NCBI GenBank assembly: GCA_934525325.1
Contig: CAKSZE010000009.1
Location: 1 to 40,229, forward strand
Direction: 5' to 3'
Source of the DNA: an uncultured Faecalibacterium sp.
GTDB lineage: Bacteria; Bacillota; Clostridia; Oscillospirales; Ruminococcaceae
DNA length: 40,229 bases
Notes under the pieces: generated by a model
Seen by the model: only the letters and a program-made list of their open reading frames with translations
Database searches by the model: none
Told to the model about the DNA's origin: nothing
Part shown: in pieces, positions 1-40,229 of the stretch
Layout: each line of letters begins with the position of its first letter
How positions within the stretch are numbered: position 1 is the first letter of the stretch
Program-made: the position numbers and the translations under genes

Positions 1-207
1 CTTCGTCTATTTGGCAAGTGTTTTTTGCAGAAAATTACGATTTTTCTTTTTTATTTTCTCTGTTTTGTCAATGGCCGCATTTTCTGTGCAAGATGCACAA
101 TCCCAGCACTTTTTGCCGGTGGAAAACTCCCCCGCGTCCCGTTGCAGCATCAGTATGGGCGGGAAAAGCGGGGGTTATACCTATTATATAGGGGAAACTT
201 CCTTCCG
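1..207. other. Intergenic edge region, no gene seen
   Basis: This AT-rich stretch lies left of the palindromic terminator. I see no credible coding frame. On the minus strand a TTGACA hexamer lies at 71-76 and a TTGCCA near position 15, so it may carry -35 elements for a gene beyond the left edge. No matching -10 box can be shown inside the window. Confidence 0.4.
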
Positions 208-257
208 TGAAAAAGGGGTTCTGAAAAGCCCGCGGGCTTTTCAGAACCCCTTTTTCA
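208..257. terminator. Perfect 50-nt palindromic bidirectional terminator
   Basis: Positions 208-257 form a perfect inverted repeat centred at 232.5, with no unpaired loop bases beyond steric need. The GC-rich centre is flanked by five A on the left and five T on the right, so it can end transcripts from either side. It sits directly after the NFACT stop codon at 260-262. Confidence 0.9.
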
Positions 258-259
258 AA

Positions 260-2014
260 TCATTTCTTCTTCAGCTGCTCTTCCAGCCCATCCCGCGGGG
301 TGATATAGACGGTGGTGTACACCTCGTACAGCACCATGCCGGGCTTGGCGCCGTTTGCCTTCCAGATATTCTTCACCTCGGTGGTGTCCACCGCCACCTT
401 GGCGCCGGTGCCTGCCTTGTAGGCGCTGGAATGGATGACCGCCAGCTCCGCCGCTTCCTGCTTGGTGGTGTCCGGGATGTCCTCGCCCCGGCTCATCACC
501 ACAACATGGCTGCCGGGGGCTTTCTGCACATGGAACCACAGGTCTTTGCCCCGGGCGGTGTGCAGGGTAAGCTTGTCGTTCTGGGCGTTGTTGCGGCCTA
601 CCAAGATCTCAAAGCCGTCGCTGGAGGTATAGCGCAGGAAGTCCGCAGGCTTCTGCTTTTTGTCCCGCTGCTTGTAGTATTTCAGGTAGCCCTGATTTTT
701 CAGTTCCATGCGGATCTCGTTCAGGGCGGCTTCGCCGGAGGCGCTTTCCACCTCGTAGAGCACCGTTTCCAGATAGGCGATCTCTTTTTCGCCCTCTGCC
801 AGCAGGTCTACCAGCATCCGGGCGGCGGTCTGCTTCTTTTTGTAGTTCTTGAAGAAGTTCTGGGCGTTCTGGCTGGGGCTGAACCGCAGATCCAGCGGGA
901 TGGTCACCTCTTTGCCCTCATCGTACCAGTTGGGCACAGTCAGGCTCTTCATGCCCTTTTGCGCCAGATAGAGGTTGGCAGACAGCAGCTCGCCGTACAG
1001 GCGCAGCTTTTCGCTTTTGCCGCTGGCGGCAAGTTCCTCCTGCCGGGCTGCCTGCTTGCGCAGGGCGCGGTCGTACATATTGTGCACCGCCTTGTGCAGC
1101 TCCTTGCTCTTGGTGCGCAGCCGCTCGGCGCGATCCTTCTCGGCGTAGTAGCCCTCCAGCATCGCGTTGAAGGACGGCCACTCCCGGATGGTGTACTGCT
1201 CGCCGTACTGCTGCGGACGGAAGAAGGTATACTCCACCGGCTTGCCGTCCGGTGCGGTGACGCTGCACGGACAGCCGCCCTGCGCGTGCAGTTCCTTCAG
1301 TTCGTCGATTGCCGCCATCAGGCTGCGCTTCTGGGCATCGGTCAGCTCGTTGGCGGGCAGATGTTCCCCGTCAAAGGCGCGCCATGCGGCTTCGCGGCAG
1401 ACCACCGGCCCTACGCCGGCCACCGTCTTGTTCAAAGCATCTGCCACCGGCAGCTCCCGCTGACAGGCTGCTGCCACGATGGACGCACTGCTCACCAGCA
1501 GAAAATCCGGGCGGGCGGGCTTAGGGGGCGTGGTGTAGGGCAAGCCCGGCAGCAGCTGCCGGACATCGCTGTCCTCAAAATCCACCCGCTTGAGGGCGTC
1601 GATGATCTTGCCGCTCTGCACCAGCACAAGGTTGGAGTAGCGCCCCATCAGCTCAGCGCACAAGGTGTTGCGCACAAGGTCGCCCATCTCGTTGGTGCAC
1701 TGAAAATCAAAGTAGACGATGCGGTCGCCCGGCTCCATGTGCACGTCCAGCAGTCTGCCGCCGGTCAGGTGCTTGCGCATGAGCATACAGAAGGAGGGCG
1801 GCGTCTCGGGGTTTTCAAAGGTCTCCTCGGTCAGGCACACCCGGGCAGAGCCGCTGCGGGCAGACAGCAGCAGCGCATAGGTATCGGTGCGGGTGCGCAG
1901 GGTGATGACCAGCTCATCCCGGGTCGGTTCAAAAATTTTTGCGATCTTGGCATCGGTCAGGGTGGCTTTCAGTTCCTCTGCCGTCAGCGCCAGTGTCGCG
2001 GCATCCAGTGCCAT
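260..2014 (-). CDS. rqcH: NFACT family protein, RqcH / Rqc2-like ribosome quality control factor
   Basis: The 584-residue product has the NFACT layout: an N-terminal NFACT-N domain opening with MALDAATLALTAEEL, a charged coiled-coil middle, and a C-terminal NFACT-R (DUF814) domain with the DLWFHV-QKAPGSHVVV motif. Family members bind stalled 50S-peptidyl-tRNA complexes and add C-terminal alanine tails. Older annotations call them fibronectin-binding proteins. An open frame continues 17 codons upstream, but I chose the ATG at 2014 because a GAGGT sits 7 nt before it and family proteins begin there. Length is normal for a bacterial RqcH. It is last in a minus-strand run after the Nif3-like gene and ends at the palindromic terminator. 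Confidence 0.9.
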   Translation of the reverse strand: MALDAATLALTAEELKATLTDAKIAKIFEPTRDELVITLRTRTDTYALLLSARSGSARVCLTEETFENPETPPSFCMLMRKHLTGGRLLDVHMEPGDRIVYFDFQCTNEMGDLVRNTLCAELMGRYSNLVLVQSGKIIDALKRVDFEDSDVRQLLPGLPYTTPPKPARPDFLLVSSASIVAAACQRELPVADALNKTVAGVGPVVCREAAWRAFDGEHLPANELTDAQKRSLMAAIDELKELHAQGGCPCSVTAPDGKPVEYTFFRPQQYGEQYTIREWPSFNAMLEGYYAEKDRAERLRTKSKELHKAVHNMYDRALRKQAARQEELAASGKSEKLRLYGELLSANLYLAQKGMKSLTVPNWYDEGKEVTIPLDLRFSPSQNAQNFFKNYKKKQTAARMLVDLLAEGEKEIAYLETVLYEVESASGEAALNEIRMELKNQGYLKYYKQRDKKQKPADFLRYTSSDGFEILVGRNNAQNDKLTLHTARGKDLWFHVQKAPGSHVVVMSRGEDIPDTTKQEAAELAVIHSSAYKAGTGAKVAVDTTEVKNIWKANGAKPGMVLYEVYTTVYITPRDGLEEQLKKK

Positions 2015-2046
2015 AAATGTTACCTCGTTCGTTGTTCTATAGAATT

Positions 2047-2082
2047 GTAAGTCAGAAAAATCCAAGGATTTTCCTGACTTAC
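2047..2082. repeat. Intergenic hairpin between the Nif3-like and NFACT genes
   Basis: A 17-nt stem with one mismatch and a 2-nt loop spans 2047-2082, just after the Nif3-like stop and 33 nt before the NFACT start. No good T-run follows on the minus strand, so it is a weak terminator, pause or mRNA-processing hairpin rather than a full stop. It would reduce rather than block read-through into the NFACT gene. Confidence 0.6.
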
Positions 2083-2096
2083 GGTTTCATAGTTCT

Positions 2097-2873
2097 TTAT
2101 AAATAAGTATACGGGTCGCGGTTCTCGGTGCTTACCAGCACCTCCAGTTCCGGCAGGGCGGTGCGCAGGGCAGATGCCACGGCGGCGGTCACCGGGAACT
2201 CAGTGGCGTAATGCCCTGCCGCAATGAGGGAAAGCCCCAGCCGCTTGGCGTCCAGCGCATGGTGGTGGTTGGCTTCGCCGGTCAGCAGACAATCCGCACC
2301 CTCGGCGATGGCTTCAGCAAACAGACTGCCTCCCGCGCCGCTGATGACCGCCAGCCGGTGCACCGGCTTTCCGGCATCTGCAAACTTCACCTGCACCGCT
2401 GCGCCGGTGTCCGGCGCGTTGCACAGGGCAGCCAGCTTGTGCTGCGCCAGTGCCGCCAGTTCCGGCACGGTGATGGGGTCGATGTCCCCCACCCGGCCGC
2501 AGCCGTCTGCAAAAACGGTGCGCTGCCGGATGCCGAAAAGGTCCGCCAGCACATCATTCACCCCGCCCTCGGCGGCATCCAGATTGGTGTGCATACAGAT
2601 GGCAGAAATGCCCGCCTGTACCAGCTGATAGGGCACATCGGCGGGGCACAGCCGCTTGAGCGGGTCAAAGATGACCGGGTGGTGCGCCACAATGACCGTG
2701 CACTGCTTTGCCGCAGCTTCTGCCACCACCTCCGGGGTGATGTCCAGCGTCACCAGCACCCGGCGCACCTCGCCGCCGCAGTCCACCAGCAGGCCGGGGT
2801 TATCCCAGTGCTCTGCCAGCTCCGGCGGGGCAAGCCGCTGCATTACTTCGTATACCTGCTGTACCGTGGTCAT
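2097..2873 (-). CDS. Nif3-like dinuclear metal centre hexameric protein
   Basis: The 258-residue protein matches the Nif3/YqfO family (old name GTP cyclohydrolase I type 2). Visible metal-site motifs are HHPVIFDP, HTNLDAAEGGVND and the late GHYATE. Family members form toroidal hexamers with a dimetal site; the physiological substrate is unsettled. Length fits the short form lacking the inserted PII-like domain. Its ATG lies one base after the TGA of trmK, and Nif3 beside TrmK is a common Firmicutes arrangement, so translation is probably coupled. Confidence 0.9.
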   Translation of the reverse strand: MTTVQQVYEVMQRLAPPELAEHWDNPGLLVDCGGEVRRVLVTLDITPEVVAEAAAKQCTVIVAHHPVIFDPLKRLCPADVPYQLVQAGISAICMHTNLDAAEGGVNDVLADLFGIRQRTVFADGCGRVGDIDPITVPELAALAQHKLAALCNAPDTGAAVQVKFADAGKPVHRLAVISGAGGSLFAEAIAEGADCLLTGEANHHHALDAKRLGLSLIAAGHYATEFPVTAAVASALRTALPELEVLVSTENRDPYTYL

Positions 2874-2874
2874 T

Positions 2875-3534
2875 TCAGTTTCCCTCTTTCAGAATGGCAT
2901 CCATCTCTGCGGCAAGCGGACTGCCGTCCGGCACGCCCAGCCGCATCCGGGGCAGCTTTGCCCGCTGCCATGCGGCGTAGCCCGCACCCTCCGGCCAGCG
3001 GCCGGTATCTCCCAGCAGGCACTGGGTAAAGGTGGGCTCGGTCACCTCGCCGGTGTACTCTGCCGCCATCACCGCATACCAGCGGCCTGCGGCCTGCACC
3101 GGGCGGTCGGCTACAAGGGCAAAGCCGTGCTGCCACAGCCAGCGGCGCAGCTCGCTGTGCCGGGTGGCGGGCACCATGACAAGGCGCGGCCCGCCCACGG
3201 CGGACACCCACGGCGCTTTTTCGATGATCTCCCATGTGGTCTGTGCCGACACGCCTGCCAGCACGATGCTGCCCACCTCCCCGGCAGACAACACAGAAAG
3301 ACCGTCGCCGAGCCGAAGCTCAGCGCGGTCCAGACAACCTGCATTTTCCAGCGTCTGTTTTGCCTTTGCCAGCGGGCCGGGGCGCAGGTCTGCCCCGATG
3401 ACCTTCGGGTACCTGCCCGAAGCCGCCAGCACCGCCGTCAGCTTACCGTGGTCGCAGCCGATGTCCGCCACCGGCTGTCCCGGGCGCACCAGCTCTGCCG
3501 CTGCGGTCAGACGCGCATCCAGTGTGGGCAGCAC
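2875..3534 (-). CDS. trmK: tRNA (adenine(22)-N1)-methyltransferase
   Basis: The 219-residue product is a class I SAM-dependent methyltransferase of the TrmK family, which makes m1A22 in tRNA. The N-terminal LDARLTAAAELV helix, SAM motif VADIGCDHGKL and the later VLAGVSAQTTWEII segment are typical. The start is a GTG directly following the TGA of the DUF1858 gene, so the two are translationally coupled. An AAGAAGG in the upstream gene serves as a plausible ribosome binding site. It lies in the operon DUF1858-trmK-nif3-like. Confidence 0.88.
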   Translation of the reverse strand: MLPTLDARLTAAAELVRPGQPVADIGCDHGKLTAVLAASGRYPKVIGADLRPGPLAKAKQTLENAGCLDRAELRLGDGLSVLSAGEVGSIVLAGVSAQTTWEIIEKAPWVSAVGGPRLVMVPATRHSELRRWLWQHGFALVADRPVQAAGRWYAVMAAEYTGEVTEPTFTQCLLGDTGRWPEGAGYAAWQRAKLPRMRLGVPDGSPLAAEMDAILKEGN

Positions 3535-3789
3535 TCAGGCCTTCTTGGCTGCCAGATGGGTGTTCAGCTTCTCCAGCAGCTCGTCGCAGTTCACGCCGTG
3601 CACTTCGCAGGCTTCCTCGATGGTCTCGCCACGGGAAGCCGGGCAGCCCAGACAGTGCATCCCGATCTCCATAAAGTAGGGTGCGGTGCTCTGGTCCATA
3701 TCCAGAATGTCGCCGATGATGGTATCACGGGTCACCTGCTTGGGTGCGGTGTGTTCCTCTTTTTTGAGCATATTGAAAATATCAAACAT
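3535..3789 (-). CDS. DUF1858 domain protein (small redox-type cysteine protein)
   Basis: The 84-residue protein carries a DUF1858 domain from about residue 20 on. It has the CLGCPASRGETIEEAC motif, whose paired cysteines are proposed to form a redox disulfide; members often accompany hybrid-cluster proteins. The N-terminus is a short charged helix ending in MLKKEE. It is first gene of the operon with trmK and the Nif3-like gene, behind a clear promoter at 3846-3875. The biochemical role is unknown. Confidence 0.8.
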   Translation of the reverse strand: MFDIFNMLKKEEHTAPKQVTRDTIIGDILDMDQSTAPYFMEIGMHCLGCPASRGETIEEACEVHGVNCDELLEKLNTHLAAKKA

Positions 3790-3845
3790 GATAGCTTTTC
3801 CTTTCTGTTTTGGGTGAGATACAGTATAACCTACTGTTCCTCTAT

Positions 3846-3875
3846 ACTATACCCCAAACCGGGGCAGTTTTGCAA
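3846..3875 (-). promoter_or_regulatory. Sigma-A promoter of the DUF1858-trmK-nif3 operon
   Basis: On the minus strand TTGCAA (3870-3875) and TATAGT (3846-3851) are separated by 18 bp. The spacer contains a CCCC/GGGG inverted repeat that could be an operator. The start codon is about 60 nt downstream. Confidence 0.6.
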
Positions 3876-3894
3876 GAGCCTTGCGGAAATCTGC

Positions 3895-4773
3895 TTACTC
3901 CTCTGCCTGATAGTCCTTTTCCAGCGAGAAGCCGCGCCCGCTTACCTCGGTAACGTGGCTCACGATCATAAAGCAGGTGGGGTCGATGGTGTGCGCCAGC
4001 TTTTCCAGCCTTGGCAGCTGCCGGTTGGAGACCACGCTCAGCAGCACCGATTCCGGCTCCCGCAGGTAGCCGCCCTCACCGTGCAGGATGGTCACGCCGC
4101 GGTCCAGCTGCGCAAAAATAGCCGCGCAGATCTCGTCGGACTTGGCGCTGATGATCTTTACCTCGGTGCGGGTGGTGCCCAGCATGAGCACCTTGTCCAG
4201 CACGACGGTGTAGATGATGGCCATCACCACGCCGTACAGGGACTGCCGCACCGGGCTGAACGCCGCCTGCGCCGCCAGAATGAGAAAGTCGAAGGTCATC
4301 ATGGTGCTGGATACCGGCAGGTGGAACCACTTGTTCAGCACCAGCGGGGGGATATCCATGCCGCCGGTGGAAGCACCGGCGCGGATGGTGATACCCAGCG
4401 AGATGCCGATGCCAAAGCCCGCAAATACGGTGTTCAGCACCAGATCATCGGTCAGCACAAGATTGCCCAGCAGGCGCTCCCACAGCGCCATAAAAAAGGG
4501 GCTGAGCACCGTACTTGCCATGGTGTTCAGGGCAAAGCGGCGTCCCAGCACCCACCAGCCCAGCAGCAGCATGGCCATGTTGACTACGAACAGCACTGCG
4601 GACACCGGCAGTCCGGTGACCTTGTTGAAAGCCAGTGCGATACCGGTGGCACCGCCGGTGATCAGGCCGGAGGGCATCAGAAATAATACCACAGTCAGCG
4701 CATACATCGCGTTGCCCACCACGATGGACAGGGCGCTAAAGAGCTGCTGTTGCTTGCGTGTTAATTGCGTCAT
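3895..4773 (-). CDS. YitT family membrane protein (YitT_membrane plus DUF2179)
   Basis: The 292-residue product has about five to six hydrophobic helices over residues 15-190. A soluble C-terminal DUF2179 domain follows, containing TRTEVKIISAKSDEI and LHGEGGYL. This is the standard YitT layout; function is unknown, though the soluble domain resembles a small ligand-binding fold. Two in-frame ATGs lie 6 nt apart. I prefer the inner one at 4773 because AAAGGA is then about 8 nt away, while it nearly touches the outer ATG at 4779. It appears monocistronic. Confidence 0.85.
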   Translation of the reverse strand: MTQLTRKQQQLFSALSIVVGNAMYALTVVLFLMPSGLITGGATGIALAFNKVTGLPVSAVLFVVNMAMLLLGWWVLGRRFALNTMASTVLSPFFMALWERLLGNLVLTDDLVLNTVFAGFGIGISLGITIRAGASTGGMDIPPLVLNKWFHLPVSSTMMTFDFLILAAQAAFSPVRQSLYGVVMAIIYTVVLDKVLMLGTTRTEVKIISAKSDEICAAIFAQLDRGVTILHGEGGYLREPESVLLSVVSNRQLPRLEKLAHTIDPTCFMIVSHVTEVSGRGFSLEKDYQAEE

Positions 4774-4824
4774 CTTCATCTTCCTTTGTTTGTAGTTGAA
4801 GTATCTTCTACTATGATAACGAAA

Positions 4825-4865
4825 ATATCCGCATTTATCAAGCCTTCGGCGATAAATGCGGATAT
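4825..4865 (-). terminator. Terminator after the PII-like gene
   Basis: A 15-bp stem (4825-4839 with 4851-4865) and an 11-nt loop is followed on the minus strand by a run of T. It lies 20 nt after the PII-like stop codon and upstream of yitT. Confidence 0.8.
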
Positions 4866-4885
4866 CGGGAGCGATTTTTAAGGGG

Positions 4886-5584
4886 TCACAGGGCAGCTTC
4901 CGGCTGGGCTTCGTCCTCTTCCATCAGCCGCAGACCGGCGGTATCGGTCACCGGCAGCGAGAACACGATAGCACCCGCCTTGGGGTTTGCCCCTTCCATA
5001 ATGGCCTTCATGATGGTGTTTTTCTGGCTGGTGCGGCTGACGATGAGCACCAGCTCCTTTTCGTTCACCAGTTCCACGCCCAGAAAGGCGGCTGCACCCT
5101 CCATGCCGGTGCCCTTTGCGTGGATCACCGTGCCGCCGCCTGCACCGGCGGTGCGGGCAGCGTCCATAATGGAGCCGGTGTAGCCCTGATTTGCCACCAC
5201 CAGCAGCAGTTCATAGCGGGTATCCTTCAAGGTGCTCTCCTCCTTCCATGTAAGGGGCTGGTGCTCGGTGAGGAACATCAGCGCCCGTTTGCCGCCAATG
5301 CTGCTCAGCGGCACAATGAACGCAATGCCGGTGCCCGGCACATCGATCTGCATTTTGCGGCGCAGATCCTTCTGGATCTTCTGCCAGCTTTCTGCCGTTA
5401 CCACAGCCAGCAGCACCGCTTTTTCGGTCTTTTCCAGCCCAAGGGTGGAAAGTGTCTCCTGCACCGCCGTGCCGGAGCCCACGGTGCGCATACTTACCGT
5501 TACGCCGTGGCTTTTGTACAGCTGCAAAAAGCCGTCGGTAGAGCGGCGGTCGGTGATGGTGATCATCAAAAACAAACTGCTCAC
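4886..5584 (-). CDS. Tandem PII-like signalling protein partnered with DUF1538
   Basis: The 232-residue soluble protein looks like two PII-like ferredoxin-fold units. Residues 1-105 form a degenerate unit. Residues 115-225 have a clearer one with TRYELLLVVANQGYTG, a glycine-rich GAGGGTVIHAKGTG loop and a C-terminal KAGAIVFSLPV strand. PII proteins bind nucleotides in clefts between subunits and gate membrane transporters. A GTG start sits 7 nt after AAAGGAGG. The gene begins 12 nt after the DUF1538 membrane gene, so a transporter-regulator pair is likely. The ligand is unknown. Confidence 0.72.
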   Translation of the reverse strand: MSSLFLMITITDRRSTDGFLQLYKSHGVTVSMRTVGSGTAVQETLSTLGLEKTEKAVLLAVVTAESWQKIQKDLRRKMQIDVPGTGIAFIVPLSSIGGKRALMFLTEHQPLTWKEESTLKDTRYELLLVVANQGYTGSIMDAARTAGAGGGTVIHAKGTGMEGAAAFLGVELVNEKELVLIVSRTSQKNTIMKAIMEGANPKAGAIVFSLPVTDTAGLRLMEEDEAQPEAAL

Positions 5585-5596
5585 GTTCTGCCTCCT

Positions 5597-7147
5597 TTAC
5601 AGCTCGATAATGGCGTCATCCGGCAGGTCTGCAAACACAGTAGCAAGCACCGCAGCGGGCTGCGCCGTCCGTGCCTTGCGGGTGCGCAGCTGCGCCACCA
5701 GACCCATCATCTGCACGGTGATGAGCGGGGTCATGGCGACCATCGCCACCACGCCGAAAGCGTCAGTCACGATATTGCCGCCCACTGCCACGCAGGCACC
5801 CTGCGCCAGCGGCAGCAGGAAGGTGGCGGTCATGGGGCCGGAAGCCACGCCGCCCGCGTCGAATGCGATGGCGGTGAACAGCTTAGGCACCACAAAGGAG
5901 ATGCTGATGGCGAACACATAGCCCGGCACAAGGAACCACAGGATGGAGATGCCGGTCAGCACCCGCACCATGGCAAGACCCACCGAGATGGACACGCCTG
6001 CGGAAAGCGCCAGACCCATGGCCTGCGCCGAGATGGCGCCGTCGGTCACCTCTTCCACCTGCTTGTTCAGCACATAGACCGCAGGCTCGGCCTTGACGAT
6101 GAAGTAGCCGATGAGCATACCGATGGGGATGAGCGCCCAGCGCATCCCGCTGCCTGCCAGCACCTGCCCCAGATAGTTACCGGCGGGCATAAAGCCCACG
6201 TTTGCGCCGGTCAAAAAGAGCACAAGGCCGATATAGGTATACACAAGACCCACGCCGATGCGCCCCAGCGTGCGGCGGTCCAGCCGCAGGGCGATGAGCT
6301 GAAATGCCCCGAACATCAGCACGATGGGCAGCAGCGAGCGGGCGATCTCGGCAAGATAGGTGGGCAGACCTTCCCGGAACAGCTTCCACAGTTCTACCGA
6401 GTCTGCCACCTCCGGCAGAACAGGCGGGATGTAGGTGCTGTCCGCTGCGCGGAACGCGATGCCCAGCGTCAGCACCGCCAGAATGGGGCCGATGGAACAC
6501 ATGGCCACCAAGCCAAAGCTGTCGTCCGCCGCGTGGCGGTCACTGCGGATAGAGGAAACGCCCACGCCCAGCGCCATGATAAAGGGCACAGTCATGGGGC
6601 CGGTGGTCACGCCGCCGGAGTCAAACGCCACGGCAAGGAACTCTTTGGGTACAAAGGCCGCCAGCAGAAAGATGATGCCGTAAAACAGCACCAGCAGCTT
6701 TGGCAGCGCAATGCCGATGAGCATACGCAGGAAGGCAAAGACCAGAAACAGGCCCACGCCCGCCGCCACCGAAAGGATCAGGGTGCCGCTGGGGATGGAG
6801 GGCACCTGATCTGCCAGCACCTGTAAGTCCGGCTCGGAGATGGTGATAAGGAAGCCCAGCAAAAAGCCGAGCACAAGGATGAGGGGCAGCTTGCGGCTGC
6901 GGGTGATGACTGCACCTACCCGCTCGCCCATGGGGGTCATGCTCATCTCTGCACCCAGAGTAAAGAACATGATACCCACCACGATCATGGCAGCGCCCAG
7001 CAAAAAGCACAGCAGGATGCTGGGCGACACCGGTGCTACCGAGAAGCAGAGCACCAGCACAATGGCCACAATGGGCAGCACCGCCTGCAGCGCCTCCAAA
7101 AGCTTTTCCCGCAGCTTGGGGAGCGATCGTCTGAGAATGATGTCCAC
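5597..7147 (-). CDS. DUF1538 membrane protein with an internal duplication
   Basis: This roughly 516-residue integral membrane protein contains two DUF1538 halves. Each carries a near-identical signature: AFDSGGVTTGPMT followed by DSFGLVAM, and AFDAGGVASGPMT followed by DAFGVVAM. About twelve hydrophobic helices are visible. The duplication resembles inverted- or tandem-repeat transporters, and the following PII-like gene suggests regulated transport of an unknown solute. The start is uncertain. The frame reaches a TTG at 7186, but the promoter at 7198-7226 predicts a transcript start near 7191, so I give the GTG at 7147, whose own ribosome binding site is also poor. Confidence 0.8.
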   Translation of the reverse strand: MDIILRRSLPKLREKLLEALQAVLPIVAIVLVLCFSVAPVSPSILLCFLLGAAMIVVGIMFFTLGAEMSMTPMGERVGAVITRSRKLPLILVLGFLLGFLITISEPDLQVLADQVPSIPSGTLILSVAAGVGLFLVFAFLRMLIGIALPKLLVLFYGIIFLLAAFVPKEFLAVAFDSGGVTTGPMTVPFIMALGVGVSSIRSDRHAADDSFGLVAMCSIGPILAVLTLGIAFRAADSTYIPPVLPEVADSVELWKLFREGLPTYLAEIARSLLPIVLMFGAFQLIALRLDRRTLGRIGVGLVYTYIGLVLFLTGANVGFMPAGNYLGQVLAGSGMRWALIPIGMLIGYFIVKAEPAVYVLNKQVEEVTDGAISAQAMGLALSAGVSISVGLAMVRVLTGISILWFLVPGYVFAISISFVVPKLFTAIAFDAGGVASGPMTATFLLPLAQGACVAVGGNIVTDAFGVVAMVAMTPLITVQMMGLVAQLRTRKARTAQPAAVLATVFADLPDDAIIEL

Positions 7148-7197
7148 CGCCTTTCGTCTGTATCCTGTTTGTACACTTTTGTACAAGATATATTTAT

Positions 7198-7226
7198 AGT
7201 ATACGGATTCCGGGGGATGCCGTCAA
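7198..7226 (-). promoter_or_regulatory. Sigma-A promoter of the DUF1538-PII operon
   Basis: On the minus strand TTGACG (7221-7226) and TATACT (7198-7203) have an ideal 17-bp spacer. The predicted start of transcription is near 7191. Confidence 0.75.
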
Positions 7227-7307
7227 CCGCCAGAAGGAAAAAACTTGAGCAAATTCCATAAATTGTAAAAATATATTACTTCCCTTTATGTCCTTCCCCG
7301 TGAAAAT

Positions 7308-7343
7308 GGAATACCGGAGCGTCCGCAGACGCTCCGGTATTCC
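7308..7343 (-). terminator. Terminator after the flippase gene
   Basis: A perfect 16-bp stem (7308-7323 with 7328-7343) and a CGCA loop is followed on the minus strand by CATTTTC. It closes the lipoprotein-EamA-YgjP-flippase operon. Confidence 0.75.
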
Positions 7344-7367
7344 GAAATCATAAATAAATTTTCCGTT

Positions 7368-8858
7368 TTACGCCTTTTTCGGCTTCAGCCAGTCGTCCAC
7401 GGCGGCTACCAGCGCCTTGCCACGGCGGCCCAGCAGGCGGGGCAGCAACACCCGCGCCATCGCCCATACGCCCGCAAAGTTGTACAGGATGACCGCCAGC
7501 GTGATCAGCCCTGTCCACAGTCCGTACAGCGGCGGCTCTGCCAGCAGCACAAAGGCCTCGAACACCAGCGCGGCGGCGTTTGCCAGCACCCGCCCCGGGT
7601 GGACGTGCATCCCGATCATGCGGCGGGCGTCCACCGCACGCAGGGTGAACACCAGCGCAAGGCCAAGGAAGGACGCATAGGTCGCGCCCACAGGCCCCCA
7701 CAGCTTGATGAAAAAGTAGTTCATGATGCAGTTGCTGATAGCGCCCGCCATCATGGTGACCATGCTGCGGTCAGACTTTTTGGTCACAACGTACACGCTG
7801 TTCATGAACTGGTTGAAGCAGCTGCAGGTGGAGGCCAGCACCAAAAACGGTACAAAGTGCCATGCGTAGTAGTAGTTGGACTTCATGACGTGCATCACCG
7901 GGCGGCACAGCCAGATAATGCCCGCCGCACAGCAGAACAGCACGCTGGAATAGGTGCGGAAGATCTGGGTAAAGAACCGGGCGCGACCCTCCTCCTCGGT
8001 GACGGCGGAAAGCTGCCACGCATCGTAGAAGATCAGACCCAGCGTGGTCAGGATGGTGGGCAGGAAGTAGCCGGTGGAAAGCAGACCGCTCCATGCGTTG
8101 CCGGTGCGCCCGTCCAGTCCTTCGCACATCTCGCGCACAAAGAACAGGTCGGAAGCGTTGATGATCCAGAAGCTGATCTGCGCCGGGATCATGGGCAGCG
8201 AGAAGTTGAGCATCTGCCGCCACAGCTTTTTGTTGATGCCCTTCAGCTCCACATAGTTCCACAGCTTGCCGGTGAACAGCAAAAACAGCACGCTGGTCAG
8301 GTCGCCGCTGATGATGGCAAGCAGATAGCCGTTGGCACCCCACTTGAAGCCCACCAGATACAGCACATAGAACGCCATGGTGGCCACGGTGCACAGCACG
8401 CCGTCCACTGCCACAAGCTTGTTCCACTGGCGGCTGCGCACGAACTGGGTGCACAGGGTGCGCAGGCAGCTCATGAGCACATAAATGTAGATCAGCAGGC
8501 CGTACTGCGCCATATCCGGCAAAAACTGGGTGACCGGCCAGCACAGCACCAGAATGCCAAAGCCGCCCAGAATGGTGAGCAGGCCGTTGGTAAACACCTG
8601 TTTTTCGCTGTTGCCCTTGTCCAGACCAAAGCGGATGATGGCGTTGGACATTCCCATGGACACAAAGGGGATGAGCAGGTTGGCGTACTGGCTCAAAATC
8701 TTGGACAGACCCAGATCCGAGATCTCCGCCATGGCGTAGGTCAGAAAGGGCTGTACGATCAAAGTAAGCAGCTTGGATGAAAAGCTGGAGATTGCAAAAA
8801 TCAGAGTATTGCCGGCCAGTTTGGAATATTTATCGCCGGTCTTTTTTTCGTTTTCCAA
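7368..8858 (-). CDS. Polysaccharide flippase of the MATE / PST type
   Basis: The 496-residue protein has 12-14 hydrophobic segments. It carries the features of the oligosaccharide flippase superfamily (Wzx/MurJ-like): an early GNTLIFAISSFSSKLLTLIVQPFLT segment and a strongly hydrophobic second half. It probably moves a lipid-linked glycan across the cytoplasmic membrane. No glycosyltransferases adjoin it, so the glycan is unknown. The start is TTG, preceded by GGAGGG at 8 nt, and lies 28 nt after the YgjP-type gene. The charged C-terminus ends LKPKKA. Confidence 0.82.
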   Translation of the reverse strand: MENEKKTGDKYSKLAGNTLIFAISSFSSKLLTLIVQPFLTYAMAEISDLGLSKILSQYANLLIPFVSMGMSNAIIRFGLDKGNSEKQVFTNGLLTILGGFGILVLCWPVTQFLPDMAQYGLLIYIYVLMSCLRTLCTQFVRSRQWNKLVAVDGVLCTVATMAFYVLYLVGFKWGANGYLLAIISGDLTSVLFLLFTGKLWNYVELKGINKKLWRQMLNFSLPMIPAQISFWIINASDLFFVREMCEGLDGRTGNAWSGLLSTGYFLPTILTTLGLIFYDAWQLSAVTEEEGRARFFTQIFRTYSSVLFCCAAGIIWLCRPVMHVMKSNYYYAWHFVPFLVLASTCSCFNQFMNSVYVVTKKSDRSMVTMMAGAISNCIMNYFFIKLWGPVGATYASFLGLALVFTLRAVDARRMIGMHVHPGRVLANAAALVFEAFVLLAEPPLYGLWTGLITLAVILYNFAGVWAMARVLLPRLLGRRGKALVAAVDDWLKPKKA

Positions 8859-8886
8859 GGGAACTTCCCTCCGTTTTTACGATAGA

Positions 8887-9441
8887 TTATTTTTTCAGCA
8901 GCTCCCGCCGGGCTTTCCAGTCCGGCAGCAGCTTTTCCACCTCCGCCCAGAAGGCCGGGCTGTGGTTCAGCTGCAAAAAGTGGCAGTACTCGTGTACTAC
9001 CACATAGATCTGCGCCGCAGGGGGCTGGTTATACAGCTGCAAAGCAAGGGTGATCTGCCGCTTGCCCGGGCAGCACACGCCCCAGCGGCTGGTCATGCTG
9101 CGCACTTTCAGGATGGGCTTCTGCCCGCCCAGCACCCCGGCAAAGGCCGGGTAGACCTTATCGCTCATGGCGGTAAAGTAGGCCAGCGCCGTGGCTTTGT
9201 CCGGCAGGTCGGCGTTGTCCTTGTTGAGCTTAGCGATATTCTTCACCCGGGTATCCCGGATCCACTGGGCGTTTTGCAGCACAAAACGGTCAGCCTGTTC
9301 CAGACTGGCCGTCAGGGGGATGCTTACCATCACGGTGCCGTTGCTGCGCACCCGCAGGTGCAGCTGCTTTACCTTTTTGCGCACCAGCTCGTACTGGATG
9401 CCCTCCACGCTGCGCAGCTGGGCGCACGGCTTTGCCGCCAC
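8887..9441 (-). CDS. YgjP / SprT-like zinc metallopeptidase (DUF45)
   Basis: The 184-residue protein contains the zinc motif HEYCHFLQLNHSPAFW: HExxH and a third His five residues on, with the conserved SPAFW. The MTSRWGVCC segment before it is typical of YgjP/DUF45 proteins, which are minimal gluzincin-type enzymes of uncertain substrate. The start is GTG, one base after the EamA TGA, indicating coupled translation. Length is somewhat shorter than the usual 230 residues, the N-terminal part being reduced. Confidence 0.83.
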   Translation of the reverse strand: MAAKPCAQLRSVEGIQYELVRKKVKQLHLRVRSNGTVMVSIPLTASLEQADRFVLQNAQWIRDTRVKNIAKLNKDNADLPDKATALAYFTAMSDKVYPAFAGVLGGQKPILKVRSMTSRWGVCCPGKRQITLALQLYNQPPAAQIYVVVHEYCHFLQLNHSPAFWAEVEKLLPDWKARRELLKK

Positions 9442-9442
9442 C

Positions 9443-10360
9443 TCAGGCTTTGCTCCGCATCAGGCGGCCAAGGGGCAGCTGCGCCAGCACCACGGCGGCA
9501 AACAGCAGCACGCAGCCGGAAGATTCCCGCAAGGAAAGGTTCTGGTGCAGCAGCAGCCAGCCGCCCAGGGCGCTGAATACGCTTTCCAGACACATGATCA
9601 GGCTGGCCACCGCGGGGTTCAGATCCCGCTGACCCAGAATCTGCAGGGTGTAGGCCACGCCGCTGGACATGATGCCGCAGTACAGGATGGGCCCGGCGAA
9701 GGTGACGAACTCTGCCATGGCAGGCTGCTCGAACAAAACCGCCGCCACGGTGCTTTCCACCGACACCACAAAAAACTCCACAAGGCTCAGGCGCACGCCG
9801 TCCATCTGCGGGGAAAAGTGATCCACCGCCATGATCTGGAAGCTGAACAGCACCGCGCACAAAAGCAGCAGCCAGTCGCTGCTCTGGATGCTGCCAAAGC
9901 CGTCCTTCATGCACAGCAGGTACAGTCCCACCACGGCAATGGCCATGCTCACCCACAGCTGCGCGCTGCCCTTGCGCCCCAGAAACAGGCCGAACACCGG
10001 CACCAGCACCACATACATGGCGGTCAGAAAGCCCGCCTTTGCGGTGGAGGGGTCCAGCGTGATGCCCAGCTGCTGCGCCGCGCTGGCTAAAAACAGCAGG
10101 GTGCCGCACACAAGCCCGGCCTTCAGCAGCAACTTGCGCTCGGCTGCGGTCCTGGGTTTGCCGTCCGGCTTGCCCTGCCGGCGGTGCAAGGCGTCAAACG
10201 CCTTGACCGTGGGGATCAGCACCAGAACCGCCATCCAGCTGCGCCCCGCCAGAAAGGAGAACGCACCCATGCCGGAACCGGCGCTCTGCGCCACAAAGGC
10301 TGTGCCCCAGATCATGGCGCACAGCATCAGTAGCATTGAATTTTTCGTCTGGTTCGTCAT
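9443..10360 (-). CDS. EamA / DMT family transporter
   Basis: The 305-residue protein has ten hydrophobic helices in two EamA repeats: WGTAFVAQSAG near the N-terminus and the second starting near residue 160. These drug/metabolite transporters export small metabolites; the substrate cannot be read from sequence. The ATG overlaps the TGA of the upstream lipoprotein gene by 4 nt, and the YgjP-type gene follows at 1 nt, so all are in one operon. Confidence 0.88.
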   Translation of the reverse strand: MTNQTKNSMLLMLCAMIWGTAFVAQSAGSGMGAFSFLAGRSWMAVLVLIPTVKAFDALHRRQGKPDGKPRTAAERKLLLKAGLVCGTLLFLASAAQQLGITLDPSTAKAGFLTAMYVVLVPVFGLFLGRKGSAQLWVSMAIAVVGLYLLCMKDGFGSIQSSDWLLLLCAVLFSFQIMAVDHFSPQMDGVRLSLVEFFVVSVESTVAAVLFEQPAMAEFVTFAGPILYCGIMSSGVAYTLQILGQRDLNPAVASLIMCLESVFSALGGWLLLHQNLSLRESSGCVLLFAAVVLAQLPLGRLMRSKA

Positions 10361-10899
10361 CCGGCAATGCCCTCCACCTTCAGCAGGCCGTACAGGTAGT
10401 ACCGGCTGGAATCATAGGAGATGGTCACGCGGTACTGCGCTGCCGGGTCCAGCCCGGAAATGGTGCAGCGGTAGTCGGTGCCGTCGGTCTTGACGTAGTA
10501 GGTGCTGTCCGGCACATACGCTGCGCCGCCGTCCACCTTTTTCCACAGTGCCACCTTGAACTTCTGGGTGCCCTCGGCGGTGCCGCAGGCCATGATGTTC
10601 ACACTGCCGCCCGGCACGGTAAAGTAGCCGGTGTTGCGGCTCCAGATGCCGTTGAATACCGCGTACAGGCAGCCGTCTGCGGTGGCGGTGGCATACTTTG
10701 CCGAGGCATCCGCAATGCCCTGAATGATCAGCGGGTCGGTGGTGGCTTCCGCCCAGCGGGTGGTGTCCTCCTCCTGCACTTCCTCGGAGTGGCCTGTCAC
10801 CTTCTGCGTCACCTTTTTCAGGGTCTCCTTGCAGCCGGTCAGGCTAAGCACCATCACCGCCGCCAGCAGCAGTGCCAAAAGCTGTTTTTTCATCTTCAT
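10357..10899 (-). CDS. Predicted lipoprotein of unknown function
   Basis: The 180-residue protein begins with a lipoprotein signal, MKMKKQLLALLLAAVMVLSL followed by the lipobox TGC, with Cys23 as the expected lipidated residue. The mature part is a beta-rich domain with an ISGLDPAAQYRVTISYD segment resembling a fibronectin-type strand pair. I recognise no family. The frame extends 48 codons upstream, but GAGG sits 6 nt before the ATG at 10899 and the signal peptide starts there. It is first in the operon with EamA, YgjP-type and flippase genes. Confidence 0.72.
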   Translation of the reverse strand: MKMKKQLLALLLAAVMVLSLTGCKETLKKVTQKVTGHSEEVQEEDTTRWAEATTDPLIIQGIADASAKYATATADGCLYAVFNGIWSRNTGYFTVPGGSVNIMACGTAEGTQKFKVALWKKVDGGAAYVPDSTYYVKTDGTDYRCTISGLDPAAQYRVTISYDSSRYYLYGLLKVEGIAG

Positions 10900-10968
10900 A
10901 GCTTTCCTCATAGAAACAAAGAAACTTTTCTTTTTCGTGCGTCTCTGCCAACGGGCAGATACAGGGTA

Positions 10969-10997
10969 AGTATACCGCATTTTGCCGCTCTGCACAA
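10969..10997 (-). promoter_or_regulatory. Sigma-A promoter of the lipoprotein-EamA-YgjP-flippase operon
   Basis: On the minus strand TTGTGC (10992-10997) and TATACT (10969-10974) are 17 bp apart. The lipoprotein start codon is 70 nt downstream. Confidence 0.65.
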
Positions 10998-11047
10998 GAT
11001 ACCTGTGTTTATTTTGTGCGGTTTGCCGCCTGTTTCTGCACAAATTT

Positions 11048-12331
11048 TCACTTATTCAGCGCCCGCAGCGCCGCGCACTCGGCCTCGGCCAGCGCAGGAG
11101 CCTCCGGCCCGAACAGGCTGCCGTAGCGGTACAGCGCCCAGCCGCCAGCCGCCTGCTGCCGCAAGTCCTCCGCCTGTGCCGCCAGCGCACTGCCGGTGCT
11201 CCAGCCGGACACGCTGTCCGGGTTCGCGCCGCCGTCCCCGGTGCCCACCCGGTACGCACCCAGCCCGAAGTACAGCGCCACATCCCCCGCCCGGGGGTAG
11301 CTAAGCCACGCCGGGACGATGTTTTCAAAGGCAAAGCGGGTGCTGCCGGAGTGCAGGGTAAAGCCGTAGCCCCAGTACACCTGCGGGCAGAGGTAGTCGA
11401 TGACCTTCTCTTCCCCGCCCGCCGCCAGCCATGCGGTCACATCGCTGTACTGCTGGTCAAGGTCGTTGTCCGGGTTGCCCTGCGGGCTGATGCCGAACCG
11501 CAGGGTGGGGTCTGCCGCCTTTACCGTGCGGTGCACTTGCGCCACCAGCGCGGTGACGTTCTGCCGCCGCCACGCGGCAAGGTCGGCTGCGCCGCTTGCC
11601 GCAAACTGCGCCGCGTCCACAGCGGCATCGGTGGTGGGGTAAAAGTAATCGTCAAAGTGGATGCCATCCACCGGGTAGTTCTGCACAAGCTCTGCCACCC
11701 CCTGCACCACATAGTCTGCGGCGGCGGGCACGGCGGGGTTCAGGTACAGCCCCTCCCCGGCGGTGCACAGCCAGTCCGGGTGGAGGTTTGCCAGATTATT
11801 CTCCGCCAGATTCGGCGGCATCGCCGCCGAGGAGCGCAGACGGTAGGGGTTGACCCACGCTTCCACCCCGATGCCCCGGCGGTGCGCCTCGGTAAGAAAG
11901 ACATCCAGCGGGTCAAAGCCGGGGTCTTTGCCCTGCACCCCGGTGCACAGATGGCTCCACGGGAACAGACTGCTGCGGTACAGTGCATCCCCGAAGGGGC
12001 GCACCTGTGCCAGCACGGTGTTCAGCCCCAGCCCGGCGCAGTTGTCCAGCAGCTGTGCCGCCCCGGCGCGGAAGGTATCCTCGGTGGAAAAATCCAGCAG
12101 CGCCCAGTCCAGATAGCTCACCCACACCGCCCGCCACTCCCCGGCGGGCAGGGCGGGGTTGGGTGCCGGGGGCGTGTCCTGCCCGGAAGCGGCGGTATGG
12201 TCTGCATCGCTTTTCTGCCGCAGATACCACCCCGTTGCCGCACAGGCTGCTGCGCCCGCACCAGCCAGAAAGGCTCTGCGGCCGAAGCGGCGTTTTGCCT
12301 TGGCTTTAGACGTCCTGCGGCGCTGGGTCAC
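11048..12331 (-). CDS. TAT-exported glycosyl hydrolase-like 10 (GHL10 / DUF187) protein
   Basis: The 427-residue protein starts with a basic region containing twin arginines in GRRAFLAGAGAAACA, consistent with TAT export or membrane anchoring. Residues 75-400 match GHL10 (PF02638): GEWRAVWVSYLDW, GLNTVLAQVRPFGDALY, GIGVEAWVNPYR, VDGIHFDDYFYP and VIDYLCPQVYW. These are TIM-barrel cell-surface proteins thought to act on peptidoglycan or polysaccharide. The GTG start overlaps the TGA of the upstream membrane gene, so the two are coupled. Confidence 0.85.
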   Translation of the reverse strand: MTQRRRTSKAKAKRRFGRRAFLAGAGAAACAATGWYLRQKSDADHTAASGQDTPPAPNPALPAGEWRAVWVSYLDWALLDFSTEDTFRAGAAQLLDNCAGLGLNTVLAQVRPFGDALYRSSLFPWSHLCTGVQGKDPGFDPLDVFLTEAHRRGIGVEAWVNPYRLRSSAAMPPNLAENNLANLHPDWLCTAGEGLYLNPAVPAAADYVVQGVAELVQNYPVDGIHFDDYFYPTTDAAVDAAQFAASGAADLAAWRRQNVTALVAQVHRTVKAADPTLRFGISPQGNPDNDLDQQYSDVTAWLAAGGEEKVIDYLCPQVYWGYGFTLHSGSTRFAFENIVPAWLSYPRAGDVALYFGLGAYRVGTGDGGANPDSVSGWSTGSALAAQAEDLRQQAAGGWALYRYGSLFGPEAPALAEAECAALRALNK

Positions 12332-12828
12332 AGGGTCTCCTCCTGCGTCTTATAAAGGGTAAGCCCCGCCCAGCCCCGGGCACAGGTCAGCAGCACGAAC
12401 ATGATATTCGTCCAGAAAGCAAGGCCGCTCATGCCCGCGTACTTGGTCAGCATCCAGAACACCAGCCGCAGCACCTCGGCGGCGCTCACCAGCTGCAGCT
12501 GCCGCTGGATGGGTCTGCCGCGCTCGTACTCCGTTGCCAGCAAAGCGGGCCACACCAGCGCCGAGCAGATATCGCCCGCCCAGCCGCTGGCACCCAGCTT
12601 GCTGAGCATCAGCACCACGAACACGCCGGTGTAGTTGCGCTTTTCCCTTGCCGGTGCGCCCTTCTGCGCCGCCAGAAACAGCACTGCGATGCCGGTAAGG
12701 CAGAACACGACCATTTCCAGCCCGGAAAAATCCATCCCGCCCAGCACGGCAAAGCCGCCCAGCATGGACACTGCCGCCGCAGCCAGTAAAAAGAAATACC
12801 ATGTCTTGCGTGTAAATTTAAGCTTCAT
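12328..12828 (-). CDS. Small integral membrane protein, unknown family
   Basis: The 166-residue protein has about four hydrophobic segments (residues 9-29, 34-52, 68-86 and 130-155) and a basic N-terminus, MKLKFTRKTW. I recognise no family. A GGGAGGGC ribosome binding site precedes the ATG, and a small hairpin (12842-12857) lies just upstream of it in the leader. It overlaps the GHL10 gene and forms a two-gene operon with it. Confidence 0.65.
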   Translation of the reverse strand: MKLKFTRKTWYFFLLAAAAVSMLGGFAVLGGMDFSGLEMVVFCLTGIAVLFLAAQKGAPAREKRNYTGVFVVLMLSKLGASGWAGDICSALVWPALLATEYERGRPIQRQLQLVSAAEVLRLVFWMLTKYAGMSGLAFWTNIMFVLLTCARGWAGLTLYKTQEETL

Positions 12829-12889
12829 GAAGCCCTCCCTCGGGCGTTTGCGCCCGGCTTACAGAAAAATTTAAAAAAGAATTGTAAAT

Positions 12890-12924
12890 ATTATAGCACA
12901 AACCCCCGCAGGTTGTGTTACAAT
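12890..12924. promoter_or_regulatory. Divergent -10 boxes between two operons
   Basis: TATAAT on the minus strand (12890-12895) would serve the membrane protein-GHL10 operon. TACAAT on the plus strand (12919-12924) lies 31 nt before the plus-strand small gene. Neither has a good -35 hexamer, so the region is supported mainly by position. Confidence 0.4.
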
Positions 12925-12954
12925 AAGGAAAACTCTTTTGGGGAGGGTCTTTCC

Positions 12955-13374
12955 ATGAACGCTGTCGTTTCCGTCTGTCTTTTAGCCTGTGCGCTGGGCA
13001 TCATCGTGTACCTGCTCTCCCGGCGGGAGACAAACCGCCGCAGCCAGTACGGCCCCGCCGGCCTGTCCGAGTTCCGCACCAGCCTTGCGCTGGACGAATG
13101 CTTCGACCGTCTGGACGCCCACAGCGACACCGACCTCTTTGCCTACGAGTGCCGCCGGGAGAACGACGGCGGCTTTATGCTGCACCTGACGCTGCACCAG
13201 CCCAGCCAGCAGCCGCTGGACACTTTGTACACCCTGCGGCTGGACCCCGGCCGTCAGACCGTGGTGACTTTGATCTTTATCCGGGAGGCTTTTGGCTACA
13301 AAGAGCCGCTGTTCCCGCCCGCCATGCTGGACGAATTCATGCTGCAAAAGCTGGATGCCCGCCGCACCAAATGA
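12955..13374 (+). CDS. Small membrane-anchored protein of unknown function
   Basis: The 139-residue protein has one N-terminal helix (residues 4-20, VVSVCLLACALGIIVYLL). A soluble alpha/beta domain rich in aspartate and arginine follows. I recognise no family. The ATG at 12955 follows GGGGAGGG at about 7 nt; an upstream in-frame GTG-like extension has no ribosome binding site. It is the last gene before the tRNA and the accessory island and stands alone. Confidence 0.65.
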   Translation: MNAVVSVCLLACALGIIVYLLSRRETNRRSQYGPAGLSEFRTSLALDECFDRLDAHSDTDLFAYECRRENDGGFMLHLTLHQPSQQPLDTLYTLRLDPGRQTVVTLIFIREAFGYKEPLFPPAMLDEFMLQKLDARRTK

Positions 13375-13416
13375 TTTTTGCGGAAAATGCTTTCCTTTTT
13401 GCGCATTTTTTGCTAT

Positions 13417-13586
13417 ACTAAGGTGTATCTGAAAACAAAGAAAATAACGAGTATTTCGCAAGCACAAGCGGGATTTAAGGCAAATAGCCGCAGGAATCCT
13501 TTGTGGATTTCAAGGCTGTTTAACGCAAAATCCAGCTGTGCTTGTAGAAATAGACTAAATTTTCGACTTTTCAGATACACCCTAGT
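13417..13586. repeat. MITE-like 170-bp nested palindrome
   Basis: The ends are 19-bp inverted repeats with one mismatch (13417-13435 and 13568-13586). Inside them a second pair (CAAGCACA near 13460 and TGTGCTTG near 13541) and a central AATCC/GGATT hairpin at 13495-13509 share the same centre. The whole unit can therefore fold into one long hairpin. No coding frame is present and no clear target duplication is seen. An extended -10 (TGC-TATACT, 13411-13419) overlaps its left end. It could be a MITE or a structured regulatory element upstream of the tRNA. Confidence 0.65.
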
Positions 13587-13614
13587 GCGTGTTGCAGCAA
13601 TGCAGCACCCATAC

Positions 13615-13688
13615 GGGCCAGTAGCTCAGCTGGTCAGAGCTGGCGGCTCATAACCGCTTGGTCGCGGGTTCAAGTCCTGCCTGGCCCA
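13615..13688 (+). tRNA. tRNA-Met(CAT), elongator type
   Basis: A 74-nt cloverleaf is visible. The acceptor stem GGGCCAG pairs with CTGGCCC, followed by discriminator A at 13688. The D arm contains AGCTCAGCTGG, the anticodon CAT is at 13649-13651 in loop CTCATAA, and the T arm has GGTTCAAGTCC. CCA is not encoded. Features are those of elongator Met; a CAT-reading Ile tRNA cannot be fully excluded. Confidence 0.93.
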
Positions 13689-13693
13689 TACAA

Positions 13694-13729
13694 AAAAGCA
13701 CGAGATCTTGCTCTCGTGCTTTTCTTTTT
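13694..13729 (+). terminator. tRNA-Met terminator
   Basis: A 12-bp stem (13694-13705 with 13712-13723) with a 6-nt loop is followed by CTTTTT. It starts 6 nt after the tRNA. Confidence 0.9.
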
Positions 13730-13750
13730 GCCTGAACAGACGGATTCACC

Positions 13751-13842
13751 TGTACACGGACGCACCCCCAAAAGTTAGAATTTAAAACGAGATAGCCTGA
13801 ACGGTCTGGATCCTGTATTGTACAGGGTTCAGGCCGTTTTGT
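13751..13842. mobile_element. Probable remnant end of an IS3-family (IS150-type) element
   Basis: The segment starts with TGTACACGGACGCACCCCCA and continues AAAAGTTAGAAT. This resembles the terminal repeat of IS150-type elements, which often read GACCCCCAAAAGTTAGA. A hairpin follows at 13795-13834 (GCCTGAAC/GTTCAGGC, inner CCTGTA/TACAGG), also usual just inside such ends. No transposase is present, so only an end remains. Recognition is from memory of the family ends. Confidence 0.45.
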
Positions 13843-13942
13843 ATTAAGTTGTACATAAACACGGCTTTCGGGCATAGCAAAAAGGCCATCGGTCGGTCAT
13901 TTTCCCCGACAGCCTTGCCGTCTGATATTTTCTTTTCACTTT

Positions 13943-13951
13943 TGCTACAAT
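13943..13951 (+). promoter_or_regulatory. Extended -10 promoter of the recombinase gene
   Basis: TGC-TACAAT, an extended -10, lies 32 nt before the recombinase start. No convincing -35 is present at 17 bp. A GC-rich hairpin-forming stretch (13886-13915) lies upstream and could be an operator. Confidence 0.45.
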
Positions 13952-13982
13952 AGGATTATTCCATTTGGAAAGGAGAATTGTT

Positions 13983-14834
13983 ATGTCGAAGAAGTATCCT
14001 TCTCTGTCTCCCACTCTCATTGAAAAGTATCTGACCCATCTACGGGAGGCCGAGCGAAGCAGCCATACGATCAGTAAATACGCCCATGATTTGACGACAT
14101 TCCTAAATTATCTCAACGGAAAGCCGCTGACCAAAGCAGGCTTAATCGAATGGAAGTCTACACTTGTCGCTTCTTTTACACCCACAACAGTCAATTCAAT
14201 GTTGGTTGCCGTAAACGGTTATCTGTCATTCATGGGCTGGCAGAATTTGAAAGTAAACCTGCTCAAAATCCAGAAATCAATCTTTACGGATGAAAGCCGA
14301 GAGCTTTCCCACGATGAGTACATTCGCCTTGTGAACGCTGCAAAAATCCAAGAGAATGAGCGTCTTGCACTGGTAATCCAAACGATCTGCGCCACAGGCA
14401 TCCGTGTGTCAGAACTGCGCTTTATCACAGTGGAAGCCGTACATCTTGGAAGAGCTGAAATCAGCAACAAGGGCAAGCGGCGCATCGTGTTTCTGCCAAA
14501 CGGTCTACGCAAGCTGTTAACGGTTTATCTGCATAAACAAGGCAAAACCAGCGGCGCGGTGTTTACTACCCGGACGGGCCGACCTCTTGACCGTAGCAAC
14601 ATCTGGCGAGATATGAAAGCCCTGTGCCAAAGTGCAGGCGTTGACCCTAAAAAGGTGTTCCCCCATAATCTCCGGCATTTGTTTGCCCGGACTTTTTACT
14701 CCGTAGAGCATGATTTGTCTCGACTGGCTGACATTTTAGGACATTCTAACATTGCTACTACCCGTATCTACACAGCCGAGTGCGGTAGTGTCCATGCACA
14801 GCAAATCGAGAAACTTGGTCTTATTGTTACATAA
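13983..14834 (+). CDS. Xer-like tyrosine recombinase, predicted DNA invertase
   Basis: The 283-residue protein has an N-terminal core-binding (SAM-like) domain (residues 8-95, LIEKYLTHLREAERSSHTIS) and a C-terminal catalytic domain. The catalytic residues are visible in order: Arg in ATGIRVSELR, Lys in NKGKRRIV, His-x-x-Arg in HNLRHLFAR, His in LGHSNI, Tyr in TTRIYT. Length and layout match XerC/XerD and the stand-alone invertases of Firmicutes rather than long phage integrases. AGGAG lies 7 nt before the ATG at 13983. Its stop codon lies inside one of two inverted 18-bp sites, so its likely substrate is the adjacent segment. Confidence 0.9.
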   Translation: MSKKYPSLSPTLIEKYLTHLREAERSSHTISKYAHDLTTFLNYLNGKPLTKAGLIEWKSTLVASFTPTTVNSMLVAVNGYLSFMGWQNLKVNLLKIQKSIFTDESRELSHDEYIRLVNAAKIQENERLALVIQTICATGIRVSELRFITVEAVHLGRAEISNKGKRRIVFLPNGLRKLLTVYLHKQGKTSGAVFTTRTGRPLDRSNIWRDMKALCQSAGVDPKKVFPHNLRHLFARTFYSVEHDLSRLADILGHSNIATTRIYTAECGSVHAQQIEKLGLIVT

Positions 14835-14846
14835 TTCCAGTTATGT
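14829..14846 (+). repeat. Left recombination site (predicted crossover site L)
   Basis: ACATAATTCCAGTTATGT is itself an inverted repeat: arms ACATAA and TTATGT around the 6-bp centre TTCCAG. Extended 11-bp half-sites are TTGTTACATAA and TTATGTCGTCA. The 11-6-11 architecture and TTATG half-site resemble Xer dif sites. The exact reverse complement of the 18-mer occurs at 15038-15055. Confidence 0.8.
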
Positions 14847-15043
14847 CGTCAATAGCGACTATTTTTTACAATTATATCACTATCGCAACAAATTCACAAG
14901 CAAAATGCACTTATGCCATCTCACAAACGCCTGAATTTCTGTGCAGCTTTTCGGATAGGTAGTACTTTTGCGCACTTTTGGGGAATACAGTCTTTTTTTA
15001 TTTCTTAAAGTCGCTCAAACAAGTAGCGGCATCAACAACATAA
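14841..15043. promoter_or_regulatory. Predicted invertible promoter segment
   Basis: About 200 bp lie between the centres of the two inverted sites, next to a tyrosine recombinase. The segment is AT-rich, has no gene, and contains one strong promoter on the minus strand. The sites are in inverse orientation (centres TTCCAG and CTGGAA), so recombination would flip the segment rather than delete it. In the present orientation the promoter points left, away from the nine-gene operon. This is inferred from sequence architecture; no flipped copy is visible here. Confidence 0.72.
14871..14899 (-). promoter_or_regulatory. Strong promoter inside the invertible segment, facing the recombinase gene
   Basis: On the minus strand TTGTGA (14894-14899), a 17-bp spacer and an extended -10 TGA-TATAAT (14871-14879) form the best promoter in the segment. 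The predicted start is near 14864 and the transcript would run antisense to the recombinase 3' end. After inversion the start would map to about 15020, giving a 79-nt leader for the protease gene at 15099. Confidence 0.75.
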
Positions 15044-15075
15044 CTGGAATTATGTTGTTGATGCCGCTGTTTTTT
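15025..15075 (+). terminator. Perfect terminator overlapping the right recombination site
   Basis: A perfect 19-bp stem (15025-15043 with 15050-15068) with loop CTGGAA is followed by G and six T. The loop and the six inner base pairs are the right recombination site, so one element serves as both. It stands 24 nt before the protease start and would block read-through from the recombinase gene into the operon. Inversion replaces the left arm and leaves a weaker stem with several G-U pairs and mismatches. Confidence 0.85.
15038..15055 (-). repeat. Right recombination site (predicted crossover site R)
   Basis: This is the exact reverse complement of the 18-mer at 14829-14846, with arms ACATAA and TTATGT around centre CTGGAA. 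Extended 11-bp half-sites are CAACAACATAA and TTATGTTGTTG, perfectly symmetric here. The outer arm flanks the operon leader and contributes to the terminator stem. Confidence 0.8.
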
Positions 15076-15098
15076 AGAAAAAGGCCGGAGGAAGGAAC

Positions 15099-16430
15099 AT
15101 GAAAAATTACAATAAGATATTTTTGGCGGTTACGTTGTCTGTCCTGATCTGTGCGTATTGTGCTGTTTCCAGCTTTGCGGTGGGCAGCACCGGTGCGGAC
15201 GGTTCTGTGGTCGAGGAAGCCTGCAACGGTGTTGTACGAATCTATGTGCAAGATGCCGATACGCCTAAAACCGGAATAATTTATCAGGGAACGGGGTTCG
15301 CTGTGGGAAAAAGCGGAAAGTCAAGCGACATTTTTGTAACAAACTGGCATGTCGCCGTAACGGACGCTCCTCCGACAGAGGTGTATCTTGTCTTAAGCAC
15401 TAAAGCGTTTGAAGGCAATGGAGTAGACAAGGATTATCTTGTTCCCTGTAAAGTCCTCTATACGACTACGGGCTACCCGGATATCGCAATTTTGCAGGCA
15501 GAACGTGTTGTAACGGAGCGCACCGCTTTGCCGCTTTGCCCCAGCGAGTATGCAAAACAAGGCAGTACGGTCTATGCGCTCGGCTATCCCGGCAGCAGCG
15601 ACAAGGCTAATTCTGCTTATATGCCAGCTGATTTGAAAGATATTACTGTAACACGCGGTGTTATCTCACGGTTTACAGTGATGAGCATAGAAGGCGATAC
15701 AAGCGTTATTCAGCATGATGCGCATATCAATCATGGCAATTCGGGCGGACCGTTGATCAACGAAGACGGTGCAGTCATCGGCATCAACACCTATGGTTTC
15801 GGTGATAACAATAGTGAATGGTCTGCTTCCATTTACATTGACTACGCAATGGACGCGCTTGACGACTTAGGCATTGCATACGATGTTTGCACGCCGGGTT
15901 CCAATCACTCCATCCCGATCATTCTGGCCGTTGCAGTGGGCGTTGCACTGATTGCGGCGGCGGTTGTTATTGCAGCAAAAAAGCGTTCGGGTGCTTCCCG
16001 ACCGATACCCGTTTCTCCTGCACCGCAACCGGCACCTCACCCCATCCCCGCCCCTCAGCCGGTTCCAACTCCTTATAATAAAGTCGATAGCGGCTTCCGG
16101 CTGCAAGGTGTAAAGGGCACTTATCAGGGAAGGCGATTTGCGATAACGGAGCGCATCCGCATCGGACGCGACCCGGCGCGGAACGACATCGTTTATCCGA
16201 GCGGAACGCCCGGTGTCAGCGGTGTGCACTGTGAGATTCTTTATCGTGCAGGGCAGCTCTACGTCCGGGATGTTGGCTCCAGCAACGGTACTTATCTGCA
16301 ACGCGGGCAGATGCAGAAGCTTCCTGCACAGCAAGATATCCCGATCCGCATGGGAGATCATCTTTATATCGGTTCCCACTCGCAGGAGTTTGTCATTGAT
16401 CGGCATGGCTCAAATCTTCCCAGAAGTTGA
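15099..16430 (+). CDS. Membrane-anchored trypsin-like serine protease with cytoplasmic FHA domain
   Basis: The 443-residue protein has a signal peptide (residues 1-28, cut after SSFA). An extracellular S1/HtrA-like protease domain (40-260) shows an intact triad: His84 in TNWHVAV, Asp128 in YPDIAIL and Ser215 in HGNSGGPL. One helix follows (272-293), then a Pro-rich linker (302-325) and an FHA domain (348-435) with IGRDP, GVSGVHC and SSNGTYL. HtrA-type PDZ domains are absent. FHA domains bind phosphothreonine, so the protease could be recruited or gated by the kinases of the operon. GGAGG is 7-9 nt before the ATG. It is first in the nine-gene operon. Confidence 0.9.
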   Translation: MKNYNKIFLAVTLSVLICAYCAVSSFAVGSTGADGSVVEEACNGVVRIYVQDADTPKTGIIYQGTGFAVGKSGKSSDIFVTNWHVAVTDAPPTEVYLVLSTKAFEGNGVDKDYLVPCKVLYTTTGYPDIAILQAERVVTERTALPLCPSEYAKQGSTVYALGYPGSSDKANSAYMPADLKDITVTRGVISRFTVMSIEGDTSVIQHDAHINHGNSGGPLINEDGAVIGINTYGFGDNNSEWSASIYIDYAMDALDDLGIAYDVCTPGSNHSIPIILAVAVGVALIAAAVVIAAKKRSGASRPIPVSPAPQPAPHPIPAPQPVPTPYNKVDSGFRLQGVKGTYQGRRFAITERIRIGRDPARNDIVYPSGTPGVSGVHCEILYRAGQLYVRDVGSSNGTYLQRGQMQKLPAQQDIPIRMGDHLYIGSHSQEFVIDRHGSNLPRS

Positions 16431-16443
16431 TGGAGGGTAGGAT

Positions 16444-17754
16444 ATGGGAAACACGACATTCTATCGAGAGGCGCAGGAAGATATCGAAAAGATCACATGG
16501 AAAGAGATCCTTTCAGATTTCCGCAAACCTCACAGCAAAGCTGAGCTGGAGTACGCATTGCTGGCAGGAACTTCAATGGATTCGGCAAATGAAGCGAATA
16601 TGCTGCAAAAATGGCATAAGCCGTGGGTATTTTATCCGCTGCTGAAAGCCGGTGTCGCCTTAATTGCACTCCTATATGCTGTGTTCTTCCTTTTTGGACT
16701 GAAAAACGCCGGAACATACATAATGGCGCTAATTATTCCACCGTTGATCATCCCTGTAATTCTGATGATTTTTTTGTGGGAACTGAATATTCCGCGAAAC
16801 ATTTCGATCTATGAACTGCTCGTCTTTTTTCTGCTTGGCGGATTAATGTCCATGGGGCTTGTTTCAGTTCTATTTGGCGTTTTTCCGCAAATAAAGGTTC
16901 GGTCCGCAAGCGATATTTTTCCGTGGGCACTCAACACGGCTCTGCGCGAAGAGATTGCAAAACTTGCCGCAGGCATACTGCTTCTTTGTTGGGCAGGTTC
17001 CAAGCAGAAAAAACACATCTATGGTTTAACAGGCTTGGTGATCGGTGCCGCAGTCGGTGCGGGATTTGGAGGATTTGAATCCATCAGCTATGCTTTGAAC
17101 TCTGAAGCGATTGCTATAAATCAAATCATGCGAGCAATATACTCCATAGGTGGGCATGTAGTCTACGCGGCTCCCTATACGGCGGCGATCGCTCTTGAAA
17201 TGAAGGGTGGAAAACTGACAACAGATTGTTTCAAAAGCAAAGCGTTTCTGATTGCATTTGGGTCATCTGTGGCACTTCATACGGCGTGGGATTATTCCTG
17301 CAAAACCGTTGGTATGATAGGGTTTCTTGTAATCATTATTCTGCTGTGGGTCCTATTGCTTTATGTTACGCGTCTTTGCTTACAGCAGGCTGTCAATGCC
17401 GGACGCTATCATTCTGGAACATATCCGATCGCAAACAGCGCGGCTCTCACCCTTCAATGTATCAGCGGCCCGATGCAAGGGGCAGTCTGGAAGTTATCTA
17501 CTGGACAGAAAACGGTCATCGGTAGAGATCCCGGCTGTCAGATCGTTCTTCCCAATGCGCAAGGGATCAGCCGCCGTCACTGCTCGTTCCAATGCGGGCC
17601 AACAGGCTGGACGGTGACAGACCTGAATTCTTCGTATGGCACTTATTTTTCAAACGGAAAGAAGCTGATGCCGGGACTGGATGAGCCGCTGCATTCCGGG
17701 GACGTCCTTTATCTGGCAAGCAGACAAATTGCTCTGAAAATATTTTTGAACTGA
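16444..17754 (+). CDS. PrsW-family intramembrane metalloprotease with C-terminal FHA domain
   Basis: The 436-residue protein has about eight helices between residues 65 and 312. The PrsW motifs are present: EE at 169-170 in REEIAKLAAG, FE at 211-212 in GGFESISYAL, His238 in GGHVVYAAPY and His279 in ALHTAWDY. A C-terminal FHA domain (336-434) contains IGRDPGC, GISRRHC and SSYGTYF. PrsW proteases cleave membrane-bound regulators such as anti-sigma factors; no sigma/anti-sigma pair is seen here, so the substrate may be one of the single-helix neighbours. Fusion of FHA to PrsW is unusual. The gap to the upstream gene is 13 nt. Confidence 0.87.
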   Translation: MGNTTFYREAQEDIEKITWKEILSDFRKPHSKAELEYALLAGTSMDSANEANMLQKWHKPWVFYPLLKAGVALIALLYAVFFLFGLKNAGTYIMALIIPPLIIPVILMIFLWELNIPRNISIYELLVFFLLGGLMSMGLVSVLFGVFPQIKVRSASDIFPWALNTALREEIAKLAAGILLLCWAGSKQKKHIYGLTGLVIGAAVGAGFGGFESISYALNSEAIAINQIMRAIYSIGGHVVYAAPYTAAIALEMKGGKLTTDCFKSKAFLIAFGSSVALHTAWDYSCKTVGMIGFLVIIILLWVLLLYVTRLCLQQAVNAGRYHSGTYPIANSAALTLQCISGPMQGAVWKLSTGQKTVIGRDPGCQIVLPNAQGISRRHCSFQCGPTGWTVTDLNSSYGTYFSNGKKLMPGLDEPLHSGDVLYLASRQIALKIFLN

Positions 17755-17766
17755 GGAGAGATCGCC

Positions 17767-18996
17767 ATGAAAACAACTGTTCCTGTCCCAAAGCTACTGT
17801 GCCGACTGTGTGCGGCACTGTGTGTGTTCGCATTTCTTTTTGCGTGGATGCCTGTGATGCCTGCACGGGCAGCAAGTTCTGCGGAAAACGCAGCCGGCGT
17901 GGCCAAAATCGTGAATGGAGAAGAGGAAACATTCTACCGCGCAGTATTGATGCAAATCGATGGGCAGGCTTACGGTATAACACTGATGCCCGATAATATA
18001 ACGCAGGACAGTGAAGTGTTGCTTGCATCTGTGGAGGGAAAATACTACCATCCGGCAGAGGTGAAGAACTATGACTCAAATGGTCGCTGGGTCTGTTGGA
18101 CCATAACGGATGATTATGCGGATGAGACAGGTAGGCTTCCGCAGAAGGGAGATGCAGCAGAGGGAGACATCTGTGATGCTGTTTTTGCAGTATCGACAGC
18201 AGAGATCTCCGGTGCTTCTGGGATCCAGTTGGGCGCGGTATTGGACACGGACAACTCGATCCTTCAAATTGCGGGTGCACAGGGACAAGATATGAAGTAT
18301 CCTGCGGCACTTTTGAATGATAACATGGAAGTTGTGGCAGTGGCGCTGTCGGATACGACGGCGATATGGACGGGAAATTATCAACAGCAAAGCACGCCAG
18401 GTTCTTCCGGCGGCTCCGGCGGTTCCGGCACTTCCTCTTCCGGCAGTTCCGCCTCTGCACCTCGCCCCCGGACGAACTCCGGCAATAAGACCCCGCTCTA
18501 TTTTGCAGTCGGCATTGCCGTCATCGCAGTTATTGCAGTCGCCGCAGTTCTGTTCCTGAAAAACAAAAAGACGAACGATACGGCTCCTCATATTGATGTG
18601 ACACCGGATGATGACAGAACGGCATTTTTCCCGACAAAGCCGACAGATGACATAACGATAAGACCTGCACCTGTTCCGCAGCAGCAGACGCTCTGGCTTG
18701 CAGCAACATCCGGTTATATGATGGGACGCGTTTACCCGATGGAGAATCATGAAATCACGATCGGACGTTCTCCCACGGCCAGCGTTCCGTATGAAGACAA
18801 CAGTGTCAGCAAACAGCACTGCAAGCTCTATAAAAATGCTTCCGGGCAGTGGATGCTGATGGACTGCAACTCCCGTAATGGTACCTATCTGGAGCGCATT
18901 GGAAAGCTCAGCCCCATGCAGCCGGTAGAAGTATATCCGGGAGATACGTTCTATCTCGGAAGCCAAAAACATGGATTTACGATCAAAAACAATTAA
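17767..18996 (+). CDS. Secreted-domain / TM / FHA protein, likely pseudoprotease
   Basis: The 409-residue protein has a signal peptide (1-35, cut after ARA), an extracellular domain (36-205), a Ser/Gly-rich linker (207-240), one helix (243-265) and a cytoplasmic FHA domain (309-407) with IGRSP, SVSKQHC and SRNGTYL. The outer domain starts AAGVAKIV and ends PAALLNDNMEVVAVAL, resembling the first and last strands of trypsin-like domains (compare GGPLINEDGAVIGI in the protease two genes upstream). It lacks the GNSGG serine motif and an obvious catalytic His. I infer a degenerate, non-catalytic protease fold used for binding; this needs a structure model. Confidence 0.75.
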   Translation: MKTTVPVPKLLCRLCAALCVFAFLFAWMPVMPARAASSAENAAGVAKIVNGEEETFYRAVLMQIDGQAYGITLMPDNITQDSEVLLASVEGKYYHPAEVKNYDSNGRWVCWTITDDYADETGRLPQKGDAAEGDICDAVFAVSTAEISGASGIQLGAVLDTDNSILQIAGAQGQDMKYPAALLNDNMEVVAVALSDTTAIWTGNYQQQSTPGSSGGSGGSGTSSSGSSASAPRPRTNSGNKTPLYFAVGIAVIAVIAVAAVLFLKNKKTNDTAPHIDVTPDDDRTAFFPTKPTDDITIRPAPVPQQQTLWLAATSGYMMGRVYPMENHEITIGRSPTASVPYEDNSVSKQHCKLYKNASGQWMLMDCNSRNGTYLERIGKLSPMQPVEVYPGDTFYLGSQKHGFTIKNN

Positions 18997-19014
18997 AAAA
19001 CGGAGGAATCAAAA

Positions 19015-19821
19015 ATGGCAAACTATGTGAAATGTCCCAAAGGGCACTACTACGATCCCGCACTGACCAACACCTGCCCGCAATGTGCAGCAGAAGCCGC
19101 TGCCGCATCCGGCAGAAACCAGATGTTTGGGGATGCTACGCAGCCGGTGGATAACATCGGGGAAACGATGCCCACCGGCAATTCGGGTGCAGTCGATTAC
19201 GGCGCAACGGAGGGTGTTCCGATGCCGGGATACGGCGGCTCGGGTTACGGCCCGACGGAGCCGGTCGCCCCTCCCACGGGCGGCGGGTTCTCTCAGGGCG
19301 GCGGATACTCCAATAATACATTTTCGTGGAATGAAGAGACAAAAACCTCTACAAGCCCCATTGATGGCAGTAATTTTCCGAGCAACAACCGTTTTAACTG
19401 GAATGATAATGTCGGCCCTGCGCCGAATGTACAAGATTACGACCCGACGATGCCGGTTACCATGAATGGCGTTCCCGGATTTTCTCCGGTCACGGGCTGG
19501 CTTGTCTGCATCGATGGTCCGGCCAAGGGCACCGACTACCGTATCCATACGGACTACAACTTTATTGGCCGCGCCTCCAACATGGATATTTCGATTGCCG
19601 GAGATAACCGCATTGACCGCGACCGTCATGCAGTCGTAGTCTACGACCCGCAGGAACGGATCTTCTTCTTTGGCCCGCAAAACGCCAAGAGCGTCGTCCG
19701 CGTCAATAACCGTCCTGTGATCGGACAGGTAGAGCTGAACCCGTACGATGTGCTGACCATCGGCACAACGAAATTGATGTTCGTGCCGCTGTGCGGTAAG
19801 GAGTTTAACTGGGATGCGTGA
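19015..19821 (+). CDS. Cytoplasmic zinc-ribbon / FHA adaptor with repeated threonine motifs
   Basis: The 268-residue soluble protein opens with a small metal-binding motif (Cys8, His11, Cys21, Cys24 in CPKGHYYD and CPQC). A low-complexity Gly/Asn/Thr region follows (35-155), then an FHA domain (162-258) with FIGRASNMDI and DRHAVVVYD. The linker has four similar sites: DATQPV (Thr42), GATEGV (Thr64), GPTEPV (Thr81) and DPTMPV (Thr145). These are candidate kinase targets that an FHA domain in the same or another protein could bind, like the GarA/OdhI phospho-switch. The usual FHA SxxH appears as DRDRH. It overlaps the next gene by 8 nt. Confidence 0.85.
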   Translation: MANYVKCPKGHYYDPALTNTCPQCAAEAAAASGRNQMFGDATQPVDNIGETMPTGNSGAVDYGATEGVPMPGYGGSGYGPTEPVAPPTGGGFSQGGGYSNNTFSWNEETKTSTSPIDGSNFPSNNRFNWNDNVGPAPNVQDYDPTMPVTMNGVPGFSPVTGWLVCIDGPAKGTDYRIHTDYNFIGRASNMDISIAGDNRIDRDRHAVVVYDPQERIFFFGPQNAKSVVRVNNRPVIGQVELNPYDVLTIGTTKLMFVPLCGKEFNWDA

Positions 19822-21235
19822 TTTTGAAAAAACAACCAGTACCCAATATACGATCTGCTATACCATGACGGCGGCTGACAGCAGCGGCGAAGGCGCTTCC
19901 TCCTCTGCCGAAACGGGAGCCGGTGGTGTTGCCGCCTCGGCAATATCCGGCGAGGAAAAACCAGCCGATTCGCAAGGGGATCTTGAAGCAGGCAGCGAAA
20001 ATACCGAAACGCTGTATCTGACGATCACCCAGAACGAAACCGGCGTAACGGATGTTTCGATCCTGTTGGAGGGCGAAAACAAAGAGGCAGCGCAGGAAAC
20101 GGCAAATGCGGTGGCGGAACAGCTTAAAACCCAGCTGCAAAGCAAAAATGCGGATTGGGATGCGGTCAGCACTGCAACCGAAGCCCCGCCGGAAGTGCTC
20201 AAACAGGTGATCGCTGCGGCAGAAGATTATCTGGGACAAAAAGTTGACGGGGCAGCTGCCATAGAGATCCCGAGCGCAGCGCCTGTTATGGAGCCCCCAA
20301 AAAAGCAACATCAGCTGCCGTCTCTTCTTCTTGTTGGCCTGGTCGGTATTGTCCTTGGTGCTGCACTTTTGAAATTTGTGGAAAAATTGCTTGCACCCAA
20401 GCACCCGCCTGTGGCTCCTCCTGAGGAAATCAAGACCACCGCTGTTTCCAAGGCGGTGGTTTTGGAACAGCCCCAGATGGAAGCCAGACCGGAACCTTCC
20501 CAAGCTCCTCGGATCAGTGCACTGCACAACATCGGGGCACGTCCCGGTCAGCAGGACAGTTTTGGGTTCGAGCCGATCCCCGGCGGGATGCTTGCGGTCG
20601 TTGCCGATGGCATGGGCGGCTTGGCAGATGGCGACAAAGTCAGTCAGCTCATTGTTCACAGCATGATGACGGAAGTAAAAAATCTCGGCAGAGGAAACAA
20701 CCAGTACTGCCTGTATGAACTTGCATCCCGTGCAAACCGTGCCGTACTCTCCATGCTGGGGCCAAGCAGGATCTATCAATGCGGTTCCACACTTATTTCC
20801 GTTCTTGTTCAGGATCATTGGATGCAGTGGCTTTCTATTGGTGACAGCCGCATTTATCTGTACCGTGCGGGACGATTGATGCAGCTCAACCGGGAGCACA
20901 CGCTGAAATATGAGATGCTGGTCGATGTTGCCAACAGCCGCCGCTCTGTGGCAGAAGTGCAGCAAAACCCGAAGGGCAAGGGTCTGACCAGTTTTATTGG
21001 TATGGGCGAGCTGAAATACGTCGATGGAAGCCCGCACCCGGTGCAGGTCCAGCCCGGCGACCGCGTTCTCTTGATGAGCGATGGTGTGTTCAACACCCTG
21101 CCGGAAGCCGAGATCGAATCGATCCTTGCGCAGGAGCCGGAAGCACCGAAGGCGACTGCTTTGATGGAACAACGTGTATTAGAGCATAAAAGCCCCAAAC
21201 AGGATAATTTCACGGCAATTCTTTTGAATATTTGA
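19814..21235 (+). CDS. Membrane-anchored PP2C-type Ser/Thr phosphatase
   Basis: The 473-residue protein has an N-terminal region of about 165 residues of unknown fold, rich in Ala, Glu and Ser, with a helical stretch at 88-142. One helix follows (169-190), then a Pro-rich spacer and a PP2C domain (234-473). Metal-binding and core motifs are intact: QQDS (Asp248), VADGMGG (Asp265), GDSRIYLY, LMSDGVF (Asp423) and QDNFTAILL (Asp464). It should reverse threonine phosphorylation by the operon's kinases. The start overlaps the FHA adaptor gene, indicating coupled translation. Orientation with the N-terminus outside is inferred because the catalytic domain must be cytoplasmic. Confidence 0.88.
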   Translation: MRDFEKTTSTQYTICYTMTAADSSGEGASSSAETGAGGVAASAISGEEKPADSQGDLEAGSENTETLYLTITQNETGVTDVSILLEGENKEAAQETANAVAEQLKTQLQSKNADWDAVSTATEAPPEVLKQVIAAAEDYLGQKVDGAAAIEIPSAAPVMEPPKKQHQLPSLLLVGLVGIVLGAALLKFVEKLLAPKHPPVAPPEEIKTTAVSKAVVLEQPQMEARPEPSQAPRISALHNIGARPGQQDSFGFEPIPGGMLAVVADGMGGLADGDKVSQLIVHSMMTEVKNLGRGNNQYCLYELASRANRAVLSMLGPSRIYQCGSTLISVLVQDHWMQWLSIGDSRIYLYRAGRLMQLNREHTLKYEMLVDVANSRRSVAEVQQNPKGKGLTSFIGMGELKYVDGSPHPVQVQPGDRVLLMSDGVFNTLPEAEIESILAQEPEAPKATALMEQRVLEHKSPKQDNFTAILLNI

Positions 21236-21249
21236 ACGAGAGTTTTGAT

Positions 21250-22569
21250 ATGGAACTTTGTATCAACTGCATGGCGGGGAGCATCGTCAACGGGATCTGT
21301 AACCACTGCCATAAACCAGCCGAATCCATGGATGGACGTGTTTCCTATGCACTTCCGCCGCGAATGACGCTCTATCGGCAATATTACATCGGGCGTGTTC
21401 TGGGCGCAGGCGGTTATGGGATCACCTACCTTGCATGGGATCTGCGGAACAACCGCCGTGTGGCGGTGAAAGAACTCTATCCGCGCGACAATGTGAAACG
21501 GAACCCGGACAGAGTGTCCATAGCGGCAAACCCCGGAAGCGAGGCGTATTTCCAGCACGTCAAAGAGTCGTTCAAGCGCGAGGCGCAGATCCTGCACACG
21601 CTGGCAGACCTGAAGGACGTGATAGAGGTCTATCACCTGTTTGAGCTGAACAACACGGTCTACTATGTGATGGAATATCTGGAAGGCGAGGATCTGAAGC
21701 ACCGGCTCAAACGCAGCGGAACGATGTCGTGGGAGGAACTTGCCCCGCATATCTGGCGGGTGCTGTGCGCCTTGAACGCCCTGCACTCCAACGACCTGAT
21801 TCATCGGGACATCAGCCCCGATAATATCTTTTTGCTGAACAATGGCGGTACAAAGCTGATCGATTTCGGCTCTGTCAGAAATTACGCAGACGGCTCGGAA
21901 AAATCCACGATCCTCAAACACAAGTTTGCACCGTTTGAACAGTACCAAAGACGCGGAAAGCAAGGGCCGTGGACAGACATTTACGCATTGAGCGTTACCA
22001 TGTATTATGCCCTGACCGCGCAGCTGCCTGCTAACGCCCCCGACCGGATGGACGATGACCGGACGCCTCCGTTGCAGCAGGCTGCGCCCAATGTGCCGCG
22101 CCATGTTGCGGAAGCGATCTTCAAGGGGATGTCTCCCCGAATTGAAAATCGTTTCCCCTCGGCAGAAGCATTTGCAGCCGCACTGTTTCCGGGAAAGCGG
22201 CTGGAATCTACCGTCAAACGCGTGGAACAGCCGCCCCATTCGGCGGAACAGGGCGGTGCGCGCCTTTTTTGTACGCAGGGCGTGCTGAAAGGCGGGAGCA
22301 TTACTTTGTATCCCGGGCAAATCGTTTCCATTGGCCGTGCACCGGAGTGTACGATCTCGTATGCCCAATTCAACCCGAAGCAGCTTCCCGGCGTAAGTCG
22401 GCGGCAGTGCTCGGTCTCCATGAATGAACAGGGGCAGCTGTTTGCACAAGATAACGGCTCCAGTTATGGAACACTGGTAAATCAAAGACCGCTGCCCCAA
22501 GGTCAATGGATCCCGATAGCAAGAGGTTCCGTGATCCAATTCGGGTATCAACTGTTCTGCATACAATAG
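21250..22569 (+). CDS. Soluble Ser/Thr protein kinase with zinc ribbon and C-terminal FHA domain
   Basis: The 439-residue protein starts with a treble-clef-like Cys4 motif (CINC and CNHC). The Hanks-type kinase domain (41-300) has the loop GAGGYG, Lys74 in VAVKELYP, HRDISPDN (Asp187, Asn192), DFG (Asp205) and APFEQY in place of APE. The C-terminal FHA domain (332-437) contains SIGRAPEC, GVSRRQC and GSSYGTLV. No membrane helix is present. A TTG seven codons upstream overlaps the phosphatase stop, but I prefer the ATG at 21250. A kinase with its own FHA domain can bind its phosphorylated partners. Confidence 0.92.
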   Translation: MELCINCMAGSIVNGICNHCHKPAESMDGRVSYALPPRMTLYRQYYIGRVLGAGGYGITYLAWDLRNNRRVAVKELYPRDNVKRNPDRVSIAANPGSEAYFQHVKESFKREAQILHTLADLKDVIEVYHLFELNNTVYYVMEYLEGEDLKHRLKRSGTMSWEELAPHIWRVLCALNALHSNDLIHRDISPDNIFLLNNGGTKLIDFGSVRNYADGSEKSTILKHKFAPFEQYQRRGKQGPWTDIYALSVTMYYALTAQLPANAPDRMDDDRTPPLQQAAPNVPRHVAEAIFKGMSPRIENRFPSAEAFAAALFPGKRLESTVKRVEQPPHSAEQGGARLFCTQGVLKGGSITLYPGQIVSIGRAPECTISYAQFNPKQLPGVSRRQCSVSMNEQGQLFAQDNGSSYGTLVNQRPLPQGQWIPIARGSVIQFGYQLFCIQ

Positions 22570-22577
22570 GAGAAAAA

Positions 22578-23300
22578 ATGAAATCGCTCTCAAGATTTTA
22601 TACAACAGACCAAGGAGGACGGCCAGAAAACGAGGATGCCTGCGGGGCAACCAGCAATGGCCAGAATCTTGTTTTTGTCGTAGCCGATGGCTTAGGCGGC
22701 CAAGGCGATGGCCGTGTAGCATCGGCTTTAGCGGCGCAGCTGCTTCTGCTTTGCGGTGCGGACGGGAATTTTCCTGACGAAGCTGCCATTCAAGCCGCTT
22801 TTCAGACCGCGAACGAAGCGATCCTTGCCCGCCAGCAAAACCAAACCCACATGAAAACCACTGCCGTGTACCTGTGCATTGCACAAAACAGGGCAATCTG
22901 GGCACATATCGGCGATTCCCGGCTCTATCACTTCTACAACGGAAAAATTACAGAGTACACCCTTGACCACAGTGTTTCACAGATGGCTGTTCTGCTGGGA
23001 GAGATCACCCATGCGCAAATACCGGGGCATGCGGACCGCAGTCGGCTGTTAAAGGCGCTGGGGTGCGAGTCGGCAGCGCCGACGGTTCACGCAGCGGTCG
23101 AGTTGAGACCCGGGAAACATTCTTTTTTGCTGTGCAGTGATGGCTTCTGGGAGTACGTCCCAGAGCCTTATATGGAAAGCTCTCTCGAAAAAGCCCGGGA
23201 TGCACAGGCGTGGAATCAGGATATGACCGCCTATCTGAACGCGCATTGCCCCGCAGACCATGACAACTACACGGCTGTGACCGTATGTCTGGAAGTATAA
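22578..23300 (+). CDS. Soluble PP2C-type Ser/Thr phosphatase
   Basis: The 240-residue protein is a minimal PP2C domain, the same length as the classical Firmicutes PrpC/Stp1 enzymes. Motifs are ENEDACG, VADGLGG, GDSRLYHFYNG, LCSDGFWEYV and DNYTAVTV, all metal-binding Asp present. AGGAG is 7 nt before the ATG at 22578, and the kinase stop codon is 8 nt upstream. It lacks any membrane segment, unlike the first phosphatase, so the operon has one fixed and one free phosphatase. Confidence 0.92.
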   Translation: MKSLSRFYTTDQGGRPENEDACGATSNGQNLVFVVADGLGGQGDGRVASALAAQLLLLCGADGNFPDEAAIQAAFQTANEAILARQQNQTHMKTTAVYLCIAQNRAIWAHIGDSRLYHFYNGKITEYTLDHSVSQMAVLLGEITHAQIPGHADRSRLLKALGCESAAPTVHAAVELRPGKHSFLLCSDGFWEYVPEPYMESSLEKARDAQAWNQDMTAYLNAHCPADHDNYTAVTVCLEV

Positions 23301-23319
23301 GTTTGAGGTGGAACAGCAA

Positions 23320-24873
23320 ATGAAGAAAATACGTCATGTTATTTTTGCACTTTTTTCAACAGTCTTTCTCCTTTCCGTGTGTTTGAGCGCCTATGCTGCG
23401 GATCAGAATTATTTTTTGCAGCAGTACCGCACCGCGCCGGGCTGCCTTCAGTTAGATTGTTCGGCGCTGGAGGGTGCAAAACCGGAAATGTTCACCGCGG
23501 AGCTGGGCGGGCAGGAAATTCCTGTGACAGCATTAGACACAGCGGAAGCGGAAAATCTTGCAACCACGGTATATTGTCTTGTGGATATCTCCGGCTCTAT
23601 GCATGCAGAACAGATGGAATATGCACAGAACGTTTTGCGGGCGCTGGCTGCTCAGATGGGGGAAGCCGACCATTTGGTGATCGGAACGCTTGGCAATCAG
23701 CTGACGCATAGCAAATTGTTATCCACAAAAGAGGAAATGGAAGAGGCCATCTCCGCATTGGCCGCAGACAGCCACGAGGACACTAACCTGTATGCGGGCA
23801 TCGTGGAGAGCCTGCACTTTCTTACGACCGATACCAGCGTGGATGCACGGCGCTGCCTGATGATCCTTTCGGATGGAGAGGATGACCAGAAGAGCGGCAT
23901 CACCCAAAATGAAGCAGATAAGGCCGTTCAGGCTTCCGGCGTTCCCGTCTATACGGTTGCCACCTTGCGCAATGCGCCGACACAGGCACAGCAGGAATAT
24001 GCAAAGATCCTTGGCAGCTTTGCGCGACTGTCTACGGGCGGGGAACATTTTGCTCCGCAGTTGGATGATCTGCCCGCAGAACAGGTTGCACAGCGTATCT
24101 GGGAACACTGCAAGAACGGTCTGGTTCTGACGCTGGATACTTCCGGGGTCACGTCCGAAAAAGATGAGATGCTGCTGAGAGTCACCTACACGGAAGGGCA
24201 GACTTCTTATGCGGATACGCTGACCATCTACACCAAGGACCTGCTTCCGGCGAAACAGCCCGAACCGGAAACGTCCCCGGCACCGGCTGCCGAAGCTGAA
24301 CCGCAGGCGGGCTTTCCCACCGCAGTCGTTATCATTGGCATCCTTGTCGTGCTGGCCGCTGTAATTGTCGCGGTCGTGCTGGTACAGAAGCGGAAGAAAG
24401 AGGCCGAACGCGCCGCAGCGGAAAAAGAAGCGGAAGAAGCGCGCCGCCGGCAGGAAGAGGAAGAACGGAAAAAGCAGGAACAGCAGGCCATCCTGCTTGC
24501 GGGGAACGGCGCGGAACCGCCTGTTCAGCCCCGGACGGTACAAGGATATGAGCTGCTGCTGACCGCCATCGGCTATGAAAATATCGTCAGACGTTTAAGG
24601 CTTCCCGAAGGAAAAGAACAGACGGTCGGCCGGACGAATAAAGCCGATATCGTTCTGGATGCCAGCGACAAACGGCTGTCCGGCGTACATTGCAGCTTGT
24701 CCTGCACCAATGGTATTTTGCGTGTTATGGACAAACGCTCGACCAACGGTACTTCTGTAAACGGCGTGCCTACTGTGCCAATGGGCATCGTCATTGTACC
24801 CAACGGCAGCGTTTTACGGGTAGGCAGCTACGAATACCGCGTGGAGATCAAAAAGGCCACATGGACGGTGTAA
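23320..24873 (+). CDS. Extracellular VWA domain / TM / cytoplasmic FHA protein
   Basis: The 517-residue protein has a signal peptide (1-26, cut after SAYA), a VWA domain (82-265) with an intact MIDAS (Asp89-x-Ser91-x-Ser93 in DISGSM, Thr155 in EDTNLY, Asp185 in ILSDGEDD), and a beta-rich spacer. One helix (332-355) follows, then a charged Arg/Glu coiled coil (356-390) and an FHA domain (432-510) with VGRTNKADI, LSGVHC and STNGTSV. A metal-dependent ligand or partner could be bound outside and signalled inside. I chose the ATG at 23320, which has GAGG upstream at 11 nt; a GTG four codons earlier has no ribosome binding site. Confidence 0.9.
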   Translation: MKKIRHVIFALFSTVFLLSVCLSAYAADQNYFLQQYRTAPGCLQLDCSALEGAKPEMFTAELGGQEIPVTALDTAEAENLATTVYCLVDISGSMHAEQMEYAQNVLRALAAQMGEADHLVIGTLGNQLTHSKLLSTKEEMEEAISALAADSHEDTNLYAGIVESLHFLTTDTSVDARRCLMILSDGEDDQKSGITQNEADKAVQASGVPVYTVATLRNAPTQAQQEYAKILGSFARLSTGGEHFAPQLDDLPAEQVAQRIWEHCKNGLVLTLDTSGVTSEKDEMLLRVTYTEGQTSYADTLTIYTKDLLPAKQPEPETSPAPAAEAEPQAGFPTAVVIIGILVVLAAVIVAVVLVQKRKKEAERAAAEKEAEEARRRQEEEERKKQEQQAILLAGNGAEPPVQPRTVQGYELLLTAIGYENIVRRLRLPEGKEQTVGRTNKADIVLDASDKRLSGVHCSLSCTNGILRVMDKRSTNGTSVNGVPTVPMGIVIVPNGSVLRVGSYEYRVEIKKATWTV

Positions 24874-24907
24874 ACCATAAAAAGAGTAAAGCAAAGGGTG
24901 GAAAATC

Positions 24908-27319
24908 ATGACTGTCAATCGTTGTCCGCATTGTATGGAAGAACTTGGGGAAATAAATGGGAACTTTTGCCCCTTCTGCGGATTTAATGCGGCGCAGAAC
25001 CCCCAGCCGCCGGAGGCTTTGCCCCGGGAGAGCATCCTGCACGGAAAATATCTTATCGGCGATGTGCTGGGGCGGGGCGGCTTCGGCATTACTTACATCG
25101 GCTTTGACCTTTCATTGGAAAGCAAAGTCGCCATCAAAGAGTACTATCCTTCCGGCTCTGCCATGCGCAGAGAGGGCGAAAGCTCTTTGTACTGGAACAG
25201 TACCTGCGCATCCCAAACGAGCCGTCAGGGTGCATACGATGATTTTCTGAAGGAAGCGCGCAAGATGGCGCGTGTGGATAGCATTCCGTCCATTGTTCGT
25301 GTGCGGGAAACCTTCCTTGAAAACGAAACGGCTTATATCGTTATGGACTATGTCGAGGGCGAAACGCTCAAGACCCGGCTCAAGCGGGACGGCGTGCTGA
25401 CTTATTCTGCATGTTATGCAATGCTTCGCCCGATGATGGAGGATCTCCAGAAAGTACATCAGCTGGGCATCATCCACCGCGACATCAGCCCAGACAATAT
25501 CATGATCCAGAAGGACGGCAGTGTGAAACTGCTGGATCTGGGCGCGGCAAAAGACCTGAGCAAAAAGTCCGATGGCCAGTCCCAGCTGGTGACCAAAAAC
25601 GGGTTCAGCCCGGCTGAACAGTACATGGACAGCGGAAAGATCGGCCCTTGGACGGATGTATATGCGCTCTGCGCCACCATCTACTATGCCTGTTACGGAA
25701 AGCTTGTGCCGCAGGCGTTGGAACGGCTCGATCAGGACACCCTGACCTTTGATCTGCCGGCCAAAGAAGCCATTCCGCAGAACGTGATCGAGACATTGAA
25801 AAAGGGCTTGGCCATTCGCGCCGCGGAACGCATCCAGAGCGTAGAAGAGTTGATGCAGCGGTTAAATGTATCTGCTGCAAGACCTGCGCCGATCCCCCAG
25901 CCCGCTGCAAAACAGGGAAAACCGAAAAAGTCCAATTTAGCAGTAAGCGTGCTGAAAAAGGTTCTTCTGGGATTTATGATCCTGTGCACGGCATTTGTGC
26001 TGTTCCTGTTCTACGCCGCATACCGGGGCGCACAGATGACGGCTGCAGAGAATGCCGCCAGCAGTGCATCCATGGCGGCTGCCGAGAGTGCGGCATCCTT
26101 GGAAGTGTCCAGCGAAGCACCCAGTGAAAGCCCTGCATCCAGTGCGGCCTCTTCTGCACAGACGGCGGTACAGTATACGGCACAGTATCGCGTGGACGAA
26201 GCCGGCGGCGGCAGTTTAAGCGATGGCTTTGCATCGGGCGCAGACACGGTGTTCAAGCAGTTTACGGATCCGTCTCAAGCTATCTCGGTAACGGCAACAC
26301 CGGCAGAAGGATATGTTTTTGTCGAATGGAGTGACGGCATAACCTCCCGATCCCGCACGGACACCGATTTTAAGCAGGATCTGGCTGTGACGGCTATTTT
26401 TGCGCAGGCTTCGGTACAGATCGATGGCAAGCCCGATGGTTCCCGCGTCACCGTCAAGGCTTCGCTCAAAGGCGACTGTATCAATGCAAAAAATTTGCGC
26501 TGGTATGCAGATGGCTCTGAAGTGGAATCCGCTGCGGGAAAGACCAGCCTCACCGTGAACAATACAGAAACGGCAGATAAAACCATTAAGGTCTATGCCG
26601 TTGTCGTGTATAACGATTGTAAGATCACCAGCAATACCCTGACTTGCAAACTTACCGGAAAGAAACAGGCGGCATCTTCTTCCAGTTCTTCCGCCAGTTC
26701 TTCTTCCACGGCTTCTGCATCCAGCAGCCAAGCCAAACCTGCCGTGCAGACTGTGACAAATCAGTCTATCACGGTCAGTGCCGGAGAAAAAGGCACTTAC
26801 ACCGGACAGTGGGCAGACGGAAAGCCGTCCGGGCAGGGCAAAATGGTACTGGATAAAGGCGGCGTCTATGAAGGAAATTGGGAAAATGGCCTTCGCAATG
26901 GTCAGGGGACTTTTACTTTTTCCAATGGTGCAAAATATGAAGGCAACTGGAAAAACGATGTGCGTATCGGCCAGGGAAAGATGACCTACACAGATGGCAG
27001 TGTCTATGAAGGAAATTGGCAAAATAATAAGCAAAATGGACAAGGCAAGTGTACATACGCCGGTGGAGATATTTATGAAGGCAACTGGAAAGATGATAAA
27101 CGAAGTGGCCAAGGTAAGTATACATACTCCGATGGAACTATTTATGAAGGTAACTGGGTAGATGGCAAGAAAAGTGGCCATGGAAAACTTATTTGGAAGA
27201 GTGGTACCGTTTACGAGGGAGACTTTATGAATGGTAAATTTAACGGCCAAGGAACTATAACCTATACCGATGGTACTACAAAATCCGGCACATGGAAAGA
27301 CGATGAATTTGTTGGCTAA
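24908..27319 (+). CDS. Transmembrane Ser/Thr kinase with InlB-like and MORN-repeat ectodomain
   Basis: The 803-residue protein starts with a zinc ribbon (CPHC at 6-9, CPFC at 21-24). The kinase domain (47-320) has GRGGFG, Lys77 in VAIKEYYP, HRDISPDN (Asp192), DLG instead of DFG (Asp210) and SPAEQY. One helix (349-372) leads to an Ala/Ser linker, an InlB-type bacterial repeat (420-500, ATPAEGYVFVEWSDG), an Ig-like domain (502-585), a Ser-rich linker and eight MORN repeats at an exact 23-residue period (631-796, YEGNW). The sensor part should be outside. The last MORN repeats are noticeably more AT-rich than the kinase. It ends the operon. Confidence 0.92.
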   Translation: MTVNRCPHCMEELGEINGNFCPFCGFNAAQNPQPPEALPRESILHGKYLIGDVLGRGGFGITYIGFDLSLESKVAIKEYYPSGSAMRREGESSLYWNSTCASQTSRQGAYDDFLKEARKMARVDSIPSIVRVRETFLENETAYIVMDYVEGETLKTRLKRDGVLTYSACYAMLRPMMEDLQKVHQLGIIHRDISPDNIMIQKDGSVKLLDLGAAKDLSKKSDGQSQLVTKNGFSPAEQYMDSGKIGPWTDVYALCATIYYACYGKLVPQALERLDQDTLTFDLPAKEAIPQNVIETLKKGLAIRAAERIQSVEELMQRLNVSAARPAPIPQPAAKQGKPKKSNLAVSVLKKVLLGFMILCTAFVLFLFYAAYRGAQMTAAENAASSASMAAAESAASLEVSSEAPSESPASSAASSAQTAVQYTAQYRVDEAGGGSLSDGFASGADTVFKQFTDPSQAISVTATPAEGYVFVEWSDGITSRSRTDTDFKQDLAVTAIFAQASVQIDGKPDGSRVTVKASLKGDCINAKNLRWYADGSEVESAAGKTSLTVNNTETADKTIKVYAVVVYNDCKITSNTLTCKLTGKKQAASSSSSSASSSSTASASSSQAKPAVQTVTNQSITVSAGEKGTYTGQWADGKPSGQGKMVLDKGGVYEGNWENGLRNGQGTFTFSNGAKYEGNWKNDVRIGQGKMTYTDGSVYEGNWQNNKQNGQGKCTYAGGDIYEGNWKDDKRSGQGKYTYSDGTIYEGNWVDGKKSGHGKLIWKSGTVYEGDFMNGKFNGQGTITYTDGTTKSGTWKDDEFVG

Positions 27320-27484
27320 AGCCGCTCCTCCTTCCGAAGCTGCGGCAACCAGCGCGGGCTGGCATCAACTTGCATTTTTTGAATCGGATGCTTCAAATCC
27401 GTATTTGAAATGCCTGTTGGGCTGTGCCTGAATCCCCTTTCGTTCTGCATCGTACGGTGCAGGCAGCGCAGACACTTTTATAGC
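27320..27484. other. Right boundary of the accessory island
   Basis: No gene is seen. Two small hairpins occur: CCAGC/GCTGG near 27351 and TTCAAAT/ATTTGAA near 27393. There is no copy of the tRNA-Met 3' end, of the IS-like end or of the 18-bp recombination site, so no attachment site is recognised. Confidence 0.4.
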
Positions 27485-27514
27485 AAAAAAGACACCCTTT
27501 CGGGTGTCTTTTTT
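27485..27514. terminator. Bidirectional terminator between the island operon and the ABC exporter gene
   Basis: A perfect 13-bp stem (27485-27497 with 27502-27514) with a TTTC loop, A6 on the left and T6 on the right. It serves the convergent ends of the plus-strand operon and the minus-strand ABC gene. Confidence 0.92.
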
Positions 27515-27529
27515 GTATTTCAGGGGCTT

Positions 27530-29320
27530 TTATTCCCCATCCTCTGCGGGCAGCTGGTTCCACAGGCGGTAGTAGACGCCCTGCTTTTCCAGCAGCTGGG
27601 CGTGGGTGCCCTGCTCCACGATGCCCTCCTCGCCCAGCACAAGGATGCGGTCGTAGTCCTTGATGGTGGTCAGGCGGTGGGCGATGGTCAGGGTGGTGCG
27701 GCCATGGGCCAGCTTTTCAAGGCTCTGTCCCACAAGGATCTCGCTCTCGTTGTCCAGTGCACTGGTGGCTTCGTCCAGAATCAGGATGGGCGGGTTCTTC
27801 AAAAACACCCGGGCAATGGCGATGCGCTGCTTCTGTCCGCCGGACAGCTTGACGCCGCGCTCGCCCACATAGGTGTCGTAGCCGTCCTTCAGCGCAAGGA
27901 TGAACTTTTCCGCGCCCGCCAGCCGGGCGGCGGCTTCGATCTCCTGCCGGGTGGCACCGGGCTTGCCGTAGGCGATGTTCTGCGCCACCGTGCCGCTGAA
28001 CAGGTACACGTCCTGCTGCACGATGCCGATATCCTGCCGCAGGCTCTTCAAGGTGACGCGGCGGATATCCTGCCCGTCAATGAGGATGCGGCCGCTGGTC
28101 ACCTCGTAAAAGCGGGGGATCAGGTTGCACAGGGTGGTCTTGCCGCCGCCGGAGGCACCCACCAGCGCCAGACGCTCCCCGGCGCGGATGTCCAGACTGA
28201 CGTCGTGCAGCACCTTGTTGTGGTCGTCCGGGTACTCAAAGCACACCTTCTCGAACCGGATCTCGCCGGGGCCGGGCTGCAGGGGCACGGCGTCCGGGGC
28301 GTCCTTGATGGCCACCGGGGTGTCCATGATCTCGGCAAAGCGCTCGATGCCGGTCATGCCGCGCTGGAACTGCTCGGCAAACTCCACGATGCGCCGGATG
28401 GTGGCGATGAGGGTGGTGACGTAGAGCATATAGGCCACCATATCACCGGCGGTGATCTTACCGTATACCAGCGACAGGCCGCCCGCCAGAATGACCACCA
28501 GATACATCAGGCCGTCAAACAGGCGGGTGGAGGTGTTGAACGCACCCATGGCGTAGTAGCCAAGGGTCTTGATCTGCTCAAAGGCGCGGTTGCCCTTGGC
28601 GAACTTTTCCCGTTCCTCGTCCTCGGCGGCAAAGGCTTTGACCACGCCCTGTCCCAGCAGACTGTCCTCGATGGTGGAGTTCAGCTCGCCGATCTGGACG
28701 CGCTGCTGACGGAACCGCGCCCGCAGACGGCCGTTCAGGTACACCGACACCACACCCATCAGCGGCACACAGGCAAACACTGCCAAGGTCAGCGGGATGC
28801 TGGCACGGCACAGGATGACAAAGGACGCCACGATCTTGATGCCCGCGATGAAAAATTCCTCCGGGCAGTGGTGGGCAAACTCGGTCACATCGAACAGGTC
28901 GTTCGTGATGCGACCCATGATGGTGCCCACCTTGGTGTTGTTGTAGTAGGTGTGGTCCAGCTGCAACAAATGGTCAAAGGCATCCCGGCGCATATCCGTC
29001 TCGATATGCACGCCCATGATGTGACCGATGCTGGACATATAATAGCTGGCTGCGCCGTCGATGATGCGCAGCACAAAGTAGAGCGCCGCCAGCTTCAGCA
29101 CGATGCCCGCCGTCAGGGTGATGCCCACCCCCATGGCAGAGTTGGTAATGATGCTCATGATCTTGGGCAGCACGATATCGCACAGGGTGGTCAGCGCTGC
29201 GCAGAACAGATCCAGGCACAGCACCATCTTATAGCTTGCCAGATAGGGCAGAAAACGCCGGATCAGCGCACCGCTGCTTGCGTGGTGCGCCCCGGGGTCG
29301 TTAGGCTTAGTTTTCGGCAT
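27530..29320 (-). CDS. ABC exporter, fused permease and ATPase
   Basis: The 596-residue half-transporter has a six-helix ABC membrane domain (residues 20-310) and an ATPase domain (350-590). Motifs are Walker A GASGGGKTTL, signature LSGGQKQR, Walker B ILILDEATSALD and switch IAHRL. It belongs to the MsbA/LmrA-like multidrug and lipid exporter group; substrate unknown. No partner half is adjacent, so a homodimer is likely. I chose the ATG at 29320, preceded by GGAGG; the frame extends 24 codons upstream without support. It follows the YggS-type gene at 19 nt. Confidence 0.92.
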   Translation of the reverse strand: MPKTKPNDPGAHHASSGALIRRFLPYLASYKMVLCLDLFCAALTTLCDIVLPKIMSIITNSAMGVGITLTAGIVLKLAALYFVLRIIDGAASYYMSSIGHIMGVHIETDMRRDAFDHLLQLDHTYYNNTKVGTIMGRITNDLFDVTEFAHHCPEEFFIAGIKIVASFVILCRASIPLTLAVFACVPLMGVVSVYLNGRLRARFRQQRVQIGELNSTIEDSLLGQGVVKAFAAEDEEREKFAKGNRAFEQIKTLGYYAMGAFNTSTRLFDGLMYLVVILAGGLSLVYGKITAGDMVAYMLYVTTLIATIRRIVEFAEQFQRGMTGIERFAEIMDTPVAIKDAPDAVPLQPGPGEIRFEKVCFEYPDDHNKVLHDVSLDIRAGERLALVGASGGGKTTLCNLIPRFYEVTSGRILIDGQDIRRVTLKSLRQDIGIVQQDVYLFSGTVAQNIAYGKPGATRQEIEAAARLAGAEKFILALKDGYDTYVGERGVKLSGGQKQRIAIARVFLKNPPILILDEATSALDNESEILVGQSLEKLAHGRTTLTIAHRLTTIKDYDRILVLGEEGIVEQGTHAQLLEKQGVYYRLWNQLPAEDGE

Positions 29321-29339
29321 GGTTCCTCCGTTATTATCG

Positions 29340-30059
29340 TTACTTTTTACTGTAATCCCGCTCGCCGTAGATGGCGGTGCCGATGCGCACAAGGGTAGCG
29401 CCCTCGCGGATGGCGTTTTCGAAATCGCCGCTCATGCCCATGGAAAGGGTCTGCATCTCCACGTTGCGGTAGCCCCGCTCCCCTGCCCGGACGAACAGCT
29501 GGTGCACCTGCGCCAGATACCGGCGGTTCTGGGCATCGTCATCGTTCACAGGCGGAATCGCCATCAGGCCTTTCACCCGGATATGCTCCTGTGCGGCGGC
29601 GGTGTCCAGCAGCGGCCAGAGCAGTTCCGGCGCAGCGCCGGTCTTGCTCTCCTCCCCGCCGATGTTCACTTCCAGCAGGATGTCCTGCACGATGCCGGCC
29701 TTGGCGGCTTCCTTCTCGATCGCCAGCAGCAAGTGCTCGCTGTCCACGCTCTGGATCAGGCTTGCCCGCCCCAGCACCTTTTTGATCTTATTGGTCTGCA
29801 AATGGCCGATAAAATGGCTGGGCTTGCCGCAGTAGGCACCGGCATCGTAGTTTGCACACAGCTCCTGCACATGGTTCTCGCCGAACACATCAATGGGCAG
29901 GGCAGCACTGGCGGCAACGGTCTGCGCCGTGCGGGTCTTGCAGGCGGCGCACAGCTGCACCGCTGCCGGGTCGCGTCCGGCTTCCCGGGCGGCTGCGGCC
30001 ATCTTTTCCCGGATCTCGGCCACTGCCTGCCGCATCTCTTCCAACGTTTTTTCTGCCAT
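29340..30059 (-). CDS. YggS / PLPBP family pyridoxal phosphate-binding protein
   Basis: The 239-residue protein matches the YggS/PROSC family: AACKTRTAQTV carries the PLP lysine, and FGENHVQE, HFIGHLQTNK, SMGMSGDFENAI and LVRIGTAIYG are all conserved. Members hold PLP and affect vitamin B6 and amino acid homeostasis without known catalysis. The ATG at 30059 has GGAGG about 10 nt upstream, and the preceding UPF0340 stop is 5 nt away. An open extension of the frame upstream overlaps UPF0340 and is spurious. Confidence 0.92.
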   Translation of the reverse strand: MAEKTLEEMRQAVAEIREKMAAAAREAGRDPAAVQLCAACKTRTAQTVAASAALPIDVFGENHVQELCANYDAGAYCGKPSHFIGHLQTNKIKKVLGRASLIQSVDSEHLLLAIEKEAAKAGIVQDILLEVNIGGEESKTGAAPELLWPLLDTAAAQEHIRVKGLMAIPPVNDDDAQNRRYLAQVHQLFVRAGERGYRNVEMQTLSMGMSGDFENAIREGATLVRIGTAIYGERDYSKK

Positions 30060-30064
30060 CTCGC

Positions 30065-30625
30065 TCAATCCTCCTCGGTATAGCGGGCGCGCTCGCCGCC
30101 GATCAGCTTCGGGCGGGTGTAGGCGCACAGAATGTTTGCTTCGCCGATCTTTGCAAGGCTCAGCCGCACCGGCACCGCCACCCGCTTCAGGTGCATCCCG
30201 ATCAGGGTGCCGCCGATATCCATGCCCGCGTTGGCGCGGATCTCTTCCACCGCCACCGGGTCTTTGAAGTTCTTCCAGCAGGTGGTGGCCCAGCTGCCGC
30301 CCGCATGGGGACGGGGCACGACGCACACTTCCTCCCAGCCGTACTTCTCTGCGGCTTCCCGCTCAAGGATAAGGGCACGGTTCAGGTGCTCGCAGCACTG
30401 GGCTGCCAGCCAGATGCCTTTTTCTGCCAGCACCGGCGCAGCGCCCGCGTACAGCGCCCGGGCGGCTTCCAGGCTGGAATCCTTGCCGATGTGACCGCCC
30501 ACCATCTCACTGGAAGAGCAGCCCACCACGAGCACATCTCCCTTTTTCAGCTTTGCCGCAGCCACCAGCTCGGTCATGGCCTGCCGCGCTTCGGTCTCGA
30601 TCTGTTTTGCAAATGCTTCGGTCAT
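30065..30625 (-). CDS. UPF0340 / TIGR01440 family protein
   Basis: The 186-residue protein matches the UPF0340 (YwlG) family: VVGCSSSEMVGGHIGKDSS, QCCEHLNRALILERE, VVPRPHAGGSWAT and GMDIGGTLIGMHLK are its characteristic segments. Function is unknown; the fold resembles phosphate- or acetyl-group-binding proteins. It lies between the propeller protein and the YggS-type gene with short spacers, probably in one transcript. Confidence 0.88.
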   Translation of the reverse strand: MTEAFAKQIETEARQAMTELVAAAKLKKGDVLVVGCSSSEMVGGHIGKDSSLEAARALYAGAAPVLAEKGIWLAAQCCEHLNRALILEREAAEKYGWEEVCVVPRPHAGGSWATTCWKNFKDPVAVEEIRANAGMDIGGTLIGMHLKRVAVPVRLSLAKIGEANILCAYTRPKLIGGERARYTEED

Positions 30626-30640
30626 ACAAAAACACCTCGC

Positions 30641-31954
30641 TTATCGGTTTGCAGCCAGCAGGCTATCTGCCCCTGCTGCACCGAAATATACTTTACTTTC
30701 CACCGGACACACCGCCGCGCAGCTGTCCTGTGCAAGGCCGGTAAAGGTCTGCTCCCAAGTACCGGTGGCAAGGTTTACCGCTTCGGCACAGGGAGCGTCT
30801 GCGGTGCGCCGGAACAGCCGCTCCTGCGTATTCTGTCCCGCCCGCAGGGCGATGCCCCGCAGCAGGGTGCTGTCCGCGTTCTTTTCCAGCCAGCTGCTGC
30901 ACGCCCAGCGGTAGCTGATGTACAGCGTGCCGTCCGTGTCCGCAGCCAGTGCACCGGGATAGCCCGGCAGACCAGCAAAGGCGGCAGTGCAGCCCCGTCC
31001 CCCGGCGGTCAGCTCCCGGGCAGCGGCATCCACCGCCCAGATGCAGCGGCTGCCAAGGTCGGAGACATACAGCGTGCCGCCGTCCGGGCTGAGCGCCAGA
31101 CCGGCAGCGCCTGCCACCCCGCCCAGCACCTTTTCCACCGTGCGGGCGGCGGGGTCGTACACATACACGCAGCCGGTGGCGGTGTGCGCCAGCAGCTCAG
31201 TGCGCAGGGCACTTTCCAGCCCGTTCTCCGCGCCTGCCGCCGCAGCCACTGCAAAGTACACCTTGCCCGCCGGGCTTACCTCCACGGCAGATACCGCCCC
31301 CAGCGGCGCACCGTCCAGCTGGGTGACCACCTGTTCCACCGCTGCACCCCAGCTGTCGTGCTTGGCGCGGCATAAGGTGCCCCCGGCGGTGGTCAGCTGG
31401 GTCAGCCACACATCCCCGGCAGCATCAAAGGCAAAGCCGGTCAGCTCCCCTTCCACGCTCAGGATGGCGGCAGCGTGCCCGCCATCGGTGCGCACAAGGT
31501 CGCTGGTGCGCTTTTTCAGGGCGGCACCGTTCCACACGGCGGCATACAACAGGCCATCCCTTTCGCGGATGCAGTCCACGCCCTGATACTCTCCCAGTTC
31601 CAGCCGGTCTTTCCGGTCGGTGGAAACGGCCGTCTGCATCGCGCCCGTCTCCTGCCGGAGGTCGGGGGCTTTATAGGCCTGCGGCGGGGTGTCGATGGGA
31701 CGGAAGCCCAGCGCATACACCAGCACCAGCAGGATGCCCACCCCGAACACGGTGCTGGCGGTGCGGAACCGCTTGAGCATGGCGTCCCGCTCAATGGCCA
31801 TCTGTGCGGCATACTCTGCCCGGCGGCGCGCCGCCATGGCGTTGGCGCGGTTGGCACGCCGCATCCACCGGTCCACGAATAACGCCACCCGCGGCCCCAC
31901 CGTGAGGGATGCAATGGCCAGTATGAGCAAAAATTCGATCAGTCCGATTCGCAT
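30641..31954 (-). CDS. TatA-like anchored beta-propeller protein
   Basis: The 437-residue protein starts MRIGLIEFLLILAIASLTVG followed by PR, closely resembling the TatA/TatB N-terminal helix and its glycine-proline hinge. An amphipathic basic stretch (33-65) follows, then a second helix (66-86). The rest (100-437) is a beta-propeller of the NHL/SMP-30 type with repeats such as VSPAGKVYF, LSPDGGTLYVSDLGS and ADTDGTLYISY. The propeller is probably outside. The function is unknown. Whether the N-terminus truly relates to TatA or only mimics it is undecided. It is first in the operon with UPF0340, YggS-type and ABC genes. Confidence 0.68.
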   Translation of the reverse strand: MRIGLIEFLLILAIASLTVGPRVALFVDRWMRRANRANAMAARRRAEYAAQMAIERDAMLKRFRTASTVFGVGILLVLVYALGFRPIDTPPQAYKAPDLRQETGAMQTAVSTDRKDRLELGEYQGVDCIRERDGLLYAAVWNGAALKKRTSDLVRTDGGHAAAILSVEGELTGFAFDAAGDVWLTQLTTAGGTLCRAKHDSWGAAVEQVVTQLDGAPLGAVSAVEVSPAGKVYFAVAAAAGAENGLESALRTELLAHTATGCVYVYDPAARTVEKVLGGVAGAAGLALSPDGGTLYVSDLGSRCIWAVDAAARELTAGGRGCTAAFAGLPGYPGALAADTDGTLYISYRWACSSWLEKNADSTLLRGIALRAGQNTQERLFRRTADAPCAEAVNLATGTWEQTFTGLAQDSCAAVCPVESKVYFGAAGADSLLAANR

Positions 31955-32012
31955 AAGCGCTTTTCCTTATCTCTGAAAAACCTGCGGACAGCGCACTGTC
32001 CTTTATCGCTAA

Positions 32013-32041
32013 AGTATAGCATTCCTGCGCAAAAAGGGCAA
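32013..32041 (-). promoter_or_regulatory. Sigma-A promoter of the propeller-UPF0340-YggS-ABC operon
   Basis: On the minus strand TTGCCC (32036-32041) and TATACT (32013-32018) are 17 bp apart, about 60 nt before the start codon. Confidence 0.65.
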
Positions 32042-32157
32042 GCGGGACAAAAAGAACTGCCGCACAGCGTCGTGCAGCAGTTCTTCTAAGAACAACGATT
32101 TCAAATGGCCTCGGCGTTGCTCTGGCCATGCGCAGCGGAATGATTCTTTAAAATTGA

Positions 32158-32191
32158 GTGTTCATCGCGGCCTGCGGGCCGCGATGAACAC
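32158..32191 (-). terminator. Terminator after the glycosyltransferase gene
   Basis: A perfect 15-bp stem with a 4-nt loop (TGCG) lies 22 nt after the glycosyltransferase stop. ATTTTA follows 5 nt beyond on the minus strand; on the plus strand ATTTTT follows, so it may act both ways. Confidence 0.75.
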
Positions 32192-32212
32192 ATTTTTACG
32201 AGAGGGGATGCC

Positions 32213-33502
32213 TTATCTTGTCTCAATTGGCCGGGTGGTCTGCTCCCCGCTGCGGGTCACGAGGGAACCGGCGGGCACTTTGCCCCGGATGATGCAGCCC
32301 GCGCCGATGACGCAGTTCTCCCCGATATCCGCACCCTTGAGCAGCACCACGTCCGAAGCGACCCAGCAGTTGCGCCCGACGGTGATGCAGCCTGCAACGC
32401 ACGCCCGGCTGACGCCTTCCTCCCGGCTGAAGCGGTGGTTGTTATCAAAGATCTTCACCCCGGGGCCGAAAAGGGTGTTCTCGCCAATGGTTATCTTTCC
32501 AAGACAGCTGATGACCGCGCCGTCGTTGAAGTAGACCCCGCTGCCGATGTTCAGCCGGCTGGAATAGCCGGTGGTGATAAACACTCTGCCATCGCTCTCC
32601 ACCCGGTCGCCCAGCGTCACCCGGGAGCCGCTGTTCAGCCGCAGCCGGAGTTCTTTGTCCAGCAGGATGCAGCGGCCAAATTGCAGCCCGCGGCAGCTGA
32701 ACCATTTTTTCCATTGCAGGCGGCAGCGGTTATGCAGGCTGCGCCGTTTTTCCCGCAGCCAGCGGGGCGAACACTGCCGCAGCCACATACACCAGCGCCC
32801 GGCCTTTGTACACTTGAAGCGCTTGCGCCAGCGGTTTGCCTTATCACCGCTTTGCCAGCTGCCCTGATAGTAGTGGATGCCAAAGGTGCGCGGTGTCCGC
32901 TGCATCCGCTCGGTCACATAATCAAAGGGCGAAAAGCAGTCGGTAGGCAGCACCAGAAAACCGTCCAGCTCCTGCTGCTCGTTTTTCTGCTGTAAGCCGG
33001 CCTTGGTAAACAGCGGAGTGTCCCGCTGGGTGCAGGTGCGCAGATCCGGCTCGCCGGTCTCCAGCAGAAAGGAAGCATTCCGGTAAGCCGCCAGCATTTT
33101 GCCGATCATCTCACAGCCCGGCTCTGCGCCCACGCCGGAGCCGGTGTTCACCAGCAGCGTGCGGCCATAGGGCGAAGGCGCACTGTGCTCCATGCCGATA
33201 AAGCCCTTATACTCCAACAGCTCGTCCAGCGGGCGCACCAGTTCCACGTCCGTGTCCAGATAGATGCCGCCGTACTCGTACAGCACCGCCAGCCGCACAT
33301 AGTCCGACACAAAGGCATATTTTTTTGCCGCATACGCCTGCTGTGCGTAGCGGTTTGTGCTGATATCAAAGCTCTGCTCGTTCCACGCCATGATTTTGTA
33401 ATCCGGGCAGTATTTCTTCCAGCTTTCCATACATTTTTGGCTCTCCGGGCTGATGGGCCCGCCGCCGAACCAGCAATAATGGATGATCTTGGGGATGCTC
33501 AT
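32213..33502 (-). CDS. Bifunctional GT32-type glycosyltransferase / hexapeptide acyltransferase
   Basis: The 429-residue protein fuses two enzymes. Residues 1-230 form a GT32-like sugar transferase (IPKIIHYCWFGGGP, YAFVSDYVRLAVLYEYGGIYLDTDVE with the DxD motif). A basic Arg/Trp-rich linker (225-270) follows. Residues 275-429 form a left-handed beta-helix acyltransferase with hexapeptide turns and the catalytic-type DNNHRFSREEG segment (His in NNHRF), ending CIIRGKVPAGSLVTR. The pairing suggests sugar transfer followed by O-acetylation in a surface glycan. The gene stands alone behind a strong promoter. Confidence 0.85.
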   Translation of the reverse strand: MSIPKIIHYCWFGGGPISPESQKCMESWKKYCPDYKIMAWNEQSFDISTNRYAQQAYAAKKYAFVSDYVRLAVLYEYGGIYLDTDVELVRPLDELLEYKGFIGMEHSAPSPYGRTLLVNTGSGVGAEPGCEMIGKMLAAYRNASFLLETGEPDLRTCTQRDTPLFTKAGLQQKNEQQELDGFLVLPTDCFSPFDYVTERMQRTPRTFGIHYYQGSWQSGDKANRWRKRFKCTKAGRWCMWLRQCSPRWLREKRRSLHNRCRLQWKKWFSCRGLQFGRCILLDKELRLRLNSGSRVTLGDRVESDGRVFITTGYSSRLNIGSGVYFNDGAVISCLGKITIGENTLFGPGVKIFDNNHRFSREEGVSRACVAGCITVGRNCWVASDVVLLKGADIGENCVIGAGCIIRGKVPAGSLVTRSGEQTTRPIETR

Positions 33503-33550
33503 GACTGTTCCTCCTTTTTTCTCCGCAAATTCCCCAGTCTTTACGACCTT

Positions 33551-33580
33551 ATTTTACAAAAGTCCACATTTTCTTGTCAA
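33551..33580 (-). promoter_or_regulatory. Strong promoter of the glycosyltransferase-acyltransferase gene
   Basis: On the minus strand a consensus TTGACA (33575-33580) and TAAAAT (33551-33556) are 18 bp apart, 49 nt before the start codon. Confidence 0.75.
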
Positions 33581-33620
33581 GTTTCCCCAGCGTATTTTTC
33601 CGTGCCTTCCCGTAAAAAGA

Positions 33621-33650
33621 TTGCCGCCCCGCCGCCCGGTGTGGTATACT
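33621..33650 (+). promoter_or_regulatory. Sigma-A promoter upstream of the two-component operon
   Basis: TTGCCG (33621-33626) and TATACT (33645-33650) are 18 bp apart. Transcription would start near 33657 and cross the repeat region at 33681-33709. Confidence 0.5.
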
Positions 33651-33680
33651 GGGTGCAGACGGTTTTGTTTTTCCAAACCA

Positions 33681-33709
33681 TTCACTTAAAATTCACAGCT
33701 TTTTCCAAT
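33681..33709 (+). promoter_or_regulatory. PhoP/OmpR-type operator: three direct repeats at 11-bp spacing
   Basis: TTCAC at 33681, TTCAC at 33692 and TTCCA at 33703 start exactly 11 bp apart, the helical period bound by PhoP/OmpR-class regulators. A TAAAAT box at 33718-33723 lies correctly downstream for an activated promoter, and the regulator gene starts at 33764, suggesting autoregulation. Confidence 0.5.
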
Positions 33710-33763
33710 TCTTGCATTAAAATAGAGCTGTATACTGATAAATGATAGGAGGAGTCCTGTTTT

Positions 33764-34450
33764 ATGGCAAAGATCCTGATCGTTGACGATGAGCCCCGCA
33801 TCCGGGAGCTCATCCACGAGCATCTGCAATATTCCGGGTATATCTGCGAGGAAGCCGGGGACGGCTCTGCGGCGTTGGCACAGCTGTCCGGCGGCGGGTT
33901 TGATCTGGTGATCTTAGACCTGATGATGCCCTTTATGGACGGCATGACCTGCCTGCGGGAGATGCGCGCCCGCCACATCAACACCCCGGTCATCATCCTG
34001 ACCGCCCGGGGCGAGGAATACGACAAGCTTGCCGGGCTGGAAAGCGGCGCGGACGACTATGTGGTAAAGCCCTTCTCCCCCCGGGAACTGGTGGCGCGGG
34101 TGCGTGCGGTGCTGAACCGCACCATGCCCCGCACCCCCGAGACTGCCGACACCATGACCTTTGGCGAGTTAACCATCGACACCGCCAGCCATACCGTGCG
34201 GGTGTCCGGCGAGGAAGTTGCCCTGACCCCCAAGGAGTTTGACCTGCTGGTATTTCTGGCTTCCAACAAGGGCATTGCCCTGAGCCGGGAAAAGATCCTG
34301 CAGAAGGTGTGGAACTACGACTACTTTGGCGAGGACCGCACCGTGGACACCCATGTAAAAATGCTGCGCGGCCATCTGGGCAAATGCCGCAGCTACATTG
34401 CTACGGTATGGGGCATCGGCTATAAGTTCGACCCCGATGCCGCCCGTTGA
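33764..34450 (+). CDS. OmpR/PhoB-family response regulator
   Basis: The 228-residue protein has a receiver domain (1-115) with DDEPRIRE, the phospho-acceptor Asp in VILDLMMPFMDG and VKPFSPREL, and a winged-helix DNA-binding domain (130-226) with LTPKEFDLLVFLA and DRTVDTHVKMLRGHLG. A GGAGGAG ribosome binding site lies about 9 nt upstream. The sensor kinase gene follows at 19 nt, so they form a cognate pair. The signal is unknown; the PhoP-like repeats upstream place it near the PhoPR class. Confidence 0.93.
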   Translation: MAKILIVDDEPRIRELIHEHLQYSGYICEEAGDGSAALAQLSGGGFDLVILDLMMPFMDGMTCLREMRARHINTPVIILTARGEEYDKLAGLESGADDYVVKPFSPRELVARVRAVLNRTMPRTPETADTMTFGELTIDTASHTVRVSGEEVALTPKEFDLLVFLASNKGIALSREKILQKVWNYDYFGEDRTVDTHVKMLRGHLGKCRSYIATVWGIGYKFDPDAAR

Positions 34451-34469
34451 CTGAAGGAGCGTGCGGTTC

Positions 34470-36002
34470 ATGCGGCAAACCACCAAAGCACGGCATACCC
34501 TTGGCATCCGCGGGCAGCTGATGTGGTTTTTGTGCTTCATCTGCCTGTTTCTGCTGGGGCTGTTCTGGCTGCTGTCCACCCAGCTGCTGGAGCCTTTATA
34601 CACCAAACACATCGAGACCCAGCTTACCAATCAGGCCGACAGCATCGTGGAGCGGCTGGACGATGCCATTGCCGAGGGCAAGGTGCTGTCCGCCTGGTCC
34701 TTCGGGCAGCTGTCGGTCAACAGCGATTTTTTTGATAAGCTCACGCTGGAGCTGTACACCAAAGGCACTTTGAACAGCTTCTGCGTGGATATCTCGGACA
34801 CCACCCTGCACACCATTTATAAGATCGAGAACCAGTCCTTCTGCAACCTGCACGGCACCTATCTTTCGGACTCTGCCAACAACGATAAGATCATTGCCAC
34901 CGCCCTTGCCATGCGGCGCAAGTGCCGCAGCATGGGCAGCTTTGTGCAGACGCTCAACCCGCCCCGGCTCTCCGGCTCGGCGCAGCTACTGGTAGGGCGC
35001 ACCACCGCAGACGGCAGCTACACCGTGCTGGTGACCACCAGCCTTGTGCACGTTGCCGAAGCCGGCAAGGTGCTCAGCACCCTGCTGCCGCTGGCGGCGG
35101 CGCTCATCTTCGGCTTTGCCATGTCGGCGGCGTGGCTGTTCAGCGAGTGGTTCACAAAGCCGCTGCGCCAGCTTTCCAGCGCCGCCCGGCAGATGGCGCT
35201 GGGCAACTACGCCGTGCAGGTGGACAACCGCCGCAACGACGAGCTGGGTGACCTTGCCCGGGACTTCAACCACATGGCCGAGGAGGTGCAGCACGCGGTG
35301 CAGATGCAGCGCGACCTGCTGGCCAACGTCTCCCACGACCTGCGCACCCCGCTGACCCTCATCAAGGGCTACGCCGAAACGGTGCGCGATCTGACCGGCG
35401 ACGATAAAGCCCACCGGGACGAGCAGATGAACATCATCGTGGACGAAGCCGACCGCCTGACCGCGCTGGTGTCCAGCGTGATGGAGCTGAGCAAGGTGAC
35501 CAGCGGCACTTACAAGTGCGAGCGGGTGCACTTTGACATGGGGCAGCTGTGCGATGAAGTAAGCGAGCGCTACGACGCCGTCTGCGCCCAGAACGGCTGG
35601 CAGCTGCAGCTGGAGCTGCCGGAGGAGGAGCTGCCGGTCTACGCCGACCCGGACATGATGCAGCGGGCGCTGCACAATCTGCTGGGCAACGCCATGCACC
35701 ACATCGGCAAGGACGGCATCTTTATCCTGCGCGCCTTCCGCTGCACCGAGGGCGTGCGGGTAGAGGTGGAGGATCACGGCCCGGGCATTGCCGCCGCCGA
35801 CCTGCCCTATATCTTTGACCGGTACTACCGCTCCCGCTCGGACGCAGGCAAGCAGGGCACCGGTCTGGGGCTTTCCATCACCAAGGCCATCTTCCAGCAG
35901 CACAGCTTCCGCTTCGGCGTACAAAGCACCGTAGGCAAGGGCACCACCTTCTGGTTCGTCATGAGCGATCTGCCCTATGTGGACGACTTTGAGGGCAAGT
36001 GA
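34470..36002 (+). CDS. Membrane sensor histidine kinase
   Basis: The 510-residue protein has a first helix near residues 12-40, an extracytoplasmic sensor domain (to about 195), a second helix (about 198-222), a HAMP domain, a HisKA domain with phospho-His in LANVSHDLRTPLTLIKGYAETV, and an ATPase domain with NLLGNAMHHIG, VEDHGPGI and GTGLGLSITKAI. The sensor domain is mixed alpha/beta, PAS/Cache-sized; its ligand is unknown. I chose the ATG at 34470, with GGAG 10 nt upstream, over a GTG three codons earlier that nearly touches it. Confidence 0.93.
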   Translation: MRQTTKARHTLGIRGQLMWFLCFICLFLLGLFWLLSTQLLEPLYTKHIETQLTNQADSIVERLDDAIAEGKVLSAWSFGQLSVNSDFFDKLTLELYTKGTLNSFCVDISDTTLHTIYKIENQSFCNLHGTYLSDSANNDKIIATALAMRRKCRSMGSFVQTLNPPRLSGSAQLLVGRTTADGSYTVLVTTSLVHVAEAGKVLSTLLPLAAALIFGFAMSAAWLFSEWFTKPLRQLSSAARQMALGNYAVQVDNRRNDELGDLARDFNHMAEEVQHAVQMQRDLLANVSHDLRTPLTLIKGYAETVRDLTGDDKAHRDEQMNIIVDEADRLTALVSSVMELSKVTSGTYKCERVHFDMGQLCDEVSERYDAVCAQNGWQLQLELPEEELPVYADPDMMQRALHNLLGNAMHHIGKDGIFILRAFRCTEGVRVEVEDHGPGIAAADLPYIFDRYYRSRSDAGKQGTGLGLSITKAIFQQHSFRFGVQSTVGKGTTFWFVMSDLPYVDDFEGK

Positions 36003-36022
36003 GCACCCCCCTGTGATACAGA

Positions 36023-36075
36023 AAAAGCACCGGCAGTTTTCCAGATCTTCCAATCGGGAAACTGCCGGTGCTTTT
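36023..36075. terminator. Bidirectional terminator between the histidine kinase and the small membrane peptide
   Basis: A 17-bp perfect outer stem (36023-36039 with 36059-36075), extended by inner CC/GG, with flanking A and T runs. It ends both convergent operons. Confidence 0.88.
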
Positions 36076-36076
36076 A

Positions 36077-36238
36077 TTATGTTCCACTCTCTGCCGTATG
36101 GTAGATGCCAAAGGTGTTGTCCGGGGCAGGCATTTCCACCCGGGAGGCGCGATCGTTCACCGCCCACATCATCGCGCCCATAGCGCCCAGCACCACCAGA
36201 ATGATGAGCCATTTTACTGCATTTGGTAATTTTTTCAT
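36077..36238 (-). CDS. 53-residue single-helix membrane peptide
   Basis: The peptide has a basic start, one helix (residues 10-26, WLIILVVLGAMGAMMWA) and a polar tail ending HTAESGT. AAGGA lies 7 nt before its ATG, which overlaps the pectinesterase TGA by 4 nt, so it is translated with it. No family is recognised. It is too short to be called with certainty, but the overlap, ribosome binding site and helix support it. Confidence 0.65.
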   Translation of the reverse strand: MKKLPNAVKWLIILVVLGAMGAMMWAVNDRASRVEMPAPDNTFGIYHTAESGT

Positions 36239-37200
36239 TCCGTTATCCTTTCCGTAGTCTCCATGCGGCATTTCTGCCGGGCAGCGCGCAGCAGCGCAGC
36301 GGCTTCGGCAGCCGAAAGCGCCTGCACCCACCCGGGGCGCTCCCCTGTGCCTGCGCCGGTGCTGCCTGCCTCGGCAAAGCCGGCCAGCGCCGTGTCGGTG
36401 CGGTCGTTCCAGCCGGCAAAGCCCTCCGGCGCAATGTGCGCCCCAAGGCGGCAGTCCAGCACCGCCGTTTTGCCGGTAGGCCGCCACGGTCTGCCTAGAT
36501 ACACGCTGCCCGCCGGGCAGTCCGAGACAAAATCGCAGTCCCAGAACACAAAGCCCAGCCCATCCGCCGCACCGGAGGGCGCGGTGACCCAGCTGTGCGC
36601 AAGGCCGTTATCCACCGTGCGCAGGGTACAGTGCTCAAACAGGGCGTCTGCCCCGCCAAAGATAAAATCGATATCCCCGGCGATCTCGCAGGCGTGGTAA
36701 TACTGCGCGCTTGCCCGGCGGGGTACCAGCCCGCGCGGGCCCAGAAAGCCGTCCTTCTCCCGCTCTTTCTCCGGCAGAGGGGCGCAGAACAGGGTATCCT
36801 GATTGCCCAGCAGCCGCACGCGGCTGAACACCGCCCGGGCGCTGTCCACATAGGCAGCGACAGCCTGCCCGACCTTTGCGCCGGGGCCTGCATCGTTCTC
36901 GATGGTCATATCCTCCACCCGCAGCTTTTCGCCGCTGAAAAAGGCGGTATAGCTGCGGAAGGTGTGGGTGGGACGCCCGTCCGGGTGCGGCAGCTTGCCG
37001 CCGTCGTTCCATACCAGCCGGGTGGCATCCATGCCCGCGCCCGCAAGGGTGATGTCCTTTTTCTCGCATACCAGCTTTTCCCGGTAAATGCCCGGTGCGA
37101 TGCGGATGACCGCAGAGCAGTCGTAGGGCACAGCCAGCACCGCCTCGGAAATGGTGGTAAACTGTCCGCTGCCGTCAGGTGCAACGTTGATGGTAAGCAT
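36235..37200 (-). CDS. Pectinesterase (carbohydrate esterase family 8)
   Basis: The 321-residue right-handed beta-helix protein matches pectin methylesterases: GSGQFTTISEAV near the start, GNQDTLF (catalytic Gln/Asp region), GDIDFIFGGADALFE (catalytic Asp) and YLGRPWRPTGK (catalytic Arg). It removes methyl esters from homogalacturonan. No signal peptide is seen, so it probably acts in the cytoplasm on imported oligogalacturonides, which fits a fibre-using gut commensal. The ATG at 37200 follows GGAGG; an extension of 23 codons upstream is unsupported. Confidence 0.9.
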   Translation of the reverse strand: MLTINVAPDGSGQFTTISEAVLAVPYDCSAVIRIAPGIYREKLVCEKKDITLAGAGMDATRLVWNDGGKLPHPDGRPTHTFRSYTAFFSGEKLRVEDMTIENDAGPGAKVGQAVAAYVDSARAVFSRVRLLGNQDTLFCAPLPEKEREKDGFLGPRGLVPRRASAQYYHACEIAGDIDFIFGGADALFEHCTLRTVDNGLAHSWVTAPSGAADGLGFVFWDCDFVSDCPAGSVYLGRPWRPTGKTAVLDCRLGAHIAPEGFAGWNDRTDTALAGFAEAGSTGAGTGERPGWVQALSAAEAAALLRAARQKCRMETTERITE

Positions 37201-37247
37201 AAGCCGCCTCCTGCGCCCGGCACTGCCGGGCTGAAAAATATGCTTCC

Positions 37248-37276
37248 AGTATACCCCTCCTTCCCGCAAATTGCAA
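37248..37276 (-). promoter_or_regulatory. Sigma-A promoter of the pectinesterase gene
   Basis: On the minus strand TTGCAA (37271-37276) and TATACT (37248-37253) are 17 bp apart, just after the spoIIE stop and about 47 nt before the start codon. Confidence 0.7.
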
Positions 37277-37293
37277 CGGAAACTCTGCCGCCG

Positions 37294-39588
37294 TCACCCG
37301 CTCTTTTCCAGCCGGAGCACGGCGGCAGTGATATCGTCCGGGCGGCCGGTCTTTTGCGCACGGATGCGGGCAGTCTCCACCAGCGTTTCAGCCAGCTTTT
37401 CCGGTGCGTCTCCCGCCGCCGCCGAAAGCTCCACCTGCTTTGCCACCCAGCCCGCGCCATCCACCAGCAAGCCGTCCGATACCAATACCGCGTAGTCCCC
37501 GGCGGTCAGGTGCACCACACGGCTCTGCCCGTTTACCCCGCCCAGCACCCCCATGGGCAGGGTGGCTTCGCCCACAGCCCGCACCCGCCCGCCATGCACC
37601 AGAAACCCCGGGGCAGCCCCGGCCTTGAACAGCCGCGCCGTGCCGGTGTATAAGTCCACGCTGATGAGGTCCAGCGTTGCGCCGCTCTCGTCCTCGCTTT
37701 TCAGCGCCAGCGCCACGTTCACCAGCCGCGCCGCCAGCTCGGCAGTAAAGCCCGCCTTGAGCAGCCGGGCGGTCAGTTCTGCCGCCAGATTGCCGTCCAC
37801 CGCCGCCGGGCGTCCGGTGCCCATGCCATCACATAAGATCATCTGCGCCGCCGTGGGGCTGCAAAATTGCTGCACCGCATCGCCGGAAACCTCGCCCCGG
37901 GCGGCAGCGCTCGCCGCCCCGAACACCGCCCGCAGCGCCGGTCTTTCGCTGAACAGCAGGGTGGTCATGCCCTTGCAGGAGAGCACCTGCGGCACTTCCA
38001 GCGTGCGGCGGCAGATATGCCCCACCTCCCCCGCCAGCGCTGCCAGCTCCTGCGGAGTGAACCGGGTGCGCGGCAGCGTGACGGCGGCATGGGTGCGCCC
38101 AAGGTCGTCCAGTGCGACGGCGCACTCCTGCGGCGGGGCCCCCAGCCCGGTAAAGAACTCTGCCACCCGGCTGGATTTATAGGGTTCAGGGTCGCCGGGG
38201 CGTCCCAGCTGCTCGCTGAGCACCCCAAGCGCCTCGGCTACGGCGCTGTACTGCTCGGTCAGGGCGGTGCGCATGGCTTCGGAATGGATGCGCGCTTCCT
38301 TGCGGCTGCGGTACAGCGCAAAGCTGCGCCCCGCCGCCGCGCACAGCGCCGCCGGGTGGATGCAGCGGGACAATTGCCCGGGCAATTGCGCCGCTTCCAC
38401 GCTGCCATTCTGTTCCAGCAGCGGGCGCAGCGCTTCCATGCCCGCCATGGTGGCGGTGTATTCCTGCTTCCAGCAGGTCTCCCGCCGCCCGCAGTTAAAA
38501 CAAAGAGTATCATGTACATTGTCTATGACCCAGCGGAAGCCTTCCCGCCGCCGGGGCAGCCCCTCATAGACCGCGTTTACCGTTTCCGCCAGCGAGGAAA
38601 GGCTCTGCGCCACGGCTTCCAGCCGGGTGGACGCCGCCGCACTGCGGGCGGGCGCGGGGGCGCTTTCCCCGCTCTGTGAGGGTTCTGCCGCCGGGGCAAG
38701 CCAGCCGCCGGGCAGCAGACAGACCACCGCCATGCCGCCGCAGGCACTGAACAGCAGCCCAAAAGCGTTTCCGGGCGGCTGCACGCAGAGCACCCCGGAC
38801 ACGCACCCGCCCGCGTAGGCGGCAAGGGTCTCCACCCGCCGTCCGGGTGCCAGCACCGCCGCCGCTGCCGTGGCACAGCCAAGCCCTGCTGCCGCCGGGG
38901 CAAGGGCAGGGTCTGCGGCGCAGAGGGCTGCCCCCAGCACCGCGCTGCCGCTCAGGGCGGCAAGTTTCTGTGCCCGGCAGCAGAGTGCCAGCTCTGCGGC
39001 GGCACACGCCAGCACCCCGGGCGAAAACCACACCCACCGCACACTGCCCAGTGCCGCCGCCACGGCTGCGCCCACCAGCAGCGTGCCCATGCCCGGACGC
39101 TCCGGGGCAAATCTGCGCAGTCCGAAGCCGATACCCGCCGCAAGCAATGCGTCCGCCGCGCTGTACAGCAAAAGGTCTGCCCCGCCGCTGCTGCCCAGCG
39201 CAAAACACAGCGCCATGCCGGTCAAAGTACCGCAGCCCGCCAGCGCGGCGGGCACAAACCTTTGCGGCAGCAGCCAGCGTGCCGCCACGGCAGCGCCCAG
39301 CGCACACAGCTGACACAGGCTGCGCAGCGAGAGCGCCCCCAGCCCGTGCAGCAGCAGCCCCAGCGCCGCCCCTGCCGCGCAGGGGGCAAAGCAGTCCTCT
39401 GCCAGCCCAAGGGTCAGCCCCAGCCCAAAGGGCATCAGCGCCCCGTACAGCACCGCCCAGCCGCCGGCAAAGCCGATGCCCACCGCTGCCAGCCGCCGCG
39501 CCGCCGGGCGCAGCATCGCCCGTGCCGCCAAGGGCGAAGGCTGCAAGCACCGCCCGTCCGAAGATAAAACACCCATCCGCTCTGTCAT
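37294..39588 (-). CDS. spoIIE: SpoIIE-type membrane protein phosphatase
   Basis: The 764-residue protein has about ten hydrophobic helices in the first 300 residues, a central regulatory region with the CFNCGRRETCWKQEY cysteine motif, and a C-terminal PP2C-type domain (about 550-764) with ILCDGMGTG, VLVSDGLL and RPDDITAAV. In Bacillus SpoIIE dephosphorylates SpoIIAA to activate sigma-F in the forespore. All phosphatase metal-binding motifs are intact. The start chosen (39588) has GGGGAG at 5 nt. The sequence is very GC-rich with Ala/Leu/Arg-rich helices, yet long and undisrupted, so the gene is under selection. Confidence 0.9.
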   Translation of the reverse strand: MTERMGVLSSDGRCLQPSPLAARAMLRPAARRLAAVGIGFAGGWAVLYGALMPFGLGLTLGLAEDCFAPCAAGAALGLLLHGLGALSLRSLCQLCALGAAVAARWLLPQRFVPAALAGCGTLTGMALCFALGSSGGADLLLYSAADALLAAGIGFGLRRFAPERPGMGTLLVGAAVAAALGSVRWVWFSPGVLACAAAELALCCRAQKLAALSGSAVLGAALCAADPALAPAAAGLGCATAAAAVLAPGRRVETLAAYAGGCVSGVLCVQPPGNAFGLLFSACGGMAVVCLLPGGWLAPAAEPSQSGESAPAPARSAAASTRLEAVAQSLSSLAETVNAVYEGLPRRREGFRWVIDNVHDTLCFNCGRRETCWKQEYTATMAGMEALRPLLEQNGSVEAAQLPGQLSRCIHPAALCAAAGRSFALYRSRKEARIHSEAMRTALTEQYSAVAEALGVLSEQLGRPGDPEPYKSSRVAEFFTGLGAPPQECAVALDDLGRTHAAVTLPRTRFTPQELAALAGEVGHICRRTLEVPQVLSCKGMTTLLFSERPALRAVFGAASAAARGEVSGDAVQQFCSPTAAQMILCDGMGTGRPAAVDGNLAAELTARLLKAGFTAELAARLVNVALALKSEDESGATLDLISVDLYTGTARLFKAGAAPGFLVHGGRVRAVGEATLPMGVLGGVNGQSRVVHLTAGDYAVLVSDGLLVDGAGWVAKQVELSAAAGDAPEKLAETLVETARIRAQKTGRPDDITAAVLRLEKSG

Positions 39589-39714
39589 AAAAACTCCCCG
39601 CTTTCCGGCGGGGATTTTGTTCTGTTCCCCGCACTGTCTGCATATACTGTAACGCGGGGCAGCGGCGCTTTTTGGCGCGGTGCATAGAACCGCCCCAAAC
39701 CCGCCCAAAGACGC

Positions 39715-39747
39715 AAAAAAGCCCTGCGGCCGTCATTTTGCCGCAGG
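39715..39747 (-). terminator. Terminator after gltX
   Basis: An 8-bp GC-rich stem (39723-39730 with 39740-39747) precedes a T6 run on the minus strand (A6 at 39715-39720). It lies 24 nt after the gltX stop. Confidence 0.75.
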
Positions 39748-39770
39748 ACTTTGGGGGGATTTTGTAAAAC

Positions 39771-40229
39771 TTAACCGTTCAGCTTTGCAAGGGCATCCTG
39801 CACGCGCTGCAGGGTCTTTTCGCGGCCCATCATGCAGGCAAGGTCGGTGCCGCCGCCGGGGGTGCGCTGCTTGCCGGAAAGGGCAATGCCCAGCGGGTAG
39901 AGCAGCCAGCCGTTCTTTTTGCCCAGTTCTTCAGCCTTGGCCTTGCAGGCATCAAACACGGCATCGCGGTTTGCAAAATCCAGTGCCTCGTCGCTCAGCA
40001 CCGGCAGCAGAGCTTCCAGTGCTTCCTTGGCAGTTTCCGGGGTGGTCTTTTGCTTTTTGTTGGCATACATACTCACGTCATACTCCGGCATGGCGTCAAA
40101 GAAATCCAGCTGCTCGGGGATCTCGCCCAGCACCTCGCACCGGGGCTGCAGGTTTGCGCACAGCAGCTTTTTGTCGATGGCGCTGTGCACGGCGCTGTCG
40201 ATCCACGGCTCGGCCTTTTTCTGGAACTC
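39771..40229 (-). CDS. gltX: Glutamyl-tRNA synthetase, C-terminal part (cut by window edge)
   Basis: The visible 152 residues are open to the window end and contain the anticodon-binding C-terminal region of a class I GluRS: DKKLLCANLQPRCEVLGEIPEQLDFFD, the helical bundle, and GWLLYPLGIALSGKQRTPGGGTDLACMMGREKTLQRV. The HIGH and KMSKS motifs lie outside the window, so the assignment rests on the C-terminal signature. A GTG at 40190 is internal and is not the true start. Confidence 0.8.
   Translation of the reverse strand, partial: EFQKKAEPWIDSAVHSAIDKKLLCANLQPRCEVLGEIPEQLDFFDAMPEYDVSMYANKKQKTTPETAKEALEALLPVLSDEALDFANRDAVFDACKAKAEELGKKNGWLLYPLGIALSGKQRTPGGGTDLACMMGREKTLQRVQDALAKLNG

What the first reader, a model, noticed from the sequence alone, without database searches (positions are those of the whole stretch)
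14829..15055. Predicted invertible promoter next to a Xer-like recombinase, controlling a nine-gene signalling operon
Two 18-bp sites, exact reverse complements of each other, bound a ~0.2-kb gene-free segment immediately after a complete tyrosine recombinase gene. Each site is symmetric, with arms around a 6-bp centre, as in Xer dif sites. The segment holds one strong promoter (TTGTGA, 17 bp, extended TATAAT) on the minus strand. Inverse site orientation predicts inversion. In this assembly the promoter points away from the operon, so the copy shown is predicted OFF; flipping would place the transcript start about 79 nt before the first gene.
Basis: partly seen in the sequence, partly recalled or inferred. 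Interest (0 to 1): 0.93.

Follow-up and report, generated by a model that had tools for sequence, protein, structure and literature searches.

The report
Flippable promoter before signalling genes
A bacterial genome, probably of a gut Clostridia, carries a short stretch of DNA beside a DNA-flipping enzyme that very probably inverts to switch a set of nine cell-signalling genes on or off, and related switches in other genomes are found in both positions.

Summary
Two 18-bp sites (14829-14846, 15038-15055), exact reverse complements, follow a complete Xer-like tyrosine recombinase (likely 13983-14834) and bound a segment whose extended -10 promoter faces away from a nine-gene FHA/kinase/phosphatase operon (15099-27319). 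It is not chance. In 142 distinct recombinase regions (window included), sites picked by arm sequence alone (ACATAA-N6-TTATGT) gave 140 pairs; 121 have exactly reverse-complementary centres, none identical direct ones, while centres match between loci in 1.7% of comparisons. Related loci with collinear flanks hold the segment in opposite orientations. So this belongs to a widespread family of recombinase-plus-invertible-promoter cassettes, here on a ~13.8-kb island beside tRNA-Met. The copy shown is predicted OFF. Flipping of this very locus was not shown. Jin et al. 2025 report a Clostridia inverton group tied to a tyrosine recombinase, with read-level flipping; I could not check whether its motif is the same. 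Not seen in my searches: this cargo and the OFF hairpin.

The parts
13983..14834 (+). Xer-like tyrosine recombinase (283 aa), predicted to act on its own two sites
   Evidence: Pfam Phage_integrase E 2.7e-28 and SAM-like N domain E 1.8e-07, scanned from TTG 13965; the six residues usually held to be catalytic (R, K, H-x-x-R, H, Y; set recalled) line up with chains 4a8e (named XerC-like) and 5hxy (XerA)
14829..14846 (+). left recombination site ACATAA-TTCCAG-TTATGT; contains the recombinase stop codon 14832-14834
15038..15055 (-). right recombination site, exact reverse complement of the left one
14841..15043 (.). predicted invertible segment between the two crossover hexamers (203 bp)
14871..14899 (-). 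sigma-70-type promoter TTGTGA-17-TATAAT with TG before the -10, facing the recombinase in this copy (OFF for the operon)
   Evidence: regular position and orientation in relatives
15023..15075 (+). 20-pair stem with the right site at its tip, followed by T6: terminator-like in this (OFF) orientation, weakened but not abolished in the ON model
15099..16430 (+). operon gene 1: trypsin-like protease with FHA domain
16444..17754 (+). operon gene 2: PrsW-type membrane protease with FHA domain
17767..18996 (+). operon gene 3: FHA protein
19015..19821 (+). operon gene 4: weak FHA match (20.7 bits, equal to the cut-off)
19814..21235 (+). operon gene 5: PP2C phosphatase
21232..22569 (+). operon gene 6: protein kinase with FHA domain
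22506..23300 (+). operon gene 7: PP2C phosphatase (start uncertain, overlaps gene 6 by 64 bases)
23308..24873 (+). operon gene 8: VWA-FHA protein
24908..27319 (+). operon gene 9: protein kinase with MORN repeats
13698..27485 (.). inserted island (recombinase, switch, operon) between tRNA-Met (13615-13688) and a pre-existing terminator; edges uncertain by a few bases
   Evidence: clean empty place in L107; L108 lacks the island too but has other DNA nearby

Best explanation
The locus is a self-contained phase-variation cassette. The recombinase encoded at 13983-14834 binds the symmetric arms of its two sites and exchanges strands in the matching 6-bp centres; because the centres are inverted, the 203-bp segment between them flips. 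In the orientation shown the promoter faces the recombinase, so the nine-gene operon is OFF, and a hairpin with a T tract assembled across the right site may block read-through from the recombinase gene. After a flip the promoter faces the operon, the hairpin loses its G+C-rich inner half, and transcription starts about 79 nt before gene 1 (ON). Shown: site anatomy, pairing of centres across the family, promoter position, opposite orientations in relatives. Inferred: flipping of this copy, action by this recombinase, ON/OFF control, the role of the hairpin.
For: Only exact inverted pair of its kind in the window. In 142 distinct recombinase regions, window included: 263 sites within 2 mismatches of ACATAA-N6-TTATGT in 70,662 bp downstream, against 7.8 (mean of five mononucleotide shuffles) and 17 in 88,621 bp upstream; 121 of 140 arm-defined pairs have exactly reverse-complementary centres, 0 of 140 direct, 337 of 19,460 between loci; of 110 locus names with any pair only L186 lacks an inverse pair. 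Of 110 segments the best promoter faces the recombinase in 96 and the downstream gene in 14; strong ones 73 and 10, against 14 in one shuffle of each; in 77 of the 83 strong ones the -10 ends 30-59 bp from the centre it faces. Opposite orientation with both flanks collinear: L117 against L116 and L118 (flanks 87-93%; 137-138 bp of segment align at 81-85%), L097 against L064 (two strains of Anaerotruncus colihominis; segment 88% over 209 bp), L070 against L078 (segment 99% over 231 bp; right flank only 86 bp at 79%, shifted by 34) (names).
Against: No read data or second strain for this locus; the window's own assembly is not held. Proteins 90-97% identical to the recombinase exist but their DNA was not open to me; the closest full-length copy with flanks is 70%. 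31 of 142 regions had fewer than two sites at the 2-mismatch limit, some because their arms diverge (L031, L032, L016, L018); in the first survey 13 regions had no pair at all and 12 were too short. Relatives are not independent: the 110 segments fall into 76 clusters. The hairpin is not a family feature, and the scorer called the window's ON model terminator-like (17 pairs, 4 G-C, 7 T of 8) and not its OFF model, whose stem it ran on over the T tract.
Confidence: 0.87

Rival explanations
1. The switch is real in the family but this copy is locked, or is flipped by another recombinase in trans.
For: Nothing at this locus shows flipping; most assemblies show one orientation (73 against 10 strong promoters); in one genome eight copies share the centre TTGATA, so action in trans between copies is possible.
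Against: Both sites, the centres and the six catalytic residues are intact in the window, and the recombinase sits beside its sites here as in the relatives.
Confidence: 0.1
2. The paired sites are only a transcription terminator and a chance partner; no inversion takes place.
For: The right site is the tip of a 20-pair hairpin followed by T6.
Against: Would not make centres match within but not between loci (121 of 140 against 1.7%), nor reversed segments between collinear flanks. Stems of 15 or more contiguous pairs at this place were found in only 7 of 96 loci.
Confidence: 0.01
3. The sites are attachment sites of an integrating element and the recombinase is its integrase.
For: Recombinase, switch and operon lie on an island beside tRNA-Met, a typical integration place.
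Against: The sites are inverted and lie inside the island, not at its edges; the edges share only CAAAAAAG by eye. I ran the repeat finder on each edge separately, which does not compare one edge with the other. 0 of 140 family pairs are direct.
Confidence: 0.02

Closest known systems
Clostridia inverton group 139 with invertase group 35 (Jin et al. 2025, PMC11892184; outline, sections 6-8 and found passages read)
   Same: 33 invertons, 32 from Clostridia, nearly all with a nearby tyrosine-type recombinase; from the printed coordinates two have 26-bp repeats with 205 bp between and 14-bp repeats with 227 bp between, sizes that fit this family; orientation shifts seen in metagenomic reads for Clostridium sp. 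D5 and Intestinimonas butyriciproducens.
   Different: Its repeat motif is in supplements I could not open, so identity with this family is inference. The parts read do not mention an FHA/kinase operon, a locus-specific centre or an OFF hairpin; 'Anaerotruncus' and 'asparagiforme' do not occur in its main text.
C. difficile cwpV switch (Emerson et al. 2009, PMC2784873; passages read)
   Same: 21-bp inverted repeats 195 bp apart upstream of the gene; the OFF orientation is predicted to form an intrinsic terminator at a repeat/segment junction that inversion breaks.
   Different: There the promoter is outside the segment; here it is inside.
C. difficile cmrRST switch (PMC8844915; start of abstract in a search listing only)
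   Same: A phase-variable signal transduction system in a gut Clostridia.
   Different: Two response regulators and a sensor kinase, not an FHA/protein-kinase module.
Streptococcus PsrA invertase (PMC7096588; listing and two passages)
   Same: Tyrosine recombinase that inverts DNA at short inverted repeats; a plasmid gene annotated PsrA is 33.7% identical to this recombinase.
   Different: Inverts hsdS genes rather than a promoter; needs 15-bp repeats plus the sequences just upstream of them.
Xer recombinases and dif
   Same: Best solved relatives are Xer enzymes; two arms around 6 bp; the arms resemble the TTATGT half of bacterial dif (recalled, no call).
   Different: Two inverted symmetric sites by a promoter; scores far below the XerA, XerC and XerD cut-offs.

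Membership tests
Tyrosine-recombinase invertible promoter (inverton) | inverted repeat pair with identical crossover centres | tested here: met
Tyrosine-recombinase invertible promoter (inverton) | promoter inside the segment that can face a downstream gene | tested here: met
   by consensus scan only; ON leader 79 nt
Tyrosine-recombinase invertible promoter (inverton) | both orientations found in nature | tested here: inconclusive
   found for related loci (L116/L117/L118, L064/L097, L070/L078); no second copy of this locus was available
Tyrosine-recombinase invertible promoter (inverton) | inversion needs the recombinase and changes expression | not testable with these tools
   needs a bench test
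Jin 2025 inverton group 139 / invertase group 35 | repeat motif and invertase sequence of the group | not testable with these tools
cwpV-type terminator switch | promoter outside the inverted segment | tested here: not met
   the promoter found is inside
cwpV-type terminator switch | terminator formed in OFF and broken in ON | tested here: inconclusive
   OFF stem stronger (-32.6 against -24.4 at equal length; -31.8 and -33.2 against -19.9), but the ON model keeps a stem near the T tract and was the one called terminator-like
XerC/XerD-dif dimer resolution | scores above the curated XerC/XerD cut-offs | tested here: not met
   XerD 112.3 against 329.6 bits, XerC 109.8 against 335.15
Integrative element with this recombinase as integrase | direct site repeats at the element's edges | tested here: not met
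   by eye only CAAAAAAG is shared by the edges; site pairs are inverted in 121 of 140 and direct in 0 of 140

The most novel reading that the evidence does not exclude
A double switch: one flip both turns the promoter round and takes apart a terminator. The operon-side recombination site is the tip of a 20-pair hairpin whose 5' half is inside the segment and whose 3' half plus T tract is outside, so the OFF state is sealed against read-through from the recombinase gene directly upstream and the ON state is opened. This would combine the fim-type promoter flip and the cwpV-type terminator flip in one 0.2-kb element that controls a mobile FHA/kinase network. Perfect stems of 15 pairs or more at this junction were seen only in OFF models (7 of 96, against 0 of 96 ON). 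Odds lowered from 0.35 to 0.30 on checking, because the ON model of the window keeps a stem by the T tract.
Probability: 0.3. Interest if true: 0.68.

Novelty: new member of a known kind. Interest (0 to 1): 0.5.

Why it matters
It gives a sequence rule by which many phase switches of Clostridia can be read straight from assemblies, with their ON or OFF state: recombinase, then an ACATAA-N6-TTATGT pair with an inverted centre, and a promoter whose -10 ends 30-59 bp from the centre it faces (77 of 83 strong ones). The first gene behind the switch is often a signalling gene: of 52 scanned, 7 had GGDEF, 6 a response-regulator receiver, and others CheW, MCP, EAL or histidine-kinase domains. Here the cargo is a whole protein kinase, phosphatase and FHA network carried on an island, so a population would contain cells with and without that network switched on.

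Tried and rejected
OFF-specific terminator as a family rule: rejected. By a simple score 3 of 96 OFF against 5 of 96 ON models were called, the window's ON model among the five; mean folding energies of the two states were about equal. With a stricter measure (15 or more contiguous Watson-Crick pairs) 7 of 96 OFF and 0 of 96 ON, but four of the seven are copies in one genome with identical junctions, so it is three lineages. After the stem the window has T6; L006 and L064 have no such run, and the four copies have T5 inside the stem.

Centres as a barrier between copies in one genome: mixed. Different centres in several genomes (L006, L164, L165; L081, L082), but eight copies with TTGATA in one genome and shared TTTCTG and TGGATA in two others.

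Same operon behind the switch elsewhere: not found. The VWA-FHA protein hit 1 of 347 family genomes at E 1e-20 and the trypsin-FHA protein 5 of 391 class genomes at E 1e-40. Those six loci each hold some related FHA, PP2C, protease or kinase genes (L145 no kinase hit), but neither the recombinase nor an exact inverted pair of 13 bp or more within their 4.1-4.3 kb. Closer trypsin-FHA proteins exist (six other clusters at 82-92%); their DNA was not open to me.

Phage or plasmid origin: every match in phage and plasmid records is under 60% identical, best-listed 43.8% and 54.9%; four viral-contig relatives at 63-68%; the exact 18-mer was in no viral contig and the trypsin-FHA protein found no relative there. 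Defence system: PADLOC hits are to kinase, protease and phosphatase models, spread over different systems. Rfam at gathering cut-off, 13400-15300: only the tRNA. Literature: (no paper), listings only except the papers named; nothing on this operon under a phase switch was seen, in a library that lacks most subscription papers. The host genus could not be named; Faecalibacterium is a guess from genome size and G+C. The third protein search went to an ORF that is probably not a gene (no hits).

Full report
Observation. The two 18-bp sites are at 14829-14846 and 15038-15055 and are exact reverse complements. No other exact inverted pair of 16 bp or more with 50-500 bp spacing exists in the window, and 40 mononucleotide shuffles gave none. 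Each site is ACATAA, six bases, TTATGT. The recombinase gene ends in the left site: its TAA stop is the last triplet of the left arm, as in 41 of 110 regions with a site pair, the window counted. The minus-strand promoter TTGTGA-17-TATAAT is one of two with 10 of 12 matches among seven promoter-like sites in 13600-15300, and the only one of those two with TG before the -10 (2.3 sites expected by shuffling). Inversion would put its start 79 nt before the start codon of gene 1.

The enzyme. The protein has Phage_integrase and SAM-like domains. Its best solved relatives are 4a8e (named XerC-like), 5hxy (XerA) and 1a0p (XerD), with R, K, H-x-x-R, H and Y aligned (my reading; the catalytic set is recalled). 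It is below the cut-off of all 11 NCBIfam models it matches, XerA, XerC and XerD among them. The family is large: 7905 of 8000 scored candidates passed E 1e-60.

Family test without circularity. With the window, and without duplicates, weak or short hits, 142 regions of 140 locus names remained. Sites were picked only by up to two mismatches to the twelve arm positions, ignoring the centre. They are enriched just downstream of the gene: 263 in 70,662 bp, against 7.8 when shuffled, 17 in 88,621 bp upstream and 7 in the gene. 13 regions have none, 18 one, 90 two, 19 three and 2 four or more. Of 140 pairs 90-420 bp apart, 121 have exactly reverse-complementary centres and none have identical direct ones. 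Between loci the match rate is 337 of 19,460. The 19 other pairs are listed; all lie in loci that also have an inverse pair, except L186. Tyrosine recombinases need matching crossover sequences (established knowledge), so this is how inversion partners should look. The half-site consensus runs TTATGTTGTA outward from the centre, and the centre tends to T-N4-R.

Orientation. In the 110 segments the best promoter faces the recombinase in 96 and the downstream gene in 14; strong ones 73 and 10; one shuffle of each segment gave 14 strong. By one representative for each of 76 clusters the count is 53 and 9, with 14 lacking a promoter of score 10. So assemblies, like the window, mostly show what I read as OFF. 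Thirteen pairs of segments that align over 80 bp or more lie in opposite orientation. Four of them have both flanks collinear: L117 with L116 and with L118, L097 with L064, and L070 with L078 (right flank short and shifted). In eight only the recombinase side matches, so those are different loci. One (L015) is trivial: two identical recombinases face one segment. L031 and L032 are a further reversed pair at 77% over 201 bp with the same downstream gene layout, but I did not align their flanks. L064 and L097 are two strains of Anaerotruncus colihominis; L097 begins inside its recombinase gene and has a third site.

Cargo. By a naive ORF picker the first downstream ORF is on the recombinase strand in 62 of 72 regions, within 140 bp of the right site in 58. 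These genes are unrelated to one another (mean column identity 6% over 52): GGDEF, receiver, CheW, MCP, LRR, TetR, solute-binding and others. The switch is therefore a general module. In the window it precedes nine tightly spaced genes (gaps 13, 12, 18, -8, -4, -64, 7, 34) for two FHA-linked proteases, FHA proteins, two PP2C phosphatases, two protein kinases and a VWA-FHA protein. Partly similar gene sets without recombinase or paired sites nearby were found in six other loci. The likely role is a phosphorylation-dependent signalling network with membrane proteases (inference from domains); what it senses I cannot say.

Island. In L107, from the nearest genus, the DNA joins window 13697 directly to window 27485, so recombinase, switch and operon are an insertion of about 13.8 kb beside tRNA-Met. 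L108 also lacks the island, but after 85 matching bases it has about 1.1 kb of other DNA and then a second start of the 27486 match. L106 has other DNA in this place, and L109 departs within the tRNA; I did not pursue these.

Hairpin. The right site is the tip of a 20-pair stem (19 contiguous Watson-Crick pairs) followed by T6: -33.2 kcal/mol for 15010-15085, z -7.4, 0 of 200 shuffles as stable. In the ON model the 79-nt leader folds at -19.9, with the G+C-rich inner half lost and part of the T tract paired; at equal length the figures are -32.6 OFF and -24.4 ON. The inner half lies in the segment, so inversion replaces it. Since the recombinase gene lies directly upstream in the same direction, a terminator here would help to keep the operon silent in OFF. 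Against this: the ON model keeps a stem by the T tract and was the one called terminator-like by the scorer, and the feature is rare in the family.

Known or new. Promoter inversion by tyrosine recombinases is well known. Jin et al. 2025 (PMC11892184) report a Clostridia inverton group strongly tied to a tyrosine recombinase group, with flipping in reads. It is probably the same family or a near one, but its motif sits in supplements I could not open. The cwpV switch (PMC2784873) is the precedent for an OFF-only terminator. I saw no report of this operon under a phase switch. Verdict: real, a new member of a known kind, with one unusual predicted feature.

Noticed in passing
13421-13581: A ~165-bp element with 14-bp terminal inverted repeats (GGTGTATCTGAAAA), with copies of 95-99% identity in several genomes of the nearest genus, is inserted just upstream of tRNA-Met, by eye right after its promoter: MITE-like.
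   Followed up: partly
L106:8248-9526: In another genome of the same genus the place after tRNA-Met holds other DNA that by eye begins with the end of a phage-type integrase, suggesting an insertion hot spot.
   Followed up: partly
L015: Two identical copies of the recombinase (897-bp perfect inverted repeat) face each other across a single segment.
   Followed up: no
   Followed up: partly
L097, L011, L078: Three sites instead of two, with a doubled site on one side; a flip could use either copy and change the segment length.
   Followed up: no
24908-27319: The last operon gene joins a protein kinase to MORN repeats and an InlB-type repeat domain.
   Followed up: no
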